A stretch of DNA of 64,000 nucleotides from Paludibacter sp. Its GTDB lineage: Bacteria; Bacteroidota; Bacteroidia; Bacteroidales; Paludibacteraceae. The notes under the pieces were generated by a model, which was given only the letters and a program-made list of their open reading frames with translations, had not been told where the DNA came from and did no database searches. Numbering within the stretch: the stretch's first letter is position 1; every line of letters starts with the position of its first letter. The stretch covers positions 1 to 64,000 of the forward strand of contig JAQTTH010000017.1 in the NCBI GenBank assembly GCA_028710895.1. The letters run 5' to 3'. Positions 1 to 64,000 of the stretch are shown here, one piece after another. The position numbers and the translations under genes are program-made.

Positions 1-410
1 AACAATTCCGTAACTTATATGAAAAAGCTCAACGTACCAAGGGTGTAACCGGTGAAGTATTGTTGCAATTGTTGGAATCAAGATTGGATAACATCGTGTT
101 CCGTTTAGGATTTGCTCCTACTCGTTCGGGTGCTCGTCAGTTGGTAAGCCACAAACACATTACAGTAGATGGTAAAGTTGTGAATATCGCTTCTTATCAT
201 GTACGTGCCGGACAAGTTATCGCTGTACGCGAAAAAGACAAATCAATGGAAGTTATTGCTTCTTCATTGAATGGCTTTAACCACAGCAAATATCCTTGGA
301 TTGAATGGAATGCAGCTTCTTTATCAGGTGTGTATTTACACATTCCTGAACGCGAAGATATTCCTGAAAATATCAAAGAACAATTAATCGTTGAGTTGTA
401 CTCTAAATAA
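1..410 (+). CDS. rpsD: 30S ribosomal protein S4, 3' part
   Basis: C-terminal part of small-subunit protein S4, which nucleates 16S rRNA folding. The reading frame is open from base 3 and enters from outside the window, so the gene is partial here; an internal TTG at 60 is not a start. The visible part holds the S4 RNA-binding domain ([19 protein letters not shown], then [14 protein letters not shown]) and the usual C-terminal tail. It ends 11 bases before rpoA, the alpha-operon order normal for Bacteroidota. Confidence 0.97.
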
Positions 411-421
411 TAAGTGAATCC

Positions 422-1414
422 ATGGCTATATTAGCATTTCAAAAGCCCGAAAAGGTAATCATGTTGGAAGCTGACGCATTTCAAGGAAAATTTGAATTTC
501 GTCCGTTGGAACCCGGTTACGGTATTACAATAGGTAATGCTTTACGCCGTATCCTCTTGTCTTCACTCGAAGGTTTCGCTATTACTTCTATCAAAATTGA
601 AGGAGTGGAACATGAGTATTCAACTATTCCCGGAGTAATCGATGATGTTACTAACATCATTCTTAACCTGAAACAAGTGCGTTTCAAACAAATTGTGGAA
701 GACGTTGAAAGTGAAAAGGTAACAATTACGGTTTCAAACACAACTTCATTTAAAGCCGGCGACATAAGTAAATACTTTACCGGATTTGAAGTACTAAATC
801 CTAATTTGGTAATTTGTGAACTTGATCCATCTGGTAGCTTCCAGATTGATATTACGGTAAATAAAGGACGTGGTTATGCACCATCAGAAGAAAATAAAAC
901 ACCAAATCAAGAAATTGGTGTTATTCCGATTGATGCTATTTTCACTCCTATTCGTAACGTAAAATACGCTATCGAAAATTACCGTGTAGAACAAGTAACA
1001 GACTATGAAAAATTGGTGTTGGAAATCAGTACCGATGGCTCTATTCACCCTAAGGAAGCCCTGAAAGAAGCTGCTAAAATTTTGATTCACCACTTTATGT
1101 TGTTCTCTGACGAAAAAATTTCGTTGGAAGTGACAGAAGGTGAAGGTACCGACGAGTTTGACGAAGAAATTTTGCACATGCGTCAACTGCTTAAAACAAA
1201 ACTGACTGATCTCGAACTTTCTGTTCGTGCTCTCAATTGTTTGAAAGCCGCTGATGTAGATACATTAGGTCAATTAGCCGGATATCACAAGCATGATTTA
1301 TTGAAGTTCCGCAATTTCGGTAAAAAATCGCTGACTGAGTTAGATGAAAAATTAGAAAGCTTGAATCTGTCCTTCGGAATGGATATTGCCAAATATAAAT
1401 TAGATAAAGAGTAA
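422..1414 (+). CDS. rpoA: DNA-directed RNA polymerase subunit alpha
   Basis: Alpha subunit that dimerises to start RNA polymerase assembly and contacts promoter DNA and activators through its C-terminal domain. It has 330 residues, the usual length. The N-terminal dimerisation domain is clear ([19 protein letters not shown] at about 30-48, then [13 protein letters not shown]). A linker near 235-250 is followed by the C-terminal domain with two helix-hairpin-helix segments ([20 protein letters not shown], then [13 protein letters not shown]). It lies between rpsD and rplQ with 4 bases to the next gene, so it is surely cotranscribed. Confidence 0.98.
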
Positions 1415-1418
1415 AGAA

Positions 1419-1940
1419 ATGAGACATAATAAAAAATTTAACCACTTAGGCCGTACATCGTCTCACAGAAAGGCAATGTTGTCTAATATGGCTTCTTCTC
1501 TTATTCAACATAAGAGAATCGCTACAACCCTTGCTAAAGCGAAAGCTTTGCAGGTTTATGTAGAACCACTTTTGACAAAATCAAAGGAAGATACCACTCA
1601 CTCACGTCGTATGGTATTCAGTCACTTACAAAACAAAGAAATAGTTACAGAATTATTTCAAAATGTGTCGGTGAAAATTGCTGGTCGTCCTGGTGGATAT
1701 ACTCGTATTTTACGTACAGGATTCCGTTTAGGTGATAACGCAGAAATGTGTATTATCGAATTGGTAGACTACAACGAAAATATGTTGAAAGAAAAAGCTG
1801 CTAAGAAAGCTGCCCGCACACGTCGTGCAGGTGCTGCCAAAAAAGCAGAAACTGCTGCACCTGTTGTAGCTGAAGCTCCTGCTGCTGTTGAAGCACCGGT
1901 TGCACCGGCTACTACCGAAGAAACTCCGGTAGCAGAGTAA
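1419..1940 (+). CDS. rplQ: 50S ribosomal protein L17 with Ala-rich tail
   Basis: Large-subunit protein L17. The first 120 or so residues are the conserved core ([20 protein letters not shown] at the start, then [20 protein letters not shown]). After it comes a tail of roughly 50 residues, first basic ([17 protein letters not shown]) and then rich in Ala, Pro, Val and Glu. The tail makes the protein 173 residues, longer than the 115-130 of many bacteria; such tails are common in Bacteroidota. It is the last gene of the alpha operon and is followed by a strong terminator. Confidence 0.97.
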
Positions 1941-1971
1941 TTCAAAATTCAAAATACTTTTTGCATTGGAA

Positions 1972-2008
1972 AAGAGGAATAAGCTTAGGCTTATTCCTCT
2001 TTTTTTTG
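1972..2008 (+). terminator. Rho-independent terminator of the rpsD-rpoA-rplQ operon
   Basis: A 12-bp perfect stem (AAGAGGAATAAG pairing with CTTATTCCTCTT) with a 6-base loop runs directly into eight T residues. Confidence 0.9.
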
Positions 2009-2099
2009 GTTTTACTGAAAATAATTAGCTTAATTCTTGCAGGTGAATTAAGAACTTACTACATTTGAAGCGTGATAACAATAATTTATCTGTTTTGCT

Positions 2100-3590
2100 A
2101 TGAAACGGTTGTATATTTTACTCTATTTTACTTTGACCGTTAGTCCTTTTCTGAGGGCTTACGATTATCAAACGGTTTATTCTCAACGTACTGCTTTTTT
2201 TGCAGGTTCCTACGGAAACATTAAGCCTATGCGGATTGATTCTGTCCGGTTTTCACAAGACTCCATTCTGTACCCTATCAAGAATATTCAGAAAATAGGA
2301 TTTGATTGTTATACTCCTTATGGTGCATCGTGGTTAGGGGCTAAAATTATAGTAAAGCCTACATGGAATTATTTTTTTAATGAGAATAATGATACCATTA
2401 GAATTAAAACTGATGCTAAGTTGAATGAAACCTGGAAAGTGTTTGCTAAAGAAGATGTCTGGGTTTCGGGAACCGTAATAAAAGTGGAACTACTTACATT
2501 TATGGGTTTGACAGATTCCGTGAAAACGGTAGAATTTAATATGACTATTGCTACTTCTGCTACTGTTCCCTCTAAATCAATTGCTAAGTTTGTAGCTGAC
2601 TTTGATGGTAAGATCATACAAGTGAGCAAACACTACGGACTGATAAAAACCTATAATTTCAACGTGTTTCCTCATTTCAGCGATATACAGGAAACCTATA
2701 TGGGAACATGGCAGCAATTTAATCTGGTAGGGTTGACAAATCCCAAAGCGGGTGTGCAAAACCTGACATCGTTTGATATTTTCGACTTCCAAGTGGGAGA
2801 TGAGTTGCATACAGTTGAAAAAAATGTCCCAGCCTTAGGAGGAGTTCCACCCGGTTTTTTGAGCGAAAGAGATCAGATCGAAAAATATATAAAAAGGCAG
2901 GACTTTCAAGATTCAATAGAATATACTGTAGAGGTTTCGTTACGTACTATCACTCATGTTTCGGGGATTGAGTATTTGACGAAAAATTCACATTATACAA
3001 CTACTCGAATAGTAAAGCAAAATCATGACTTTGATATATTACCTGAAGTGCCATTGATTAATACTTACAGTGCAAATAAATACAGCATGTATTACGATGG
3101 GGTTACCACCACCAAAGTAGAACCTGATATTTTCAATGAAATACATAGGACTGTGGATTCTTGCTGGAGTTTAATTATACCGTATGGTTGTTTTCCCACC
3201 TTCTTTTTTGTACAAGGTTTGGGAGGTCCTTATTATTCTTGTATGGGTATTATGGGTGATTCGGAGGAGAATAGTTTGGTTTATTATAAAAAAGGCTTGA
3301 TTACCTGGGGTGTACCACTCGTAATTACGGGAACAAATCAACCAAAAGCTATGTCTGAAATAGAGATTTATCCCAACCCAACAACAGATAAACTCACGAT
3401 TAATCACGAATTACCTCCGGGGGAAAGCACTTTCGAATTGTTGGATTTGCAGGGTAAAGTCGTTCGGAAACTAACAATAAGCGCTGATGAAAATCAGTTG
3501 AGTTTAGCTGAGTTTAGCAAGGGCTTATATCTGTACAGGCTAATAAATAACGGAAAACTGCTGAAAGCAGGAAAAATTTTGAAAATGTAA
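2100..3590 (+). CDS. Secreted protein with type IX C-terminal sorting domain
   Basis: Exported protein of 496 residues. It starts with a signal peptide (MKRLYILLYFTLTVSPF..RA) and ends with a type A sorting domain of the type IX secretion system, seen as IEIYPNPTTDKLTI, then FELLDLQGKVVRKL, then FSKGLYLYRL and a basic end. That domain sends the protein through the outer membrane and is then cleaved. I do not recognise the roughly 400-residue middle region. The next gene is a paralog with the same architecture and near-identical last residues, 16 bases downstream, so this is a tandem duplication and probably an operon. The GldKLMN machinery that would export it is in this same window. Confidence 0.85.
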   Translation: MKRLYILLYFTLTVSPFLRAYDYQTVYSQRTAFFAGSYGNIKPMRIDSVRFSQDSILYPIKNIQKIGFDCYTPYGASWLGAKIIVKPTWNYFFNENNDTIRIKTDAKLNETWKVFAKEDVWVSGTVIKVELLTFMGLTDSVKTVEFNMTIATSATVPSKSIAKFVADFDGKIIQVSKHYGLIKTYNFNVFPHFSDIQETYMGTWQQFNLVGLTNPKAGVQNLTSFDIFDFQVGDELHTVEKNVPALGGVPPGFLSERDQIEKYIKRQDFQDSIEYTVEVSLRTITHVSGIEYLTKNSHYTTTRIVKQNHDFDILPEVPLINTYSANKYSMYYDGVTTTKVEPDIFNEIHRTVDSCWSLIIPYGCFPTFFFVQGLGGPYYSCMGIMGDSEENSLVYYKKGLITWGVPLVITGTNQPKAMSEIEIYPNPTTDKLTINHELPPGESTFELLDLQGKVVRKLTISADENQLSLAEFSKGLYLYRLINNGKLLKAGKILKM

Positions 3591-3606
3591 TTTAAAAACG
3601 AATGTT

Positions 3607-5130
3607 ATGAAAAAGTATTTAATTCTTGTTTTTGTCGTTTGTTCCTGTTTGGTTTCCGCACAAAAGTATGTTCCTTTTCCTCCTGAAAATGCCGAGTGGA
3701 ATCAGGTTCTCTACATGAGCTCAGAGTATGCATTAACTTCGCCACCTCGTGATCTAAAGAATTATTCGTTGGGTAGTGATACCATTCTCGACACAATTAG
3801 ATATACCCGTCTGATTCTTAATCATAATAATACGATAGGGTTTTTAAGGGAAGCGAATAAAAAGATTTATTATATTGGCGCGGGTTATACCAATACAGGA
3901 GCCAGTTACAGCCCCGGCCAGTTACAAAAAATAAAAAACTGTTCGCCCTCGTTTCTGAAAAGTACTGGTCAGGAATACCTGCTTTACGACTTCAACGTGA
4001 AAACCGGTGATACAATTTATTGGGGGATGTACGGGCAAAATATCATAGATAAAGTTGATTCGGTAAAAATTGATGGGAGTTATCGCAAACAATATCACAT
4101 GAAATGGGGTAGCGATATTGTAATTGAAGGAATCGGTAGTGCTTTTAGAGGCTTGTTGAATTCTGTGTCGCCATTGCCAATGTGTGGAGCTATCACTTGG
4201 TGGGACCAGGTTTGTTTCAGTCAGAATGGTAAAACGTTATTTATGAATCCTGCATTTAAAGATTGTAACTCTACCATAAAATGGAGTGATAGAAATTATT
4301 TGGCAAAGAATACCGAATGGTATTATGGCAAAACTATTTATTTTGGGATGGCAGTTCCACCAGCAAAAACAGATGATTATTATTACCTGAAGTCGACTGG
4401 AGATACTATAGTAGGAGGAAAAAATTGCCATGTAATTAATCAGTTTAGAGGAGGCCCCGCTTGTTATTCGTACCAATTTCCTGTTTTTATGTATCAAAGC
4501 AATGATACACTGTATTTTTACAATTCTGTGTCTAAAAAGTTTAGCATATTGAATGTGTATGCTGCCAATAGAGGAGATTCATGGATTACAGCATATCCGC
4601 AGGGTGATGTAGTGGTTACAGTGGATAGTGTGGGTTCAGTACCAGCTTTTGGAGAGACACTGAAGCTTCAATACGTTACTTATACCTATAATCAGACATT
4701 TAAATACAATTCAAAAATAATTGAGAATATTGGAGATTTCTATTACCTGTTTGCTTCAAATATAATTTATTTAGGACTTTGTGATGAAATGGCCGATTAT
4801 CCTGGGTTACGGTGCTATATTCATCCCGATTATGGAACTTATAAAACAGGAACGGTTGCCTGCGATTATGTATCGGAAGTTGCTAATCTGGATTTTAAAT
4901 CGATTAAGGTTTATTTGAGTTCGACTGGTAATTTGATAATAGACAGCGAACTGCAAGGTGGATCTTATACATTTGAATTGTTTGATGTGCGTGGAAGTCG
5001 TTTGCTTAGTGTCCCAATGAGTACGGCTAAAAGTGCTATTGCTTTTGGAGATTACAGTAAAGGACTCTATTTATATAGATTGTTGGATAATGGCAAGATG
5101 CTGAAATCAGGGAAAATTGTAAAAATGTAG
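3607..5130 (+). CDS. Secreted protein with type IX C-terminal sorting domain (paralog)
   Basis: Exported protein of 507 residues with a signal peptide (MKKYLILVFVVCSCLVSAQ). The C-terminal region resembles the sorting domain of the preceding protein (FELFDVRGSRLLSV, then YSKGLYLYRLLDNGKMLKSG). The YPNP-type opening strand is degraded here (VANLDFKSIKVYLSSTGNL), so it is a divergent member. The middle region has repeated W, Y and DT-rich strands and I do not recognise it. It lies 16 bases after its paralog and is followed by a perfect hairpin. Confidence 0.82.
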   Translation: MKKYLILVFVVCSCLVSAQKYVPFPPENAEWNQVLYMSSEYALTSPPRDLKNYSLGSDTILDTIRYTRLILNHNNTIGFLREANKKIYYIGAGYTNTGASYSPGQLQKIKNCSPSFLKSTGQEYLLYDFNVKTGDTIYWGMYGQNIIDKVDSVKIDGSYRKQYHMKWGSDIVIEGIGSAFRGLLNSVSPLPMCGAITWWDQVCFSQNGKTLFMNPAFKDCNSTIKWSDRNYLAKNTEWYYGKTIYFGMAVPPAKTDDYYYLKSTGDTIVGGKNCHVINQFRGGPACYSYQFPVFMYQSNDTLYFYNSVSKKFSILNVYAANRGDSWITAYPQGDVVVTVDSVGSVPAFGETLKLQYVTYTYNQTFKYNSKIIENIGDFYYLFASNIIYLGLCDEMADYPGLRCYIHPDYGTYKTGTVACDYVSEVANLDFKSIKVYLSSTGNLIIDSELQGGSYTFELFDVRGSRLLSVPMSTAKSAIAFGDYSKGLYLYRLLDNGKMLKSGKIVKM

Positions 5131-5139
5131 ATGATGAAA

Positions 5140-5173
5140 AACGGTGATTATCTTCTCTAAGATAATCACCGTT
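5140..5173. terminator. Hairpin between convergent genes
   Basis: A 15-bp perfect inverted repeat with a CTCT loop. The plus side lacks a T-run after it. The minus strand continues into TTTT, so it mainly serves the minus-strand transporter gene, though it can also stop plus-strand transcripts of the cargo pair. Confidence 0.7.
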
Positions 5174-5194
5174 AGACGTTTCAGAATCCTGTGT

Positions 5195-5797
5195 TTATTG
5201 CCAGATTCCTTTACCTAATGGAAGAATGGTTCTACCGTAGGTTTTGTTCAGTAGGTTACCGCCCATAGCATAAAAACCAATGAGCGAAATACTCAACTCC
5301 GACCAGGCAGCAATAGTATGCCAATATTCGCCTAATCCGAATGAATCAAGGGCAAGACCTATGAATAATACATCAATTAATATCATGATAGCAATCAAAG
5401 CTTTATTGGTTTTGAAAGCAGCAATTGTAAGAAATACGGAAATAAACAGATATCCAATGAAAGCAAAGCCAAGTTGATGAACATCAACTGCAGCAGACAG
5501 GGTTTGACCTAAAACTCCCATTTTAATCATCCACGATGTTGCTACCGAAATCCAGAAAAGTCCATAAGCACCAAAAGCAGTGGCTCCAAACAAATTGTTG
5601 TGTTTAAAGTCGTAAACACAAGCTATCAGTTGAGCGAAACCACCCAGAAATATTGCCCAGGGAATGGCTAATGAAAGTCCTGTAGTCCAACCTAATTTCT
5701 GAGATGCTGCTACGAGAGTAACCATAGCTAAGCCAGCTAATCCGAGTGGTGATGGATCCGCTACTTCAATTCGTACATGTGTTGCTTTTTCTTGCAT
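5195..5797 (-). CDS. GPR1/FUN34/YaaH (SatP) family acetate transporter
   Basis: Inner-membrane protein of 200 residues with six hydrophobic segments. It carries the family signature near the N-terminus, DPSPLGLAGLAM (usual form NPxPLGLxGF). The family moves acetate and succinate with protons. The start is taken at 5797 (MQEKATHV) because a longer reading would begin inside the promoter's -7 box at 5832-5839. The gene stands alone between convergent cargo genes and a divergent barrel gene. The exact substrate is inferred from the family. Confidence 0.88.
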   Translation of the reverse strand: MQEKATHVRIEVADPSPLGLAGLAMVTLVAASQKLGWTTGLSLAIPWAIFLGGFAQLIACVYDFKHNNLFGATAFGAYGLFWISVATSWMIKMGVLGQTLSAAVDVHQLGFAFIGYLFISVFLTIAAFKTNKALIAIMILIDVLFIGLALDSFGLGEYWHTIAAWSELSISLIGFYAMGGNLLNKTYGRTILPLGKGIWQ

Positions 5798-5831
5798 AAA
5801 AATTTGTTTAAGTGTTTTTTTATTTCGGGTG

Positions 5832-5839
5832 CAAAGATA
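5832..5839 (-). promoter_or_regulatory. -7 box TATCTTTG for the SatP-family gene
   Basis: Exact match on the minus strand to the Bacteroidota TAnnTTTG element, 35 bases upstream of the chosen ATG. Confidence 0.6.
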
Positions 5840-5993
5840 ACATAAATAGAAAAACATTCAAAGATACAATTAGTTAAGTGTTTGTAGATTGCTATAGAAT
5901 GATTTGATTCTTGAATTTTTATTCATTAATGTGTGCATATTCGGTAGTTTTACTAAATTTATTGAGTTTTTAATTTCAATTTAAATAAACATT

Positions 5994-7211
5994 ATGTTTC
6001 GAGTTAAGCGAATTATCTGTTTTAGATTTCTAATGATGTTATTGACGTCATTTAGTTCTATTTGTGCTCAGGAAGTCAGTCAAAAGGGATATATCATTAC
6101 CAGGGATAATGATACAATCAGAGGATTTATTCAGAATGTAAATGTCAACCAATTTGTAGTATGCTCTTTTAAAAGCAATACAAGCTTAAAAGCGATCAAT
6201 TATTTACCGGGAGATATTCTTGCATATAGATTCGAAAATAACGGGAAGTTTTTCGTGTCAAAGGAGGTGCCAACTATTTCGGGTAAAAAGGTCTTTTTTG
6301 TTGAATATCTCATCAAAGGCAAAGCAAACATTTATTTTAGAAGAGATGATACGGATCATTATTATATTCAAAAGGAGGGTGATGATTTAACTGAGCTGAC
6401 CGAGCCCCCGGTTTTAACTAAAAATGAAGCCGGTGTAATGTATTACAAACCTCAAAAATATACAGGAAAATTAAAGTACGTACTGTCCGATTGTCCTGAT
6501 CTGTACGATGAGATTGACGGTATAAAATTATATCCGACTCAATTAATTAAATTAGCAAAGGATTATCACGATAAAGTATGTGATTCTTCGAAGTGTATTG
6601 TTTTTGAGCGTAAAATAAATCCGGTAAAGTTTAATTTTGGATTATTTGCAGGGGCTTCATACAATGAATTTGTATTTAATTCTGAAAATTATATGGATAT
6701 GCATTTTGGAGAGTTTCTTGGCTGCAAACTGGAACTGGAGAATATTTTTTTCTCTTTAGAAAGAATAACAATTTCAACTGGTGTTTCTCTACAGTATTTT
6801 TCCACGTATAGATTTCATACAGATGTGTATCGAGCAAATAATGTATTTTATGATGAGAAAACTATCACAAATATTGATATGAAAACCACGTCTCTTAAAA
6901 TACCGCTTTCAATTAATTATACCTTTTCTCAAACAAAATTTAGGCCCTATGTGGGTTTGGGTGCGACAAATACATTTTATATATCTCAAAACAAAGATTT
7001 GTTTGTGTCTGATTATAATTTTTATTTTGGCAAAGCAATTCCTTTCTATCATTTGGGCATTTTAGGCTCAGTGGGTATGAAGTATAGACTAAACCAGAAT
7101 CACTCTGTATTTGTAGAGCTTAATTATGAGAATTCGAGGAATGTAAATGTCAACAAAATGTTACAAATGGAAAATCATTATTTCTCATTTCAATTAGGCT
7201 ATATGTTTTAA
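5994..7211 (+). CDS. Outer-membrane beta-barrel protein, PorT-like C-terminus
   Basis: Exported protein of 405 residues, signal peptide ending near SSICAQ. The N-terminal 150 residues start with GYIITRDNDTIRGFIQ, a small beta-rich domain often placed before barrels in Bacteroidota. The C-terminal half from NFGLFAGASYNEF onward has alternating aromatic and polar residues and ends in Phe (FSFQLGYMF), as expected for an outer-membrane barrel. The function is unknown. It is a single gene between the SatP-family gene and pyrH. Confidence 0.7.
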   Translation: MFRVKRIICFRFLMMLLTSFSSICAQEVSQKGYIITRDNDTIRGFIQNVNVNQFVVCSFKSNTSLKAINYLPGDILAYRFENNGKFFVSKEVPTISGKKVFFVEYLIKGKANIYFRRDDTDHYYIQKEGDDLTELTEPPVLTKNEAGVMYYKPQKYTGKLKYVLSDCPDLYDEIDGIKLYPTQLIKLAKDYHDKVCDSSKCIVFERKINPVKFNFGLFAGASYNEFVFNSENYMDMHFGEFLGCKLELENIFFSLERITISTGVSLQYFSTYRFHTDVYRANNVFYDEKTITNIDMKTTSLKIPLSINYTFSQTKFRPYVGLGATNTFYISQNKDLFVSDYNFYFGKAIPFYHLGILGSVGMKYRLNQNHSVFVELNYENSRNVNVNKMLQMENHYFSFQLGYMF

Positions 7212-7298
7212 TGCTTAAAATTGACGTTTTTACTGTCGTGTAAATGTGTAATCTATTTTTCATTAAAGACAATGCTTGCATATCCGACTCAATTTATT

Positions 7299-7306
7299 TA
7301 CTTTTG
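7299..7306 (+). promoter_or_regulatory. -7 box TACTTTTG for pyrH
   Basis: TAnnTTTG match 58 bases before the pyrH ATG; an upstream TTGC lies at 7276, slightly farther than the ideal spacing. Confidence 0.55.
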
Positions 7307-7363
7307 CTAAGATTTAAAAGCCTACAATTGGCTATTACTAATTGAAACAACTGATAAAAGAAA

Positions 7364-8074
7364 ATGGCAGCATTTAAACGCATTTTATTGAAATTGAGCG
7401 GTGAGTCGCTTATGGGTGATAAACAATACGGGATAGATGAGAATCGTTTAGGCGAATACGCCACACAAATTGCAGAGATTGCCGCGATGGGCGTGCAGGT
7501 AGGAATTGTTATCGGTGGTGGAAATATTTTTCGTGGATTAAGTGGCACTTCAAAAGGCTTTGACCGTGTTCAGGGCGACCAAATGGGAATGCTGGCTACA
7601 GTGATTAATAGTTTGGCATTAAATTCAGCCTTGCAAGCCGCAGGAATCAAATCACGTGTGCTGACTGCTATTCGTATGGAACCGATAGGAGAGTTTTATA
7701 GCAAACAGAAGGCGATTGCTAGTTTGGAACAGGGCGAAGTTGTTATTCTATCAGCCGGAACCGGAAATCCATTTTTCACAACAGATACGGGTTCTTCATT
7801 GCGTGCTATTGAAATTGAAGCGGATGTAATGCTCAAAGGGACTCGGGTGGATGGAATTTATACTGCCGATCCGGAAAAAGACAAATCGGCTACTAAGTTC
7901 GATGAAATTACGTATGATGAAATTTATAACCGCAATTTAAAGGTGATGGATTTAACTGCAACAACCATGTGCAAAGAAAATAATATGCCAATTTATGTTT
8001 TCGATATGGATACAGTTGGTAATTTAAAGAAGGTAATGTCCGGTGAAAAAATAGGAACTCTGGTCAGGAATTAG
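7364..8074 (+). CDS. pyrH: UMP kinase
   Basis: Phosphorylates UMP to UDP in pyrimidine nucleotide synthesis (cytosol, hexameric amino-acid-kinase fold). It has 236 residues, the usual size. Motifs are RILLKLSGESLMG at the N-terminus, GIVIGGGNIFRG, the GDQMGMLATVINSLAL segment, STGNPFFTTDT-type loop (AGTGNPFFTTDTGSSLRA) and DGIYTADPEKD. It is followed by frr as in many bacteria, but a 165-base spacer with a repeat element separates the two here. Confidence 0.97.
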   Translation: MAAFKRILLKLSGESLMGDKQYGIDENRLGEYATQIAEIAAMGVQVGIVIGGGNIFRGLSGTSKGFDRVQGDQMGMLATVINSLALNSALQAAGIKSRVLTAIRMEPIGEFYSKQKAIASLEQGEVVILSAGTGNPFFTTDTGSSLRAIEIEADVMLKGTRVDGIYTADPEKDKSATKFDEITYDEIYNRNLKVMDLTATTMCKENNMPIYVFDMDTVGNLKKVMSGEKIGTLVRN

Positions 8075-8084
8075 AAAATTACTG

Positions 8085-8224
8085 ACCCCTAAAGACGAAG
8101 AAATAATAAAACTGTAAAATATTAAACTAAATAAATAACAAGCTCTTTTCTCCCAAATACTATTTCCTTTTTCTTTCTCCTTTGGAGAAAGTCCCCAAAG
8201 GGGGATAGAGGTAGGGGTAGGGGT
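8085..8224. repeat. Interspersed C/G-run element between pyrH and frr
   Basis: Begins with ACCCCTAAAG and ends with hairpins CTTTCTCC/GGAGAAAG and TCCCC/GGGGA, then GGTAGGGGTAGGGGT. The ends are roughly inverted copies of each other, the same layout as the element at 18501-18602. The sequence is non-coding and interrupts an otherwise standard gene pair. Confidence 0.55.
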
Positions 8225-8239
8225 AAATTTTATACTATT

Positions 8240-8800
8240 ATGCTAGAAGTAAAACCTTTACTGACACACGCAGAAGAAAGCATGGAAGCAACCGTTTTGT
8301 TCTTAGACGAAGCGTTGGCACATATCCGTGCTGGTAAAGCCAATCCACGTATTTTGGATGGAGTAAAAATAGAATATTATGGCTCTCATGTGCCAATTTC
8401 TAACGTTGCCAACATTACAACACCTGATGCAAAAACAATTACGATTCAACCTTATGAAAAGGCGTTGATTGCTGTGATTGAGAAAGCAATTTTGAACTCT
8501 GATGTAGGTATTACACCTATGAATAATGGTGAAACCATTCGTTTGGGTATTCCACCGTTGACAGAAGATCGCCGTAAGCAGCTGGCAAAACAATCTAAAG
8601 CTGAGTGTGAGGATGCTAAAATTAGTGTTCGCAATGCACGTCGCGATGCCATTGAGCATTTTAAGAAAATGGTAAAAGATGGATTACCAGAGGATGAAGA
8701 AAAAGATGCTGAGGCCAGTGTTCAGAAAATACACGACAAGTACATCAAGCGTATTGATGACATGTATGTTGCCAAGGAAAAAGAAATAATGACTGTGTAA
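8240..8800 (+). CDS. frr: Ribosome recycling factor
   Basis: Splits the post-termination ribosome together with EF-G. It has 186 residues, the usual length. Characteristic segments are [54 protein letters not shown] and [14 protein letters not shown]. It lies downstream of pyrH, the common pairing. Confidence 0.97.
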
Positions 8801-8827
8801 GGTATTTATTTATTGTGAAATATTATT

Positions 8828-8862
8828 CAGTCATCTCATTTCTGGTGGGATGACTGACTTGT
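8828..8862 (+). terminator. Hairpin after frr
   Basis: An 11-bp stem (CAGTCATCTCA with TGGGATGACTG, one G-U pair) and a 7-base loop. The T-rich tail is weak (ACTTGTTT), so termination is likely but not certain. Confidence 0.55.
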
Positions 8863-8927
8863 TTCAAGACTTATTTAAAACCATTATCTCATAACAATGC
8901 TTTTTCTCTGGACTTAGAAACTCAAAA

Positions 8928-9851
8928 ATGACCGGATTAGTAGTAAAAAATACTGGCAGTTGGTATCAGGTGAAAACCGATAGCGGCGAATTGATTGAAT
9001 GCAAAATTAAAGGTAATTTCCGCATGAAGGAGATACGCAGCACAAATCCTATTGCCGTGGGTGATCTGGTTGGCTTTGATATGAACGTGGATGGTACGGC
9101 AATGATTCACACCATCGAGGATCGTCGTAATTACATAGTTCGCCGTTCTTCTAATCTCTCTAAGCAATCGCATATTTTGGCAGCCAACCTCGATTTGGTT
9201 GCACTGATTGTGACGGTGAATTACCCCGAGACCTCAACAGTTTTTATTGACCGTTTTTTGGCTTCTGCCGAGGCATACCGCGTTCCTGCCTGTATTGTAT
9301 TCAACAAAATTGACAGATATACCCCTGAAGAGTTAGAATATCTTGGCGGTTTGGAGAACTTGTATGCCAGTTTGGGTTATCCGGTTTACAAAGTATCTGC
9401 CTTAAATTCAGATAATCTTACTGACTTAATGGCTTCTTTAAGTGGAAAGACGACTCTATTTTCGGGTAACTCAGGTGTAGGAAAATCTACACTTATAAAT
9501 GCTATTGCTCCGCATTCGTTGGCAAAAACAGGAGATATTTCATCGTATCACAACAAAGGAATGCATACTACCACTTTTTCCGAAATGTTTGAGTTGCTAA
9601 CGGGTGGTCATATTATCGACACTCCGGGAATCAAGGGTTTTGGAACAATCGACATGGAGGAAGCTGAGATTGGTCATTATTTTAAAGAAATTTTCAACGT
9701 GTCAAGTGATTGTAAATTTGCGAATTGCACCCATGTTCACGAGCCCGGATGTGCTGTTTTGGATGCTGTAAAGAAACAATATATCAGTTCCTCACGTTAT
9801 CAAAGTTATCTGAGTGTGTTGAAAGACTGTCACGAAGGAAAATATAGATAA
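8928..9851 (+). CDS. rsgA: Ribosome small-subunit GTPase RsgA
   Basis: Circularly permuted GTPase that acts late in 30S subunit maturation. It has 307 residues. The order is an N-terminal OB fold, then G4 (FNKID), G5 (SAL), G1 ([10 protein letters not shown]) and G3 (DTPG). A C-terminal zinc motif follows ([14 protein letters not shown]: three Cys and His). The G4-G5-G1-G3 order is diagnostic of the permuted family. Confidence 0.96.
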
Positions 9852-9919
9852 AATGTATATTATTGCATATTTAACTATCGATTTATTGTAAAAATTGACA
9901 GAAATACAAATATATTAAA

Positions 9920-9927
9920 TACATTTG
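9920..9927 (+). promoter_or_regulatory. -7 box TACATTTG for the Lrp-type gene
   Basis: Exact TAnnTTTG match 58 bases upstream of the ATG at 9985. Confidence 0.55.
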
Positions 9928-9984
9928 CATTAAAATAAATACAATCATTACTTATCGACTAAAATATAGGAAAAATTTAATTCT

Positions 9985-10485
9985 ATGGCACAACATCAAA
10001 TTGACAGATTAGACAAGAAAATACTTCAGTTGATTTCGCAAGATGCACGAATTCCATTTCTTGAAGTAGCCCGTGAATGTAACGTCTCAGGAGCTGCAAT
10101 TCATCAACGTATACAAAAATTACGCAATACAGGAATTATTAAAGGTTCCGAATTTGTTGTTGATACATATAAAGTGGGTTTTCAAACCTGTGCTTATATC
10201 GGTATTATCTTGAGTGACATCAAGCTGTTTAATAACGTTGTTGAGGAGCTGAAGAAAGTTCCTGAAGTGGTTGAGTGCCATTATGCAACGGGTAAATACT
10301 CGATGTTTGTGAAAATATATGCCAAAGACAACCGTCATTTGTTGCAAATTATTCTTGAGCATCTTACATTGATTGAAGGAATTGCTCATACCGAAACCTT
10401 CCAAATTTCGTTGGATGAGATTTTTCGTCGTCAGTTGTCTGTTTTCGAAATTGACTCAAATATTGATGTCATAGAAGAAGAATAG
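9985..10485 (+). CDS. Lrp/AsnC family transcriptional regulator
   Basis: Amino-acid-responsive DNA-binding regulator of 166 residues. The N-terminal winged helix (LDKKILQLISQDARIPFLEVA, then VSGAAIHQRIQKLRNTGII) is followed by a RAM ligand domain (VPEVVECHYATGKYSMFVK). The acidic C-terminal tail (SNIDVIEEE) is slightly longer than in the shortest family members. The ligand and regulon cannot be told from here; the neighbours are not amino-acid genes. Confidence 0.92.
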   Translation: MAQHQIDRLDKKILQLISQDARIPFLEVARECNVSGAAIHQRIQKLRNTGIIKGSEFVVDTYKVGFQTCAYIGIILSDIKLFNNVVEELKKVPEVVECHYATGKYSMFVKIYAKDNRHLLQIILEHLTLIEGIAHTETFQISLDEIFRRQLSVFEIDSNIDVIEEE

Positions 10486-10505
10486 TAAATAATACTTAGT
10501 ATACA

Positions 10506-10542
10506 AAAAGCGTCCAACGAAATTTAATCGTTGGACGCTTTT
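10506..10542. terminator. Bidirectional terminator
   Basis: A 15-bp perfect stem (AAAAGCGTCCAACGA/TCGTTGGACGCTTTT) between convergent genes, with T-runs on both strands. Confidence 0.85.
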
Positions 10543-10564
10543 GTTTTATAACATTTCTTGCATA

Positions 10565-11707
10565 TTAGTATCTGCTATATGCTGAGCGAATATATGATAC
10601 TGCCTGAGAATAAATTGGTTTTGTGAATTCGATAAACAAATCTTGCTGAGATGGTTGAATTTGTGGTTCTTTATTACACATTTTCTTTTGCTCATCGTTC
10701 AATGCCCTGTCATCGCCTTTGAAACTAGCCCAATTGGTACTCCATACATAATTACCACTAAAGTTCTGGTGCTTAATTTCCTGGTTGTTTTGAGCATCCA
10801 CAATCCGAACACTTAAAATTCCACCGGAGCTAATCTCGCGTCTGTAGTTGGTGAGATTTGCTTTGACCGTATTGTATGAATTGTAGGTTTTCCCATCAAC
10901 TTTTACTGTCCCTACAACTACGCTGTCACGTTTTAGTTCGGTTGTATTTGAGCTTTCACGAATATTCCCCACCGTAAAATCTTCGAAGTTCAGCATGACG
11001 TATTGGTGAGGATTTTTCATATTTTCCTTTCGGGCCTCTTCGGGTGTATAATATCTTATAAATCGGTTTTGGGTGTTTTGGCGAATTTCTGTCAATAAAT
11101 TGGAGTAAAAGAAATCAGCTGTATATTGAAAATTTGCATTGGTATATGGCTTTTGTACAATTACCCGCAGCGTTGCATAATACCGAGCATCACTAATTTT
11201 ATTAAGCACATCTTTGTAGCCTGCAACATATCCATTTGACTTTTGAAAGTAATTATACGCTATTCTGGCCTCCTCAAGTGTGCCCGCATCCAATGCATTC
11301 AATCCTGACTCGTAGGACTGTTCCGCTGCCATCTGTTTGGCCTTACTCAGTTCGCTAATGTATTCCGTAGGTTTCGGAATTAATTCGAGCGCTTTGGGGC
11401 AATTAAATATTTCGTTGGCCAGTTGGTTTGCTTTTTCGTACTGATAAACAACCACATCATATTTGTCCGGTTGATTCGCAACAAGTGCATTGTCAATTTC
11501 ACGTTGAACTGTTTTTAAAGCAAGTGGATAAGCATTGATTAGCACGGTTTGCGATTTGTCGTTTTTCGGATTAGCGCGCAACCGGGAAATTGCTTCAAGG
11601 CAAGCTTTGTAATAATCGCCATGTTGATACGCGCTGCGGCCTGTAGAACAAGCACTTGTAACGACTGCAAGAATACAAATAAATAGAAAATGGTTGGTTT
11701 TCTTCAT
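10565..11707 (-). CDS. Lipoprotein of unknown function
   Basis: Predicted lipoprotein of 380 residues. The lipobox VVTSACS puts the modified Cys near residue 20. The N-terminal third looks helical and repeat-like (SAYQHGDYYKACLEAISRL, then EEARIAYNYFQKSNGY), suggestive of TPR-type helices. The C-terminal part is beta-rich (YVMLNFEDFTVGNI, GGILSVRIVDAQNNQ). I do not recognise the family. It is 40 bases downstream of argS on the same strand. Confidence 0.7.
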   Translation of the reverse strand: MKKTNHFLFICILAVVTSACSTGRSAYQHGDYYKACLEAISRLRANPKNDKSQTVLINAYPLALKTVQREIDNALVANQPDKYDVVVYQYEKANQLANEIFNCPKALELIPKPTEYISELSKAKQMAAEQSYESGLNALDAGTLEEARIAYNYFQKSNGYVAGYKDVLNKISDARYYATLRVIVQKPYTNANFQYTADFFYSNLLTEIRQNTQNRFIRYYTPEEARKENMKNPHQYVMLNFEDFTVGNIRESSNTTELKRDSVVVGTVKVDGKTYNSYNTVKANLTNYRREISSGGILSVRIVDAQNNQEIKHQNFSGNYVWSTNWASFKGDDRALNDEQKKMCNKEPQIQPSQQDLFIEFTKPIYSQAVSYIRSAYSRY

Positions 11708-11747
11708 GATACATAGTTTTTAGTTACAACCGTATGCGTTTTATAAG

Positions 11748-13541
11748 CTACATTCTCTCGGGAACATCAATTCCCAATAATCTCATGCCGGTTTTGATTG
11801 TAGCTGCAATTGACTCTGAAAGAACAAGACGGAATTGTTTGATTGTTTGATTTTCTTCTTTTAATATAGAGAAATCGTGATAAAATTGATTATATTCTTT
11901 AACTAACTCATAAATATAGTTGGCTATCAGCGCCGGACTAAATTCTTCGCCTGCCTGACGAACTACTGCCGGAAATTCAGTCAATACCTGAATCAGGTAA
12001 CTTTCTTTTTCCGAAATGGCAAAATCAGTGCCGGTAAGTGAGCTGAAATCAATTTCCTGATCGGCAGCTTTGCGCAACACCGACTTAATACGGGCATGGG
12101 TATATTGGATAAATGGTCCGGTATTGCCATTAAAGTCGATAGATTCCTTCGGATTGAAAGTCATGTTTTTGCGTGGATCTACTTTCAGAATAAAGTATTT
12201 TAGCGATCCCAAACCAACCATGCGCGCAATAGCCTCAATTTCTTCGGGTGTACAATTGTCAAGCTTGCCTAACTCTTGCGATGTCTCACGGGCAGTCTCA
12301 ATCATTTCTTCCATTAAATCATCGGCATCCACTACAGTTCCTTCGCGACTTTTCATTTTTCCTTCCGGCAATTCTACCATGCCATATGAGAAATGCACAA
12401 GGCTTTTTCCCCATTCAAATCCCAGTTTGTCAAGCAGGATAGATAGTACCTGGAAATGATAGTTCTGCTCGTTACCAACCACATAAACCATTTTGTTGAT
12501 AGGGTAATCGTTGTAGCGAAGTTTGGCTGTTCCAATGTCCTGGGTCATATATACCGAAGTGCCATCCGCACGGAGTAACAATTTTTCATCCAATCCATCG
12601 CCGGTTAGGTCGGCCCAAACGGAGTTATCTTCGCGACGATAAAAAGCCTTACTGGCTTCGCCACGTTCCACTTCGGACTTGCCTTCGAGGTATGTTTCCG
12701 ATTCGTAGTATATTTTGTCGAAATCAACACCCAGCTGTTTGTAGGTTTTGTCGAAACCTTCGTAAACCCAACCGTTCATTGTCTCCCATAAACGACGAAC
12801 TTCAGTGTCGTTGTTTTCCCACGCCAAAAGCATTTTTTGTGCTTCCAGAATTAGTGGAGCAGACTTTTTTGCTTCGTCCTCACTAAGCCCTTTGTCCATT
12901 AATTCCTTGATTTCGGCTTTGAATGCTTTATCGAAAACCACATAATATTTGCCTACTAAATGATCGCCTTTTAATCCTGAGCTGGCAGGAGTTTCTCCGT
13001 TTCCGTATAGTTTCCAGGCCAACATCGATTTACAAATATGGATGCCACGGTCGTTTACGATGTTTGTTTTTACAACCTTCCAACCGTTTGCTTTCTGTAT
13101 TTCGGCAATGCTGAATCCGAGCAGGTTATTGCGAATATGACCTAAGTGGAGTGGTTTGTTGGTATTTGGCGATGAGTATTCAATCATCATTAGCTTGGCA
13201 TCTTCGGTAGCTGTTTTAGTCCCAAACGATGGATTGCAATGAATTTCGTTTAATGTTTCAATCCAGTAATTTTGACTGATGCTCAGGTTCAAAAAGCCTT
13301 TGATAACATTGAATGCTGAAATCAATGGATTATTTTTTTGTAGGAATTCACCAATTTCTTGTCCTGTTTGTTCGGGTGATTTGCGGGCAGCCTTTACAAA
13401 TGGGAAAATGACAACTGTCAGGTCGCCTTCGAACTCACGTTTGGTCTTTTGAAGTTGTATTTGATTTGCATCAATCTCTAAAGCGTAAAGCGTTTTTACT
13501 GCTTCAGCTACAATAGTTCCAATGCTTGTTTCTAAATTCAT
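11748..13541 (-). CDS. argS: Arginyl-tRNA synthetase
   Basis: Class I synthetase that charges tRNA-Arg. It has 597 residues. It has an N-terminal tRNA-contacting domain, the HIGH motif as HLGHIRNN near residue 140, and the KMSK-loop equivalent KMKSREGTVVDADDL. A C-terminal DALR anticodon domain follows (ALIANYIYELVKEYNQFYH..., ending in GIDVPERM). A -7 box lies 27 bases upstream of the ATG. Confidence 0.97.
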   Translation of the reverse strand: MNLETSIGTIVAEAVKTLYALEIDANQIQLQKTKREFEGDLTVVIFPFVKAARKSPEQTGQEIGEFLQKNNPLISAFNVIKGFLNLSISQNYWIETLNEIHCNPSFGTKTATEDAKLMMIEYSSPNTNKPLHLGHIRNNLLGFSIAEIQKANGWKVVKTNIVNDRGIHICKSMLAWKLYGNGETPASSGLKGDHLVGKYYVVFDKAFKAEIKELMDKGLSEDEAKKSAPLILEAQKMLLAWENNDTEVRRLWETMNGWVYEGFDKTYKQLGVDFDKIYYESETYLEGKSEVERGEASKAFYRREDNSVWADLTGDGLDEKLLLRADGTSVYMTQDIGTAKLRYNDYPINKMVYVVGNEQNYHFQVLSILLDKLGFEWGKSLVHFSYGMVELPEGKMKSREGTVVDADDLMEEMIETARETSQELGKLDNCTPEEIEAIARMVGLGSLKYFILKVDPRKNMTFNPKESIDFNGNTGPFIQYTHARIKSVLRKAADQEIDFSSLTGTDFAISEKESYLIQVLTEFPAVVRQAGEEFSPALIANYIYELVKEYNQFYHDFSILKEENQTIKQFRLVLSESIAATIKTGMRLLGIDVPERM

Positions 13542-13567
13542 GTTTTTTCGTTTTTTCGTTTGGACTG

Positions 13568-13575
13568 CAAAGATA
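13568..13575 (-). promoter_or_regulatory. -7 box TATCTTTG for argS
   Basis: TAnnTTTG match on the minus strand just upstream of the argS ATG at 13541. Confidence 0.6.
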
Positions 13576-13655
13576 CGAAAATTAGTGAGAAGAAATAAAT
13601 GATAATCTATAGATTTTGAGCTCTGTTTGATAGTAACACAATGTTTGTACGGTAT

Positions 13656-13694
13656 AAAAAAGCCGGTTATTCACATTGAATAACCGGCTTTTTT
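13656..13694. terminator. Terminator after the barrel gene
   Basis: An 18-bp perfect stem built on GCCGGTTATTCA with a 3-base loop and A/T runs on both sides. It lies just past the stop of the minus-strand gene at 13712. Confidence 0.88.
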
Positions 13695-13711
13695 ATATGA
13701 ATTATTCAGGA

Positions 13712-14374
13712 TTAGAAAAACTTATAACCCAACGAAATTACAAAGTTGCTGATTGGAAGTTTGTCTACATTTAAGTTACTGATTTTGGTTTGATACATGT
13801 CGCCAATAACATTGTAGCGTGCATCCAAGGTGAACATTAAGACATCAATACCAACTCCGGCTTCAAGGCCAAGTTGAGCCGCTTTTACATCTTTTACTAG
13901 GTCAGCCTGGGTAATTGTTCCACCCGTAAGGTTTTTAAACTCAAGTGACGAGCCGGCATTGAATCTAAGTTTAGGTCCGACAAAAGCCCGAAGGTTTACA
14001 ACTTTGAAATCTAGTAATTTATATCCCAAAAGTAACGGAACATCTACTGTGCTGATTGTAACGAATTTGTCGTAAGTAATATTATTGTTGACAGCATCCT
14101 GAAGTGTTACTGTGTAATTTTTCTTTCCCATTGCATATAATAATTCTGGTTGGAAGTAAACTTTCTTAAATCCTACGCGGGCAAATATACCTGCGTGAAA
14201 ATTGTTGCTTAGCTCAGACTGTACTGAGTTTAAGTTGTAACTTCCACTCGTAAGTGAACTCAAATTATTAAGTCCTAACGAAGATGTATAACCTGCCTTT
14301 ACACCAAAATTGAATTGTGCATAACCCAATGTAACCGATAGCAGAAGTACTGCTGTGAAAATAAATTTCTTCAT
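13712..14374 (-). CDS. Outer-membrane beta-barrel protein (PorT-like family)
   Basis: Exported protein of 220 residues with signal peptide MKKFIFTAVLLLSVTLGYAQ. The mature start FNFGVKAGYTSS and repeated amphipathic strands (FQPELLYAMG, LGLEAGVGIDVLMFTLDARY) end in Phe (FVISLGYKFF). This is the common small Bacteroidota porin-like barrel. Specific function is unknown. Confidence 0.8.
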   Translation of the reverse strand: MKKFIFTAVLLLSVTLGYAQFNFGVKAGYTSSLGLNNLSSLTSGSYNLNSVQSELSNNFHAGIFARVGFKKVYFQPELLYAMGKKNYTVTLQDAVNNNITYDKFVTISTVDVPLLLGYKLLDFKVVNLRAFVGPKLRFNAGSSLEFKNLTGGTITQADLVKDVKAAQLGLEAGVGIDVLMFTLDARYNVIGDMYQTKISNLNVDKLPISNFVISLGYKFF

Positions 14375-14442
14375 ACTTGTTTTGTTTTTTGAATTAAGAA
14401 TTTATATTTAGTTGATTTTGTTTGTCGTTAGCCCTGCTTGGT

Positions 14443-15360
14443 TTAATAAGCAATCCAAAGAGGGTTGTGAATAATAACTTTTGAGTCGTCGTATTTTAAA
14501 TCCGACTTGTCAGGAATCAGTATCTGGTATTCTTTTTTGTTTGCATTGGTCAGTTTGCGGTCCCGTAGCCATACGTTGAAATCTTTCAGCTGGTAATAAG
14601 ATATGCCGTGCTTTAGGGCCCAGTCGGTTAAGTTGCCTATTGAATCGCTAACTGTTACAATTTTTGTTTTGATAATTGGGTAAAAATCCTCTTTCTTTAG
14701 TTCGTAACCAAACGCTTTTGGATTTTCGAAGAATCGTTTAAAGGCCAGTATCCGAAATACATAACGACTTGTTTCTGTAGATAGCTGTAAATCAAACACA
14801 TTCTCAACCTGCTGTTTTTCCTGCTCGGTTGACATTCTACCCATTCCGGCATTATAAGAGGCAGCTACCATTACCCAATTCTGATATTTGGCATAAGCGC
14901 TTTTAAAGTACTTGCAAGCTGCTACAGTGGACTTTTCAATGCTGTAGCGTTCGTCAACTTCGTCGTTCACTTCCAATCCAAACTGTTCGCCGGTTTTGGG
15001 CATTAATTGCCAAAAACCTGCTGCCTGAACTCCCGAAGCGGCTCTTAAGTCCAAGTTGCTTTCAACGACTGCCAGATATTTAAAATCATCAGGAATGCCA
15101 TACTGATTCAAAATGGGTTCTATAATGGGAAAATAACGGTTTGCCCGTTTTAAAATCAGCAAACTGTTTGAATGGTTATAAGCTACAATAATTTGTTCCC
15201 GGTCGAATCGTTCCCGCATATCATAACGTTCCAAGGAAATGCTTTGTTCTGCAAAACTTACCTTGTCAGGTATCGGCAAGGATGTTACAGGTTGGATAGC
15301 AGAGCTTAACTGGAAAATGAAACAGCACAGAATCAACAAAAAACTTGCTTTGTATGTCAT
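14443..15360 (-). CDS. Lytic murein transglycosylase (SLT domain)
   Basis: Periplasmic enzyme that cuts the glycan strands of peptidoglycan. From the chosen start at 15360 (MTYKASFLL) it has 305 residues with a signal peptide. The SLT domain has VVESNLD with catalytic Glu near residue 100, AAGFWQLMPKTGEQFGL, and the AASYNAGMGRM segment. The C-terminal part (ALKHGISYYQLKDFNVWLRD) resembles a degenerate LysM-like tail. A longer reading to 15396 is rejected because its ATG lies inside the promoter box at 15394-15401. Confidence 0.88.
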   Translation of the reverse strand: MTYKASFLLILCCFIFQLSSAIQPVTSLPIPDKVSFAEQSISLERYDMRERFDREQIIVAYNHSNSLLILKRANRYFPIIEPILNQYGIPDDFKYLAVVESNLDLRAASGVQAAGFWQLMPKTGEQFGLEVNDEVDERYSIEKSTVAACKYFKSAYAKYQNWVMVAASYNAGMGRMSTEQEKQQVENVFDLQLSTETSRYVFRILAFKRFFENPKAFGYELKKEDFYPIIKTKIVTVSDSIGNLTDWALKHGISYYQLKDFNVWLRDRKLTNANKKEYQILIPDKSDLKYDDSKVIIHNPLWIAY

Positions 15361-15393
15361 AAATTTTACGAAACGTTTTACAATTACTTTTTG

Positions 15394-15401
15394 CAAAGAT
15401 A
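15394..15401 (-). promoter_or_regulatory. -7 box TATCTTTG for the transglycosylase gene
   Basis: Minus-strand TAnnTTTG match; its position decides the start codon of the gene at 15360. Confidence 0.6.
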
Positions 15402-15484
15402 AGTTATAAACTCAAATTGTGAACTTAAAAACTAAAAATATCAAACTAAAGAGGCTGTTTTTACAGTCGGGTTTTAAATTTTTC

Positions 15485-15492
15485 TATCTTTG
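15485..15492 (+). promoter_or_regulatory. -7 box TATCTTTG for coaD
   Basis: Plus-strand TAnnTTTG match 61 bases before the coaD ATG, divergent from the transglycosylase promoter. Confidence 0.6.
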
Positions 15493-15552
15493 TGGCTGTT
15501 TAGATTACGGATTATATTTTTCGGAAGTTGAAACAAATAGAAATTATTGCTT

Positions 15553-16005
15553 ATGAAACGTGCCATTTTTCCCGGAACCTTCGATCCTTTTACAATAGGA
15601 CATTATAGTATTGTGCTTCGCGGATTAAACTTCTTCGACGAAATTGTGATTGGAATAGGAGTGAATCAATCGAAGAAAACATTGTTCACAATTGATAAAC
15701 GATTGGAAATAATTCAACAGGCTTTCGCGAATGAACCACGGGTGAAAGTGGCTTCATATAATAGTCTGACAGTCGATTTTGCTCTTTCGGTTGATGCCGG
15801 ATTTGTGCTAAGAGGATTGCGCTCAGTTGGAGATTTTGAATACGAACGTACAATTGCCGATGCCAACCGTAAGCTGACGAATGTTGAAACAGTTATTTTG
15901 TTTACCGAAGCAGAATACTCCTATATATCTTCCACGGTTGTGCGCGACTTATACATGTTTGGTAAGGATATTTCTACTTTTTTACCCCCTAATGTCAAGC
16001 TTTGA
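15553..16005 (+). CDS. coaD: Phosphopantetheine adenylyltransferase
   Basis: Penultimate step of coenzyme A synthesis (ATP plus 4'-phosphopantetheine to dephospho-CoA). It has 150 residues from the ATG at 15553; the TTG two codons upstream is not needed. Motifs are [16 protein letters not shown] (nucleotide-binding TxGH), [14 protein letters not shown] and the ISSTVVRDL segment. The S41 protease gene starts 48 bases downstream, so the two are probably one transcript. Confidence 0.96.
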
Positions 16006-16052
16006 TTCATTGCTGAATGTTTGATTTTTTTAATTTTCCACTTATCATTGTT

Positions 16053-17705
16053 ATGAAGAAAACCCTCTTTTTATCACTACTTCTTTTTGGTCTGACTGTA
16101 ACAGCTTATAGCGCATCTCCGGCCGAAAAACGTAGTTTTCGTATCAGTAAAAACCTGAATATCTTCAATTCATTATTTCGTGAGCTCGACATGAATTACG
16201 TCGATACACTTAGTTACGACAAAATGATGAAGACAACCATCGATAATATGCTCGAAAAACTGGATCCGTATACGGTGTATATGCCCGAGGAGGAAACTGA
16301 TGATCTGACCTTTATGACAACAGGCGAATATGCCGGAATAGGGGCGATGATTATGAAGAAGGACAAGGAAATTTGTGTGTCCGAACCCTACGAAGGTATG
16401 CCGGCACAACGTAACGGTGTCCGCGCCGGCGATATCATTGTTGAAGTTGATGGAGTCAAAGTAGAAGGTATGACCGTGAATGAAGTAAGTAGCCGCTTGA
16501 AAGGAACACCCAATACGACTATTAGGCTGAAAATTAAACGTCTGGGAGAGAAGGAACCACTTGAAATTTCGTTTTTACGGGAGAAGATTCAGGTTAACCC
16601 GGTTGGATATTCTGCCGTTGTAGGTGATAAGATTGGTTACGTACTATTGCGTGAGTTTACTGACAGAGCGGCTATAGAACTGAAAAATGCTGTAAGCGAT
16701 TTGGTGAAACAGCATAAAATAGAGTCGTTGGTACTCGACATCCGTAACAATGGTGGAGGACTGATTGACGAGGCTGTGAAAATTGTTGGCTATTTTGTAC
16801 CAAAGGGAACTGATGTGGTTACAACTAAAGGAAAGATTGATGAGTCGGATCGTACCTACAAAACACCTTCAGAACCCATTTTTCCACAAATGAAGTTGGT
16901 TGTTTTGGCTAACCGCTCTTCCGCTTCGGCTTCCGAAATTCTGGCCGGTTCTATTCAGGATTTAGACCGGGGCGTAATTGTTGGAGAGCGCACTTTTGGT
17001 AAAGGACTGGTTCAGAATATACGGACATTAGGTTATGGTGGACACCTGAAAGTGACTACAGCTAAATACTATATTCCAAGTGGAAGGTGCATTCAGGCTA
17101 TCGATTACAGTCATCGCAACGAAGATGGTAGTGTTGGTCGTGTGCCGGATAGTCTGACCTCGGAGTTCAAAACCCTCAATGGTCGCAAAGTGCGCGATGG
17201 AGGTGGTATTGTGCCTGATTCGCTGACTAAAGATGAACGCAAACTAAATATCTCGTATTATATTTTTGCTCAAAATCTCTATTTCGATTATGCAACGCAG
17301 TATGTTCAGCAACATCCAACCATTGCTTCACCCACTGATTTTAAACTGAGCGATGAAGACTTTAAAGCATTCAGCGATTATTTGGTGACAAAGAAGTTTA
17401 CCTATACTTCGCAAACCGAAAAATATTATTCAGAATTGCTGGATATGGCTAAATATGAAGGGCTGGACAAGCGGGCTAAAGAAGAATTTGATGCATTAAA
17501 GCTGAAGTTAAAGCCTGATATTTTAAACGATATTGCCGAAAATAAAACGGATATTGCCGAATTGTTGAGTTTGGAAATTATCAAACGCTATTATTATCAA
17601 AAAGGCGAAATTCAGTATTCGTTGAGAGATGATAAAGAGTTGAAAATTGCACTGGAGATATTGAAACCGAATGGAAGTTACACGAGTATTCTCTCAAAAA
17701 AATAA
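16053..17705 (+). CDS. S41 family C-terminal processing peptidase
   Basis: Envelope Ser/Lys protease of 550 residues from the ATG at 16053, which gives a clean signal peptide (MKKTLFLSLLLFGLTVTAYS). The order is signal, an N-terminal helical part (LDPYTVYMPEEE), a PDZ domain at about 90-170 (GIGAMIMKKDKEI, GVRAGDIIVEVDG), and the protease core. The catalytic Ser is in SSASASEI (about residue 292) and the Lys in FGKGLVQ (about 317). The family trims exported proteins and other envelope proteins. The actual substrates are unknown. Confidence 0.93.
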   Translation: MKKTLFLSLLLFGLTVTAYSASPAEKRSFRISKNLNIFNSLFRELDMNYVDTLSYDKMMKTTIDNMLEKLDPYTVYMPEEETDDLTFMTTGEYAGIGAMIMKKDKEICVSEPYEGMPAQRNGVRAGDIIVEVDGVKVEGMTVNEVSSRLKGTPNTTIRLKIKRLGEKEPLEISFLREKIQVNPVGYSAVVGDKIGYVLLREFTDRAAIELKNAVSDLVKQHKIESLVLDIRNNGGGLIDEAVKIVGYFVPKGTDVVTTKGKIDESDRTYKTPSEPIFPQMKLVVLANRSSASASEILAGSIQDLDRGVIVGERTFGKGLVQNIRTLGYGGHLKVTTAKYYIPSGRCIQAIDYSHRNEDGSVGRVPDSLTSEFKTLNGRKVRDGGGIVPDSLTKDERKLNISYYIFAQNLYFDYATQYVQQHPTIASPTDFKLSDEDFKAFSDYLVTKKFTYTSQTEKYYSELLDMAKYEGLDKRAKEEFDALKLKLKPDILNDIAENKTDIAELLSLEIIKRYYYQKGEIQYSLRDDKELKIALEILKPNGSYTSILSKK

Positions 17706-17790
17706 TACAGTGTATCCGGAATTACTATGATTAATCCGATATTTTGAAAACATGTAAGTTCTAAGTGCTCATTTGTGTACATCTAAAAGG

Positions 17791-17835
17791 AATTCGATTG
17801 AAATGCTGATAAATTTCAATCGAATTTCTTTTTTT
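17791..17835 (+). terminator. Terminator after the S41 protease gene
   Basis: A 14-bp perfect stem (AATTCGATTGAAAT/ATTTCAATCGAATT), then a run of Ts. Confidence 0.85.
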
Positions 17836-17851
17836 ATGCGAATATTATTTC

Positions 17852-17859
17852 TATTTTTG
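17852..17859 (+). promoter_or_regulatory. -7 box TATTTTTG for the XRE-cupin gene
   Basis: TAnnTTTG match 64 bases before the ATG at 17924. Confidence 0.5.
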
Positions 17860-17923
17860 TGATAAAACTAAGGGTTTTCAACCTAAAATCCGATTGCTCA
17901 CACCTTTCAAGAACTAATATTTT

Positions 17924-18496
17924 ATGCAGAAAAACATTGTTGGAGAGAAAATCAGCACCTTATGTGCCGATAAAAATATCTCGAAAGAAGAATTGGCTGA
18001 ACGTTCAGGCCTCACTGTTGCTCAAATTGAATTAATTGAAAACAGCGATACGATTCCGTCCTTATCCTCACTGATAAAAATTGCCCGTGCGATGGGCGTT
18101 CGCTTAGGTACCTTTCTCGACGACAGCATCGAGCTGGGTCCGGTTATTCATCGTCAGGCAGAAGTACAACAACCTGCCACGTTCTCCAGTCAGCTTTCCA
18201 CGGCCAACTCCCATCTCGATTTTTTCTCACTGGCTGCCCGAAAAACAGGTCGCCACATGGAACCTTTTGTCATTGATATCAAACCATCTACCACTCACGA
18301 ACCCATTATGTCAGCACACGAAGGGGAAGAGTTTATCTTTGTCTTGCAGGGTTCTGTCAGGATAAATTACGGTAAAGGGGAACATGTTCTTCACAAGGGT
18401 GACAGTATTTACTACGATTCCATTGTTGATCATTTGGTAAGTGCTGTTGGCAACGAACCGGCTCAGATTGTGGCTGTTGTTTATACACCGTTTTAA
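17924..18496 (+). CDS. XRE-family regulator with C-terminal cupin domain
   Basis: Regulator of 190 residues. The N-terminal helix-turn-helix is at about 8-65 (ISKEELAERSGLTVAQIELIE, then PSLSSLIKIARAMGVRLG). A single cupin domain follows at about 115-188 (HEGEEFIFVLQGSVRINYG, HKGDSIYYDSIVDHLVS). This architecture usually senses a small molecule and controls a neighbouring metabolic gene. The acyl-CoA synthetase gene downstream on the same strand is the likely target. Confidence 0.9.
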   Translation: MQKNIVGEKISTLCADKNISKEELAERSGLTVAQIELIENSDTIPSLSSLIKIARAMGVRLGTFLDDSIELGPVIHRQAEVQQPATFSSQLSTANSHLDFFSLAARKTGRHMEPFVIDIKPSTTHEPIMSAHEGEEFIFVLQGSVRINYGKGEHVLHKGDSIYYDSIVDHLVSAVGNEPAQIVAVVYTPF

Positions 18497-18500
18497 ATAA

Positions 18501-18602
18501 GACCCCTAAATCCCCTAAAGGGGACTTAAGAGTAAAATCACATTTTTTCTGTTTTAATAACAATATTAACTGACATAACTCCCCTTTAGGGGGCCGGGGG
18601 TA
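18501..18602. repeat. Interspersed element with inverted C/G-run ends
   Basis: Left end ACCCCTAAATCCCCTAAAGG (18502 on) is mirrored by the right end at about 18577-18601, whose reverse complement reads ACCCCCGGCCCCCTAAAGGG. About 50 AT-rich bases lie between. It is a MITE-like layout without coding content and resembles the element at 8085-8224. It sits inside a probable operon. Confidence 0.6.
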
Positions 18603-18609
18603 ATTAATT

Positions 18610-20259
18610 ATGCAATTATTCGATAGAACATTAGGGGATTGGCTCGAGTACTGGGCAGCCGAAACTCCCGACCATGAATACATAGTTTATTCAGATAGAA
18701 ATCTGCGCTTTAGCTGGGCGGCTTTCAACGAGCGTGTCGACAATATGGCAAAGGGACTGTTGTCGATTGGTGTTGCTAAAGGTTCGCACGTAGGAATCTG
18801 GGCCCAAAATGTGCCCGATTGGTTGACATTTCTCTATGCTTGCGCCAAAATTGGTGCTGTGGCCGTTACAGTAAATACAAGCTACAAAGACCATGAGCTG
18901 GCTTTTGTACTCGAAAATTCCGATATGCATACACTTTGTATTACGGATGGTGTTTCGGGTAGCGATTATATTGAAATGATATACTCACTGGTGCCAGAGC
19001 TAAAAACTCAACAACGCGGCCATCTGAAATCTGAACGATTTCCCGAACTCAACAACGTTGTCTATATCGGGCAGGAAAAACATCGGGGAATGTACAATAC
19101 AGCCGAAGTACTTTTGCTTGGAAGCAATCAACACGATGAAGAGTTTCTCAGGATAAAGAAATCAGTTGATTGCCACGACGTTGTGAATATGCAATATACA
19201 TCGGGCACCACCGGATTTCCTAAAGGAGTTATGCTTTCGCACCACAACATTGCCAACAACGGTTATCTCACGGGTGAACATATGAAGTTTACTCAGGAAG
19301 ATAAGCTGTGTGTTTGTGTACCTTTGTTTCACTGTTTTGGGGTGGTGCTGGCTACCATGAATTGTTTAACCCATGGCTGTACGCAGGTGATGGTCGAAAA
19401 ATTCGATCCGCTTATTACCCTGGCTTCTATCCATAAAGAACGTTGCACGGCCGTGTATGGCGTGCCTACCATGTTCATTGCTGAACTGAATCACCCCATG
19501 TTCGATTTGTTCGATATGCGGTCGCTGCGTACCGGAATTATGGCCGGAGCATTGTGTCCGATAGAGTTGATGCGTCAGGTGAACGAAAAAATGTACCTGG
19601 ACATTACCAGTGTGTACGGACTTACCGAGACTTCGCCCGGTATGACGCAAACCCGCCTTGAAGATTCATTCGAAGTGCGTTGCACAACTGTGGGAAGCAA
19701 TTATGAGTTTACCGAAGTAGCTGTTATCAATCCTGAAACTGGTGAAATCTGTCCCGATGGAGTGCAGGGCGAGATGTGTTGTCGGGGTTATAATGTCATG
19801 AAGGGATATTATAAGAATCCTCATGCAACTTCGGAGGTGATTGATATAAACGGATACCTGCATTCGGGCGATTTAGGCGTAAAAGACCCTGATGGTAATT
19901 ACCGCATAACCGGGCGCATCAAAGATATGATTATCCGGGGTGGTGAGAATATCTCACCGCGCGAAATTGAAGAGTTTCTGTATCATATGCCGGGAGTAAA
20001 AGATGCTCAGGTGGTGGCCATTGCTTCGCCGAAATACGGTGAGGATGTGGGTGTATTTGTCATACCACATGCAGGCGTTGAACTAACTCCCGAGGATGTG
20101 CGCGATTTCTGTAAAGATAAGATAGCCCGTTACAAAATACCGCGCTATGTTTTCTTTGTGCCCGAATATCCATTGACAGGTAGCGGTAAAATCCAAAAAT
20201 TTAAACTCCGCGAAATGGCTTTGGAGATATGCAATGAGCAGGGAGTGGAGATAGTTTAG
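18610..20259 (+). CDS. AMP-binding acyl-CoA synthetase
   Basis: Activates a carboxylic acid through an acyl-adenylate to acyl-CoA. It has 549 residues. The signature P-loop is [18 protein letters not shown] near residue 196-213. Also visible are [24 protein letters not shown] with the conserved Asp, [20 protein letters not shown] (hinge), and [15 protein letters not shown] with the catalytic C-terminal Lys. The chain length of the substrate cannot be read from sequence; medium- or long-chain fatty acids are likely. The XRE-cupin gene upstream is its probable regulator. Confidence 0.92.
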
Positions 20260-20332
20260 TAGGTAATGTCAAGGCGGTAAAGCTTCTGAGTCGGTGTATG
20301 TGTCACTTGTTCCCTGATGGGAGTTATGAAGA

Positions 20333-20373
20333 AAAAATGCCCTGTGAGCAAACGGTCTTGCAGGGTATTTTTG
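20333..20373 (+). terminator. Terminator after the acyl-CoA synthetase gene
   Basis: Stem AAATGCCCTG/CAGGGTATTT (one G-U pair) with a TTTTTG tail. Confidence 0.65.
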
Positions 20374-20482
20374 TTTGCGGATGTCCTGACTCAAATAATG
20401 TTTATTTTAGTGTCAATTGCTTGTTTATCAGATTTATACTGTTTAATGTGTGCGGGCGTTGTTATTTTTCCATATTTTTTGC

Positions 20483-20490
20483 TATTTTTG
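20483..20490 (+). promoter_or_regulatory. -7 box TATTTTTG for the methyltransferase gene
   Basis: TAnnTTTG match 20 bases before the ATG at 20511. It supports the short start and excludes the longer reading from 20298. Confidence 0.55.
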
Positions 20491-20510
20491 TTCTCTATAA
20501 GCCTTATTGC

Positions 20511-21290
20511 ATGAATCATTTCCGCGTACTGTATAAGTATCTTTGTCATTTTATTACGGCCCGCAATACCGGCGGATATGGAGTACATTCTCCTTTTCTT
20601 TTTCAGTTTACCCGTTTTGTTTTGAGAGAAAAACATGCATTTTACTCATTTCAGTCTATCGAAAATCTTCGGTCGGCTTTGCGTAAAGATAACCGGGAAG
20701 TGCATATTACCGATTTTGGAACTGGAACAGACCGCTCGGAAACTATATCCCGGATTCTGGCGAAAGCGGTGCAGTCGCCTAAATACAGTCAATTACTGTT
20801 TCGGATAATTCACTATTTTAAGGCTCAGCACATACTGGAACTGGGCACTTCGCTCGGAATTACAACTGCTTATCTGGCATCTGTATCTTCGGATAGTGAA
20901 TGTGTAAGTCTGGAAGGAAGCCCTGAAATAGCTGCTGTGGCAAAAGAAAACCTGCGAAAACTCAAACTTTCTAATGTTGAGATTGTTGTTGGGGATATTG
21001 ATACAACATTGGCCGATGTGCTTGCAAAAGCAGAAAAACTGGATTTTGTGTATTTTGATGCCAACCATCGCTCGGAGGCTGTTTTAAACTTTTTTAAGCA
21101 GTGTTTGCCCAAAGCACATAAACAAACGGTTATGGTTTTCGATGATATTTACTGGTCGGATGATATGGAGCATGCCTGGGACGAAATAAAAAGCCATCCG
21201 GCAGTAAACTCCACGATTGATCTGTTTCAGTTGGGAATTGTGTTTTTCAACGACGATTTGCACAAGAAGCATTATAAAATGAGGTATTGA
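20511..21290 (+). CDS. O-methyltransferase-like SAM-dependent methyltransferase
   Basis: Protein of 259 residues from the ATG at 20511. The N-terminus RNTGGYGVHSPFLFQFTRFV is a segment I associate with Bacteroidota methyltransferases. The SAM-binding core shows ILELGTSLGITTAYLASV (motif I), then CVSLEGSPEIAAVAKENL, and KLDFVYFDANHRSEAVLNFF. The substrate is unknown. It lies 52 bases upstream of the cobalamin adenosyltransferase gene. Confidence 0.8.
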   Translation: MNHFRVLYKYLCHFITARNTGGYGVHSPFLFQFTRFVLREKHAFYSFQSIENLRSALRKDNREVHITDFGTGTDRSETISRILAKAVQSPKYSQLLFRIIHYFKAQHILELGTSLGITTAYLASVSSDSECVSLEGSPEIAAVAKENLRKLKLSNVEIVVGDIDTTLADVLAKAEKLDFVYFDANHRSEAVLNFFKQCLPKAHKQTVMVFDDIYWSDDMEHAWDEIKSHPAVNSTIDLFQLGIVFFNDDLHKKHYKMRY

Positions 21291-21342
21291 TGTGTAATTG
21301 TGCAGTCTGGCAATTATATCGAAAAAATTAAAAGAAAAACAA

Positions 21343-21894
21343 ATGAAATTATATACAAAAACAGGCGATGAGGGACAAACCGGATTAATTGGTGGAACCC
21401 GCGTAGCCAAAAATGATATTCGCATTGAAGCTTATGGAACTGTAGATGAGTTAAACTCATTTATCGGGCTGCTTACAACTTATCCGATGAGTGAGTTGGA
21501 TATCCCTTTCCTCAGAAGTATTCAGAATAACCTGTTCGTTATTGGGTCGCATTTGGCTACCGACACTCAAAAAGTGGAGTTGAACAAGGCTTCGGTGTTG
21601 AGCGACGACAGTATTTCGAAAATTGAAGCAGAAATTGACCGTTTGGATGCAACTTTACCGGCTCTTACGGCATTTATTCTTCCGGGAGGCTCGCAGTCAG
21701 GATCTTTGGCTCATATTTGCCGCACAGTCACCCGACGTGTGGAACGTCGGCTTTTTGACTTGGACGGAGCTTATAGTGTTGATAAACAAATAATTGTGTA
21801 TATTAATCGTTTGTCCGATTATTTCTTCATTTTGTCGCGTTACCTAACCTTAACATCTGACTGTGAAGAAATTTGTTGGAAAAAGCAGGAATAA
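21343..21894 (+). CDS. Cob(I)alamin adenosyltransferase, PduO type
   Basis: Converts cob(I)alamin and ATP to adenosylcobalamin. It has 183 residues from MKLYTKTGD at 21343. Family motifs are YTKTGDEGQTGLIGGTRVAK (ATP-binding N-terminus), IEAYGTVDELNSFIG, and CRTVTRRVERRLF followed by INRLSDYFFILSRY. It probably shares a transcript with the methyltransferase upstream. No B12-dependent enzyme or B12 riboswitch was seen in this window. Confidence 0.93.
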   Translation: MKLYTKTGDEGQTGLIGGTRVAKNDIRIEAYGTVDELNSFIGLLTTYPMSELDIPFLRSIQNNLFVIGSHLATDTQKVELNKASVLSDDSISKIEAEIDRLDATLPALTAFILPGGSQSGSLAHICRTVTRRVERRLFDLDGAYSVDKQIIVYINRLSDYFFILSRYLTLTSDCEEICWKKQE

Positions 21895-21907
21895 TAAATA
21901 AAATTCT

Positions 21908-21915
21908 TATTTTTG
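21908..21915 (+). promoter_or_regulatory. -7 box TATTTTTG for the small acidic protein
   Basis: TAnnTTTG match 57 bases before the ATG at 21972. Confidence 0.5.
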
Positions 21916-21971
21916 CACAAAAATAGAAATAATTTTACTTAACGTATTTACTTTAAAAAATTGAGCTGATT

Positions 21972-22193
21972 ATGTATTGGACATTGGAATTAGCTTCTAA
22001 AATCGAGGATGCACCCTGGCCTGCTACCAAAGATGAATTAATAGATTACGCTATGCGCTCCGGATCTCCTCTGGAAGTTATTGAAAATTTACAAGAAATT
22101 GAGGATGAAGGTGAAATCTACGAATGTATAGAAGATATCTGGCCGGATTATCCGAGTAAAGAGGACTTTTTCTTCAACGAAGAAGAGTATTAA
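21972..22193 (+). CDS. DUF2795 small acidic protein
   Basis: A 73-residue acidic protein beginning MYWTLELASKIEDAPWPATK and ending in a Glu/Asp-rich tail (EDFFFNEEEY). The segment ATKDELIDYAMRSGSPLEVIE fits the DUF2795 type, found widely and of unknown role. It has its own promoter box and is small but well conserved in Bacteroidota, so I treat it as a real gene. Confidence 0.85.
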   Translation: MYWTLELASKIEDAPWPATKDELIDYAMRSGSPLEVIENLQEIEDEGEIYECIEDIWPDYPSKEDFFFNEEEY

Positions 22194-22379
22194 ATTGTTG
22201 TTGCCTGAGGTGAGCATACTCAGATTGTTGTGAATTCTGTTTGTACTTTTTACAAAAATGTAAAGAAAAAATGTTTTCTTTGAACAATTTTTTTTCGGTT
22301 TTGTAGTTTGATAAAGGACACAATCGTTTGTTTGTATGCCTGCATGAGGTTGTGAAAGTAAAAAATATCCATAAAACCT

Positions 22380-23336
22380 ATGAGAAAAGTTGTATTAAGT
22401 GTATTGTTATCACTTCTATGCATAGGATTTGCTTTTTCACAACTGGATGTGCAGCTGAGTCAGTATATGTTTCACACATCGGAGTTTAACCCGGCAGCTA
22501 TAGGCGAAGGAAACTTAATTCAGATTACAGGACAGCACAGGATACAGTGGGTAGGTATACCCAATGCACCCCAAACAACGGTTTTTAGCATAAATTCTCC
22601 ATTGAAGATTGGAACGGGTACGAGCGGTATCGGTTTTAAATTTATGAATGACAAAGCGGGACTTTTTACCAATCAAACGGCCCACCTTCAGTATGCTTTT
22701 AAAAAGAAACTGGGAGAAGGGATGTTGAGCGTTGGGGCCGATTTGGGTTTTGTGAGCATAGGCTTTCATGGCGATAGCATAACTGCACATAAAATAAGCA
22801 TTGGTGAGTATCATAATGATTTGACCTCTGATTTGCAGATTCCGCAATTGTATGTCTCCGGCATGTCGTTTGATATGAATGTAGGTGTGTTTTATTCTAC
22901 ACCTAAATTCTATGCCGGTGTTTCATATTTGCATGTTAACGGTCCGAAAGTGGACTGGAATGAAATGCAATTCAAGCAGGTTGGAGCCTTATTCGCAACA
23001 GGTGGATACAGTTATACCATGGAAGATCCCAAATATGTTGTAAAGCCGAGCATGTTGTTTAAAACTGACTTTACTACCCTGCAATTGGATTTATCAACAA
23101 GGGTTGAGTTTAATAATAAGTATTGGGGAGGGCTTTCGTATCGTTGGGGTGATGCTGTCGTATTTTTGGCCGGTATAAACCTTGCAGGTGGATTAGGTGT
23201 CGGATATTCGTACGATTTACCCGTTTCGAAAATTATACTGGGAAGCTCGGGTTCGCACGAAATCTTGCTTACCTATAGTTTTGAATATGTTTTTGGAAAG
23301 AGAACAAGCAAATTTAAAAGCATAAGAATATTATAA
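22380..23336 (+). CDS. porP: Type IX secretion membrane protein PorP/SprF
   Basis: Outer-membrane barrel of 318 residues in the PorP/SprF family, which anchors type IX secretion and gliding components. It has a signal peptide (ending AFSQLD). The family opening QLSQYMFHTSEFNPAAIG and RIQWVGIPNAPQTT are diagnostic, followed by regular barrel strands. It stands directly before gldKLMN, the usual order. Confidence 0.95.
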   Translation: MRKVVLSVLLSLLCIGFAFSQLDVQLSQYMFHTSEFNPAAIGEGNLIQITGQHRIQWVGIPNAPQTTVFSINSPLKIGTGTSGIGFKFMNDKAGLFTNQTAHLQYAFKKKLGEGMLSVGADLGFVSIGFHGDSITAHKISIGEYHNDLTSDLQIPQLYVSGMSFDMNVGVFYSTPKFYAGVSYLHVNGPKVDWNEMQFKQVGALFATGGYSYTMEDPKYVVKPSMLFKTDFTTLQLDLSTRVEFNNKYWGGLSYRWGDAVVFLAGINLAGGLGVGYSYDLPVSKIILGSSGSHEILLTYSFEYVFGKRTSKFKSIRIL

Positions 23337-23418
23337 TAAACCCGTTCCGGCGGATTGAAAAATAGAATCAAATTAAAGGAATCATAGTTTTTTATTTCAA
23401 TAAATAAATTGCATAATA

Positions 23419-24783
23419 ATGAAAATTAAACTGCCAATAATAGCATTGACTCTGATGTTTGTTGCATGTAACAAACCTACAGGTGAAGTAACAGGTCTGC
23501 ATACAAACGATGCGTTTGTTGAAGCTCAACCTTATGGCATGGTGTTTATCAAAAGGGGGTCATTTATGATGGGTCCTAATGATCAATCGGCCATTAGTGC
23601 TAATCGCGATAAGTCGGTAAATGTGTCGGTTGATGCGTTTTGGATGGATGAAACCGAGATTACCAACGACAAATACAAGCAGTTTGTTTACTGGGTTCGA
23701 GATTCTATCGCTTTACGTTCGCTGGTTATAGCAGGGAAGGATGAATTCCGTATGAAAACGAAGAATGAAACCGATGAGGCTGCACCGGAAGTTGCCAGAT
23801 TGAACTGGAATACTAAAAACTTGTGGAGTTCTAAAGATGCTGAAGTAAAGGAAATTCTTCAGGCTTTATACTACGATGATAATAGCGCATTAGGATTCAA
23901 AAAACAAATTGATCCGGGTAAACTTCGTTATAAATATGAATGGATAAACTACGATCAGGCAGCTCTGCCACGTAATAAATATAATGTGAATACGGGTGCC
24001 TATCCTGCTAATGCAATGGCTCGTGTTGATACATCGTACATTGAAGATGGTATTATTGTAAATAAAACGATTGAAAGAAAACTGGTTTCAAGAAAAGACC
24101 TTGTTTCAACTCGCATTGTAAATGTATATCCTGATACTATTATGTGGTTGCGCGATTTCCAATATTCGTATAATGACCCTAAAATGCGTATGTACTTCTC
24201 TCATCCCGGATTTGCTAACTACCCGGTTGTTGGCGTTACCTGGGAACAGGCGCAGGCATTTTGTCAATGGCGTACACAGCTATTTAATAGCTCGCATGCA
24301 CTTGGTGGTCAGGATTATCGCTTGCCAACAGCGGCCGAATGGGAATATGCAGCCCGTGGTGGAAGGAAAATGGCACTATATCCATGGGGTGGTAACTACG
24401 TAAGAGATAAAAAAGGCTGTTATTTGGCTAATTTCAAACCAATGCGTGGTAGTTATACTGATGACGAGGGAGCTACAACTATGAAGGTAGCTAAATTTGC
24501 ACCCAATGATTTTGGTTTGTATGATATGGCCGGTAATGTGGCTGAATGGACTTCATCAGCTTGGAATGAATCTAGTAATACGCTTGTTTCAGATATGAAC
24601 CCAAGTTTTCAGTACAATGCTAAAAATAGTGACCCTGATGTGTTGAAACGAAAAGTAATAAAAGGTGGTTCATGGAAAGACATAGCTTATTATTTGCAAT
24701 GTGGCGTTAGAACCTATGAATACCAGAACGAAAGTCGTCCATACATTGGATTTAGATGTGTTCGCTCTTATAACGGTGAATAA
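23419..24783 (+). CDS. gldK: Gliding motility / type IX secretion lipoprotein GldK
   Basis: Lipoprotein of 454 residues (lipobox MFVACNK, Cys near 17) with a formylglycine-generating-enzyme-like fold. Visible segments are GMVFIKRGSFMMGPND, WMDETEITNDKYKQF, PVVGVTWEQAQAFCQWR, RLPTAAEWEYAARGG, GLYDMAGNVAEWTSS and YIGFRCVRS. GldK forms the periplasmic ring with GldN at the type IX trans-envelope complex. It is the first of four contiguous gld genes. Confidence 0.95.
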   Translation: MKIKLPIIALTLMFVACNKPTGEVTGLHTNDAFVEAQPYGMVFIKRGSFMMGPNDQSAISANRDKSVNVSVDAFWMDETEITNDKYKQFVYWVRDSIALRSLVIAGKDEFRMKTKNETDEAAPEVARLNWNTKNLWSSKDAEVKEILQALYYDDNSALGFKKQIDPGKLRYKYEWINYDQAALPRNKYNVNTGAYPANAMARVDTSYIEDGIIVNKTIERKLVSRKDLVSTRIVNVYPDTIMWLRDFQYSYNDPKMRMYFSHPGFANYPVVGVTWEQAQAFCQWRTQLFNSSHALGGQDYRLPTAAEWEYAARGGRKMALYPWGGNYVRDKKGCYLANFKPMRGSYTDDEGATTMKVAKFAPNDFGLYDMAGNVAEWTSSAWNESSNTLVSDMNPSFQYNAKNSDPDVLKRKVIKGGSWKDIAYYLQCGVRTYEYQNESRPYIGFRCVRSYNGE

Positions 24784-24823
24784 TTGGTAGGTTTTATTTT
24801 GAAAAGTATTTATTAGGAATATT

Positions 24824-25708
24824 ATGTCAGCAGAAGAAACGAAATTTGATATTTGGTGGAATTCGCCCTCTGTACGCAGAATGGTCGGAATCATATATAG
24901 TTTAGGTGCGTCCGTTGTTATTATTGGTGCCATGTTCAAAATTCTTCACTTGCAGTTTGCGAGCGAAGTACTTGGAACCGGAATGACAGTTGAAGCAGTA
25001 CTGTTTGCGTTGGGAATTTTTGACAAACCCCACAAAGAGTATGAGTGGGATAAAATTTTCCATTTTGAACAAGGTGTCATGCACCAATTGTCTGGTAATA
25101 CAGGGTCGCTTTCTGCCGTTAATGGAGGAGGTGGAAATAAATCTATCAATTACACTGAATCTATCAGCGATGAAGATGTTGTGAAACTTTCAGATGGTAT
25201 AAAAAATCTGAGTAATACAGCGCAGCAACTTACCGGCCTTACAAATGCTGTTGGAGCAACTGAAGCTTATACCAAAAACATTGATGCCGCTTCTCAGATT
25301 GCCGGCAAATTTGTTCAGAGTCAGGAATCGTTGAATAGTGCTACAACCAAACTGGTTGCATCCTATCAGGGTATTTCGACCGATATGGAAGAAGTGGTAA
25401 AGAATACCCGGAATTATGACAAAAAGGTTGAAGACATTAATAAAAACCTTGCTTCCATAAATTCTATTTATGAGCTACAGTTGAAAAATATTCAAACTCA
25501 GACCGAAGGACTAACTACACAAACCGATCAGGTACGACAGATAAGTGCACAGCTTGAAGCAATTGTATCAGATACCTTGAAAATGAAAGTGTCTAACGAG
25601 TTGGCAACTGCTGAGATTGAGAAATACAAAGATGGAACAGTAAAATTGTCGAAACAAATTACTGATTTGAATCAGGTTTATGGAAATATGCTAAATGCAC
25701 TCAATTAA
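24824..25708 (+). CDS. gldL: Type IX secretion motor protein GldL
   Basis: Inner-membrane motor component of 294 residues. Two membrane segments are in the first 75 residues (MVGIIYSLGASVVIIGAMFK and EVLGTGMTVEAVLFALGIF), and the Lys/Glu residues near them match the proton channel role known for the family. The rest is long, helical and coiled-coil-like (ESLNSATTKLVASYQGISTD and onward). It lies 40 bases after gldK. Confidence 0.94.
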   Translation: MSAEETKFDIWWNSPSVRRMVGIIYSLGASVVIIGAMFKILHLQFASEVLGTGMTVEAVLFALGIFDKPHKEYEWDKIFHFEQGVMHQLSGNTGSLSAVNGGGGNKSINYTESISDEDVVKLSDGIKNLSNTAQQLTGLTNAVGATEAYTKNIDAASQIAGKFVQSQESLNSATTKLVASYQGISTDMEEVVKNTRNYDKKVEDINKNLASINSIYELQLKNIQTQTEGLTTQTDQVRQISAQLEAIVSDTLKMKVSNELATAEIEKYKDGTVKLSKQITDLNQVYGNMLNALN

Positions 25709-25780
25709 TTGTTTATATTTTAATTTACAGCTAATCTGATTTAATAGCAGGTTGACCAAATTTCACAAACAGATATTTTA

Positions 25781-27304
25781 ATGAGTGGAGCTAAAAATTG
25801 TCCGGAAACGCCTAGGCAAAAAATGATAGGTATGATGTATTTAGTGCTGACAGCCATGTTAGCATTGAATGTGTCGAGCAGTATTTTAGAGGGATTTACG
25901 ATGGTTGATAATAGTTTACATGCAACTATAGAATCGGCCAATATACGAAATCAATCCCAGTATGCTGATTTTCGGGAGATGGAAAAGAAAAATCCTAAAA
26001 AAGTGCACGAATGGTTAGTGCTTGCAGCTGAAGTTAAGAAGAGATCGGATGATTTATATAATTACATTGAGAAATTTAAAGTTGATCTTGTAAAGTTGGC
26101 TGATGAAAAAGGTGCTAATGATAGCGCCTACGTAAAGCAGATTATTGCAAAAGATAATCTTGACAAAGCAGGGCAATATGGAATTATAGGCGGACACGGG
26201 AAGGAACTTAAAAATAAAATAGATAGTTATAGCAAGTTTTTGGTAGATCTTTCAGCAGATCCGGTAAAGAAAAATATGTATAAATCTATTTTTTCAACGG
26301 CAAATTCGAAAGACGGTAAGCCCTGGGAAAGTACCATGTTTGAAATGATGCCGGTTGCGGCTGTAGTTACAGTGATGACCAAATATCAAAGTGACATTCG
26401 TGCTTCGGAGGCAGAAATAGTTCAATATTTAAAGGCTCAGACTGATGCATCGGATTTCAGGGTAAATAAAATTGAAGCTCTTGTAATTCCTGATTCAAGA
26501 TATGTAATAAAAGGAGACAGATATCGGGCAAGGATTGTTCTATCGGCGGTTGATTCTACGGCAAAACCAAGTTATTCAGTAAATGGCTCCTCTTTGGCAG
26601 CTAATGGTGTGTACGAAGTTGGTTGTGGTGTTGCAGGTCAAAAATCTTATTCGGGGCAGATTTCTATTCCTGGTAATGATGGAATTGTTCGATCGTATAA
26701 ATTTAAGGGTGATTATTTGGTTGGGGAGCCAACAGCAACAATGTCAAACGAAGATTTGAATGTCGTATATCGTGGTATTGATAACAAATTCAGTATCTCT
26801 GTGCCGGGAGTTGCTGCTACAAACATTAGCATTAGCGTTGATGGTGGTACATCTGCACTGAAAGCTCCTGGTAAGTTTATTATTCGTCCGTCAAGAGATG
26901 GAGAAATAAAAATAAATGTATTTGCCAAAATAGATAAGAAGCAATTGCAAATGGGGTCCAGTGTGTATCGTGTAAAATACCTTCCGGATCCAAAAGCATT
27001 TATTCAATCCAGCGATGCAAGTGCAAAATTATCAAGAGGTGGTTTTATGACACCGGCCGCATTGAGAAGTTCATCCATTATTGCCAGTTATGGTGGTGAT
27101 GAACTGGTAAAAGCAAATTTCAGGGTTCTTTCATTTACAATGATTGCAAGAGGTGTTGCACCGTTACAAGTTTCAGGATCTCGAATGAGTCCAAACTTTA
27201 TTGATAAACTCCTGAAAGGGGATATCTTGATGATAAGCAATATCAAAGCGGAAGGTCCTGATCTCAGACCAAGAGATTTAGGTTCAATAAGTATTCAACT
27301 ATAA
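25781..27304 (+). CDS. gldM: Type IX secretion motor protein GldM
   Basis: Partner of GldL: one N-terminal membrane helix (QKMIGMMYLVLTAMLALNVS) and a large periplasmic region of beta-domains that transmits torque to the GldK-GldN ring. It has 507 residues, near the usual size. SSSILEGFTMVDNSLHATIE after the helix is typical. It is 72 bases after gldL and 30 before gldN. Confidence 0.95.
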   Translation: MSGAKNCPETPRQKMIGMMYLVLTAMLALNVSSSILEGFTMVDNSLHATIESANIRNQSQYADFREMEKKNPKKVHEWLVLAAEVKKRSDDLYNYIEKFKVDLVKLADEKGANDSAYVKQIIAKDNLDKAGQYGIIGGHGKELKNKIDSYSKFLVDLSADPVKKNMYKSIFSTANSKDGKPWESTMFEMMPVAAVVTVMTKYQSDIRASEAEIVQYLKAQTDASDFRVNKIEALVIPDSRYVIKGDRYRARIVLSAVDSTAKPSYSVNGSSLAANGVYEVGCGVAGQKSYSGQISIPGNDGIVRSYKFKGDYLVGEPTATMSNEDLNVVYRGIDNKFSISVPGVAATNISISVDGGTSALKAPGKFIIRPSRDGEIKINVFAKIDKKQLQMGSSVYRVKYLPDPKAFIQSSDASAKLSRGGFMTPAALRSSSIIASYGGDELVKANFRVLSFTMIARGVAPLQVSGSRMSPNFIDKLLKGDILMISNIKAEGPDLRPRDLGSISIQL

Positions 27305-27333
27305 GTATATAATTCAAAAATAAATATGATAAT

Positions 27334-28269
27334 ATGAAAAAATATTGGATTGTTTCTTTCTTAATATTTCAGTCTGTCTCATTTAATATTCTGCAAGCAC
27401 AGTTAACTCCTGTTCCATTTTTCAATAAGAATGGTACTGAGGCTATTCAAACTACTGCTATGAATGCTTTGGCAGATACTATTGCTGTTGTAAATCATCG
27501 TGCCGATGATATAGTGTGGTCGCGTAAAGTGTATCGTATTATTGACATGCGCGATAAACAAAATTATCAACTGTATTTTCCGGTTGTTGCTAATGAGCAA
27601 TCTCGTAGTTTATTCAGACTGATACTTGATGCAGCTTTAAATGACTCATTGAGAGCATATGACAAAGTGCCGCGTGAAATTAGTCCATTGTACAATAATG
27701 TGATTGAGAGAGATAGCTTGCCGGGCCTTTTTGTGAGCTGTGAGCGTGATACTGTAAATAATCGTATCAATAAAACGAATCTGATTGAAAGAGATCCTAT
27801 TACCCAACAATGGGTTATTTCGAACTTTGCTTACAAAGATTATGTGAAGAATCAAATTAAGTTTCTGGTTTTGGAAGATATCTTTTTTGATAAGCATACT
27901 TCACGCCTTTATAATAAGATTATTGCTATTGCACCTATTTACACTTTAAATGAAACAAACGTAACTTTAGGAACAAGCATTGATACCTGGAGTTATTTCC
28001 AGAGTTCAGTCTTATGTTGGTTCTTGTTTGACGAATTAAGACCATTCCTGGCACGACAATTTGTTATTCCAAATGGAAATGATACTCAGCGTCTCACTTT
28101 TGATGAATATTTTGCTCAACGTCTTTATTCCAGTTATTTATTGGGTGAGAGTAATATGACGAATAGAATGATAATTCAAAGTTATGTTGATCCTGTCAAG
28201 ATAAAAAGAGAACAGCAAAAAATTGAAACAGAGTTGTTAAACTTCGAACAAGACCTTTGGGAATATTAA
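27334..28269 (+). CDS. gldN: Type IX secretion ring protein GldN
   Basis: Periplasmic ring partner of GldK, 311 residues with a signal peptide. Family segments are ADDIVWSRKVYRIIDMRDKQN, YFPVVANEQSRSLFRLI, LVLEDIFFDKHTSRLYNKII and DEYFAQRLYSSY. It is the last gene of the cluster and is followed by a strong terminator. Confidence 0.94.
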   Translation: MKKYWIVSFLIFQSVSFNILQAQLTPVPFFNKNGTEAIQTTAMNALADTIAVVNHRADDIVWSRKVYRIIDMRDKQNYQLYFPVVANEQSRSLFRLILDAALNDSLRAYDKVPREISPLYNNVIERDSLPGLFVSCERDTVNNRINKTNLIERDPITQQWVISNFAYKDYVKNQIKFLVLEDIFFDKHTSRLYNKIIAIAPIYTLNETNVTLGTSIDTWSYFQSSVLCWFLFDELRPFLARQFVIPNGNDTQRLTFDEYFAQRLYSSYLLGESNMTNRMIIQSYVDPVKIKREQQKIETELLNFEQDLWEY

Positions 28270-28291
28270 TTTCCTGAATGTATACAACTTA

Positions 28292-28339
28292 TACGATATT
28301 AAAAAAGACGGCAATTCTGTCGTCTTTTTTAATATCGTA
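28292..28339. terminator. Terminator of the porP-gldKLMN cluster
   Basis: A 19-bp perfect stem (TACGATATTAAAAAAGACG and its complement) with a 10-base loop, containing a T-run in its right arm. Confidence 0.88.
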
Positions 28340-28361
28340 ATTTTGAATCAAATTTTATAAG

Positions 28362-28369
28362 TAATTTTG
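28362..28369 (+). promoter_or_regulatory. -7 box TAATTTTG for the response regulator gene
   Basis: TAnnTTTG match 57 bases before the ATG; a second copy of the same 8-mer is at 28338-28345, in the arm of the terminator. Confidence 0.45.
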
Positions 28370-28426
28370 TACCCGATTTAGGATTCTCCGGATTAAAAAA
28401 ATATTCCCTAAATTTATTATATAACC

Positions 28427-29080
28427 ATGAGACATGTAATTCTTGCAGACAATCAGGATATTTCGAATGCAGGTTGGCGCTATTTGATTAATAACCAATT
28501 TGGAGATATTGAGATTGTTGAAGTGTCGCAAAAAAAAGAACTTATTGATTCTCTGACTCTGTATCCTGATTCATTGGTAATTCTCGATTACACATTATTC
28601 GATTTTAGCAGTGCCAATGAACTTATAATCCTTCAGGTAAGATTCGAACATGTAGATTGGGTTTTGTTCTCTGATGAATTAAGTGATGATTTTTTAAGGA
28701 CAGTTCTTTATAACACCAATTCGTTCGGAGTGCTAATGAAAGATAGTACAAAGGATGAGATCAGCTCTGCACTGAAAGAGGCACTTAAAGGAAACAGATA
28801 CATTTGCAATCATGTTAGTAATATTCTTTTAGATAACTCACGAAATTTGTATTCTCAGAGCACTAAACAAGTCTTGACAGCTACAGAGCAGGAGATTCTA
28901 AAAGAAATGGCACTGGGGAAAACTACTAAGGAAATTGCCAGTAAACGGCATGTGAGTGCTCATACAATCATGACGCACCGTAAGAATATTTTCCGCAAAA
29001 TAGAGGTTAATAACGTTCACGAGGCTACAAAGTATGCTATGCGTGCCGGTATTGTTGATATGGCCGAATATTATATCTGA
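28427..29080 (+). CDS. LuxR-type response regulator
   Basis: Two-component regulator of 217 residues. The receiver domain keeps the phospho-acceptor Asp (VILDYTLFD, near 54) and the switch Lys (GVLMKDST). The C-terminal helix-turn-helix is standard ([20 protein letters not shown], then [17 protein letters not shown]). No sensor kinase is adjacent. Its place directly after gldKLMN hints at a role in type IX functions, which is an inference from position only. Confidence 0.88.
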
Positions 29081-29118
29081 TACTGTCAGTAAAACCAACG
29101 AAAAATTCCAGATTAGAA

Positions 29119-30180
29119 ATGAATATAGCGACTTTATTATCGGGAGGTGTTGATAGCTCGGTTGTGGTACACTTGCTGAAAGAAGCAGGCTATGATCCGA
29201 CTCTGTTTTATATTAAAATTGGAATGGATGATGATGAATTGTTGCATTGTACCTCCGAAGAAGATATTGAAATGGCAACGCTTATTGCCCGCAAATATGG
29301 TTGTAAGCTGGAAGTAGTTGACTTGCACAAAGATTATTGGGACAATGTTGTTGCCTATACAATTGAAAAAGTAAAGCTCGGATTGACGCCCAATCCAGAT
29401 GTAATGTGTAATAAACTAATCAAATTTGGTGTTTTTGAGCAACGGGTGGGTAAAGACTTTGATAAAACAGCCACAGGTCATTATGCTACAACAACCGAAA
29501 TAAATAATAAAGTTTATCTTTCCACTGCAAAGGATCCATTGAAAGACCAAACAGATTTTTTAGCACAAATTAATTCGTTACAGGTCTCTAAGTTGATGTT
29601 CCCTGTCGGTGGATTGATGAAGAATGAAGTTCGTGACATTGCAGAAAAAGCAAATCTGCCAAGCGCAAAAAGGCACGATAGTCAGGGTATTTGTTTTTTA
29701 GGGAAAGTAAACTATAATGACTTTATTCGTCGTTATCTTGGGGAGAAGGAGGGGCCCATCGTTGAGTTTGAAACCGGGAAAATTTTAGGAAAGCACAAAG
29801 GATATTGGTTTCACACAGTTGGTCAGCGTAAAGGATTAGGACTCTCTGGGGGGCCGTGGTATGTTATAAAGAAAGATGTGCCGGGAAACATAGTCTATGC
29901 CTCTAAAGGGTTTGATGTGGATACTCAGTATGGGAATGAGTTCTCAATGAGGGATTTTCATTTTATTACTGAAAACCAATGGGGAGAAACACCCCGTGAA
30001 ATTGATATCACCTTTAAGATCAGGCATACACCGGAATTCACGAAAGGGAAAATAGTTCAATTCCACGATGGCTACCGTTTAATTTCATCGGAGAGATTGC
30101 AGGGGATTGCTCCGGGGCAATTTGGAGTTATATATGATGCAGACTCCCAAATTTGCATAGGAAGTGGCGAAATCAAATAA
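29119..30180 (+). CDS. mnmA: tRNA 2-thiouridylase MnmA
   Basis: Adds sulfur to U34 of tRNA-Lys, -Glu and -Gln. It has 353 residues. The PP-loop is [12 protein letters not shown] at the start. Also present are [16 protein letters not shown] with one catalytic Cys, DSQGICFLG with the second Cys, and the C-terminal domain [20 protein letters not shown]. The window also has MnmD, which acts later on the same wobble base. Confidence 0.96.
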
Positions 30181-30184
30181 TGCT

Positions 30185-30228
30185 AAAACAAAGCAGCTGA
30201 TTCAATTTTGAATCAGCTGCTTTGTTTT
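30185..30228. terminator. Bidirectional terminator after mnmA
   Basis: A 20-bp perfect stem with a 4-base loop and A/T runs on both sides, shared by the convergent glycosyltransferase gene. Confidence 0.88.
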
Positions 30229-30247
30229 ATACAAGGTTTCTTCGTTT

Positions 30248-31345
30248 TTATTTCCATTTTCTTGGTTTGATTATAAACGTTGAAAATGCAGTCAAAACGA
30301 TATAGAATGGATATATTACCGATAGCAAAATATCAAAAAGCCATATGTGATTGAGTTGAAAGAATTTGCCTAAATTTACAAGATAAAGTGAATCGATGAC
30401 ATATTTGAAAATGAAGAGCATTGAAAATAATATGAGGTAGTTTGTTTGATAAAATGACATTGCAAATAGTCCGAGCATGAGAACGCAAATACTCAAAACC
30501 ACGAGTGCTGTTAGAATAACCTGCCAGTCTCTAAATGAGGAAGATTTAGATGTCCATCTACGGCGTTGAATAACAAATTCCTTTAATGTTTCCGCCTGTT
30601 TCGTTGTCACGAAAGCAGATTCAGACTTAAGAAACCGGATTGTACCTCCTTTTCTTTTTACGCTTTCAAGTAAAAACATATCATCTCCCGATTGTTCCTC
30701 ATCGTGTAAATCATTTTGACATTTCTCCCACATTTTCTTTGTAAATGCAAGATTAGCACCATTACAAAGTATAGGCATTCCAGCTCCGGTTGAACCTGCA
30801 GCAGCTCCTACCAGGCTTGTGAATTCTAATACCTGTAAATAGGAAAGAATTGATTCTTTACCCGATAATTTTACCGGACTGATTATTAAGTCGCAGGATG
30901 TTTTCTTTTGAAAACAATAAATGGATTCTAACCAATGATAGGACGGAAGACAATCGGCATCTGTTACGACTATAATGTCTCCTTTTGCCTGTAAAATACC
31001 TTCACGCTGTGCTTTTTTCTTACCATGTCCAACCGAATCAATCAATACAATTTTTGGAAAAGAAATTTGGGCTGCTTTGATGTAATTTTTTGTTGCGTCA
31101 GTTGAATGGTCGTTTACCAGGATAAATTCGAAGTTCTGATTGCTTTGTTGAGCCATGCAGGAAATAAGTTGGCGTATGTGTTTTTCTTCATTTTTACAAG
31201 CAACAACTACCGATATTAATGTTTTAATCTGTTCGTTTCCTTTCGGAACAAAGGGATTTATCTTATTCCAACCAATAATGAAAATCATTACAATAATAAA
31301 ATAAAGAAATGCAACTGTAGCTGTTGCAGCGTAAATCCAAACCAT
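30248..31345 (-). CDS. Membrane-bound family 2 glycosyltransferase
   Basis: Inverting GT2 enzyme of 365 residues. An N-terminal membrane helix (ATVAFLYFIIVMIFIIGW) is followed by a GT-A domain (ISVVVACKNEEKHIRQL, LVNDHSTDATKN, IIVVTDADCLPSYHWLE). Q-R-R-R-W appears near 260 (IQRRRWTSKS), and two or three membrane helices form the C-terminus. The acceptor is unknown. It starts 62 bases after the stop of the barrel gene at 31407 and is probably cotranscribed with it. Confidence 0.88.
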   Translation of the reverse strand: MVWIYAATATVAFLYFIIVMIFIIGWNKINPFVPKGNEQIKTLISVVVACKNEEKHIRQLISCMAQQSNQNFEFILVNDHSTDATKNYIKAAQISFPKIVLIDSVGHGKKKAQREGILQAKGDIIVVTDADCLPSYHWLESIYCFQKKTSCDLIISPVKLSGKESILSYLQVLEFTSLVGAAAGSTGAGMPILCNGANLAFTKKMWEKCQNDLHDEEQSGDDMFLLESVKRKGGTIRFLKSESAFVTTKQAETLKEFVIQRRRWTSKSSSFRDWQVILTALVVLSICVLMLGLFAMSFYQTNYLILFSMLFIFKYVIDSLYLVNLGKFFQLNHIWLFDILLSVIYPFYIVLTAFSTFIIKPRKWK

Positions 31346-31406
31346 AGCGTGTTTTTTAGTTAGGTAGTAACTTCTTCAATGGAAAACGAAATTCAATCAA
31401 TTAGGT

Positions 31407-32681
31407 TTAAAACAAATAATTTAATCCAATATAAAATCCTGTATTTCCATCCTGTTTGTCGAATGCTTTGCCAAAATCAACTGAAATAATAAAGTTCTCA
31501 TTCCAGCCAACCTTGAGGCCAATACCAGCAGCTGAGTGAAACATACCACTAGCATAATTGCCGAAGTATTTCGCTTTATCAGTGTTTGGCACATTAGCAA
31601 GATTCATTTCAATGGGTTTTAGTATTACTCCGGAATCAAAGAAAACATTCGTTCCCAGGTAAAAGTTCTGATTTAGCCATTCAAAACGTAAAAACTTGTA
31701 CCTTAATTCAAAGTTTCCAAAACCAACAGCATCACCAATAATTCGATTTCGCAAAATCCCCCGAACTGAACTCTTCCCACCTAATCCCTGATTGGTTGCA
31801 GCAATCAGATAGCTTGTTATAAGGAGCGGTTGTGCAAAATAAGGCACATGATTGTTTCCAATGGAAGTTTGATAATCCAATCGGTAGGCAAACGATAAAT
31901 CCTTTGCAAGTGTAAAGTATTGACGATGTATGAGTGCAAATTTTGTATGTGGATATTTATTTATCAGTCCGGGTGCTGTTTGCACTACAGCTTCGGTAAA
32001 AATACCTTTCATAGGACATGCCAACTGATCACGGGAATCATACTTTAACCCAGCTTTGAAATAGTTCAGGTTGCCTCCTGCTGCTTCATCTGAATTGATT
32101 AATCCCCATGTTTTATATTTCTCGAATAAAGTTTCTCCTGTTTTCAGGATTCCAAGTTTCGAATTATTTACAGTATCCATTGCAAAATGGTAAAAAGAAT
32201 ATCCGGCAACCCAACCTAATTTTGATTTACCGAAGTAACCTTGAAAATCGGCTTTCGCCCGAAACATGTTCCGTTCGTTTTTGTAAAATAAATGATTTGA
32301 TCTGCTTACTGAGTCAGGACTGTAAATGCTCTGATATCCATTAAATCCGTAAAAATCAGACATATTGTCGGTGACGTAACTAATGTCAATTGTTGATCGT
32401 ATTTTAGGAATCAGATGCTCTGAATCGTATCTGAATCGGGCAATAGTGGTTCCTTTCGTGTATGTTGAAAGCTCGAAATAGGCTGAGTGATTGTATTTTG
32501 GATAGTTTGATCCATCTCCGTAGTGGTATAGGTTGACTAATGCGCCATACTGGAAGCCAAGGTCAGAATCGTAAGAAATTGCAGGTAGGGCTCCAAACCC
32601 AAAACCTTTTTTGATTTTCTGCTCAGAGAAAACAGAGGTCACGAATAAAACTATACAGAATGTAATTAAGATTCGTTTCAT
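31407..32681 (-). CDS. BamA/TamA-like (Omp85) outer-membrane barrel
   Basis: Exported barrel of 424 residues with a signal peptide and no obvious POTRA repeats. It starts with GFGFGALPAISYDSDLGFQY, carries the Omp85-type loop SSVRGILRNRIIGDAVGF, and ends with GFYIGLNYLF. Short POTRA-less Omp85 relatives are frequent in Bacteroidota; the substrate or function is unknown. A -7 box precedes it. Confidence 0.85.
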   Translation of the reverse strand: MKRILITFCIVLFVTSVFSEQKIKKGFGFGALPAISYDSDLGFQYGALVNLYHYGDGSNYPKYNHSAYFELSTYTKGTTIARFRYDSEHLIPKIRSTIDISYVTDNMSDFYGFNGYQSIYSPDSVSRSNHLFYKNERNMFRAKADFQGYFGKSKLGWVAGYSFYHFAMDTVNNSKLGILKTGETLFEKYKTWGLINSDEAAGGNLNYFKAGLKYDSRDQLACPMKGIFTEAVVQTAPGLINKYPHTKFALIHRQYFTLAKDLSFAYRLDYQTSIGNNHVPYFAQPLLITSYLIAATNQGLGGKSSVRGILRNRIIGDAVGFGNFELRYKFLRFEWLNQNFYLGTNVFFDSGVILKPIEMNLANVPNTDKAKYFGNYASGMFHSAAGIGLKVGWNENFIISVDFGKAFDKQDGNTGFYIGLNYLF

Positions 32682-32706
32682 ACTGAGTGTTTTTTTATGA
32701 TTGGGT

Positions 32707-32714
32707 CAAAGATA
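32707..32714 (-). promoter_or_regulatory. -7 box TATCTTTG for the Omp85-like gene
   Basis: Minus-strand TAnnTTTG match 26 bases before the ATG at 32681. Confidence 0.6.
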
Positions 32715-32729
32715 TAAAAAAATGTGAAT

Positions 32730-32767
32730 AAAAAAAAGGTACACCTTAAAAAGTGTACCTTTTTTTT
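32730..32767. terminator. Terminator after the Fur-family gene
   Basis: A 15-bp stem AAAAAAAAGGTACAC/GTGTACCTTTTTTTT. It lies past the stop of the minus-strand Fur-family gene. Confidence 0.85.
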
Positions 32768-32784
32768 AATTTTAAATTATGATT

Positions 32785-33192
32785 TTAGTTGCCTTTACAT
32801 ACATTGCATATTCCCGAATAGGAAATCTCAACAGCATTAATGTTGAATTTGTCTGATTGAGGAAGTGTGAAGTAACTTGGATTCACATTGAAAATGTCGT
32901 GAACCGCCCCGCAACTCTTACACATAAAATGTGCATGAGCTGAAATGTCAACATCATAGCGGGCATTTTTTTCATCTATAACCAATGGACGAACTGCTCC
33001 TTTTTCTACAAATAAATCCAGGGTGTTGTACACAGTGGTTTTTGACAATGTTGGCATGTTGGGACTTAATGCCATATAAATTTCATCAATGGTGGGGTGA
33101 ATCCGGTTATTCAATAAAAAATTCATTACTGCTGAGCGTTGAACAGAAGGTTTTATTGAAAATTGACGTAGGTATTGGTGGGCTTCTAACAT
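32785..33192 (-). CDS. Fur-family metalloregulator (PerR-like)
   Basis: Metal-dependent regulator of 135 residues. It has a winged helix (SVQRSAVMNFLLNN, HPTIDEIYMAL, LSKTTVYNTLDLFVEKG) and a dimerisation domain with a zinc site of two CxxC pairs (MCKSCG and ICNVCKG). HAHFMC and DEKNARYDVD contain typical metal-site His and Asp. PerR versus Fur or Zur cannot be settled by eye. It has its own promoter and is monocistronic. Confidence 0.9.
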   Translation of the reverse strand: MLEAHQYLRQFSIKPSVQRSAVMNFLLNNRIHPTIDEIYMALSPNMPTLSKTTVYNTLDLFVEKGAVRPLVIDEKNARYDVDISAHAHFMCKSCGAVHDIFNVNPSYFTLPQSDKFNINAVEISYSGICNVCKGN

Positions 33193-33231
33193 GCTATAAA
33201 TTTTATAAATGTTCTTGTTTTGAAATCACTA

Positions 33232-33239
33232 CAAAGATA
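33232..33239 (-). promoter_or_regulatory. -7 box TATCTTTG for the Fur-family gene
   Basis: Minus-strand TAnnTTTG match 40 bases before the ATG. Confidence 0.6.
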
Positions 33240-33383
33240 AATATTTATTCAATATACTGCGCAAAAATATTTATTAATATTGTTTAATCTATTGAATTTA
33301 AGGTAGGTTTTCAGTTTGTGGATAATTCTTTAATAAAATAATTTCGGGATTTTCTATTTCTGTAATCTTTTTTGGGAAAATAA

Positions 33384-33415
33384 AAAAGTCGTAATATAGA
33401 AATATTACGACTTTT
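33384..33415. terminator. Terminator after mdh
   Basis: A 14-bp perfect stem (AAAAGTCGTAATAT) with AGAA loop, located just past the mdh stop on the minus strand. Confidence 0.85.
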
Positions 33416-33431
33416 ATTGATTAAATAGCTA

Positions 33432-34373
33432 TTACAATACGTTGATTTCTTTCAATACGTCGTTTGTAGCACGAACAGCAGCAGCACTTTTTACAAATAA
33501 AGCAGTTTCTTCAGCATTCAATTTGTAGTCGATAATTTCTTCTACACCGTTTTTGCCAATTAAAACCGGAACACCGATACAAATGTCGCTTTGTCCGTAT
33601 TCGCCTTCCAGGTAAACGCAGCAAGGAATCACCTTCTTTTGATCGTGGATAATTGATTCAACCAGGTAAGCTGCAGCAGCTCCCGGAGCATACCATGCAG
33701 AAGTACCAAGTAAACCAGTCAATGTAGCACCACCTACCATAGTGTCAGCAACAACTTTAGCCAATGTGTCAGCAGCAAGAATGTCGGCAACCGGACGGCC
33801 TTTGTAAGAAGCAAAGCGGGTCAATGGAATCATAGTAGTATCACCATGACCACCAATTACCATACCTTCGATTTCGGTTGGGTTAGCATTCAATGCTTTG
33901 CTTAAATAACATTTGAAGCGTGAGCTGTCTAATGTTCCGCCCATTCCAATAACTTTGTTTTTTGGAAGGCCTAATGATTTAAATGCAAGGTAAGTCATTG
34001 TATCCATAGGGTTACTTACTACAACGATAATTGCATTTGGCGAAAATTTCAAAATGTTTTCAGCAACACTTTTTACAATGCCTGCATTTACACCGATCAA
34101 CTCTTCGCGAGTCATACCCGGTTTGCGTGGAATACCAGAAGTGATAACTACAACATCTGAATTGGCTGTTTGAGCATAATCGTTGGTGCAACCAACAATC
34201 TTAGAATCAAAACCCAACAAAGAAGCTGTTTGAAGCATATCCAATGCTTTACCTTCTGCTATACCTTCTTTCACATCAAGCATTACAACTTCGTCTGCTA
34301 CTTCATTAAATGCAAGAACATTTGCACATGTAGCGCCTACATTTCCGGCACCTACTACGGTTACTTTTGACAT
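33432..34373 (-). CDS. mdh: Malate dehydrogenase
   Basis: NAD-dependent oxidation of malate to oxaloacetate. It has 313 residues, of the lactate-dehydrogenase-like type. Motifs are VVGAGNVGATCANV (Rossmann), SGIPRKPGMTREELIGVN, VVSNPMDTMTYL, and the catalytic His in GGHGDTTMIPL. Divergent from pgk across a 300-base promoter region. Confidence 0.96.
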   Translation of the reverse strand: MSKVTVVGAGNVGATCANVLAFNEVADEVVMLDVKEGIAEGKALDMLQTASLLGFDSKIVGCTNDYAQTANSDVVVITSGIPRKPGMTREELIGVNAGIVKSVAENILKFSPNAIIVVVSNPMDTMTYLAFKSLGLPKNKVIGMGGTLDSSRFKCYLSKALNANPTEIEGMVIGGHGDTTMIPLTRFASYKGRPVADILAADTLAKVVADTMVGGATLTGLLGTSAWYAPGAAAAYLVESIIHDQKKVIPCCVYLEGEYGQSDICIGVPVLIGKNGVEEIIDYKLNAEETALFVKSAAAVRATNDVLKEINVL

Positions 34374-34674
34374 AATAATTTTTATTTTTTAAGTTCGAAT
34401 TAGCTGTTTTTAAAAATCGACACAAAGATACAATTATATATTGATTAAAGAAAAATTTCTTTATTATTTTTGGATAGAAATTTCCTTCCATTATAAAAAA
34501 ATAGAAAGGAAGAATTCAATTATATTTTGTAACTTTTTTCGTACCTTTGCACCCGAAAAGTAACAGTTCGAAACAAGAAATTGTTTAGCTGAATTAATTC
34601 AAATTGTTCCTGAATTGAAGATTTTACTTTTTGTTGTAAATCAGAGAATTATCAAACTTTCAAATAAATAAGTT
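34374..34674. promoter_or_regulatory. Divergent promoter region of mdh and pgk
   Basis: The minus strand has TATCTTTG at 34423-34430, 50 bases before the mdh ATG. The plus strand has TACCTTTG at 34542-34549, 126 bases before the pgk ATG, giving pgk a long leader. Nothing else recognisable is in this gap. Confidence 0.6.
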
Positions 34675-35931
34675 ATGCAAACTATTGACAAATTTAATTT
34701 TGCCGGAAAAAAGGCAATCGTTCGTGTGGACTTTAATGTTCCTTTGAACAAAGAAACTGGTGCTGTAAGCGACGATACCCGTATTCGTGGTGCATTGTTG
34801 ACAATCAAAAAGATTTTGGCAGATGGTGGCTCAGTAATTTTGATGTCTCACATGGGTCGTCCAAAACAAAATCCGGATCCTAAATTTTCATTGAAACAAA
34901 TTATTTCTGCTGTTGAAGAACGTGTTGGTCAAAAAATTCAATTTGCTGAAGATTGTGTAAATGCTGATGCTCAGGCTGCAGCGTTGAAAGCCGGCGAGAT
35001 TTTGTTGCTGGAAAACCTTCGTTTTTACGAAGAAGAAGAAGGTAAACCACGTGGTGAATTTGCTACTGACGAAGAAAAGAAAGACGCTAAAAAAGCATTG
35101 AAAGCAAAACAACTGGAATTTGCTAAGAAACTGGCTGGTTATGCTGACGTATATGTAAACGATGCATTTGGTACAGCTCACCGTGCTCACGGTTCTACTG
35201 CTGTTATTGCACAGTTCTTCGCTCCTGAAAACAAAATGTTTGGTTTCCTTATCAACAGCGAGCTTATCGCCATGGATAAAGTGTTGAAAGAAGCTCAGGC
35301 TCCGTTTACAGCTATCATGGGTGGTGCTAAAGTTTCTGATAAGATTATGATTATCGAAAACCTGCTTGACCGTGTTCAGAACCTTATTATTGGTGGTGGT
35401 ATGACTTATACTTTTATCAAAGCGTTGGGTGGTGAAATAGGAAACTCACTTTGCGAAGCCGATAAACTGGATTTGGCTCTTGAAATTCTGAATAAAGCAA
35501 AAGCAAAAGGTGTAAATGTTTACATCCCAACTGATGCTGTAAATGCTGATAAATTTGCTGCTGATGCCGAAACCAATGTTTCTAAAACCAACGAAACTCC
35601 TGCCGGTTGGATGGGATTGGATATTGCTGACGAAACAATTGCTACTTTCAGCGAAGTAATTGCTAGCTCTAAAACAGTTCTTTGGAATGGTCCAATGGGT
35701 GTTTTCGAAATGGAAAAATTCGCAAAAGGAACAACTGCCATCGCTCACGCTGTAGCTACAGCAACAGCTAATGGTGCATTCTCGCTTATTGGTGGTGGTG
35801 ATTCAGTGGCTGCAATCAATAAAAATAATTTGGCTGATAAAGTGAGTTATGTTTCTACCGGTGGTGGAGCAATGCTTGAATATATGGAAGGTAAAGTGCT
35901 TCCCGGCATTGAAGCTATCCGCGGATTCTAA
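34675..35931 (+). CDS. pgk: Phosphoglycerate kinase
   Basis: Glycolytic enzyme making ATP from 1,3-bisphosphoglycerate. It has 418 residues. Motifs are [14 protein letters not shown] near the start, [44 protein letters not shown], and the C-terminal [11 protein letters not shown] and [13 protein letters not shown]. It is slightly longer than the roughly 395-residue norm, with an added segment around 118-140, as usual in Bacteroidota. Confidence 0.97.
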
Positions 35932-35958
35932 TTCATTCTGAATAAAAAATGTATAAAT

Positions 35959-35990
35959 CGGAGTGAAGCAGGTTGTTTCACTCCGTTTTT
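35959..35990 (+). terminator. Terminator after pgk
   Basis: A 9-bp stem CGGAGTGAA/TTCACTCCG followed by TTTTT. Confidence 0.82.
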
Positions 35991-36029
35991 GTCTAAAATA
36001 GTTTTGGATATTCTATTTTCCAGTAAAAA

Positions 36030-36797
36030 ATGACCTCAGATAATTTCGAAAATAAACCTACCTACCAACAATTGATGACGACCATTTTCGAGTGGTTGCC
36101 CGTTTGTGCGTTGGTAATAGACCCCAACGGAGTTATTCACGAAGTAAATCAGGAGGCCATTCATTTTTTCAGGGCAACTACCAAAGAAGATTTTATTTTC
36201 GATAAGCAAAATATTCGAAACATGATCATTGATTCACATCGTGCTATCGAAATGATAAAGCTCATAGCTCATAGCACGGCGCCTGTGAACCAGGAAATTC
36301 TTATCCGGCGATTCGATAGAACCATAGCCTGTGTGGATTTGTATAGTTGCCTGTTTCCCGACAATCCTCACTATATCTTTCTTCAATTTTCGGAAAAGAA
36401 GCCGGCAAGCGAGGTCTATATGTTTGAACTATCGCAAGCATTCAGGCGCGAAGCACAACGGTTAAGGCCTTATCTGAATAAACCGGGTAGAAAGATGCTC
36501 GATGAAATTCTTATCGAAGATATGGCTGAAAGCATTGTCGATAATAAGATTAAAAAGAAAAATCAGGTTGTGGTAATTCCGGATGAACGGATGGAGCAGC
36601 TAAAGAAGTTGTACCCTGAATTTTCGAATAACGATCTGATATTCTGTGGTTATCTGTCGCTTAAAATGTCAATTGATGAAATCTCAAGTGTGATAGATAA
36701 AACACCGAATAGCCTTCGGGTAACTTTCCATCGCATTCTCAAAAAAACTACTTTTGCCACCGGCCGCGAGTTTCTTCGTAAACTGGAGTCGCTTTAA
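36030..36797 (+). CDS. PAS-domain regulator with C-terminal helix-turn-helix
   Basis: Protein of 255 residues. An N-terminal PAS-like domain (FEWLPVCALVIDPNGVIHEV, then NQEAIHFF) spans about 15-125. A helical linker follows, then a C-terminal DNA-binding-like helical region (DLIFCGYLSLKMSIDEISSV, then TPNSLRVTFHRILKKT) that matches the LuxR-like output domains of Bacteroidota. No membrane segment is seen, so a cytosolic signal is likely. The target is unknown. Confidence 0.72.
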   Translation: MTSDNFENKPTYQQLMTTIFEWLPVCALVIDPNGVIHEVNQEAIHFFRATTKEDFIFDKQNIRNMIIDSHRAIEMIKLIAHSTAPVNQEILIRRFDRTIACVDLYSCLFPDNPHYIFLQFSEKKPASEVYMFELSQAFRREAQRLRPYLNKPGRKMLDEILIEDMAESIVDNKIKKKNQVVVIPDERMEQLKKLYPEFSNNDLIFCGYLSLKMSIDEISSVIDKTPNSLRVTFHRILKKTTFATGREFLRKLESL

Positions 36798-36886
36798 ACC
36801 GCCTGCAATCTGCTTTCCCAACTGCTTTCCTGTATATTTGCTTAAAATACATGTTGTAAAACATTAAAAAAAGGTAGGATAAAATC

Positions 36887-36917
36887 TTGCATATTTAAGA
36901 TTAACAGCTTATATTTG
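36887..36917 (+). promoter_or_regulatory. Promoter of the HU-related gene
   Basis: TTG at 36887, then 20 bases, then TATATTTG at 36910-36917: good -33/-7 spacing for Bacteroidota. The leader of about 120 bases has two small perfect hairpins, AGTTTG/CAAACT (36944-36958) and CACTC/GAGTG (36976-36988). Confidence 0.65.
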
Positions 36918-37045
36918 TCACGTCATTTAGTTAATTGTGTTTGAGTTTGGAGCAAACTTGTGAATAGACCTGTTGCACTCAACGAGTGAAGTCATACTTT
37001 TTTCTTGTTGAGAAAAATAAATATAAATCTTAAAAATAATTTATT

Positions 37046-37429
37046 ATGGCTGTTAAGTATGTATTAGCCCCCAAGGGCAATCCGGGTGACCCCAATGCAC
37101 CTAAAAAGTTTTACGCTCAAACAAAAAGTACCGGCGACATTACATTGAAACAAATTAGTCGGGAAATTGCTGAAAACTCTACCACAGTGAGCGACAGTGA
37201 TGTATTGGCGGTTTTGAACGACCTGACAAAAATTCTGAACCGACACCTGAAAGATGGCAAGATTGTTCGTTTTGGAGATTTTGGTACGTTCCAGATTAAT
37301 ATCAAGAGCGAAGGTGCCGAAACAGAAGACAAATTTCATCAAGCAATGCTTACCAATGTGAAGGTTACATATCGTCCGGGTATCGATGTTCGCGAAATGA
37401 TAAACAATCTCAAGTTCGAAAAATTATAA
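37046..37429 (+). CDS. HU-related DNA-binding protein with N-terminal extension
   Basis: Nucleoid-type protein of 127 residues. The first 30 residues (MAVKYVLAPKGNPGDPNAPK) are the extension typical of the Bacteroidota HU-related family. The HU core follows with LKDGKIVRFGDFGTFQINI and VTYRPGIDVREMINNLKF. It probably binds and bends DNA. It has a strong promoter and a terminator. Degenerate repeats start about 70 bases after its terminator. Confidence 0.93.
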   Translation: MAVKYVLAPKGNPGDPNAPKKFYAQTKSTGDITLKQISREIAENSTTVSDSDVLAVLNDLTKILNRHLKDGKIVRFGDFGTFQINIKSEGAETEDKFHQAMLTNVKVTYRPGIDVREMINNLKFEKL

Positions 37430-37455
37430 TCAGTAAACATATAGATAACCGAATG

Positions 37456-37511
37456 CCGGAAGTAATATGAGCGTGAACGTAACAGGTAGCATATTATTTC
37501 CGGTTTTCTTT
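37456..37511 (+). terminator. Terminator after the HU-related gene
   Basis: A 14-bp stem (CCGGAAGTAATATG with CATATTATTTCCGG, one G-U) with a 20-base loop, followed by TTTTCTTTT. Confidence 0.72.
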
Positions 37512-37567
37512 TGCCGTAAGCTTTACTCTCCGACGGTTTTTAAATTCATTATCGTGCGTTTAAAAAA

Positions 37568-37720
37568 CGCTCCCCGATGACTTGTCCAACTACTCTCCGA
37601 TGACTTCGGCAACTCGTCTCCGATGAGTTGGTCGACTGATCTCCGATGAGTTTTAAAATGATAGGAGTGTGTTTTTAAAATGGTCTCCGATGAGTTTTGA
37701 AGTGGACTGGGAGGAGATGA
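37568..37720. repeat. Degenerate 23-nt tandem repeats, core CTCCGATGASTT
   Basis: The core CCGATGA recurs at 37574, 37597, 37620 and 37643, an exact 23-base period. Weaker copies are near 37666, 37687 and 37714. The spacing is not a multiple of three, so it is not coding. There are no unique spacers of CRISPR size. The rest of the 37430-37928 gap holds only the terminator and AT-rich sequence. Confidence 0.75.
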
Positions 37721-37928
37721 ACGAGAGATAAATGATGTTTCTAACTTTTTACAGGTGGGTGAATGAAGTTAATGTTTTGAGTAAAATAAGAAGAAATGAG
37801 TGGTTTTAAAAGTTGATTTATTTGATATTCATAATCAATTCATACTTAAAGAAATCATTCTAACCCAGAAATAATGTATCGTAAAGTATTTTTTATATAC
37901 ACACCTTAGAATATAATAAATAGTAAAT

Positions 37929-38930
37929 ATGGCAATATCAAAATATCCATTTGGAAGATATCAAGTAATTGATCGTGAACTATGCAGAAGAGATTTTGTA
38001 AAAACAAATGAACTGAAAGAAATTATTGAACGTGAATTATCGATTAATGTTTCTAAAAAAATGATTAATGAGGATATTAATGCGATGAGATATGATTCAC
38101 TTCTTGGTTATAATGCGCCCATAGATTATAACCACTCAAAAAAAGCATATTTTTATAAAGACAAAAATTATACTATAAAGGCATTTGGCTTGAAAGAAAG
38201 CGACATAAATGCATTAATGTTCTACGCTAAAGCTATAAACCAATATAAAGATTACGAGGTCTTTGAAGATTTCTCTAATGCTATAGAAAAAGTGTTGGAT
38301 GCAGTTAATATTCGAAAAGGAATTTCAACCAAAGAACAAGCGAGACTTATTGTTCAGACAGAAACTACTCCCAAAGTAACAGGCAGTGAACTAATACCAC
38401 AAATAGTCAAAGCAATAAATTCTAATTCGCTGATTGAAATTGAATATCAAAAGTTTTGCGATAAAGCACCCTTTTGTAAGCAAGTCGCACCTTATTTATT
38501 GAAGGAAGACAGACACAGATGGTATGTCATAGGCAAGACACCATTAAATGACAAAATAAAAACCTATGCTTTGGATAGGATAAAAAGACTAACGATTTTA
38601 GAAACTAAATTTATTCCTACTGAATTTGACTTCAATGAGCATTTTGCATATTCATTTGGAATTACTGTCCCCGATTTAGAACCTTTAGATGTAATTATGT
38701 CGTTTAATGGTTTACAAGGCTACTATCTCAAAACGCTTCCTATTCACCTTACCCAGAAAATACTTATTGATGACGAAAATGAATTTCGTATTTCAGTCAG
38801 GGTAAAGCCATCTTGGGAATTCTATGAAAAAATACTTGGTTATGGAGGTAAAGTTAAAGTGCTCTCTCCTCAAGTTGTTATTGATAATTTAAGGTCAATT
38901 GCCGAAAAGATCTTAAAAAGATATCAATAA
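37929..38930 (+). CDS. WYL-domain transcriptional regulator
   Basis: Regulator of 333 residues. A DNA-binding N-terminal winged helix is followed by a helical linker and a WYL domain at about 160-240 (SLIEIEYQKFCDKAPFCKQV, then RHRWYVIGKT, then YALDRIKRL). A WCX-like C-terminal extension follows. Regulators of this type (BrxR, CapW) commonly repress antiphage operons. It lies 88 bases upstream of the ubiquitin-like gene on the same strand with a hairpin between, so it is the likely controller of that operon. Confidence 0.88.
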   Translation: MAISKYPFGRYQVIDRELCRRDFVKTNELKEIIERELSINVSKKMINEDINAMRYDSLLGYNAPIDYNHSKKAYFYKDKNYTIKAFGLKESDINALMFYAKAINQYKDYEVFEDFSNAIEKVLDAVNIRKGISTKEQARLIVQTETTPKVTGSELIPQIVKAINSNSLIEIEYQKFCDKAPFCKQVAPYLLKEDRHRWYVIGKTPLNDKIKTYALDRIKRLTILETKFIPTEFDFNEHFAYSFGITVPDLEPLDVIMSFNGLQGYYLKTLPIHLTQKILIDDENEFRISVRVKPSWEFYEKILGYGGKVKVLSPQVVIDNLRSIAEKILKRYQ

Positions 38931-38940
38931 TGTTATTTTT

Positions 38941-38969
38941 TTCATCGCGAAGTTCCATTTCGCGATGAA
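38941..38969. terminator. Hairpin between the WYL gene and the ubiquitin-like gene
   Basis: An 11-bp perfect stem TTCATCGCGAA/TTCGCGATGAA with a 7-base loop. A T-run precedes it but only GTATTTTCTTT follows. It could be a terminator of the regulator gene or an operator palindrome for the regulator. Confidence 0.55.
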
Positions 38970-39018
38970 GTATTTTCTTTGCAACATAAATTAATGTCTA
39001 ACTTATAATTTTAAATTT

Positions 39019-39306
39019 ATGAACAAAGATTCTGTAAAAGAAAAAAAGTTGACCATAAAGGTCTTAATTGAAAACGATCTGGTTTTCACAGAAGAGTATA
39101 ACTCAAATCAAAAGATTCTAGTTGTTGTAAACAAAACTTTAGCCCATTTGAAGATTGAAGCCGAAGGTCGTGAGCTACGTCGTGAAGATGGGACTCCTGT
39201 ATCAGATTTTAATCTTACAATTGAAGAAGTTGGAATTGCAAATGGAGAAACGCTTCGATTCTTTAAAAAAAGTGTAAAACCTGATAGAGACAAAGGCTTT
39301 GCATAA
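39019..39306 (+). CDS. Ubiquitin-like protein (DUF2604-like beta-grasp)
   Basis: A 95-residue single beta-grasp protein. It has beta strands KLTIKVLIEND and QKILVVVNKTLAHLKIEAEG, then the segment RELRREDGTPVSDFNLTIEE and ANGETLRFFKKS, as in DUF2604-type ubiquitin-like proteins. The tail is DRDKGFA: a Gly at 93 with two residues after it, so removing FA would expose a C-terminal Gly. Its stop overlaps the ATG of the E2-E1 gene by one base. The family is inferred by eye; the E2-E1 and JAMM neighbours strongly support it. Confidence 0.82.
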   Translation: MNKDSVKEKKLTIKVLIENDLVFTEEYNSNQKILVVVNKTLAHLKIEAEGRELRREDGTPVSDFNLTIEEVGIANGETLRFFKKSVKPDRDKGFA

Positions 39307-40991
39307 TGGAAACACATGAATGGCATAAACATCCATCGTTTAAGAACCTCTTTGAAAGTGAAATTGGCACTTTACAAAGAGGTTTGATGGGTGATTTTAA
39401 ATTATTTCAATTAATAATTCCAGATCAAGCCAGCGGTAGAGTAGTTGCTTTGGGAGAATTGACATTTGGCGAAAAACAAAAACAAAAAGTACAGATAGTT
39501 TTTCCAACTAAATATCCGTTTGCACCACCAGCAGTAATCGCATGTAATTTTATTGTTGACGATACCGGAAAAATACTTAGTCCGATACAACCAACTTTGT
39601 TTGGAAAAGGTAATCAATATACAGATGGTAAAATGTGCCTTTTTGAGCAGAAATTCTGGAAAAAAGAAGAACATAATATTGGTTGGGCATTAAGACGAGC
39701 TCAAAACTGGCTAATCTCAGCACATTCTCCAGAAGGATTTAAAAGAGAAGATATTATTGAAGAATATCCAGCTCATATGGCACATAAAGGGCAGGTACTT
39801 ATTCCTAAAAAAATATTACTCCCTACTAATGTTAAATCTGGGCAATTCTTACTGACACAGTTTAAACCATTCCATTATATATTGGAGTCAAATATTTTAT
39901 CTGAATCAACATTCAAATTGAATATAGGGCAGGAGATATTCAAGTGGTACGTTTTAGAAGAAGGCATTACTCTAAAAATGCTTTTACCAACACTAACAGG
40001 TCAGGATGTAGTAAATTTATATGCGAATTATTTACATGAAAATATTCTTGAAGGAGAATCTATCAAGAATATTGCCTTGTATTTACCAAGTGAAGATAAA
40101 GAATGGCATTTCTTTAAAATTAGAACTCAAACTGAAGGAAACCAAATTACTGTTCATCAACCAATATATTATATCTCAAGGATTATTGAGAATGAGCTGT
40201 ATTTGAGAACAAAAGATATATTTGATGACAAAATATTGCAACGCAAAAGAGTAACTATTATAGGATTAGGAGCTATCGGTAGCGAAGTTGCTAAATCGTT
40301 GGCAAAAAACGGGATTGGCCATTTCAATTTGTTTGATATGGACACATTTGAGATTGGCAACTCCATAAGGCATGCTGCTGATTTGTTTTATATTGGCGAG
40401 CCGAAAACAGATGTCGTAAAACAATTGATTCTCAGATCAAATCCGAATATAACAGTCAATTCATATAGAATCGATGTGTTAAACGACACTGGTTTTTTGG
40501 AAGCTTCATTGAAAGAAAGCGACTTATGTATTGTAATGACTGCTGAAGATTCAGTAGAATATCTTATTAACGATTATTATATAAAGAACTTCAATATACC
40601 ATTTATTTTTGCTAGAGCTTCCCTGGGTGCATTTTCAGGCTCAATACAAGTTGTGGATTCACATAGTGCTTGCCTACGATGTCTCAGTTTAGAAACTGCC
40701 GACTATTTGCCAAAGCCGAAGGAAGATATTAGGCTTAATGAATTGAAGCCAGAATATGGTAGTTGCTCAAGTCCTGCATTACCCGGTTCTGAAATAGATA
40801 CAAAGGAAATTTCATTGCAAGTAGCTCGCATTTCATTACAGTGTTTACTTAAAGGAGAAAAATCTATTTACCCTCAGTTACTAAACAAACAATTTTATTG
40901 GCATGGACCTTATGGCTCTGTAGCTAAAGACCCATTTACTTGGGAAATGCAAAATCTAAAAAAGCACAAAGACTGCAATATATGCAAATAG
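39306..40991 (+). CDS. E2-E1 fusion, ubiquitin-like conjugation enzyme
   Basis: Fusion of 561 residues. The N-terminal E2-like domain (about 1-165) has VFPTKYPFAPPAV and the catalytic Cys in DGKMCLFE (Cys near 111), with W-A-L-R-R-A-Q-N-W after it. The C-terminal E1/ThiF domain (about 305-561) has IIGLGAIGSEVAKSLA (ATP loop), FDMDTFEIGNSIRH with the adenylation Asp, Asn and Arg, and a candidate transfer Cys in GSCSSPALPGSE. It also has two CxxC pairs (ACLRC and DCNIC) that could bind zinc. The order matches Cap2 and related stand-alone systems. It activates the ubiquitin-like protein and transfers it to an unknown target. Confidence 0.9.
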   Translation: METHEWHKHPSFKNLFESEIGTLQRGLMGDFKLFQLIIPDQASGRVVALGELTFGEKQKQKVQIVFPTKYPFAPPAVIACNFIVDDTGKILSPIQPTLFGKGNQYTDGKMCLFEQKFWKKEEHNIGWALRRAQNWLISAHSPEGFKREDIIEEYPAHMAHKGQVLIPKKILLPTNVKSGQFLLTQFKPFHYILESNILSESTFKLNIGQEIFKWYVLEEGITLKMLLPTLTGQDVVNLYANYLHENILEGESIKNIALYLPSEDKEWHFFKIRTQTEGNQITVHQPIYYISRIIENELYLRTKDIFDDKILQRKRVTIIGLGAIGSEVAKSLAKNGIGHFNLFDMDTFEIGNSIRHAADLFYIGEPKTDVVKQLILRSNPNITVNSYRIDVLNDTGFLEASLKESDLCIVMTAEDSVEYLINDYYIKNFNIPFIFARASLGAFSGSIQVVDSHSACLRCLSLETADYLPKPKEDIRLNELKPEYGSCSSPALPGSEIDTKEISLQVARISLQCLLKGEKSIYPQLLNKQFYWHGPYGSVAKDPFTWEMQNLKKHKDCNICK

Positions 40992-41452
40992 AAAAAATAA
41001 TCTTTAGTAGCCAAGCGCTTCATATGTTCCAATCAGAAATTGAGACATATGGAGTTGTTGAGACTGGTGGTGTCATGTTAGGTTATATTTTTGAAGAAAC
41101 AATTTATGTAGAAAAAGTAAGCAATGGAGGTTCTAAAGCAATTCATGAATATCTCTATTTCAGAGCTGATAATAATTACATAGAAATGTTCATTGATATG
41201 GAAGTTGCTAATTCTGGTGGTAAATTGAGATATCTGGGAGAATGGCATACACATCCTCAAATTAATCCTGAACCAAGTGAATTGGATTTAGATTCGTTGG
41301 GAGAAATAGCTGATTCAACTGTTGACTTTTGTATTGGATTAATTTTAGGGGCAGTTGATTATTCCACAGAATGCTTTTGGAAGCAATCAGTATGTATAAT
41401 TAAAAATAAAGATTCAAACAAATTTCAAGTTATACAAATAACAAGAGATTGA
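40982..41452 (+). CDS. JAMM/Mov34 deubiquitinase-like peptidase
   Basis: Metallopeptidase of 156 residues from the ATG at 40982, which overlaps the end of the E2-E1 gene; a longer start at 40940 would only add residues read in the overlap. The JAMM motif is complete: Glu in VVETGGVMLGY, then EWHTHPQINPEPSELD with two His, Ser and Asp. In related systems this enzyme trims the ubiquitin-like tail or removes it from targets. Confidence 0.92.
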   Translation: MQIEKIIFSSQALHMFQSEIETYGVVETGGVMLGYIFEETIYVEKVSNGGSKAIHEYLYFRADNNYIEMFIDMEVANSGGKLRYLGEWHTHPQINPEPSELDLDSLGEIADSTVDFCIGLILGAVDYSTECFWKQSVCIIKNKDSNKFQVIQITRD

Positions 41453-41504
41453 CCAATTTTGCAATAGTTGATTTTGCAATTATCTCTTTAGTGAGATTCT
41501 TATA

Positions 41505-41538
41505 ACGACCCCCTGCTCCCAAAGCAGGTGCGCTTACC
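41505..41538 (-). other. Fragment of a tRNA-Pro(UGG) gene
   Basis: On the minus strand this reads GGTAAGCGCACC, then CTGCTTTGGGAGCAGG, then GGGTCGT. It matches the D-arm end, the anticodon arm (5-bp stem CCTGC/GCAGG around loop TTTGGGA, anticodon TGG) and the variable loop of a bacterial tRNA-Pro. It diverges where the T-arm should start. It is only about 29-34 bases, so not a working tRNA; it is probably an attachment-site remnant. Confidence 0.72.
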
Positions 41539-41546
41539 AAAACAAA

Positions 41547-41579
41547 TCAGGGCATTAACCGAAACCGGTAATGCCCTGA
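41547..41579. terminator. Terminator after the aminotransferase gene
   Basis: An 11-bp perfect stem TCAGGGCATTA/TAATGCCCTGA just past the stop of the minus-strand aminotransferase. Confidence 0.8.
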
Positions 41580-41604
41580 CAATTTATATAATTGATATAG
41601 CTTA

Positions 41605-42798
41605 TTAAGCCAACTTAGCAAGTGCTTCTTTAATCCAGCCAAATGCTTTCACCAGATTTTCATCAGAAGTTGCATATGACATACGAATGCAGTTAGGAGC
41701 ACCAAAAGCACCACCACCTACGCAAGCTACGTGACCTTCTTCCAATAAATACATAGCTAAATCGCCTGAATTATTGATTACTTTTCCATTGTATGATTTT
41801 CCGAAGAAAGAACTACAGTCCGGAAAAATATAAAATGCACCCTGAGGGTCGTTAGTGATCAATCCCGGAATTTCGCGGGCTAATCCTACAACAAGGTTTT
41901 TACGACGTTCGAAAGCCACACGCATTGTTTCAATGCAACTTTGGTCGCCGGTATAAGCAGCCTCAGCAGCTTTCTGAGTGATTGAACATGGACCTGAAGT
42001 ATATTGACCCTGCAGCGTATTACAAGCAGAAGCAATCCATTTTGGAGCTGCAATCCAGCCCAAACGCCATCCGGTCATAGCATAACCTTTAGAAACACCG
42101 TTGATAATTACTACGCGGTCGCGAACACTTTCGAACTGAGCAATACTTTCGTGTTTGCCAAGATAGTTGATATGTTCGTAAATTTCGTCAGATAAGATAA
42201 TGATATTTGGGTATTTAGCCAATACATCAGCCAATCCTTTTAATTCTTCTTTACTGTAAACGCTTCCGGTTGGGTTGGAAGGTGAGCAAAGGATAATAGC
42301 TTTCGATTTTGGAGTGATAGCTGCTTCCAGTTGAGCCGGTGTAATTTTGAAATCCTGCTCAATGCCTGCGTACACTTCTACAGTGGTACCATCGGCAATT
42401 TTCACCATTTCGGGATAGCTAACCCAGTAAGGAGCGGGAACAATTACTTCGTCGCCTTTGCTGATAATAGCCATAATTACATTACAAACAGATTGTTTAG
42501 CTCCGTTAGAACATACAATTTCTTCCGGTTTATAGTCTAATCCGTTTTCGGATTTCAACTTGGCGCAAATAGCGTTGCGCAATGCAGGATAACCGGGAAC
42601 CGGTGAATAAAACGAAAAGTTATTATCCACAGCTTGCTTGGCAGCTTCTTTAACATGGTCAGGTGTATTAAAGTCAGGTTCACCGACACTGAGGTTAATT
42701 ACGTCAAAGCCCTGAGCTTTTAACTCGTTGCTTTTTTGAGACATGGCAAGCGTTTCCGAAGGAGAAAGGGCCGCCAAACGTTCTGATACTGGAAACAT
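41605..42798 (-). CDS. Class I PLP-dependent aminotransferase
   Basis: Aminotransferase of 397 residues, aspartate-type by similarity. The cofactor Lys is in INGVSKGYAMTGWRLGW. Also visible are GEPDFNTPDHV, FYSPVPGYPALR, CSPSNPTGSVYS and LSDEIYEHI. It probably transaminates aspartate or related acids. Confidence 0.93.
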   Translation of the reverse strand: MFPVSERLAALSPSETLAMSQKSNELKAQGFDVINLSVGEPDFNTPDHVKEAAKQAVDNNFSFYSPVPGYPALRNAICAKLKSENGLDYKPEEIVCSNGAKQSVCNVIMAIISKGDEVIVPAPYWVSYPEMVKIADGTTVEVYAGIEQDFKITPAQLEAAITPKSKAIILCSPSNPTGSVYSKEELKGLADVLAKYPNIIILSDEIYEHINYLGKHESIAQFESVRDRVVIINGVSKGYAMTGWRLGWIAAPKWIASACNTLQGQYTSGPCSITQKAAEAAYTGDQSCIETMRVAFERRKNLVVGLAREIPGLITNDPQGAFYIFPDCSSFFGKSYNGKVINNSGDLAMYLLEEGHVACVGGGAFGAPNCIRMSYATSDENLVKAFGWIKEALAKLA

Positions 42799-42832
42799 AA
42801 ATTGATTGTTTTTTATAGTTATTTACGGGGTA

Positions 42833-42840
42833 CAAAAGTA
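42833..42840 (-). promoter_or_regulatory. -7 box TACTTTTG for the aminotransferase gene
   Basis: Minus-strand TAnnTTTG match 35 bases before the ATG. Confidence 0.55.
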
Positions 42841-42896
42841 ATCAAAAAAAGATTAAACATGCACACTTTTGTATTGATTGCAATACACACGACACA

Positions 42897-43691
42897 TTAA
42901 ACACGCGAAACGTCTAATTTGTTTTCGAGCATTTGTGAAGTTGTGCGATATCCAAGCTCAAAAATCTCACGTCCTTTATCCACGTCGAATGTTTCGTAGT
43001 TTCCCATATCAACAGGTTCAATCAGTAAATCGCAAAGTTCCTTGTCGTGCAGGATGTTGGCTTTAAACATGAAGTTATACGACCGTGCAGCAACATTTAA
43101 AATGCTGGGTTTGTATTTATCAGCTACCAATGGGCTGGCATTGATACCTATCACTTTGTCGCACTCATTTCGGATGGTCGATACAGGAAAGTTTTTTAAA
43201 ACGCCACCATCCACATAATGTACGCCATCGATAATTTTAGGGCTAAACAATACCGGAATGCTGCAGGATGCAATAATCGGGTCGAGGAGTTTCCCTGACG
43301 TGAATGTTACACTTTGTCCTTTGTCGAGGTCAGTGGCTACTACGCGTAACGGAATTTTCAGTTCTTCAAAGGTTTTTGCCCGTAGGTTTTTGGACATAAA
43401 TCGCTGGAAGGCATCGATGCGAAAGAAACCTCCATCGGGAATCTGGATCTTTGTCATGCGTCGGAAGCTGATATCTTCAAACAATTTTGCAATTTCGTCG
43501 GGGGTATAGCCATCGGCATACAATGCCCCTACAACAGAACCTGAGCTGACACCTGAAATAATATCGGGTTTAATTCCATGCTCTTCAAGTGCTTTCAGTA
43601 CGCCGGCATGACACAATCCTTTGATGCCACCACCACTCAGAGCAATCCCAATTTTGTAGGGTTTCTGATTAAAAAGTTTTGTAAGATTCAT
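42897..43691 (-). CDS. Patatin-like phospholipase
   Basis: Hydrolase of 264 residues. The oxyanion loop is LSGGGIKGLCHAGVL, the nucleophile is in GVSSGSVVG (GxSxG), and the Asp is in YVDGGVLKNFP. The Ser-Asp dyad is complete. The substrate (lipid or other ester) is unknown. It is 40 bases downstream of the LytTR gene. Confidence 0.92.
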   Translation of the reverse strand: MNLTKLFNQKPYKIGIALSGGGIKGLCHAGVLKALEEHGIKPDIISGVSSGSVVGALYADGYTPDEIAKLFEDISFRRMTKIQIPDGGFFRIDAFQRFMSKNLRAKTFEELKIPLRVVATDLDKGQSVTFTSGKLLDPIIASCSIPVLFSPKIIDGVHYVDGGVLKNFPVSTIRNECDKVIGINASPLVADKYKPSILNVAARSYNFMFKANILHDKELCDLLIEPVDMGNYETFDVDKGREIFELGYRTTSQMLENKLDVSRV

Positions 43692-43730
43692 GATAATGAG
43701 GTATTATCAATTGGTTGTTTGATCAAATAA

Positions 43731-44585
43731 CTAGACAGAATATTGCGAGAACTTTGCCATAACCCTTTCGTAGTAGGTTTTGGAAACAGGAATGTCCGAT
43801 GTGTTGATGGCATCCAGTTCGAGAAAAATACCATCTTTGGTTTTGCGGAGTACCTTTACCTTGTCGAGATTGACAATGTATGAACGATGACAACGAACCA
43901 GCGGGCTGTCTTTGGTGAGATTTTCTTCCATCCACTTCAGCGAGTTGCGAATGAGAAAATGGGATAACTTCGATTTGTTCAGATAATGAATCGTAGCATA
44001 ATTGTCGGCAGAATCAACATAAAGCAGATTCTCTAATACAATTGATATTTTAAACTCGCCTTTTTCGTCGAGAAATGCAATGAGGTTTCTCTTCGGAACT
44101 TCAGCTATTTTCTCTTCCAGATTTATTTTCTGAAGTAGCGTATTCTTCTCTTTTAGTGCAAAATACAACCAGAGAATGGCATATGGCAGCAAAAGAATAA
44201 GCGCTGCATGCAAGGTTGAATCGTAGTAAATCTGAAGGAAATCACGATTTGCATTTTCCTGAGGAATAAACTTCGTAAACAAAGCGTAGAACATCGACAT
44301 GGCGAGTATTTCAGCCAGTACCCAAACACCATATTTTAAGTATGTGATTGTATTCTTTTTGGCGTATGCAAGCATTATCATGCGGCTGATAACTACTACC
44401 AGCATGCCTACCAAAACAATCAGGCTGGCAAAAACGAAGAATTTGAAGTCTGAGATTTTATACCACTCCCGCGAACCGAAAGGTTTGAAGATGTTGATAA
44501 ACAGAAGGGCAAAGATGGCAGTAAACAATATCAGTCGGATGATATTGCCTTTTTCGTACATGTAAGCTGGAATCTTTGTGTTCAT
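43731..44585 (-). CDS. LytTR-family regulator with membrane segments
   Basis: Protein of 284 residues. About four membrane helices occur in the first 150 residues (LILFTAIFALLFINIF, FFVFASLIVLVGMLVVVI, AALILLLPYAILWLYFAL). A LytTR DNA-binding domain follows at about 175-275 (DNYATIHYLNKSKLSHFLI, LVRCHRSYIVNLDKV). The start at 44585 (MNTKIPAYMYE) is preferred over 44675, which lies beyond the promoter box at 44614-44621. Confidence 0.87.
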   Translation of the reverse strand: MNTKIPAYMYEKGNIIRLILFTAIFALLFINIFKPFGSREWYKISDFKFFVFASLIVLVGMLVVVISRMIMLAYAKKNTITYLKYGVWVLAEILAMSMFYALFTKFIPQENANRDFLQIYYDSTLHAALILLLPYAILWLYFALKEKNTLLQKINLEEKIAEVPKRNLIAFLDEKGEFKISIVLENLLYVDSADNYATIHYLNKSKLSHFLIRNSLKWMEENLTKDSPLVRCHRSYIVNLDKVKVLRKTKDGIFLELDAINTSDIPVSKTYYERVMAKFSQYSV

Positions 44586-44613
44586 GATTTTGGCGGTTAC
44601 AAAAAATGACTCA

Positions 44614-44621
44614 CAAAAGTA
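44614..44621 (-). promoter_or_regulatory. -7 box TACTTTTG for the LytTR gene
   Basis: Minus-strand TAnnTTTG match 29 bases before the preferred ATG. Confidence 0.55.
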
Positions 44622-44802
44622 TATTATTCTACTCAAACAAACAAACAACTTGGTCCCCGCTGCTTCATCTTTCACCCCATTATTGAAACTTATATCCCAA
44701 ATATCCCCAAATCATCCCATACAACGGGTCTATTCACCAGTAAATTGGAAACGGTTAAAGTATGTGTTTCCTTTGCATTCGAAATTAATTGACACCTAAA
44801 GT

Positions 44803-45924
44803 ATGAATTACGAGCAACGACAACCAGAACTAAATGCACAATTTCAATTGGGCGTAAACACCCGTATTGAAGAATCCGGAATTGATATCCGGTTCTTTCC
44901 ATTTAAGAGCCAGGCTTTTTCAGGAGATGAAAGAAGCGGCATCGTCAATTCGATTGACAGGCAAATTGCTGAAAACATGGAGTTTGAATATCCGGTTTTT
45001 GTACCAAAAGGAGTAAAGAAAACCGATAAAGCGATTTTGCTTATTCATGGATTGAACGAACGATTCTGGAATAAGTACCTTTGTTGGGCAGAGTATCTGT
45101 GCAAAAATACGGGAAAACCTGTAATTTTATTCCCCATTGCCTTTCATATGAATCGTTCGCCGCAGACATGGTCGAATCCACGGGCTTTGAAACCAATTCT
45201 GGAGTCGAGAAGAAATATCTACGGTGAGGATCGTTCGTTGAGTTTTGCCAATGTGGCCTTTAGCGAGCGAATAAGTGAGAATCCAATACGATTCTATAGC
45301 TCGGGTCGACAAAGTATGAGCGACTTATCACAATTGGCCGCGGATATTAAACAAGGAACCCATTCACTGTTCAAAGAAGATACTCAAATCGATATTTTCT
45401 CGTATTCTATTGGCGCTTTTCTGTCGCAAATTACCATGATGACAAATCCTTCGGGGCTTTTCTCCAACTCAAAGCTCTTTATGTTTTGCGGTGGTGGTAT
45501 TTTCAGTTCTATGTTTGGTGAGTCGCGCTCTATTATGGATAAACAGGCCTTTAAACGTTTATTCGAATATTATATGACCGATTTTGCGGTTGAAGCAAAA
45601 TTAAAGTCGGTCATTGATAAGGGTTTTGAATCGTTTTACAGCATGATTTCTCCCGAACGAAACAAAGAGGAACGGGAGTCGTTTTTCAAAAGACTTGGAA
45701 ATCGCATTAGCGGAATATCATTGACCCGCGATACCGTAATTCCCTATCAGGGCGTTGTGGAAGCCCTGGGAACCGATACAGCTTCAACACATATTGATTT
45801 ACAGGATTTTTCATATGCATATACGCACGAAAATCCATTTCCAACTGGTTTGGGCATAAACATGGAAGAAGTTAACCGCTCGTTTAATCATGTTTTTTCC
45901 AAAGCAGTTCATTTGCTGGCCTGA
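44803..45924 (+). CDS. Alpha/beta-hydrolase-like protein (DUF6051 type)
   Basis: Protein of 373 residues with an alpha/beta-hydrolase look: KAILLIHGLNERFWNKYL, then FSYSIGAFLSQITM with a candidate nucleophile Ser, and a C-terminal His in STHIDLQDF or THENPF. The nucleophile loop SYSIGA departs from GxSxG. I associate it with the Bacteroidota DUF6051 family. No signal peptide is seen. Substrate unknown. Confidence 0.65.
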   Translation: MNYEQRQPELNAQFQLGVNTRIEESGIDIRFFPFKSQAFSGDERSGIVNSIDRQIAENMEFEYPVFVPKGVKKTDKAILLIHGLNERFWNKYLCWAEYLCKNTGKPVILFPIAFHMNRSPQTWSNPRALKPILESRRNIYGEDRSLSFANVAFSERISENPIRFYSSGRQSMSDLSQLAADIKQGTHSLFKEDTQIDIFSYSIGAFLSQITMMTNPSGLFSNSKLFMFCGGGIFSSMFGESRSIMDKQAFKRLFEYYMTDFAVEAKLKSVIDKGFESFYSMISPERNKEERESFFKRLGNRISGISLTRDTVIPYQGVVEALGTDTASTHIDLQDFSYAYTHENPFPTGLGINMEEVNRSFNHVFSKAVHLLA

Positions 45925-45940
45925 TATAAAATTCCATCAA

Positions 45941-45977
45941 AAAGGGTGTCGATAATTATTTGCCGACACTCTTTTTA
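45941..45977 (+). terminator. Terminator after the hydrolase-like gene
   Basis: Stem AAAGGGTGTCG/CGACACTCTTT (one G-U) followed by TTTTT. Confidence 0.75.
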
Positions 45978-46120
45978 TGTGAGGTTGTCGGTGAAAATGT
46001 AGAATATAATGGATTTTAAGAATAATTATCACATTTCTGCATTGTTATTCTAAAATATCTGTGTTAATTTGCATGTTTTAATAACAATCCATTTACTCTA
46101 CAAATTCAAAATCGATTCAA

Positions 46121-48604
46121 ATGAGAAAAATCAGTTTATTTCTAACAGTTCTGTTGTGCTTGAACTTTAGCACTGAAGCACAAGCAGGATTTTTATTCTT
46201 TAAGAAAAAGAAACCTGTAAAAAAAGAAGCAACGGTGGATAAACCCTCTGATGCTAAAGCGCCAAAGCCTTATGCGCAGGTTATTACAAAGAAAGCCAAA
46301 ACTTCTGTTGGATTTTTTTCTGTGCATAAATTGGATAATAAGTATTATTTCGAAATTCCCGATTCATTGTTAGGTCGCGATTTGTTAGTTGTAAACCGTA
46401 TAGCAAAATCGGCTGCTCAAAGTCGCAAAGGTTTTTTGGGCTATGCCGGCGACCAGATTGGTGAAAATGTAATCCGTTTTGAGAAAGCTCCATCCGATAA
46501 AATATTCATTAAGTCGATTTCCTATTCCGAACGTTCGCAGGATTCTCTGGGTATGTATTTTTCGGTACAGAACTCGAATTTGCAACCTATCATGGCTTCG
46601 TTTGACGTAAAAGCCTATAAAAAAGATTCGGTTTCGAAAAAGCAAAATTCGGTGATTGAAGTTACTGATTTTGTAAACAGCGATAATACCGTGTTGTTTT
46701 TTGATGATTGGGTAAAAAAGGCCTTATCGCTGGGCAATCTGTTTACAGACCGGAGTTATATTGATACAATCAAGGCTTATCCACTCAATCTGGAAATAAG
46801 GGCTTTGAAAACCTATTCTCCCAAGCCACAATCACCAAATGATGTAAGCAGCGAACCGCTTACTTATGAATTGAATAGTTCGATCGTTCTGTTGCCTAAA
46901 GTTCCAATGAAAGGGCGTTATTACGACCCGCGTGTTGGCTATTTTACAACAAGTTATACCGATTTTGATAAGAATCCGCAAGGAGTTGAACGTGTATCGT
47001 TAATTACGCGTTGGAAACTTGAACCAAAAGACGAAGATGTTGAAAAATATAAACGTGGTGAGCTTGTTGAACCTAAAAAGCCGATTGTGTTTTATATTGA
47101 TCCGGCAACTCCTAAAAAATGGGTTCCTTATCTGATTATGGGTGTGAACGATTGGCAGAAAGCATTTGAGAAAGCAGGCTTTAAAAATGCCATTTATGCG
47201 CTCGAAGCACCTAAAGATTCTACCTGGAGTATTGATGATGCCCGACATTCGGCCATTGTTTATAAACCATCCGACATTGCCAATGCCAGCGGACCTCATG
47301 TTCACGATCCACGCAGTGGTGAAATTATCGAAACGCATATCAATTGGTATCACAATGTAATGGAATTGCTACATAACTGGTACTTTATTCAAACGGCAGC
47401 TGTAGATACTGCAGCTCGAAGAGTTCACTATAGTGACGAGTTGATGGGACAACTTATTCGTTTTGTTTCGTCGCATGAAGTTGGTCACACACTTGGTTTG
47501 CGCCATAACTTTGGTTCCTCATGCACTATTGCTGTTGAAAAACTTCGCGACAAAGCCTGGGTGGAAGCCAATGGTCACACACCTTCTATTATGGATTATG
47601 CACGTTTTAATTATGTGGCGCAACCTGAAGACAACATTAAAAGTGCGGGATTATTTCCCCGAATCGGAGTGTATGATGATTGGGCAATTGAATGGGGGTA
47701 TAAATGGATGCCTCAATATAAAACACCTCAGGAGGAAGTATCAATGTCTAACAAATGGATAATGGAAAAACTGGCTTCCGACAAACGCTTGACTTTTGGC
47801 ACTGAAAGCGATGGAAATGATCCGCGTAACCAGAGCGAAGATTTGGGAGATAACGCGATGAAAGCTAACGCGTATGGCATAAAAAATCTTCAACGTATAT
47901 TGCCAAATTTACTGGATTGGACCAAAGAGGCGGATAAAGATTATACGAATACACGGGAAATGTATTCAGAAGTTGTGACACAATTTACCCGTTATGCTAT
48001 TCATGTGTCCAGAAATATTGCTGGAATTTATACAACCCCAAAAACAGTTGAGCAAAGCGGAGTTGTTTACGAGTATGTTCCGGCAGCAACTCAGAAAGAA
48101 GCGATGGCATTTTTGACTCAATACCTGTTTACAACACCAACATGGTTAATCAACAAAGATCTTATCCAAAAGGTGGGAGTTGATCCGGTGAGTATGATTG
48201 GTTTTCCTCAAAAGGGTGTTTTGGGACGATTAATAAGTAAATATACCTTTGATAAGATGCTTCAAAATGAGGCTTATAATGGAGCTCAGGCCTACACACC
48301 GTTTCAAATGCTGGACGATTTGAAAAAAAGTATCTGGTCGGAATTGGCGGCCAGTAAGCCAATTGATATTTACAGACGCAACCTTCAAAAGGCTTATGTG
48401 GATGCACTTGCCGGTATGGTTAGTTCAACGACTTCTACCGGAGTAGTGCGAAATACATCGGATGCCAGTGGTATTGCCCGTATTCATTTACTTTCGCTGA
48501 AAGCGGATATCGCTAAAGCACTTGCTACTTCTACAGGTGCGACAAAAGCACATTTATTGGATTTGGCTGCTCAAATTAGTGAAGTGCTTGATAACAAAAA
48601 ATAG
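46121..48604 (+). CDS. Zinc-dependent metalloprotease (DUF5117/DUF5118 type)
   Basis: Exported protein of 827 residues with signal peptide ending near AQA. A basic linker (FKKKKPVKKEATVDKP) is followed by a beta-rich N-terminal region, then a metzincin-like catalytic domain with HEVGHTLGLRH (zinc His near 452, 456 and 462, catalytic Glu 453). A long helical C-terminus follows. The arrangement fits the Bacteroidota proteases with DUF5117/5118 domains. It has no type IX sorting domain. Confidence 0.88.
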   Translation: MRKISLFLTVLLCLNFSTEAQAGFLFFKKKKPVKKEATVDKPSDAKAPKPYAQVITKKAKTSVGFFSVHKLDNKYYFEIPDSLLGRDLLVVNRIAKSAAQSRKGFLGYAGDQIGENVIRFEKAPSDKIFIKSISYSERSQDSLGMYFSVQNSNLQPIMASFDVKAYKKDSVSKKQNSVIEVTDFVNSDNTVLFFDDWVKKALSLGNLFTDRSYIDTIKAYPLNLEIRALKTYSPKPQSPNDVSSEPLTYELNSSIVLLPKVPMKGRYYDPRVGYFTTSYTDFDKNPQGVERVSLITRWKLEPKDEDVEKYKRGELVEPKKPIVFYIDPATPKKWVPYLIMGVNDWQKAFEKAGFKNAIYALEAPKDSTWSIDDARHSAIVYKPSDIANASGPHVHDPRSGEIIETHINWYHNVMELLHNWYFIQTAAVDTAARRVHYSDELMGQLIRFVSSHEVGHTLGLRHNFGSSCTIAVEKLRDKAWVEANGHTPSIMDYARFNYVAQPEDNIKSAGLFPRIGVYDDWAIEWGYKWMPQYKTPQEEVSMSNKWIMEKLASDKRLTFGTESDGNDPRNQSEDLGDNAMKANAYGIKNLQRILPNLLDWTKEADKDYTNTREMYSEVVTQFTRYAIHVSRNIAGIYTTPKTVEQSGVVYEYVPAATQKEAMAFLTQYLFTTPTWLINKDLIQKVGVDPVSMIGFPQKGVLGRLISKYTFDKMLQNEAYNGAQAYTPFQMLDDLKKSIWSELAASKPIDIYRRNLQKAYVDALAGMVSSTTSTGVVRNTSDASGIARIHLLSLKADIAKALATSTGATKAHLLDLAAQISEVLDNKK

Positions 48605-48621
48605 TGACTTTGTATAAAATA

Positions 48622-48657
48622 AGAAAGGCCGGAAGTTAGGTTACTTCCGGCCTTTCT
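48622..48657. terminator. Bidirectional terminator between the protease and hisS
   Basis: A 14-bp perfect stem AGAAAGGCCGGAAG/CTTCCGGCCTTTCT with an 8-base loop between convergent genes. Confidence 0.82.
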
Positions 48658-48673
48658 GTTTAAAATTTATGCT

Positions 48674-50032
48674 TTATTTGAGTTTCTCAATCAGTTCTTT
48701 CACAGTAACTAATCCTTGTTCTCCGCTCTTCATATTCTTTAGCATTACTTTGCCGTCGTTCATTTCCGTTTCACCTACTATAGCTACAAATGGAATGCGT
48801 TTATTGTCGGCGTAGGTCATTTGTTTTTTCATCTTAGCAGGTTCGGGATATATTTCAGCATTTACGCCGTTTGAACGCAGAGCGCTCAACCAGGGCAAAC
48901 AATACATCAGTTCTTTCTCGCCAAAGCTGACGAACAGAATCCGGGTATTTTCCAATGATGTTTCAGGGTAAAGTTCCAATTGATTCAATACATCGTAAAT
49001 GCGGTCGGCACCAAACGAGATTCCCACGCCCGAAACGCCTTCCATGCCAAACACGCCTGTCAGGTTGTCGTAGCGTCCACCGCCGGTAATACTGCCCATT
49101 TCCACGTCCAGTGCTTTTACTTCGAAAATAGCTCCGGTGTAGTAGTTTAGTCCGCGCGCTAAAGTCAAATCGAGGTCAATTTTCGTTTCCACTTTCATGG
49201 CGTCACAAAGTCCGAAAATAGTTTCGAGTTCCGAAACACCTTTTAGGCCAATCTCAGAACTTGCCAAAACCGTTTTGAGTTCAATGAGTTTCTCTGCATT
49301 CGTTCCGCTCAGTTTCAAAATTGGTTGTAGTTTCGCAATGGCTTCCTCCGAAATACTTTTCGAAGCAATTTCTTCGTTTACTTTCTCCAATCCGATCTTG
49401 TCCATTTTATCAATGGCAACGGTAATATCCGTAATTTTCTCGGCTTCGCCAATGATTTCGGCAATGCCGGACAGAATTTTTCGGTTGTTGATTTTGATAA
49501 CAACATTGATTTTCAACCGGCGATATACTTCGTCAACTATCTGAATCAGTTCCAGTTCGTTCAAGAGTGAATCGCTCCCGACAACATCTACATCGCATTG
49601 GTAAAACTCCCGATAACGACCTTTTTGAGGTCGGTCGGCACGCCAAACGGGTTGAATTTGGTAGCGTTTGAATGGAAACGAAATCTTGTCGCGGTTTTGC
49701 ACTACGAAACGAGCAAAAGGCACAGTAAGGTCGTAACGCAAACCTTTTTCGGAAATTTTATTGGTCAGCTTAACACTGTTTCGTCCAAGTAATTCTTCAT
49801 CGTTCAGGCCATTCATGTAATCGCCTGAATTCAGGATTTTAAACAGCAATTTATCACCTTCATCGCCGTATTTTCCCATCAAAGTCGACAGGTTTTCCAT
49901 AGCAGGTGTTTCAATCTGTTGGAAACCATACAGACGGAAAACATCTTTGATGGTGTTGAATATGTAATTGCGATTAGCCATTTCCTGAGGCGTAAAATCG
50001 CGGGTTCCTTTGGGGATAGACGGTTTTTGCAT
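48674..50032 (-). CDS. hisS: Histidyl-tRNA synthetase
   Basis: Class II synthetase of 452 residues. Motifs are [12 protein letters not shown], the motif 2 loop [19 protein letters not shown], the His-binding segment [11 protein letters not shown], and [18 protein letters not shown]-terminal anticodon domain follows ([13 protein letters not shown]). The family is certain from the combination of motif 2 and GLxYYTG. Confidence 0.96.
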
Positions 50033-50119
50033 AATCTGAATAATTCCGACCTTGAGCGGTTGTGAGATTTTTTTATTAATTAGCCAAACAATATTGCTGC
50101 AGATGTTTGGAACAAAAGA

Positions 50120-50153
50120 AAAGGCATTTCAAAATAGCTTTTGAAACGCCTTT
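50120..50153. terminator. Terminator after rpsO
   Basis: Stem AAAGGCATTTCAAAA with TTTTGAAACGCCTTT (one mismatch) and TTTTCTTTTG on the minus strand, downstream of rpsO. Confidence 0.75.
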
Positions 50154-50175
50154 TTTAAAGTCTTGAAAGCCAGAA

Positions 50176-50445
50176 TTACTTTCTGATACCCAATTCTTTG
50201 ATAATTGCACGGTAACGTGAAATATCGTTATCTTTCAAATAATTTAAAAGACGACGACGTTTTCCTACCAAAATTACAAGGGCGCGTTCTGTACTATAAT
50301 CTTTTTTGTTTGACTTCAAGTGTTCAGTCAAATGGTTGATACGGTATGAAAACAATGCAATTTGGCCTTCAGATGAGCCAGTGTCAGTGTTAGACTTTCC
50401 GTGTTTACCGAAGATTTCTTTCTTAATTTCAGAAGTTAAATACAT
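50176..50445 (-). CDS. rpsO: 30S ribosomal protein S15
   Basis: Small-subunit protein of 89 residues. Clear segments are DTGSSEGQIALFSYRINHLT, HLKSNKKDYSTERALVILVG and KRRRLLNYLKDNDISRYR. It is monocistronic, with a promoter box at 50529-50536 and a terminator after it. Confidence 0.97.
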   Translation of the reverse strand: MYLTSEIKKEIFGKHGKSNTDTGSSEGQIALFSYRINHLTEHLKSNKKDYSTERALVILVGKRRRLLNYLKDNDISRYRAIIKELGIRK

Positions 50446-50528
50446 AATAATATATTAATAACAAACGTTTTAAAATACAAACTTAGCCTTGCACACATCA
50501 CAAAACTACACGTTTGATTTTGAGTGTG

Positions 50529-50536
50529 CAAAGATA
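50529..50536 (-). promoter_or_regulatory. -7 box TATCTTTG for rpsO
   Basis: Minus-strand TAnnTTTG match 84 bases upstream of the ATG. Confidence 0.6.
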
Positions 50537-50569
50537 CACCTTTTATTTAAATCTGCAAGCGTATCAGGT

Positions 50570-51208
50570 TCATTTTCTTGAAAAAGCATCTCGTAATGAG
50601 CCATCTGCCCAACTCAAAGGATATTTCTCGAAGTAATATTTACAAAGAATAGTTACAGAAACACCGATAAATGAACCAACAAGCACATCCAATGCAAAGT
50701 GTTGGGAAAGATAAATGCGGGAATATCCAACCAGTGCAGCTAATATAAAATAGAGGAAATGAACTGTAGGTTTTTTTGTGTAAAAAGCTAATGCCATAAA
50801 TAGAGCAAAGGCTGTAATTGTATGTCCGGATGGGAAACTGTGAACTTTATTCAGATGTTCACCGATAATTTGATGAAGTTGAACGTCCGGAAAATGTTGC
50901 TTGAAATATAAAACAGGGCGTGGTTCGTTCCATGTTTGTTTTATGATAATCGATATTAAACCTGTTGTAAGTTGTGCTATAAGCACGAAAAGAGCCATTC
51001 GGTAGCGATAAAACAACAATCCGGCAATAATGAGATAGGGAATCCAATCGCCAACGTAGGTGTAATAATGAAAGAAAATATCAGCTCCGGGTGAGTTAAA
51101 CGATGTAATCCATAGGTGCAAATCAGGCTTTGAGTTGCACAAAAGGAGTACTGTAACCATCAGTACAAACAGCAGATAGGGAATATAAAAAGCCCAGTAT
51201 TTTTTCAT
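50570..51208 (-). CDS. PAP2-family membrane phosphatase
   Basis: Integral membrane phosphatase of 212 residues with five or six helices. The three PAP2 motifs are present: KQTWNEPRP, FPSGHTITAF, and SRIYLSQHFALDV. It likely acts on an undecaprenyl or phosphatidyl phosphate at the periplasmic face. It starts 10 bases past the mnmD stop, so the two form one transcript. Confidence 0.93.
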   Translation of the reverse strand: MKKYWAFYIPYLLFVLMVTVLLLCNSKPDLHLWITSFNSPGADIFFHYYTYVGDWIPYLIIAGLLFYRYRMALFVLIAQLTTGLISIIIKQTWNEPRPVLYFKQHFPDVQLHQIIGEHLNKVHSFPSGHTITAFALFMALAFYTKKPTVHFLYFILAALVGYSRIYLSQHFALDVLVGSFIGVSVTILCKYYFEKYPLSWADGSLRDAFSRK

Positions 51209-51217
51209 CGTTTGTTT

Positions 51218-51877
51218 TTATTGAAAAGTTCCTCTCAGAATTTCCCTTTTACCGGGAGGGCCGGGCAAGCGTTCCACCTGGAAGCCTGCAGCCTGCATGG
51301 CTCTCCGAACAATGCCTTTGGCACAATAGGTTGTCAGAATAGCACCGGGATTGCATTGTTTGGCTATTTTCTCGAATTGTTCCTGAGACCACATTTCAGG
51401 TTGTTTTTCGGGAGAAAATGCATCGAAGTAAATCACGTCATATTTGTTATTCAATTCGAATGTTGTAAAATCAGTTTCAACTTTTTCCAACGAGAAATAC
51501 GGACTTATTTGTACGATAGTATTCCATGGCGATGTTTGAAGTTGTTCGAAGTAATTTCTAAACTCCGTTGAATATCCATCGGCATAATTCAATTGCAGCG
51601 CTTTTTCAATTTCAACAGGGAAAAGCTCCAAACTTGTATAATGGATTTGCGTATGTGCTTTCTCCGCTTCAATCAAGGTTAGAAATGCATTTAATCCTGT
51701 TCCAAAGCCAATTTCCAAAACCTTTAGCTCTGATTTTGCACATTGCTTTAAACCCGCTTCAATAAAAATATGCCGCGATTCCTGAATGGCTCCGTGCGAC
51801 GAATGATAACACTCATCTATTTCGGGCACAAATAATGTGTGCGAGCCGTCGGAAGTAATCAACAATTCAGAATTCAT
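51218..51877 (-). CDS. mnmD: tRNA mnm5s2U34 methyltransferase MnmD
   Basis: SAM-dependent methyltransferase of 219 residues that finishes the mnm5 group at U34. Segments are TSDGSHTLFVPEIDECYHS, HGAIQESRHIFIEAGL, VLEIGFGTGLNAFLTL (motif I) and YDVIYFDAFSPEKQPEMW. It lacks the MnmC oxidase domain, as usual outside proteobacteria. MnmA elsewhere in the window acts on the same base. Confidence 0.92.
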   Translation of the reverse strand: MNSELLITSDGSHTLFVPEIDECYHSSHGAIQESRHIFIEAGLKQCAKSELKVLEIGFGTGLNAFLTLIEAEKAHTQIHYTSLELFPVEIEKALQLNYADGYSTEFRNYFEQLQTSPWNTIVQISPYFSLEKVETDFTTFELNNKYDVIYFDAFSPEKQPEMWSQEQFEKIAKQCNPGAILTTYCAKGIVRRAMQAAGFQVERLPGPPGKREILRGTFQ

Positions 51878-51897
51878 AATGCATAATTATTGTCGAA

Positions 51898-51905
51898 CAA
51901 AAGTA
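51898..51905 (-). promoter_or_regulatory. -7 box TACTTTTG for mnmD
   Basis: Minus-strand TAnnTTTG match 21 bases before the ATG. Confidence 0.5.
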
Positions 51906-51921
51906 CGGAAAAGCATGAAAC

Positions 51922-51959
51922 AAAGCAACCATTATTCTCACAAGAATAATGGTTGCTTT
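51922..51959. terminator. Terminator after the rubrerythrin gene
   Basis: A 17-bp perfect stem (AAAGCAACCATTATTCT) with a CACA loop and T-run on the minus strand. Confidence 0.85.
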
Positions 51960-51980
51960 AATTCTGAATTATGCATTGAT

Positions 51981-52556
51981 TTAGTAGTTCTGTTTTTCAA
52001 CTTCGAAATACGCTTGTGGGTGTGCACAGGTTGGGCAAGCTTTGGGCGCTTCTTTGCCAACGTGAACGTGACCACATTCGCGACATTGCCAGGTTGTTTC
52101 TTCTTCGCGTGAGAAAACCGTTCCAGCTTCAACACGCGCTTGTAATTTACGATAACGTTTTTCATGCTGAGCTTCTACGGCAGCAATTTTACGCCATGCA
52201 GCAGCAATGTTCGCAAAACCTTCAGCTTCTGCTACATCAGCAAAATGAGGATATAAATCTGTCCATTCTTCGTTTTCACCATCAGCAGCCTCTTTTAAAT
52301 TTTCGGCTGTAGTTCCAATTACACCAGCCGGATACGAGGCGGTAATTTCAACCATTCCACCTTCCAGGTAACTGAAAAATTTCTTAGCATGTTGTTTTTC
52401 CTGCTCAGCTGTTTCCAGAAAAATAGCTGCAATTTGTTCAAAACCTTCTGCCTTAGCAGTTTTAGCAAAAAATGTGTAGCGATTACGTGCCTGGCTTTCA
52501 CCTGCGAAAGATTTCAGCAAATTCTTTTCTGTTTCTGTTCCTTTAATACTTTTCAT
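51981..52556 (-). CDS. Rubrerythrin
   Basis: Peroxide-reducing protein of anaerobes, 191 residues. The N-terminal ferritin-like diiron domain has [26 protein letters not shown] and [20 protein letters not shown] with EAQHEKRY. The C-terminal rubredoxin-like iron site has [10 protein letters not shown] and ACPTCAHP. It supports an anaerobic or microaerobic lifestyle. Confidence 0.96.
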
Positions 52557-52606
52557 ACTTGTATTTTTTATGATGAATGTTTATTTCATTAAATACTTTA
52601 GACGAG

Positions 52607-52614
52607 CAAAGATA
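52607..52614 (-). promoter_or_regulatory. -7 box TATCTTTG for the rubrerythrin gene
   Basis: Minus-strand TAnnTTTG match 51 bases upstream of the ATG. Confidence 0.6.
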
Positions 52615-52638
52615 GAAAATCCTTTCGATAAAAAGCCG

Positions 52639-52646
52639 TATCTTTG
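52639..52646 (+). promoter_or_regulatory. -7 box TATCTTTG for the ABC-F gene
   Basis: Plus-strand TAnnTTTG match 19 bases before the ATG at 52665; it overlaps the apparent longer TTG start, which is therefore rejected. Confidence 0.6.
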
Positions 52647-52664
52647 TGCAAAATTTTTAAGTAT

Positions 52665-54557
52665 ATGGCCAGTTACCTACAAGTAGAAAATCTTACCAAA
52701 TCGTTTGGAGATAATCTGCTTTTCGAAAATATATCTTTCGGCATTGCCGACAACCAACGCGTGGCACTCATTGCCAAAAACGGAACCGGAAAAACCACTT
52801 TGCTCAACATCATTGCCGGAAATGAAGATTATCAGGGAGGAACGATCTCGTTTCGTCGCGATTTGCGGGTTGGTTATCTCGATCAAAATCCCGATTTTCC
52901 CAAGGAACTGTCTGTGATTGATGCCTGTTTACGCTCTGATAACGAAGCCGTGCGAACCATTGCAGCCTATGAGCATTGCATGATGTCGGAAAATCACGTC
53001 GGGTTGGATCAAATTCTGGCTGAAATGGATCTTCATAAGGCCTGGGACTACGAAACGCGCATCAAACAAATTTTGGGAAAGCTGAAAATTACCAACTTTG
53101 AGCAATTAATTGGAGAACTCTCAGGTGGGCAACTCAAGCGTGTGGCTTTGGCCAACGTACTGATTTCTGAGCCGGACTTGTTGATACTCGATGAACCTAC
53201 CAACCACCTCGACCTTGAAATGGTGGAATGGCTCGAAGATTTTCTGAAACGTTCGAGCATGGCTTTGCTTATGGTTACTCACGACCGTTATTTCCTCGAC
53301 CGTGTTTGTACCCATATCATGGAAATTGACCATCAAGGTTTGTTTCAATACAGCGGTAACTATTCTTATTATCTGGAAAAACGTCAGGAGCGAATAGAGA
53401 ACTGGAACTCGGAAAGTGAACGAACAGTCAATTTGTATAAAAAAGAACTGGAATGGATGCGCCGCCAGCCACAAGCTCGCGCTCACAAGGCTAAATCGCG
53501 TCAGGAGAGTTTTTACGAAATTGAAGAACGGGCCAAACAACGTCGTAACAATGCCTCGGTGCAACTGGACGTAAAAGCAAGCTATCTTGGTTCTAAGATT
53601 TTTGAGGCTAAATATGTTTCGAAAGCCTATGGTGATTTGAAAATTCTTGACAATTTCTATTACAATTTTGCCCGTTTCGAGAAGATGGGTATTGTGGGTA
53701 AGAACGGAACGGGCAAATCAACCTTCCTGAAAATGCTGTTGGGCGAGGTAAAGCCTGACAGTGGTTCGTTTGATATTGGCGAAACAGTAGTGTTTGGTTA
53801 TTACAGTCAGGATGGGTTGGCATTCGATGAGCAAATGAAGGTGCTCGATGTGGTTCAGGATATTGCTGAAGAAGTGAATCTGGGCAACGGTAAGAAAATG
53901 TCCGCTTCGCAATTTCTGCAACATTTCCTGTTTACCCCCGAAACACAGCACAACTACGTGTACAAACTGAGTGGGGGTGAGCGTCGACGCTTGCACCTTT
54001 GCACTGTGCTAATGCGAAATCCAAACTTTTTAGTACTCGATGAGCCAACCAACGATTTGGATATTGTAACGCTGAACGTGTTGGAAGAATACCTGCAATC
54101 GTTTAAAGGCTGTGTGATAGTGGTGAGTCACGACCGTTATTTTATGGATAAAGTGGTTGATCACCTGATGGTGTTTAAAGGAGATGCCGAGTTGAAAGAT
54201 TTTCCGGGTAATTATACCGACTTCCGTGAGTGGAACGAACTGCAGGAAGAAATGGAACGGGATGAGAAGAAAAAGCAAGATTTGAAAACCAAGAGCCAGG
54301 AACCAAGAGCCAAGAGTCAGGATACAAAGCCTTCTGTTGCCGAAAAACGCAAATTGAGCTTTAAGGAAAAGCAGGAATTTGAAGCTTTGGAAAAAGACAT
54401 TCCTGAATTGGAAACCGAAAAAGCCGATATTGAAAATCAACTGGCTTCGGGTACGCTTACAAGCGACGATATTATAAAAGCTTCGCAACGCCACGCCGAA
54501 CTCAACGACCTGATTGACGAAAAAACAATGCGTTGGCTGGAGTTGAGCGAGATTTAA
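52665..54557 (+). CDS. ABC-F family ATPase
   Basis: Soluble twin-ABC protein of 630 residues acting on ribosomes (translation factor type). The first domain has IAKNGTGKTTLL, LSGGQLKRVALA and LLILDEPTNHLDLEM. The second has VGKNGTGKSTFLK, LSGGERRRLHL and FLVLDEPTNDLDI. There are no membrane segments. Before the C-terminal coiled coil is a low-complexity KSQEPRAKSQD insert made of near-repeats of AAGAGCCA. It converges tail to tail with the flippase with no spacer base. Confidence 0.93.
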   Translation: MASYLQVENLTKSFGDNLLFENISFGIADNQRVALIAKNGTGKTTLLNIIAGNEDYQGGTISFRRDLRVGYLDQNPDFPKELSVIDACLRSDNEAVRTIAAYEHCMMSENHVGLDQILAEMDLHKAWDYETRIKQILGKLKITNFEQLIGELSGGQLKRVALANVLISEPDLLILDEPTNHLDLEMVEWLEDFLKRSSMALLMVTHDRYFLDRVCTHIMEIDHQGLFQYSGNYSYYLEKRQERIENWNSESERTVNLYKKELEWMRRQPQARAHKAKSRQESFYEIEERAKQRRNNASVQLDVKASYLGSKIFEAKYVSKAYGDLKILDNFYYNFARFEKMGIVGKNGTGKSTFLKMLLGEVKPDSGSFDIGETVVFGYYSQDGLAFDEQMKVLDVVQDIAEEVNLGNGKKMSASQFLQHFLFTPETQHNYVYKLSGGERRRLHLCTVLMRNPNFLVLDEPTNDLDIVTLNVLEEYLQSFKGCVIVVSHDRYFMDKVVDHLMVFKGDAELKDFPGNYTDFREWNELQEEMERDEKKKQDLKTKSQEPRAKSQDTKPSVAEKRKLSFKEKQEFEALEKDIPELETEKADIENQLASGTLTSDDIIKASQRHAELNDLIDEKTMRWLELSEI

Positions 54558-56033
54558 TTATCGCTTTAGCAAACGGGCAAAAACAGGTTCTTTTCGGAGA
54601 ACTACGGCTACATAGATGCCCACTAATGCGGTTGCAGGCAGCAGCTTTAGCCAATGGTTATGAATTGGAATAAGTGTTCCCACGGCCCACAAGCCGATAC
54701 TCAATCCGATATACATCAAAATGCGTGATAGCTGATAAGGTACACGGTAATGTTTTTGACCGATGAAGTATGAAATTACCATCATCGAGCTATAGCACGC
54801 AAAGGTAGCCCACGCCGATCCCATATAGCCCATAATGGGAATTAATGTAATGTTGAGTGTCAGTGTTACGATAGCCCCAATAATAGAAAGATAAGCGCCA
54901 AAACGGGTTTTGTCGGTTAGTTTATACCAAATGCTCAGGTTGTAGAAAATCCCGAGCGACATATTGGCAAGCAACAGAATAGGTACCACTTTCAGCCCCT
55001 CCCAGTACCGGTATCCTACCATGTATTTCACTATGTCAATATACACCATTACTGCCAGAAATATAAACGAACAGATAATGACAAAGTACTTCATCACATC
55101 AGCATAAATATCGCGCGAATCGGACTCCTTGGCATGTGCAAAGAAAAACGGCTCGGCAGCATATTTAAAGCCCTGAATAACGATAGTCATAAAGATGGAG
55201 ATTTTATAGCAGGCCGAATAAATACCCACCTGAGCAGAAGCAACACCCACGGGCGAAAGCCATTTGAGTAAAATACGGTCGAAGGTTTCGTTGATATTAC
55301 CCGCCAGACCGAAAATAAGCAATGGTATCGCATACGCCATCATTTTTTTCCACACCCGAACATCAAAAGGAGTCCGTTTGTAAGGCAATACAATAAACAA
55401 TGCCAGTAAGGTTAGCGCTGAGGCAATCAGGTTTGCAATAAAAATATAGCCAACACCAATAGCCGGGTTGTATAGAACTGACATGATTGGAACCATGATT
55501 TGATGTTGCTGCATGTACGGGAAAACATACAGGAATACGATATTCAGCAAAAAGCAAACGAAAACGTTACCGATTTTCAGCATCGAGAACAATTTTGGGC
55601 GGTTGAGCGCACGCAAACGCGCAAAAGGTATGGTGGTGATGGCGTCGATAGCAATCAGAAACGAGAACCATACGATATACTCGGGATGATCGGCATAGCG
55701 GATATGCGTGGCTATGGGTTGTGCAAAAAAGTTTATTGCCACCACAAAAAGAATAGCAATGACAAGCAACGACTTCAACGCACTGCCATACACGACAGCG
55801 CTTTTTTCTTCGTCCTTTTTATCGTAGAAACGGAAAAAAGCTGTTTCCATACCAAAGGTAAGTACCACTATCAGGAATGCCACATAAGCATACATTTCAC
55901 CAACAACACCGTACTCTTTGGGTGCAAAAATGGTTGTTTGAATAGGTACAAGCAGGTAATTGACCAAACGTGCCAAAACGGTGCTGCCTCCGTACAGAAC
56001 GGTTTGACTTGCTAATTTACGTATATCTCCCAT
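54558..56033 (-). CDS. Oligosaccharide flippase (Wzx/MATE-like)
   Basis: Integral membrane protein of 491 residues from the ATG at 56033 (MGDIRKLASQTVLYGGSTV), with about 12-14 hydrophobic segments. LVNYLLVPIQTTIFAPKEYG near the start is typical of polysaccharide flippases. It probably moves a lipid-linked glycan across the inner membrane. The longer reading to 56099 is rejected because it overlaps the promoter box at 56055-56062. Confidence 0.9.
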   Translation of the reverse strand: MGDIRKLASQTVLYGGSTVLARLVNYLLVPIQTTIFAPKEYGVVGEMYAYVAFLIVVLTFGMETAFFRFYDKKDEEKSAVVYGSALKSLLVIAILFVVAINFFAQPIATHIRYADHPEYIVWFSFLIAIDAITTIPFARLRALNRPKLFSMLKIGNVFVCFLLNIVFLYVFPYMQQHQIMVPIMSVLYNPAIGVGYIFIANLIASALTLLALFIVLPYKRTPFDVRVWKKMMAYAIPLLIFGLAGNINETFDRILLKWLSPVGVASAQVGIYSACYKISIFMTIVIQGFKYAAEPFFFAHAKESDSRDIYADVMKYFVIICSFIFLAVMVYIDIVKYMVGYRYWEGLKVVPILLLANMSLGIFYNLSIWYKLTDKTRFGAYLSIIGAIVTLTLNITLIPIMGYMGSAWATFACYSSMMVISYFIGQKHYRVPYQLSRILMYIGLSIGLWAVGTLIPIHNHWLKLLPATALVGIYVAVVLRKEPVFARLLKR

Positions 56034-56054
56034 CGTGTTTTTTGAAAATTCATG

Positions 56055-56062
56055 CAAAGATA
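56055..56062 (-). promoter_or_regulatory. -7 box TATCTTTG for the flippase gene
   Basis: Minus-strand TAnnTTTG match 22 bases before the chosen ATG. Confidence 0.6.
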
Positions 56063-56171
56063 GGTAAGAATAAGCAAATACACTTCCACTGATAAACAAA
56101 ACTGTGAATTTTATGTTTCTTAGAGTACAAAAACGATACGTCCGGTGTCTATCATTGAAAAAAAGGAAACT

Positions 56172-57209
56172 ATGTACAAACTCGGAATACTAGGACTTGG
56201 TGAAGGTCGCAGCACCATGTCGGCAGCGCTGCAAAGCGACAAGTGGACGCTACACAAAATCTGCGATTTGAATGAAGACCTGTGTAAGAAACGCGCCAAG
56301 GAATTTGATTTCCATAACTATACAACCCGCTATCAGGATTTGCTCGAAGACCCTGAGATTGATGTTATCGGCATTTATACGCCCGATAAGTTTCACGCCC
56401 AGCATATCAAAATGGCTCTGGAAGCGGGCAAACATGTTGTTTGTACAAAGCCGCTTATCGACGACCTGAGCAAAGCGCAGGAATTGATTGACCTGAGCGC
56501 AGCCACCGGAAAGCGTGTTTTTGTGGGGCAAAGCAGCCGCTTTTTCGAACCCATGAAACGCCAGCGCGCCGATTACCTGGCCGGTGAAATTGGCGAACTG
56601 GTAACTGTGGAGGCCTATTATCATGCCGATCATCGCTGGTTTTTGGGCAAAGGCTGGTCGTTGGAGAATTCGTTTAAATGGCTGTATGGCGGACTGAGCC
56701 ATCCGGTGGATTTGGTGCGCTGGTATATGCCCGACATTGTGGAAGTGATGGGTTACGGCATGTTGAGCCCGAACGGTAGGGCAGGAGGGTTGCAAAATCA
56801 GGACACCATGCATTTTATTTTTAAAGCCGCCGACGGACGCATTGCCCGGGTGAGTGGTGTGTATTCGGGACCGGTACAACCAACCGTGCGCGACAGCGAG
56901 ATGAGTTGTATTTTGCGCGGCACCGAAGGCTGCAGTCAGGGCGATTACATGGATTTGCGCTATGCCATTACCACCAAAACCGGCGAAGAAAAACTCATCA
57001 CCTTCGACCATAAGTTGAAACATTTCTTCCGCTTCGAAGGAAAATCGCACCATGCGGGTGAGTACCAGAACTACTACGAATATTTTGCCGATTGCCTCAC
57101 TTCCGGCGAAACGGCATACCCCGATTTACGTGAAGGTATCAAAACGGTGGCGGTGATGCAGGCTATGGACGAATCGCTGCGGACAGGGGTGCCGGTGAGG
57201 GTGGGATGA
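56172..57209 (+). CDS. Gfo/Idh/MocA-family oxidoreductase
   Basis: NAD(P)-dependent oxidoreductase of 345 residues from MYKLGILGLGEGRS at 56172. It has the Rossmann N-terminus, YTPDKFHAQHIKMALEAGKH, the catalytic-type Lys in VCTKPLIDDL, and a second half with WLYGGLSHPVDLVRWY. The substrate is probably a sugar or cyclitol. The gene looks more GC-rich than its neighbours, especially the AT-rich operon that follows. Confidence 0.9.
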   Translation: MYKLGILGLGEGRSTMSAALQSDKWTLHKICDLNEDLCKKRAKEFDFHNYTTRYQDLLEDPEIDVIGIYTPDKFHAQHIKMALEAGKHVVCTKPLIDDLSKAQELIDLSAATGKRVFVGQSSRFFEPMKRQRADYLAGEIGELVTVEAYYHADHRWFLGKGWSLENSFKWLYGGLSHPVDLVRWYMPDIVEVMGYGMLSPNGRAGGLQNQDTMHFIFKAADGRIARVSGVYSGPVQPTVRDSEMSCILRGTEGCSQGDYMDLRYAITTKTGEEKLITFDHKLKHFFRFEGKSHHAGEYQNYYEYFADCLTSGETAYPDLREGIKTVAVMQAMDESLRTGVPVRVG

Positions 57210-57330
57210 ATTTGAAATAGTAGGAAGGACATCTGCATTACTTTTGATGAACCTATAAACTATATGCTTTGCCCAAACACATAGAATGTATATATTTGAT
57301 ATAAAGCATAATTTTAGATGAAATATAATG

Positions 57331-57363
57331 AAAAAATAGCTGACCAATCATTTCAGCTATTTT
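57331..57363 (-). terminator. Terminator of the two-RT operon and candidate RNA
   Basis: On the minus strand AAAATAGCTGA, a 9-base loop, then TCAGCTATTTT running into further Ts: an 11-bp perfect stem. It lies 115 bases past the last coding stop, which leaves room for an RNA between them. Confidence 0.85.
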
Positions 57364-57478
57364 CCTTTTCACTAGAAATCCAGTTACGGAGATTGAGAAA
57401 AGCCATTGGCACGCTTGTGTGTGACAAGATAAATTGCTTAATCTTGTAAATATTTGATTGGTGCGTTACCCAATATTC
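57331..57478 (-). ncRNA. Candidate template RNA of the DRT3-like system
   Basis: About 148 non-coding bases downstream of the second RT gene, closed by a strong terminator. On the minus strand it has a hairpin CAAGAT/ATCTTG, then TCACACACAAG with the CACACACA tract at 57416-57423 in the small stem CTTG/CAAG, and later the terminator stem. As I recall it, DRT3 carries an RNA with an ACACAC template for poly(GT) synthesis. This region fits that in content and position, but no alignment was made and the 5' end is unknown. Confidence 0.6.
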
Positions 57479-58210
57479 TTAATATGCTAGTTCATTTGCA
57501 ATTTTAGCTTCTAATTCCTTTGCAAAATTAAAATTATTCCACTTAGTAAACCAATATTTCTGATTTTTTTTGAAATTAAATATGATATTTTGTTCTTTTA
57601 CACTAGTTACACCAAATATTATAAGTACTTCTCTCTTAAATTTAGCATCTAAGTAAGGACAAACAACGATATCAAACAGTAGTAATACATTTTCGGCTTT
57701 ACTACTTCTTTTATCAATCCTTTCCTCAGCTTTAAACAAGTCAATAATTTTTAGTTTAATCGCCTTTTTTATTGGCAAATAAGCTTTATCATTTTTTATG
57801 TAGAAAAGTAATACTGTAACTACAAAATAATTAATATCCGCTTGAAAAATCAATTTATTCTCATCTTTATCTAATTTTAAATTGAAGTATTGTTTTAACT
57901 GCTCTTCTGTCAATCTAAATTGCTCACCCAACTCTGCAAGGGCTATCAACAAATAAAGACTTTCGACTTGAATGTATTTATCTAATTTACGTCTTTCAAA
58001 AGTAAAAACAATCTCATCTGATATTTTTTTAAACACTAATTCTTTTGATTGTTCTGTAAATCTAGCTATTTTTTCGGTACTCCCTTTAAATTGTATTTTT
58101 TGTTTATAAGTAAGTAGAATCTTTGATAATATATGACAAAGTTTTACCGTAAAGGAAACTCTTGGATTGACCGAATAAATGAAAAATACAAAGTCTAGCA
58201 AATCCCACAT
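57479..58210 (-). CDS. C-terminal part of Drt3b (other side of the frameshift)
   Basis: This frame reads MWDLLDFVFFIYSVNPRVSF and onward for 243 residues, helical, ending FAKELEAKIANELAY. It is open upstream of the ATG at 58210 back to about 58363, giving RYETYVDGLEKIRHE and KPFTTEEIQKKI, which continue the reverse transcriptase of the gene before it. I therefore read it as the C-terminal domain of Drt3b and not an independent gene. Joined at the frameshift, the full protein is about 720 residues. AT-rich. Confidence 0.75.
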   Translation of the reverse strand: MWDLLDFVFFIYSVNPRVSFTVKLCHILSKILLTYKQKIQFKGSTEKIARFTEQSKELVFKKISDEIVFTFERRKLDKYIQVESLYLLIALAELGEQFRLTEEQLKQYFNLKLDKDENKLIFQADINYFVVTVLLFYIKNDKAYLPIKKAIKLKIIDLFKAEERIDKRSSKAENVLLLFDIVVCPYLDAKFKREVLIIFGVTSVKEQNIIFNFKKNQKYWFTKWNNFNFAKELEAKIANELAY

Positions 58211-58320
58211 ATATTTATTAAACTGATCTTCTTGCCTGATTTTTTTTTGTATTTCTTCAGTTGTAAAAGGCTTTATATCCGCTAAAAAAGAACTTTCATG
58301 TCTAATTTTTTCTAATCCAT

Positions 58321-59640
58321 CTACATAGGTTTCATATCGACTAATACTTTGTTTGACTTTTTTATATAAAGATATAAAGTAAAATTCATTACATCTTTAT
58401 ATTCAACATTTGATTCTTTAATTATAGTTTTAAATTTCGTAATCAGAGACTTCGAATTACAATTTATTTGAAAATCGCAAATTCTTTCTTTAGAATCCTT
58501 TTTTTCGATTTTCAAAAAGATCTCATTGTCAATTAAATCTGTAATTTTATCTTTAGCGATTGTCAGTTCTGTGATTAAAGGTTTTACATAATGTATTGAC
58601 TTCGACTCACTAATTGACATTTTATATGTTTTCAACAACAGCTCATATTCGGTTAATATATCCTCTTTTACTTTATCATCATTATAGAAAACAAAGTAAT
58701 CATCAACATAACGAAATATCTCATAATCTCGCTTAAATGTTAGTTTGTTTTCTTTACGAGTTTTAAGTCTTTGTTCAACTGTCTTATCAATTTTTTGTAA
58801 TATTATCTCAGCAAACACTCTTGAGAACTCCGGTCCAATAACAATTCCATTTGTTTCACCGTAGTTAGTATTCTGCATAAATTTATCAAATCGATTCCCA
58901 AATTCAGCTGCATTGGAACTACAATACTCTTTTGCATATTCTTTAGAATTTACTGCCCAACCTATTGAGTGCGTATATATACTGTCAAAGCACTTAGAGA
59001 TATCAAATTTAAAAAGTTTATCGTATTTCTTTTCAGCGCGATGGTATCTATAGTCTTCGTAAAACTTATAAATATGGGGATATTGGCTATATGTGAAAAA
59101 TGTTTTTAAGTTTTCATACTCTCTATCGGAGCTTTCAATAGCATCATCTTCATCTCCTAAATTCATTTTATGAAGATTATCATTCTGATATATAAATTTT
59201 GCAATTTTATCAGGCTTCCTAATTGAGAATGAACTTATGTTAGAATAGTATAAAATAAGCTCTTTATAAACATCATAAAACGCGACTAATTCTAATTGAC
59301 TTTTAGGGTGTGGTATAGCCAATTCCCTAAATCTATTCGCTTTATGTGCTATGTTAAAAACGAAAGGAACCCTTCTATGCATTTTGTCATCTATATTTAT
59401 CTTTTTCCCCATTAAAGGTTTGCTTGTGCCAAAGAGCAGTTTTAGTATTATTTCAAATGTATTGTCAGACAAATTGCAGGTTATACTTTGAGTATTACTC
59501 TTATCATTTACGAATTGAATATTAAATTCATTTACAAACTGATAAAAATGACGATTAGAAAACGTCAACGGAATTTCATATGGCAAAGTGTCAGACAATA
59601 ATGCTCTAGCCATAGTATATTTAATTTGTTTCTTTTTCAT
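58321..59640 (-). CDS. drt3b: Reverse transcriptase Drt3b (UG8-like), N-terminal part
   Basis: Second reverse transcriptase of the operon, 439 residues from the ATG at 59640 to a premature TAG. LLSDTLPYEIPLTFSN is near the N-terminus. RT motif A is KFDISKCFDSIY (Asp near 213), motif B region is NGIVIGPEFSRVFAEI, and motif C is FRYVDDYFVFY (about 309-319). The ATG overlaps the stop of the previous gene as ATGA, so translation is coupled. In DRT3 the second RT makes the complementary strand. The stop follows the slippery site by 34 bases. Confidence 0.85.
   Translation of the reverse strand: MKKKQIKYTMARALLSDTLPYEIPLTFSNRHFYQFVNEFNIQFVNDKSNTQSITCNLSDNTFEIILKLLFGTSKPLMGKKINIDDKMHRRVPFVFNIAHKANRFRELAIPHPKSQLELVAFYDVYKELILYYSNISSFSIRKPDKIAKFIYQNDNLHKMNLGDEDDAIESSDREYENLKTFFTYSQYPHIYKFYEDYRYHRAEKKYDKLFKFDISKCFDSIYTHSIGWAVNSKEYAKEYCSSNAAEFGNRFDKFMQNTNYGETNGIVIGPEFSRVFAEIILQKIDKTVEQRLKTRKENKLTFKRDYEIFRYVDDYFVFYNDDKVKEDILTEYELLLKTYKMSISESKSIHYVKPLITELTIAKDKITDLIDNEIFLKIEKKDSKERICDFQINCNSKSLITKFKTIIKESNVEYKDVMNFTLYLYIKKSNKVLVDMKPM
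58357..58363 (-). other. Slippery heptamer A AAA AAG at the Drt3b frame change
   Basis: In the reading frame of the first part the minus strand reads ATA AAA AAG TCA, so the heptamer A AAA AAG is in the phase needed for -1 slippage, the same heptamer as in dnaX. After a -1 shift the frame is AAA GTC AAA CAA and runs through the C-terminal part without a stop. No strong stimulatory hairpin is evident just after it. A simple one-base loss from a seven-A run would look the same. Confidence 0.7.
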
Positions 59641-61133
59641 TGTTTCCAAGCCGATGTGATTTTTTCGAAATTATTGAAAGCTCTCTTTGATTTTTCCGCA
59701 TCCGTCCTTAAATCAGGAATATCTTTGTGTCCCTTTTTACATTTTTTCTTTGGATTTGAATTTGCTTTCATATTAAAAAACAACTTATCATTAAATCCTC
59801 TTACAAAATCAAATCGTTTAAGCCTCGTTTTTAGTGGCTCATCAATAATTATTGCATCAATTCGACTAGCTAAGGTATTATTCAAATCATAAAGACATTG
59901 ACAGTCTTTATCAAGCAAACTATTTGAATAATAAATGCCGATTAAGCCCTTCTTTGGATGCTCTAGTTTGGTATTCTTTGTCAAATAGTTCAATCTGTGA
60001 ATAAGTAATTTATGTGCCTCATTATAGTTCCAAATTTTATCTTTTTTAAATTCGTTTAATGTAGCTTCAATTTTTCTCTTATAACTTTCTTTTCGATTAT
60101 CAGAAAGATTAATTTTGAATTCTTTAAGGGATTTACCTGCCACTGGTGTTTTAGCAACAATAAATTTATACCCTAAAAAGTTTATCGAATGTGTATAAGT
60201 CGTTTCAAAAAGATTACATTCAAATGATTTGTTATATAATGGATTTGGATCTTTTTTTAAAGCCATTCCATAATAATTTACAATCTCCTCAATCTTATTT
60301 AGATAATAGTCTAATGAATCCTTAGAACTAATAGGTTTAAACACAGCAAACATATCGTCAACATATCTGCAATAATATGCAATATCATCAATATCTTTAA
60401 TCTTCTTGTCTATCTCTTTCATATATAATTCAGCAAGAAATGCGCTCACTCCAGCACCTCTTGGAATACCTTTTCGATCACATTTCTTTAATTTATTTTG
60501 CTTGGTAAAGGTGTTATATTGATATATTATATTTTCAATTAGCAATTTTGATTTTGGAGATAATAACTGATTATCATTTATCAAGCTTAACAATTTTTCT
60601 TGAGGTACATTTTCATAAAAACCTTCTATATCTGTTCTTACAACATACTTTGGCAGATTATCTTGTAAAATCGATTTTATCTGTTCGACTATAAGGTAAC
60701 GGTTGGATTGTTTTACATCAAAAGTTCTGTTAATATTGCGTTGGAGTTGCTTCATTGCAAAAAATAAAGGTGCATTATTTTTCTGAATTTTATATTTCAC
60801 CTTTTCATATGGATCAGTCTCATTAATTTTAAATGGTGTTAGTATTATTGAGAAAGTATTGTTATTGACATTACTACTATATTCAATAAGATTGGCATAT
60901 AAAGTAGCCTCTTTTTGCTCAATCAATTTATCCCTATCATCCAATAGTTCTTTATAGCCATCATCGGTTACTTTCCTAATTGGATATGCTTTTATCTCAG
61001 ACCTTATATTTATTAGCTTCTGGGCCAATTCATAGTACTCAATAGAAAAGAACTTTTTATCCAAAGCACCTTTGCGGTTCTCTTCTTCAAAAATTATTTT
61101 GAAATTATCTACAGAAAAAGATTGGTCTAACAT
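59637..61133 (-). CDS. drt3a: Reverse transcriptase Drt3a (UG3-like)
   Basis: First reverse transcriptase of the operon, 498 residues from the ATG at 61133 (MLDQSFSVDNFKIIFEEEN); the frame is open further upstream to 61277 but that stretch crosses the promoter. RT motif A is VVRTDIEGFYENV (Asp near 168), motif B is GIPRGAGVSAFLAELYM (about 222-238), motif C is CRYVDDMFAVF (about 255-265), and NFLGYKFIV follows. The C-terminus is basic and ends near the next ATG. In DRT3 this RT uses the system RNA as template. AT-rich, unlike the flanks. Confidence 0.88.
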   Translation of the reverse strand: MLDQSFSVDNFKIIFEEENRKGALDKKFFSIEYYELAQKLINIRSEIKAYPIRKVTDDGYKELLDDRDKLIEQKEATLYANLIEYSSNVNNNTFSIILTPFKINETDPYEKVKYKIQKNNAPLFFAMKQLQRNINRTFDVKQSNRYLIVEQIKSILQDNLPKYVVRTDIEGFYENVPQEKLLSLINDNQLLSPKSKLLIENIIYQYNTFTKQNKLKKCDRKGIPRGAGVSAFLAELYMKEIDKKIKDIDDIAYYCRYVDDMFAVFKPISSKDSLDYYLNKIEEIVNYYGMALKKDPNPLYNKSFECNLFETTYTHSINFLGYKFIVAKTPVAGKSLKEFKINLSDNRKESYKRKIEATLNEFKKDKIWNYNEAHKLLIHRLNYLTKNTKLEHPKKGLIGIYYSNSLLDKDCQCLYDLNNTLASRIDAIIIDEPLKTRLKRFDFVRGFNDKLFFNMKANSNPKKKCKKGHKDIPDLRTDAEKSKRAFNNFEKITSAWKQ

Positions 61134-61161
61134 AGTATGATATATTTTATTTTTCTCTCTG

Positions 61162-61169
61162 CAAATATA
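61162..61169 (-). promoter_or_regulatory. -7 box TATATTTG for the two-RT operon
   Basis: Minus-strand TAnnTTTG match 29 bases before the drt3a ATG, which supports that start. Confidence 0.6.
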
Positions 61170-61263
61170 ACCCTTTATTTTCACACTTAACATACCTAAC
61201 CCCACTAATTTCAACCAATTTACCCCTCTCAAGACTTTTCTCACTCCAACATCGACCTTCAGA

Positions 61264-61410
61264 ACGTCTTCCGACACCTTTTTTACGTCTTCCGACTCGT
61301 AAATTACCCCATGCGAGCACTTAATTACATATTGAATGACCTAATTTACCTGTCCAGAGACCTTATTTACCCTATCCGAGACCCTTTTTATGTCTCTGTC
61401 GAGCTTCGGA
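61264..61410. repeat. Seven degenerate 21-nt tandem units
   Basis: Units start at 61264, 61285, 61306, 61327, 61348, 61369 and 61390, an exact 21-base period. The consensus is roughly AC, four variable bases, TCCGAGAC, CTTATTT. The period is divisible by three but the plus-strand frame has stops (TAA, TGA), so it is not an open coding repeat. The TCCGA core recalls the repeats at 37568-37720. Confidence 0.78.
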
Positions 61411-61426
61411 AGGTCATTTCATATAA

Positions 61427-61452
61427 AAGCCGATTCATTGCTGAATCGGCTT
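61427..61452. terminator. Terminator after the small hypothetical gene
   Basis: An 11-bp stem AAGCCGATTCA/TGAATCGGCTT with a TTGC loop, past the stop of the minus-strand gene at 61488. Confidence 0.75.
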
Positions 61453-61487
61453 AGTAATTCCACGTTTCGGACGTTCAGTCATACCTG

Positions 61488-61973
61488 TTATTTTGCTGCG
61501 GCAGAATCTGCAGAATCTGTACTGCGGCTTTTACTTGGGAATCGTTTTTTCAATTCTTCGTAAATTGCTTTTGCACCCGGAATATTCATTCCTGCAGCTT
61601 GTTGCACACTGCTGTAATAATATAAGGCAGCATAATATGCTTCGCTTCCGGCTACCATCATGGTATCGTCAATAGCATTAAGCAATTGAGTGGCCAAAGA
61701 TGCAGAACCAATCAGGTTTTTAGAATCTGTAATATCAATCTCAAAATCAGAAGCTGTAAGAAATGCCGGAATAAATTCAGGATTTGTTTTGGTGTTTTCA
61801 AATGCTTTGTCAACAAAGCTACTTGATTTATCACCCAACTTCAACATATTCTTCCGGTCTTCCGGAGTCAGCGTTAAAGTATAAGGTTTCAACAACCCAA
61901 TTGCTTCCGCAATTTTCGCATTCACTTGTGTGAGTACTTCCACAGGAATACTTTGATTATGTATGTTATTCAT
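61488..61973 (-). CDS. Hypothetical helical protein
   Basis: A 161-residue protein from the ATG at 61973 (MNNIHNQSIPVEVLTQVNAK). It is mostly helical, with SEAYYAALYYYSSVQQAAG in the second half, and ends in a Ser/Ala/Lys-rich tail (SRSTDSADSAAAK). I do not recognise the family. The reading can be extended to 62249 but that part is translation of a repeat-like element and is not accepted. Confidence 0.65.
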   Translation of the reverse strand: MNNIHNQSIPVEVLTQVNAKIAEAIGLLKPYTLTLTPEDRKNMLKLGDKSSSFVDKAFENTKTNPEFIPAFLTASDFEIDITDSKNLIGSASLATQLLNAIDDTMMVAGSEAYYAALYYYSSVQQAAGMNIPGAKAIYEELKKRFPSKSRSTDSADSAAAK

Positions 61974-62491
61974 TTTTATTTTTTGTAATTTTGTAAAACT
62001 AAGAACAGATAACGGACTTTCACTTTGTCCGCTATTTTTCAGACTCAGATTAAATTGTCCCCGTATCCTGCCGTCTGAAAGAGGTGTGTGCAGGGCGGGG
62101 TAAAGTCTCCAAGATGATGGGATGTGTGTAGCTTCTCCCGTCGTAGGGAGAGCAGGGTGAAAGTATGTAGGAGGCCGAAACGGGAATTCCCCGGGGTTGT
62201 AAACAATTAAACAGCTGCATACAAAAGCAATACGTACTGAATTAAACAAGTTAATCTTGAAAGGTCAGCCACAAAATTAATAAATAGATTTTGAAACAAG
62301 CCCGTTAAAAACCATGTTTTATAACATGTATTATATTAAAACGGCTTATTTTTGCTGCTTGTTTCGTTCAGTTATAGTACTTAATACCATAAACATGGTA
62401 GTAAAAATGCCCTATCAATGCGATTGCGGGATATTGAAATACCCCTTATCTTTGCATTATAAAATTACAAACTCATTTAAAACATATTGTT
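61974..62491. other. Gap with repeat element upstream of cysK
   Basis: The stretch 62058-62197 is GC-richer and resembles an interspersed element with a hairpin TCTCCC/GGGAGA at 62134-62151. The cysK promoter lies at 62424-62454. No gene or riboswitch was recognised in the rest. Confidence 0.5.
62424..62454 (+). promoter_or_regulatory. Promoter of cysK
   Basis: TTG at 62424, 20 bases, then TATCTTTG at 62447-62454, 38 bases before the ATG: good Bacteroidota -33/-7 spacing. Confidence 0.65.
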
Positions 62492-63439
62492 ATGGCAAAA
62501 ATTGCAAAAAGTCTTACCGAATTAATTGGAAACACTCCACTCGTACAACTCTCGAATTATAGTGCAAACAAAGGCCTTGAAGCCAATGTAATTGCAAAAC
62601 TTGAATCGTTCAACCCTGCTGGTTGCGTAAAAGAACGTATCGCTTTGGCGATGGTTGAAGATGCCGAAGCAGCCGGAATTTTGAAAGCCGGAACTGAAAT
62701 TATTGAACCTACCAGCGGAAATACCGGAATTGGTTTGGCGCTTGTAGCATCTATTAAAGGCTATAAACTGACGCTTACAATGCCCGAAACCATGAGCGTT
62801 GAACGTCGTAACTTATTGAAAGCATTGGGTGCAAACCTTGTATTGACACCGGGTGCTAACGGAATGAAAGGTGCTATTGCACGTGCATTGGAACTTCACG
62901 AAGAAAATCCTAACTCATACATTCCACAACAGTTTGAAAATGCTTCGAATCCCAAAGTACACTATGCAACCACAGGTCCTGAAGTATGGAACGATACCGA
63001 TGGTAAAGTAGATATTTTTGTTGCCGGAGTAGGTACAGGTGGTACTGTAAGCGGTGTTGGTGCTTATTTGAAGGAAAAAAATCCGAACGTAAAAATCGTA
63101 GCTGTAGAGCCTGCCGATTCTCCAGTACTTTCGGGTGGTGCTCCCGGTCCTCATAAAATTCAGGGTATCGGAGCCGGATTTATTCCTAAAAACTACGATG
63201 GTAGTGTAGTGGATGAAGTGCTTCAGGTAAGCAACGATCAGGCTATCCTTACTTCACGTCAGTTGGCACAACAAGAAGGCCTGTTGGTTGGTATCTCTTC
63301 GGGAGCTGCTACCTATGCCGCCACTGTGTTGGCTCAACGTCCTGAAAACAAAGGCAAAAATATCGTAGTGCTTCTTCCTGATACCGGCGAACGTTACTTG
63401 TCAACATTGCTTTACGCATTTGAAGAATATCCATTATAA
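62492..63439 (+). CDS. cysK: Cysteine synthase A
   Basis: PLP enzyme that makes cysteine from O-acetylserine and sulfide. It has 315 residues. Motifs are [11 protein letters not shown], the cofactor Lys in [12 protein letters not shown] (near 47), [27 protein letters not shown] and [14 protein letters not shown]. The following gene is also for sulfur assimilation. A hairpin follows in the spacer. Confidence 0.96.
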
Positions 63440-63486
63440 TTCATAATGCACAATTCATAACTCACAATTTCCAAATTACTCATTCA

Positions 63487-63520
63487 ATCTTATCCAAAGC
63501 CTGATAGCTTTGGGTAAGAT
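63487..63520 (+). terminator. Hairpin between cysK and metY
   Basis: A 14-bp stem ATCTTATCCAAAGC/GCTTTGGGTAAGAT (one G-U), without a T-run after it. It is a weak terminator or a processing site. Confidence 0.5.
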
Positions 63521-63530
63521 TATCAAATAA

Positions 63531-64000
<470 letters not shown>

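Follow-up and report, generated by a model that had tools for sequence, protein, structure and literature searches.

Two adjacent reverse transcriptase (RT) genes, flanked on either side by a chromosomal gene of a Paludibacter-type bacterium, had been proposed, in a sequence-only reading, to form DRT type 3 (DRT3), an antiphage system built from a UG3 and a UG8 RT. Do these genes belong to that family, and does this copy still encode all of its parts? Within the window, by which we mean the whole 64,000-nucleotide stretch of DNA that was analysed, the locus is very probably a DRT3 antiphage-type locus whose second RT gene, drt3b, carries a recent, lineage-specific break of one base. The locus thus belongs to a known kind, and the working state of this particular copy is doubtful. 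DRT3 itself has been described before; what is added here to the sequence-only reading is the third component, a noncoding RNA (ncRNA), and the frame break in drt3b. The protein-coding and promoter features are as follows, each with the evidence for it.

61488-61973, minus strand: 161-aa protein, upstream neighbour of drt3a and probably outside DRT3 (homologues)
61162-61169, minus strand: candidate promoter -7 box of the Bacteroidetes type, TATATTTG, 28 nt 5' of the drt3a ATG (sequence)
59637-61133, minus strand: drt3a, 498 aa, UG3 RT, with YVDD at 60354-60365, residues 257-260 (NF041747, PADLOC)
58321-59640, minus strand: drt3b 5' part, zero frame, 439 aa from the ATG, RT domain, with YVDD at 58699-58710, residues 311-314 (NF041748)
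58357-58363, minus strand: A_AAA_AAG heptamer in the zero frame, at the frame break (sequence)
58321-58323, minus strand: zero-frame stop of drt3b (sequence)
57479-58357, minus strand: drt3b 3' part, -1 frame, 292 codons to the stop, alphaRep region and tail, first ATG at 58210 (profile matches)
57482-57484, minus strand: codon of the terminal Tyr of drt3b (sequence, -1 frame)

Family assignment of the two reverse transcriptases

Profile searches of both proteins bore out the DRT3 proposal. With membership defined by the curated NCBIfam cut-offs (200 bits for Drt3a and 350 bits for Drt3b) and PADLOC models run alongside, the first RT found its best match in Drt3a (PADLOC 2.8e-90; NF041747 4.7e-93, 312.7 bits), and the RT part of the second, taken alone, scored 511.3 bits against the Drt3b profile NF041748 (4.5e-153; PADLOC 3.1e-145). 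The sequence-only reading had named a joined C-terminal part as support; that part of the second RT does match the rest of the Drt3b profile, at 177 bits, but it lies out of frame. Solved Drt3b chains were matched by the second protein (26cz at 1.5e-69 and 9z6y at 4.9e-57) and the Drt3a chain 9z6y_A by the first (4e-15). Together, the curated profiles and the solved homologues are what fixed the identity of both RTs.

That these are RTs of another sort, such as those of group II introns, retrons, diversity-generating elements or a different UG group, is a reading to which we assign almost no weight. Weak cross-matches to group II RT models and to other UG models are what speaks for it, but the group II intron RT model, one of the outcomes that the sequence-only reading had named as refuting, scores far below its cut-off, while Drt3a and Drt3b lead by more than 100 and more than 300 bits, respectively, and are alone in exceeding curated cut-offs. 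No Rfam intron was found in the window, and an ncRNA of the DRT3 type and the gate residues of Drt3b are both there.

The layout that had been read from the letters also held up: each RT carries YVDD, the two genes are coupled by an ATGA overlap (59640-59637), a Bacteroidetes-type -7 box precedes them, one terminator-like hairpin with a T-run follows them (about 57361-57331), and the locus is an AT-rich island with a GC content of 28.2% against 38.4% in the rest of the window, where no other 3.8-kb segment falls below 32.5%. The promoter box and about 45 nt around it are kept in the closest relative, the DRT3 locus of Paludibacter sp. LaCa_MAG_3 (JAFLKK010000003.1; locus L003, which is the same as L020 and as part of L104); no clear -33 box was seen upstream of drt3a.

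All diagnostic residues are encoded, namely E22, the R71 and R241 equivalents, YVDD twice and the C-terminal Tyr. When the numbering of 26cz was mapped onto this protein, the gate residues of Drt3b fell at E22 (E22; 59575-59577), R105 (R71; 59326-59328) and R274 (R241; 58819-58821), and these three positions are invariant in 76 of 76 aligned Drt3b rows. Here the protein ends in the priming Tyr (ANELAY), which is encoded behind the frame break. Among the C-termini of related Drt3b proteins it is last or next to last, and both Paludibacter copies end in an unusual ELAY.

The likeness to the E. coli system (EcoDRT3; PMC13174585; PDB 26cz, 9z6y and 9z6z) thus covers the order drt3a-drt3b-ncRNA, YVDD in both RTs, the E22, R71 and R241 equivalents, the alphaRep region, the C-terminal Tyr and an ACACAC-type template in the downstream ncRNA. 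By contrast, the host here is a member of the Bacteroidota, drt3b lies in two frames, the priming Tyr is last rather than penultimate, and the sequences are distant, as the Drt3a match to 9z6y_A illustrates. Hosts far beyond E. coli therefore share the complete set of DRT3 features, down to the RNA template and the amino-acid residues that act as template.

The downstream noncoding RNA

In EcoDRT3, the template for poly(dTdG) is provided by the ACACAC loop of an ncRNA encoded downstream of drt3b (PMC13174585). Because Rfam had no match in the window, the corresponding RNA was found here by comparison with relatives, which identifies the 148 nt from drt3b to the end of the terminator as a conserved ncRNA.

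57331-57478, minus strand: DRT3 ncRNA, about 148 nt, from just past the stop of drt3b up to the T-run of the terminator, boundaries inferred (conservation with the closest relative)
57408-57470, minus strand: closing helix P1, pairing 57470-57463 (GGU[A]ACGC) with 57414-57408 (GCGUGCC) (covariation in 25 relatives)
57416-57423, minus strand: template segment CACACACA (motif common to relatives)
57343-57462, minus strand: predicted pseudoknot between ACCAATCA (57462-57455) and TGATTGGT (57350-57343) in the terminator loop (pairing in relatives)
57331-57361, minus strand: putative terminator hairpin, AATAGCTGA..TCAGCTATT, with T-run (sequence)

The first 100 nt are 98% identical to those of the closest relative, and identity drops at a sharp edge to about 45-60% past 57329. 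An ACACAC or CACACA motif lies close 3' of drt3b in every relative for which downstream sequence is available. Across 25 relatives, covariation in P1 reached 0.570 against 0.204±0.029 for shuffles, a value attained by 0 of 500 shuffles, and controls with slid arms stayed at or below 0.205; eight of the nine pairs have changed on both sides. Whole-ncRNA alignments made with MAFFT misplace this helix, so its arms were positioned by hand, a choice that inflates the percentage paired. On this comparative evidence, 57331-57478 is assigned as the DRT3 ncRNA with its template, covarying closing helix and predicted terminator.

A further pairing is predicted, in which the stretch that follows the 5' arm binds the loop of the terminator hairpin. 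The match is perfect both in the window and in the closest relative, and with other sequences the pairing reaches p<=0.05 at 27 of 81 loci, which are not independent of one another, where about 4 would be expected. This predicted pseudoknot recurs with different sequences in many clades (L021-L095, downstream of drt3b). The word "pseudoknot" is absent from the main text of PMC13174585, and the published structures that contain RNA may already show the pairing.

By homology to E. coli DRT3 (PMC13174585, PMC13314766), Drt3a would make poly(dTdG) with the ACACAC loop of the ncRNA as its template, and a hexameric Drt3b, primed by its C-terminal Tyr and with E22- and R241-type side chains taking the place of a template, would synthesize poly(dCdA). 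The two strands would anneal to double-stranded DNA, which upon phage inhibition of RecBCD would trigger abortive infection. We infer that an intact system of this type would act in this way in the present host.

The frame break in drt3b

No single frame encodes a full-length Drt3b in which the RT domain is joined to the alphaRep region and the C-terminal priming Tyr. The reading frame of drt3b breaks near 58357, and the remainder is encoded behind the zero-frame stop, in the -1 frame, down to 57479, with an overlap of only about 84 nt between the two frames. The -1-frame piece covers positions 397-596 of 604 in the PADLOC Drt3b profile (7.5e-41) and 406-644 of 647 in NF041748 (6.9e-52), and it is 86.7% identical to the Drt3b of the closest relative. 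That relative has an unbroken drt3b with one extra base at the break (ACATCTTATAAATAAAAAGG, against ATATCTT-TATATAAAAAAG here). The missing base lies somewhere near 58357-58370, and a run of seven A that lost one would explain the sequence equally well. At 75 loci, which come from Bacteroidota, Alphaproteobacteria and other groups, drt3b is full-length and in a single frame (a small number of them are counted twice, since two collections were used), and the exceptions among relatives are scattered lesions at other positions. As both the closest relative and the homologous loci use one frame, the break must be peculiar either to this lineage or to this assembly.

Several observations bear on its age. 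The downstream frame contains no further stop in 280 codons, and at near-invariant columns after the break, across 76 aligned rows, there is no deviation peculiar to this copy; both findings suggest that the lesion is young. The ratio dN/dS against the closest relative is 0.036 before the break and 0.079 after it, compared with 0.114 for Drt3a, in a comparison that spans a deep divergence (dS 0.7-1.0), so that the signal mostly predates the break. Changes specific to one lineage number 6 in the window copy and 13 in the relative before the break, and 13 in each after it (Fisher p 0.24). These data are most simply explained by a lesion of recent date or by an assembly error. We lean towards the former, as a genuine mutation by which the system is crippled; to faulty assembly we give appreciable but clearly smaller credence.

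As predicted from its sequence, the 439-aa zero-frame product would keep the polymerase domain and lose nearly all of the alphaRep oligomerisation domain together with the priming Tyr. In EcoDRT3, changing this Tyr to Phe abolishes both poly(CA) and defence, and mutants of the trimer interface lose defence as well (PMC13174585), from which we infer that the zero-frame product should be inactive.

The position of the A_AAA_AAG heptamer raises another reading, in which programmed -1 ribosomal frameshifting makes Drt3b and sets a fixed ratio of truncated polymerase to full-length, Tyr-primed enzyme. This strong slippery sequence lies in the zero frame (ATA AAA AAG) within the short overlap, exactly where a shift restores the protein, and a -1 shift there yields a 720-aa product that aligns end to end with the Drt3b of the closest relative. 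Past the break, comparison with that relative shows purifying selection, and a clean downstream frame with no measurable decay is also how a functional frameshift would look. However, the two-frame layout is not conserved, all 75 homologous loci, including the one that is 91% identical, being single-frame. No stimulatory structure was found downstream, where folding is weaker than in shuffled sequences (z = +2.19), and 48 neighbouring genes of the window contain the heptamer about as often as chance predicts (5 seen, 4.9 expected), which gives no sign that ribosomes slip strongly at A_AAA_AAG here. Moreover, drt3b holds more zero-frame copies of A_AAA_AAG, so that finding one close to an accidental break means little, and dropping a single A from a longer run would itself create the heptamer. 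We therefore regard programmed frameshifting as unlikely. In the same 48 genes, A_AAA_AAA, unlike A_AAA_AAG, is rarer than expected (5 against 13.5 by synonymous shuffles).

Spontaneous frameshifting during canonical translation is quoted at 1e-4 to 1e-5 (PMC9307594), which also counts against a programmed shift. A small fraction of ribosomes slipping -1 at the heptamer may yield some full-length 720-aa Drt3b. A DRT3 system in which such slippage makes Drt3b, and translation thereby sets the proportion of primer-less polymerase to Tyr-primed enzyme, strikes us as quite improbable. Frameshift control of Drt3b is the only unusual possibility at this locus, and it is not favoured; if the break were read through, it would represent a new control layer in a DRT system, and phage effects on translation could gate a system whose Drt3b is made by slippage.

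The two pieces could instead be made separately, as an RT part of 439 aa and an alphaRep part of 243 aa from the ATG at 58210, and be joined in trans. One presumed transcript holds both, and the second piece has its own ATG, but it would then lack about 49 residues directly after the break. Among the homologues none showed such a clean split, the sole separation at the domain boundary (L092) being due to an insertion sequence, and we consider assembly in trans very improbable. A recent lesion or assembly error in a gene that is otherwise single-frame thus stays the preferred account of the break.

Genomic setting and related loci

On one side of the insert an oxidoreductase gene reaches to 57209, and on the other a cysteine synthase gene begins at 62492. 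In another genome of the genus (G280) the same site is empty, with the flanking genes 339 bp apart rather than 5.3 kb, and in a further genome (G247) a 688-aa open reading frame lies between these two genes. Four of 48 genomes in the genus encode Drt3a, one of them being the source genome, and the closest copy sits at another place. Horizontal gain of the locus fits the empty site, this patchy distribution and the different position of the closest copy. No relatives were found among viral contigs, and the C-terminal part of Drt3b had no match in phage records.

The locus of Paludibacter sp. LaCa_MAG_3 shares 82% identity in Drt3a and 91% in Drt3b, the nearly identical 5' portion of the ncRNA, the same promoter box and a related small gene upstream, and differs in its uninterrupted drt3b and its chromosomal position. 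A genome of the same genus (G257) carries the same drt3b as this metagenome-assembled genome, which marks the host of the present locus as Paludibacter-like. A DRT3 locus on a plasmid of Bacteroides finegoldii (NZ_OY725958.1, L019) likewise has a 4-nt overlap of drt3a and drt3b and CACACAC downstream, whereas its Drt3b is only 38.5% identical, intact and plasmid-borne.

The 161-aa upstream protein was considered as a fourth DRT3 component and rejected, as it adjoins drt3a only in the Paludibacter pair: its homologues lie upstream of drt3a in the Paludibacter relative (L104; 53.5% identity) and otherwise only in L035, and it has three matches in its own genome.

Across relatives, DRT3 copies are interrupted by scattered drt3b lesions, comprising frameshifts and one IS insertion. 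Frameshifts occur in L018 (E. coli plasmid CP083496.1), L087 and L095, near residues 237-246, 380, and 98 plus 227, respectively, and may be lesions or sequence errors. In Prevotella ihumii (L092, 5251-6750), an IS transposase gene splits drt3b at the boundary between RT and alphaRep. In Chryseobacterium mucoviscidosis (L091), there is a gap of about 3 kb between drt3b and the match to drt3a, for which masked sequence is also a possible explanation; an apparent insertion in L089 was rejected, as the stretch proved to be masked (N).

Elsewhere in the window, an AT-rich segment on the plus strand (37929-41452) encodes a WYL-type regulator, a 95-aa protein of ubiquitin-like size with a weak DUF2604 match, an E2-E1 (ThiF) fusion and a JAB peptidase. 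This segment looks like a bacterial ubiquitin-like operon (Bub or CBASS cap2-cap3-like), a second defence-type locus 16 kb away.

What the first reader, a model, noticed from the sequence alone, without database searches (positions are those of the whole stretch)
57331..57478. Candidate DRT3 RNA with CACACACA downstream of the RT genes
About 115 non-coding bases plus a perfect terminator follow the last coding stop. The minus strand has CACACACA between short stems. As I recall, DRT3 uses a conserved ACACAC template in its RNA to make poly(GT). The tract occurs in the one place where an operon-encoded RNA would fit.
Basis: partly seen in the sequence, partly recalled or inferred. Interest (0 to 1): 0.75.

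Follow-up and report, generated by a model that had tools for sequence, protein, structure and literature searches.

The report
DRT3 template RNA with terminator pseudoknot
Behind a pair of bacterial antiviral reverse-transcriptase genes lies the small non-coding RNA that the first enzyme probably copies into TG-repeat DNA; related genomes confirm it and show an apparently undescribed fold in which the RNA's 3' terminator loop pairs back beside the template, although the second enzyme's gene is frameshifted in this genome.

Summary
The finding holds. On the minus strand, directly after the drt3b stop (57481-57479), lies a ~144-nt non-coding segment (57478-57335) with CACACACA at 57423-57416, ending in a 9-bp hairpin and T-run. 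The upstream genes pass NCBIfam's Drt3a and Drt3b cut-offs. In 77 of 79 related loci ACACAC lies 29-131 nt after drt3b (2.7% of random stretches). A covariance model built without the window or its close relative picks this segment as the best match in 64 kb, on the right strand (26.3 bits, E 2e-4; next 15.2 bits). Between the window and a Paludibacter relative the RNA differs at 3 of 115 bases, against 31% of neighbouring third codon positions.

(1) The RNA has a covarying pseudoknot: a strand 5' of the template pairs with the loop of the terminator hairpin (55 loci, 0 of 10,000 permutations; 6 of 6 pairs with double changes in 34 loci). E. coli-type DRT3 RNAs do not match this model, and I found no such pseudoknot in readable papers. 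(2) drt3b is split by a -1 frameshift at an A_AAA_AAG site; nearly all relatives, including the 94%-identical one, are intact, so the system may be impaired here. Transcription and function are untested.

The parts
59637..61133 (-). drt3a (UG3 reverse transcriptase, 498 aa, YVDD intact); its stop overlaps the drt3b start (ATGA)
   Evidence: NCBIfam NF041747 Drt3a 312.7 bits (cut-off 200); PADLOC Drt3a E 3.7e-92; PDB 9z6y_A Drt3a E 4e-15
58321..59640 (-). drt3b, first part (RT-like domain), ends at a premature TAG after the frame break
   Evidence: NCBIfam NF041748 Drt3b 511.3 bits (cut-off 350), positions 1-404 of 647; PDB 26cz and 9z6y Drt3b
58357..58363 (-). A_AAA_AAG in frame where the two reading frames cross; possible -1 slip site, or a by-product of a 1-nt deletion
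   Evidence: position and frame; intact frame in L032; no stimulatory structure downstream
57479..58366 (-). drt3b, second part in the -1 frame (alphaRep domain and C-terminal tail, ends ...EAKIANELAY, the last Tyr matching the Y666 primer position of EcoDRT3b)
   Evidence: NF041748 positions 406-644 of 647, E 1.1e-51; substitutions against L032 by codon position 27/15/91
57331..57478 (-). DRT3 ncRNA (about 144 nt to 57335 plus T-run)
   Evidence: R1 covariance hit 57472-57330, 26.3 bits, best in window; 3 of 115 differences to L032
57463..57470 (-). stem A, 5' strand GGUA(A)CGC
   Evidence: pairs with 57414-57408; cross-locus permutation 0/10000; helix 1
57455..57462 (-). pseudoknot 5' strand ACCAAUCA (7-bp core CCAAUCA 57461-57455)
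   Evidence: complementary to 57350-57343; covariation
57424..57447 (-). hairpin B (ACAAGAU/AUCUUGU), abutting the template on its 5' side; likely 5' template boundary
   Evidence: fold; helix 3 (74% of cells paired); absent in some relatives
57416..57423 (-). template CACACACA
   Evidence: 77 of 79 related loci have ACACAC here; the most frequent form is the same 8-mer (41 loci)
57408..57414 (-). stem A, 3' strand GCGUGCC
57365..57402 (-). hairpin C (CUUUUC/GAAAAG ends), between template domain and terminator
   Evidence: complementary ends seen in the sequence and identical in L032; not tested by covariation
57335..57361 (-). terminator hairpin D (AAUAGCUGA/UCAGCUAUU); its loop holds the pseudoknot 3' strand UGAUUGG (57350-57344)
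   Evidence: helices 4 and 2; the stem changes but still pairs in L032 while the loop strand is identical

Best explanation
This is the non-coding RNA of a DRT3 anti-phage system in a Paludibacter-like Bacteroidales genome. Drt3a binds the RNA and copies CACACACA over and over into poly(dTdG); Drt3b makes the complementary poly(dCdA) without a nucleic-acid template, giving repeat dsDNA that acts in abortive defence. Hairpin B, abutting the 5' end of the template, would stop Drt3a from copying further, like the stem-loop upstream of the DRT10 template or a telomerase template boundary element. Stem A closes the template loop on its 3' side. The pseudoknot joins the template loop to the loop of the 3' terminator hairpin, so the template domain can fold fully only on an RNA that has reached its 3' end. 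Shown here: gene identity, place and conservation of the template, stems and pseudoknot by covariation. Taken from published work on EcoDRT3: the chemistry. Inferred: boundary role of hairpin B, role of the pseudoknot, transcription here. In this genome the -1 frameshift in drt3b means that full-length Drt3b is made only by slippage at A_AAA_AAG, or not at all.
For: Drt3a and Drt3b pass NCBIfam equivalog cut-offs. Residues aligned with EcoDRT3b E22, R71, R241, YVDD and the terminal Tyr are kept, across both frames. ACACAC 29-131 nt after drt3b in 77 of 79 loci against 2.7% background. An independent covariance model hits the segment best in the window and hits most other window-type loci. Structure with pseudoknot: 83.3% of cells paired against 32-46% when slid, 21 of 23 pairs with double changes. 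Cross-locus permutations: pseudoknot 788 against 610 +/- 16, stem A 776 against 634 +/- 16, 0 of 10,000 each. ncRNA conserved more than third codon positions, p 5e-12. DRT3 mechanism: PMC13174585; template boundary in DRT10: PMC12632851.
Against: drt3b is not one open frame in this genome, so the system may be dead or weakened. The covariance score of the window (26.3 bits) is modest; in the whole genome the model gives no hit at E 0.001. The window's own pseudoknot alone is reached by 146 of 5000 shuffles; its support is comparative. A nested 5-bp hairpin (AUUGG/CCAAU) competes with the pseudoknot strand. Hairpin B is missing in some relatives. No transcript data.
Confidence: 0.93

Rival explanations
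1. The CACACACA is a chance repeat in an ordinary 3' UTR with a terminator; the DRT3 system here needs no RNA at this place.
For: The 8-mer is expected 1.4 times in the window; the single-sequence fold is only z -1.96.
Against: Position and structure are conserved in 77 of 79 loci across Bacteroidota and Proteobacteria, with compensatory changes; the blind covariance model finds it.
Confidence: 0.02
2. The locus is a decaying remnant: drt3b is inactivated by a recent 1-nt deletion, and the ncRNA is still intact only because too little time has passed. (Compatible with the best explanation of what the RNA is.)
For: Only this genome and three of about 105 other loci are interrupted; the 94%-identical relative is intact. 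The -1 part still shows purifying selection, as expected of a recent break. No stimulatory structure follows the slip site, and in-frame slippery heptamers occur about twice per 440 codons, so one at the crossing may be chance.
Against: The frames cross exactly at a canonical A_AAA_AAG that could rejoin them; all else (drt3a, active sites, primer Tyr, ncRNA) is intact.
Confidence: 0.7
3. drt3b is expressed by -1 slippage at A_AAA_AAG (translational or transcriptional), giving a truncated RT-like protein and a little full-length Drt3b.
For: In-frame A_AAA_AAG at 58363-58357 within the roughly 75-nt overlap of the two open frames; the joined product would align with the intact relative through the crossing; selection on the -1 part is still visible.
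Against: Not conserved in any relative; no stimulatory structure; the relative lacks the heptamer.
Confidence: 0.2

Closest known systems
DRT3 of Escherichia coli (EcoDRT3; PMC13174585; PDB 26cz, 9z6y/9z6z)
   Same: Order drt3a-drt3b-ncRNA; ACACAC template; YVDD in both RTs; E22, R71, R241 and terminal Tyr of Drt3b conserved.
   Different: In the E. coli-type loci examined the template lies 119-201 nt after drt3b in most, against 29-87 nt in nearly all window-type loci; the covariance model of the window type hits none of them; the hairpin after the template in E. coli LR-45 has a 4-nt loop (TATG), too short for the pseudoknot. drt3b is split in the window.
DRT10 ncRNA (PMC12632851)
   Same: Short repeat template with a stem-loop directly upstream that sets the 5' boundary.
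   Different: DRT10 has one RT with a SLATT partner and another template sequence; homology of the RNAs was not tested.
Telomerase RNA
   Same: Short repeat template and a 5' boundary element formed by a stem-loop or pseudoknot (as summarised in PMC12632851).
   Different: Analogy of layout only; no homology claimed.

Membership tests
DRT3 anti-phage system | Drt3a (UG3) reverse transcriptase | tested here: met
   NF041747 312.7 bits, cut-off 200
DRT3 anti-phage system | Drt3b (UG8) reverse transcriptase with alphaRep and C-terminal Tyr | tested here: met
   NF041748 511.3 bits, cut-off 350, for the first part; second part E 1.1e-51, positions 406-644 of 647; terminal Tyr present
DRT3 anti-phage system | Drt3b encoded as one open frame | tested here: not met
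   -1 frameshift near 58363-58357; the relative L032/G746 is intact. The family is assigned from sequence; activity of this copy is not claimed.
DRT3 anti-phage system | Drt3b gate residues E22 and R241, plus R71 and YVDD | tested here: met
   alignment to the 26cz chain (offset 108) puts window LPYE, GPEFSR, fRELAI and YVDD at these positions
DRT3 ncRNA | located directly downstream of drt3b | tested here: met
   57478-57335 right after the stop 57481-57479
DRT3 ncRNA | conserved 5'-ACACAC-3' in a loop next to a stem | tested here: met
DRT3 ncRNA | match to the published E. coli-type covariance model | not testable with these tools
   the model is not held and Rfam 15 gives no such family here; my window-type model does not hit E. 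coli-type loci
DRT3 ncRNA | transcribed and bound by Drt3a | not testable with these tools
   needs RNA-seq or RIP-seq
DRT3 anti-phage system | TG/CA repeat DNA synthesis and phage defence | not testable with these tools
   needs experiment

The most novel reading that the evidence does not exclude
Most DRT3 systems outside the E. coli type carry a compact ncRNA of another architecture, in which the transcription terminator is itself part of the functional fold: its loop forms a conserved pseudoknot with the template loop, so that assembly of the template RNA depends on correct 3'-end formation, in a telomerase-RNA-like layout (pseudoknot, template, 5' boundary hairpin).
Probability: 0.6. Interest if true: 0.6.

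Novelty: new variant of a known kind. Interest (0 to 1): 0.5.

Why it matters
DRT3 makes repeat DNA from an RNA template and a protein template. The RNA has been characterised only for E. coli-type systems in the papers I could read. A covarying pseudoknot between template loop and terminator loop in a large set of other DRT3 loci gives a concrete model for template placement and repeat addition by Drt3a, a covariance model for finding more of these RNAs, and a parallel to telomerase RNA that compensatory mutants can test.

Tried and rejected
Rfam search: no family reaches its cut-off. A mixed alignment with the window (A3) misaligned the 3' half and was not used for counts. My first terminator finder demanded a T-run and missed many loci; a second parser without that demand was used for the permutation test, and it still picks a wrong hairpin in a few loci (e.g. 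L039, L044, L084, L095, L098, L100). A programmed frameshift in drt3b: no stimulatory structure, not conserved. A hairpin abutting the template as a universal feature: only weakly above control, so I call hairpin B common, not universal. Other copies of the RNA in the genome: none at E 0.001, which is uninformative because the window's own copy does not reach that threshold in a whole genome either.

Full report
Observation. On the minus strand the drt3b stop is TAA at 57481-57479. The sequence from 57478 is non-coding for 117 nt and then forms a 9-bp hairpin, 57361-57335, with a T-run to 57331. CACACACA lies at 57423-57416. By itself the tract is unremarkable in 64 kb (1.43 expected), but in 144 nt of one strand only about 0.002 are expected.

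The genes. The 498-aa protein at 61133-59637 is Drt3a, and the roughly 440-aa protein ending at 58321 is Drt3b, by NCBIfam equivalog models (312.7 bits over a cut-off of 200; 511.3 over 350) and PADLOC. Drt3b stops about 404 positions into a 647-position model; the rest (positions 406-644) is in the -1 frame, 58366-57479. The frames cross at A_AAA_AAG, 58363-58357. The residues that PMC13174585 reports as gates and primer in EcoDRT3b (E22, R71, R241, YVDD, Y666) align to kept residues in the two parts.

Relatives. A scan of genome contigs gave 80 loci and viral contigs 25. The closest, L032, a Paludibacter MAG (G746, in the window's genus, gives the same 94% match and 729-aa frame), is 94% identical in the RT part of Drt3b and has one open frame. 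Of 79 window-type loci, 77 have ACACAC 29-131 nt after the drt3b stop; random 140-nt stretches of the same loci have it in 2.7%. The two exceptions, Gilliamella L097 and Schmidhempelia L099, have the shorter CACACA. The commonest form is exactly the window's CACACACA (41 loci).

Conservation. Against L032 the first 115 nt of the RNA differ at 3 positions, against 91 of 292 third positions in the adjoining part of drt3b (p 5e-12). The terminator stem differs (AATAGCTGA/TCAGCTATT against AATAGTCGA/TCGGCTATT) yet still pairs, while the pseudoknot loop strand TGATTGG is identical.

Structure. A MAFFT alignment of 34 loci without the window and L032 (A2) supports, by pair counting, stem A around the template loop, hairpin B directly 5' of the template, the terminator hairpin D, and a pseudoknot from the strand just inside stem A to the loop of D. 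Altogether 83.3% of cells pair, against 32.4-45.5% when partners are slid by 1-3 columns; the pseudoknot helix pairs in 86.9% of cells and all six of its pairs show changes on both sides. I named this structure after looking at the sequences, so the slid control alone would flatter it. A separate test on 55 less similar loci, with the terminator loop chosen without regard to complementarity, gave a summed best-pairing score of 788 against 610 +/- 16 when loops were dealt among loci (0 of 10,000); the same for stem A gave 776 against 634 +/- 16 (0 of 10,000). In the window the strands are ACCAATCA (57462-57455) and TGATTGGT (57350-57343), the outermost pair competing with the terminator stem.

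Blind test. A covariance model built from A2 with the nested stems only (R1) was run over the window: best hit 57472-57330 minus, 26.3 bits, E 2e-4; next best 15.2 bits, E 0.09. It also hits most other window-type loci not used in it, but none of the E. coli-type loci L122-L137 or L143. In most of those the template lies 119-201 nt after drt3b, and in E. coli LR-45 the hairpin after the template has a 4-nt loop, so the window-type RNA is a different architecture. PMC13174585 mentions no pseudoknot or terminator, and the passages I read of PMC13314766 do not either. The primary structure paper by Deng et al. (2026) was not found in the library, so earlier description cannot be excluded.

Mechanism. 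EcoDRT3 work shows that Drt3a copies ACACAC into poly(dTdG), that Drt3b makes poly(dCdA) guided by its own side chains, and that the two give dsDNA linked to abortive defence. By position, hairpin B at the 5' edge of the template would be the stop for Drt3a, as SL5 is in DRT10. The pseudoknot ties the template loop to the finished 3' end. Both roles are inferences.

Frameshift. Since the split from L032 the -1 part has changed mostly at third positions (27/15/91 by codon position; 20/10/109 in the first part), so it was under selection for most of that time. The break is therefore recent, or some full-length protein is still made by slippage. There is no stimulatory structure, and slippery heptamers are common enough for chance. 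I favour a recent inactivating deletion (0.7) over functional slippage (0.2). Three other drt3b genes (L085, L133, L137) are also interrupted between the RT-like and alphaRep regions, two of them at A-runs; the numbers are too small to interpret.

Noticed in passing
58321-58366: drt3b is split by a -1 frameshift at A_AAA_AAG; the close relative L032 is intact. The -1 part shows third-position-biased divergence.
   Followed up: partly
L085 about 3149; L133 about 6038; L137 about 6296: Three other drt3b genes are interrupted in the same interdomain stretch (two at A6-A7 runs, one by TAG); L133 and L137 keep ACACAC downstream of the true gene end, and the translated frames of L085 suggest it does too.
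   Followed up: partly
L097, L099: Gilliamella and Schmidhempelia DRT3 loci have only CACACA in place of the usual ACACAC-containing run: the shortest templates seen.
   Followed up: no
61488-62003 (minus strand): An unassigned gene (MNNIHNQSIPVEVLTQ...) precedes drt3a here and in L032, whose downstream neighbours differ; two further copies (55% and 29% identity) lie elsewhere in the genome.
   Followed up: partly
61255-61390: Degenerate 21-bp repeats (about two copies each) between that gene and drt3a.
   Followed up: no
57475-57457 (minus strand): A nested hairpin AUUGG/CCAAU competes with the pseudoknot strand in the window and L032; possibly a switch, possibly chance.
   Followed up: no
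57335-57361: The terminator hairpin lies between convergent genes (GFO/IDH/MocA oxidoreductase on the plus strand ends at 57209) and could stop transcription from both sides.
   Followed up: no
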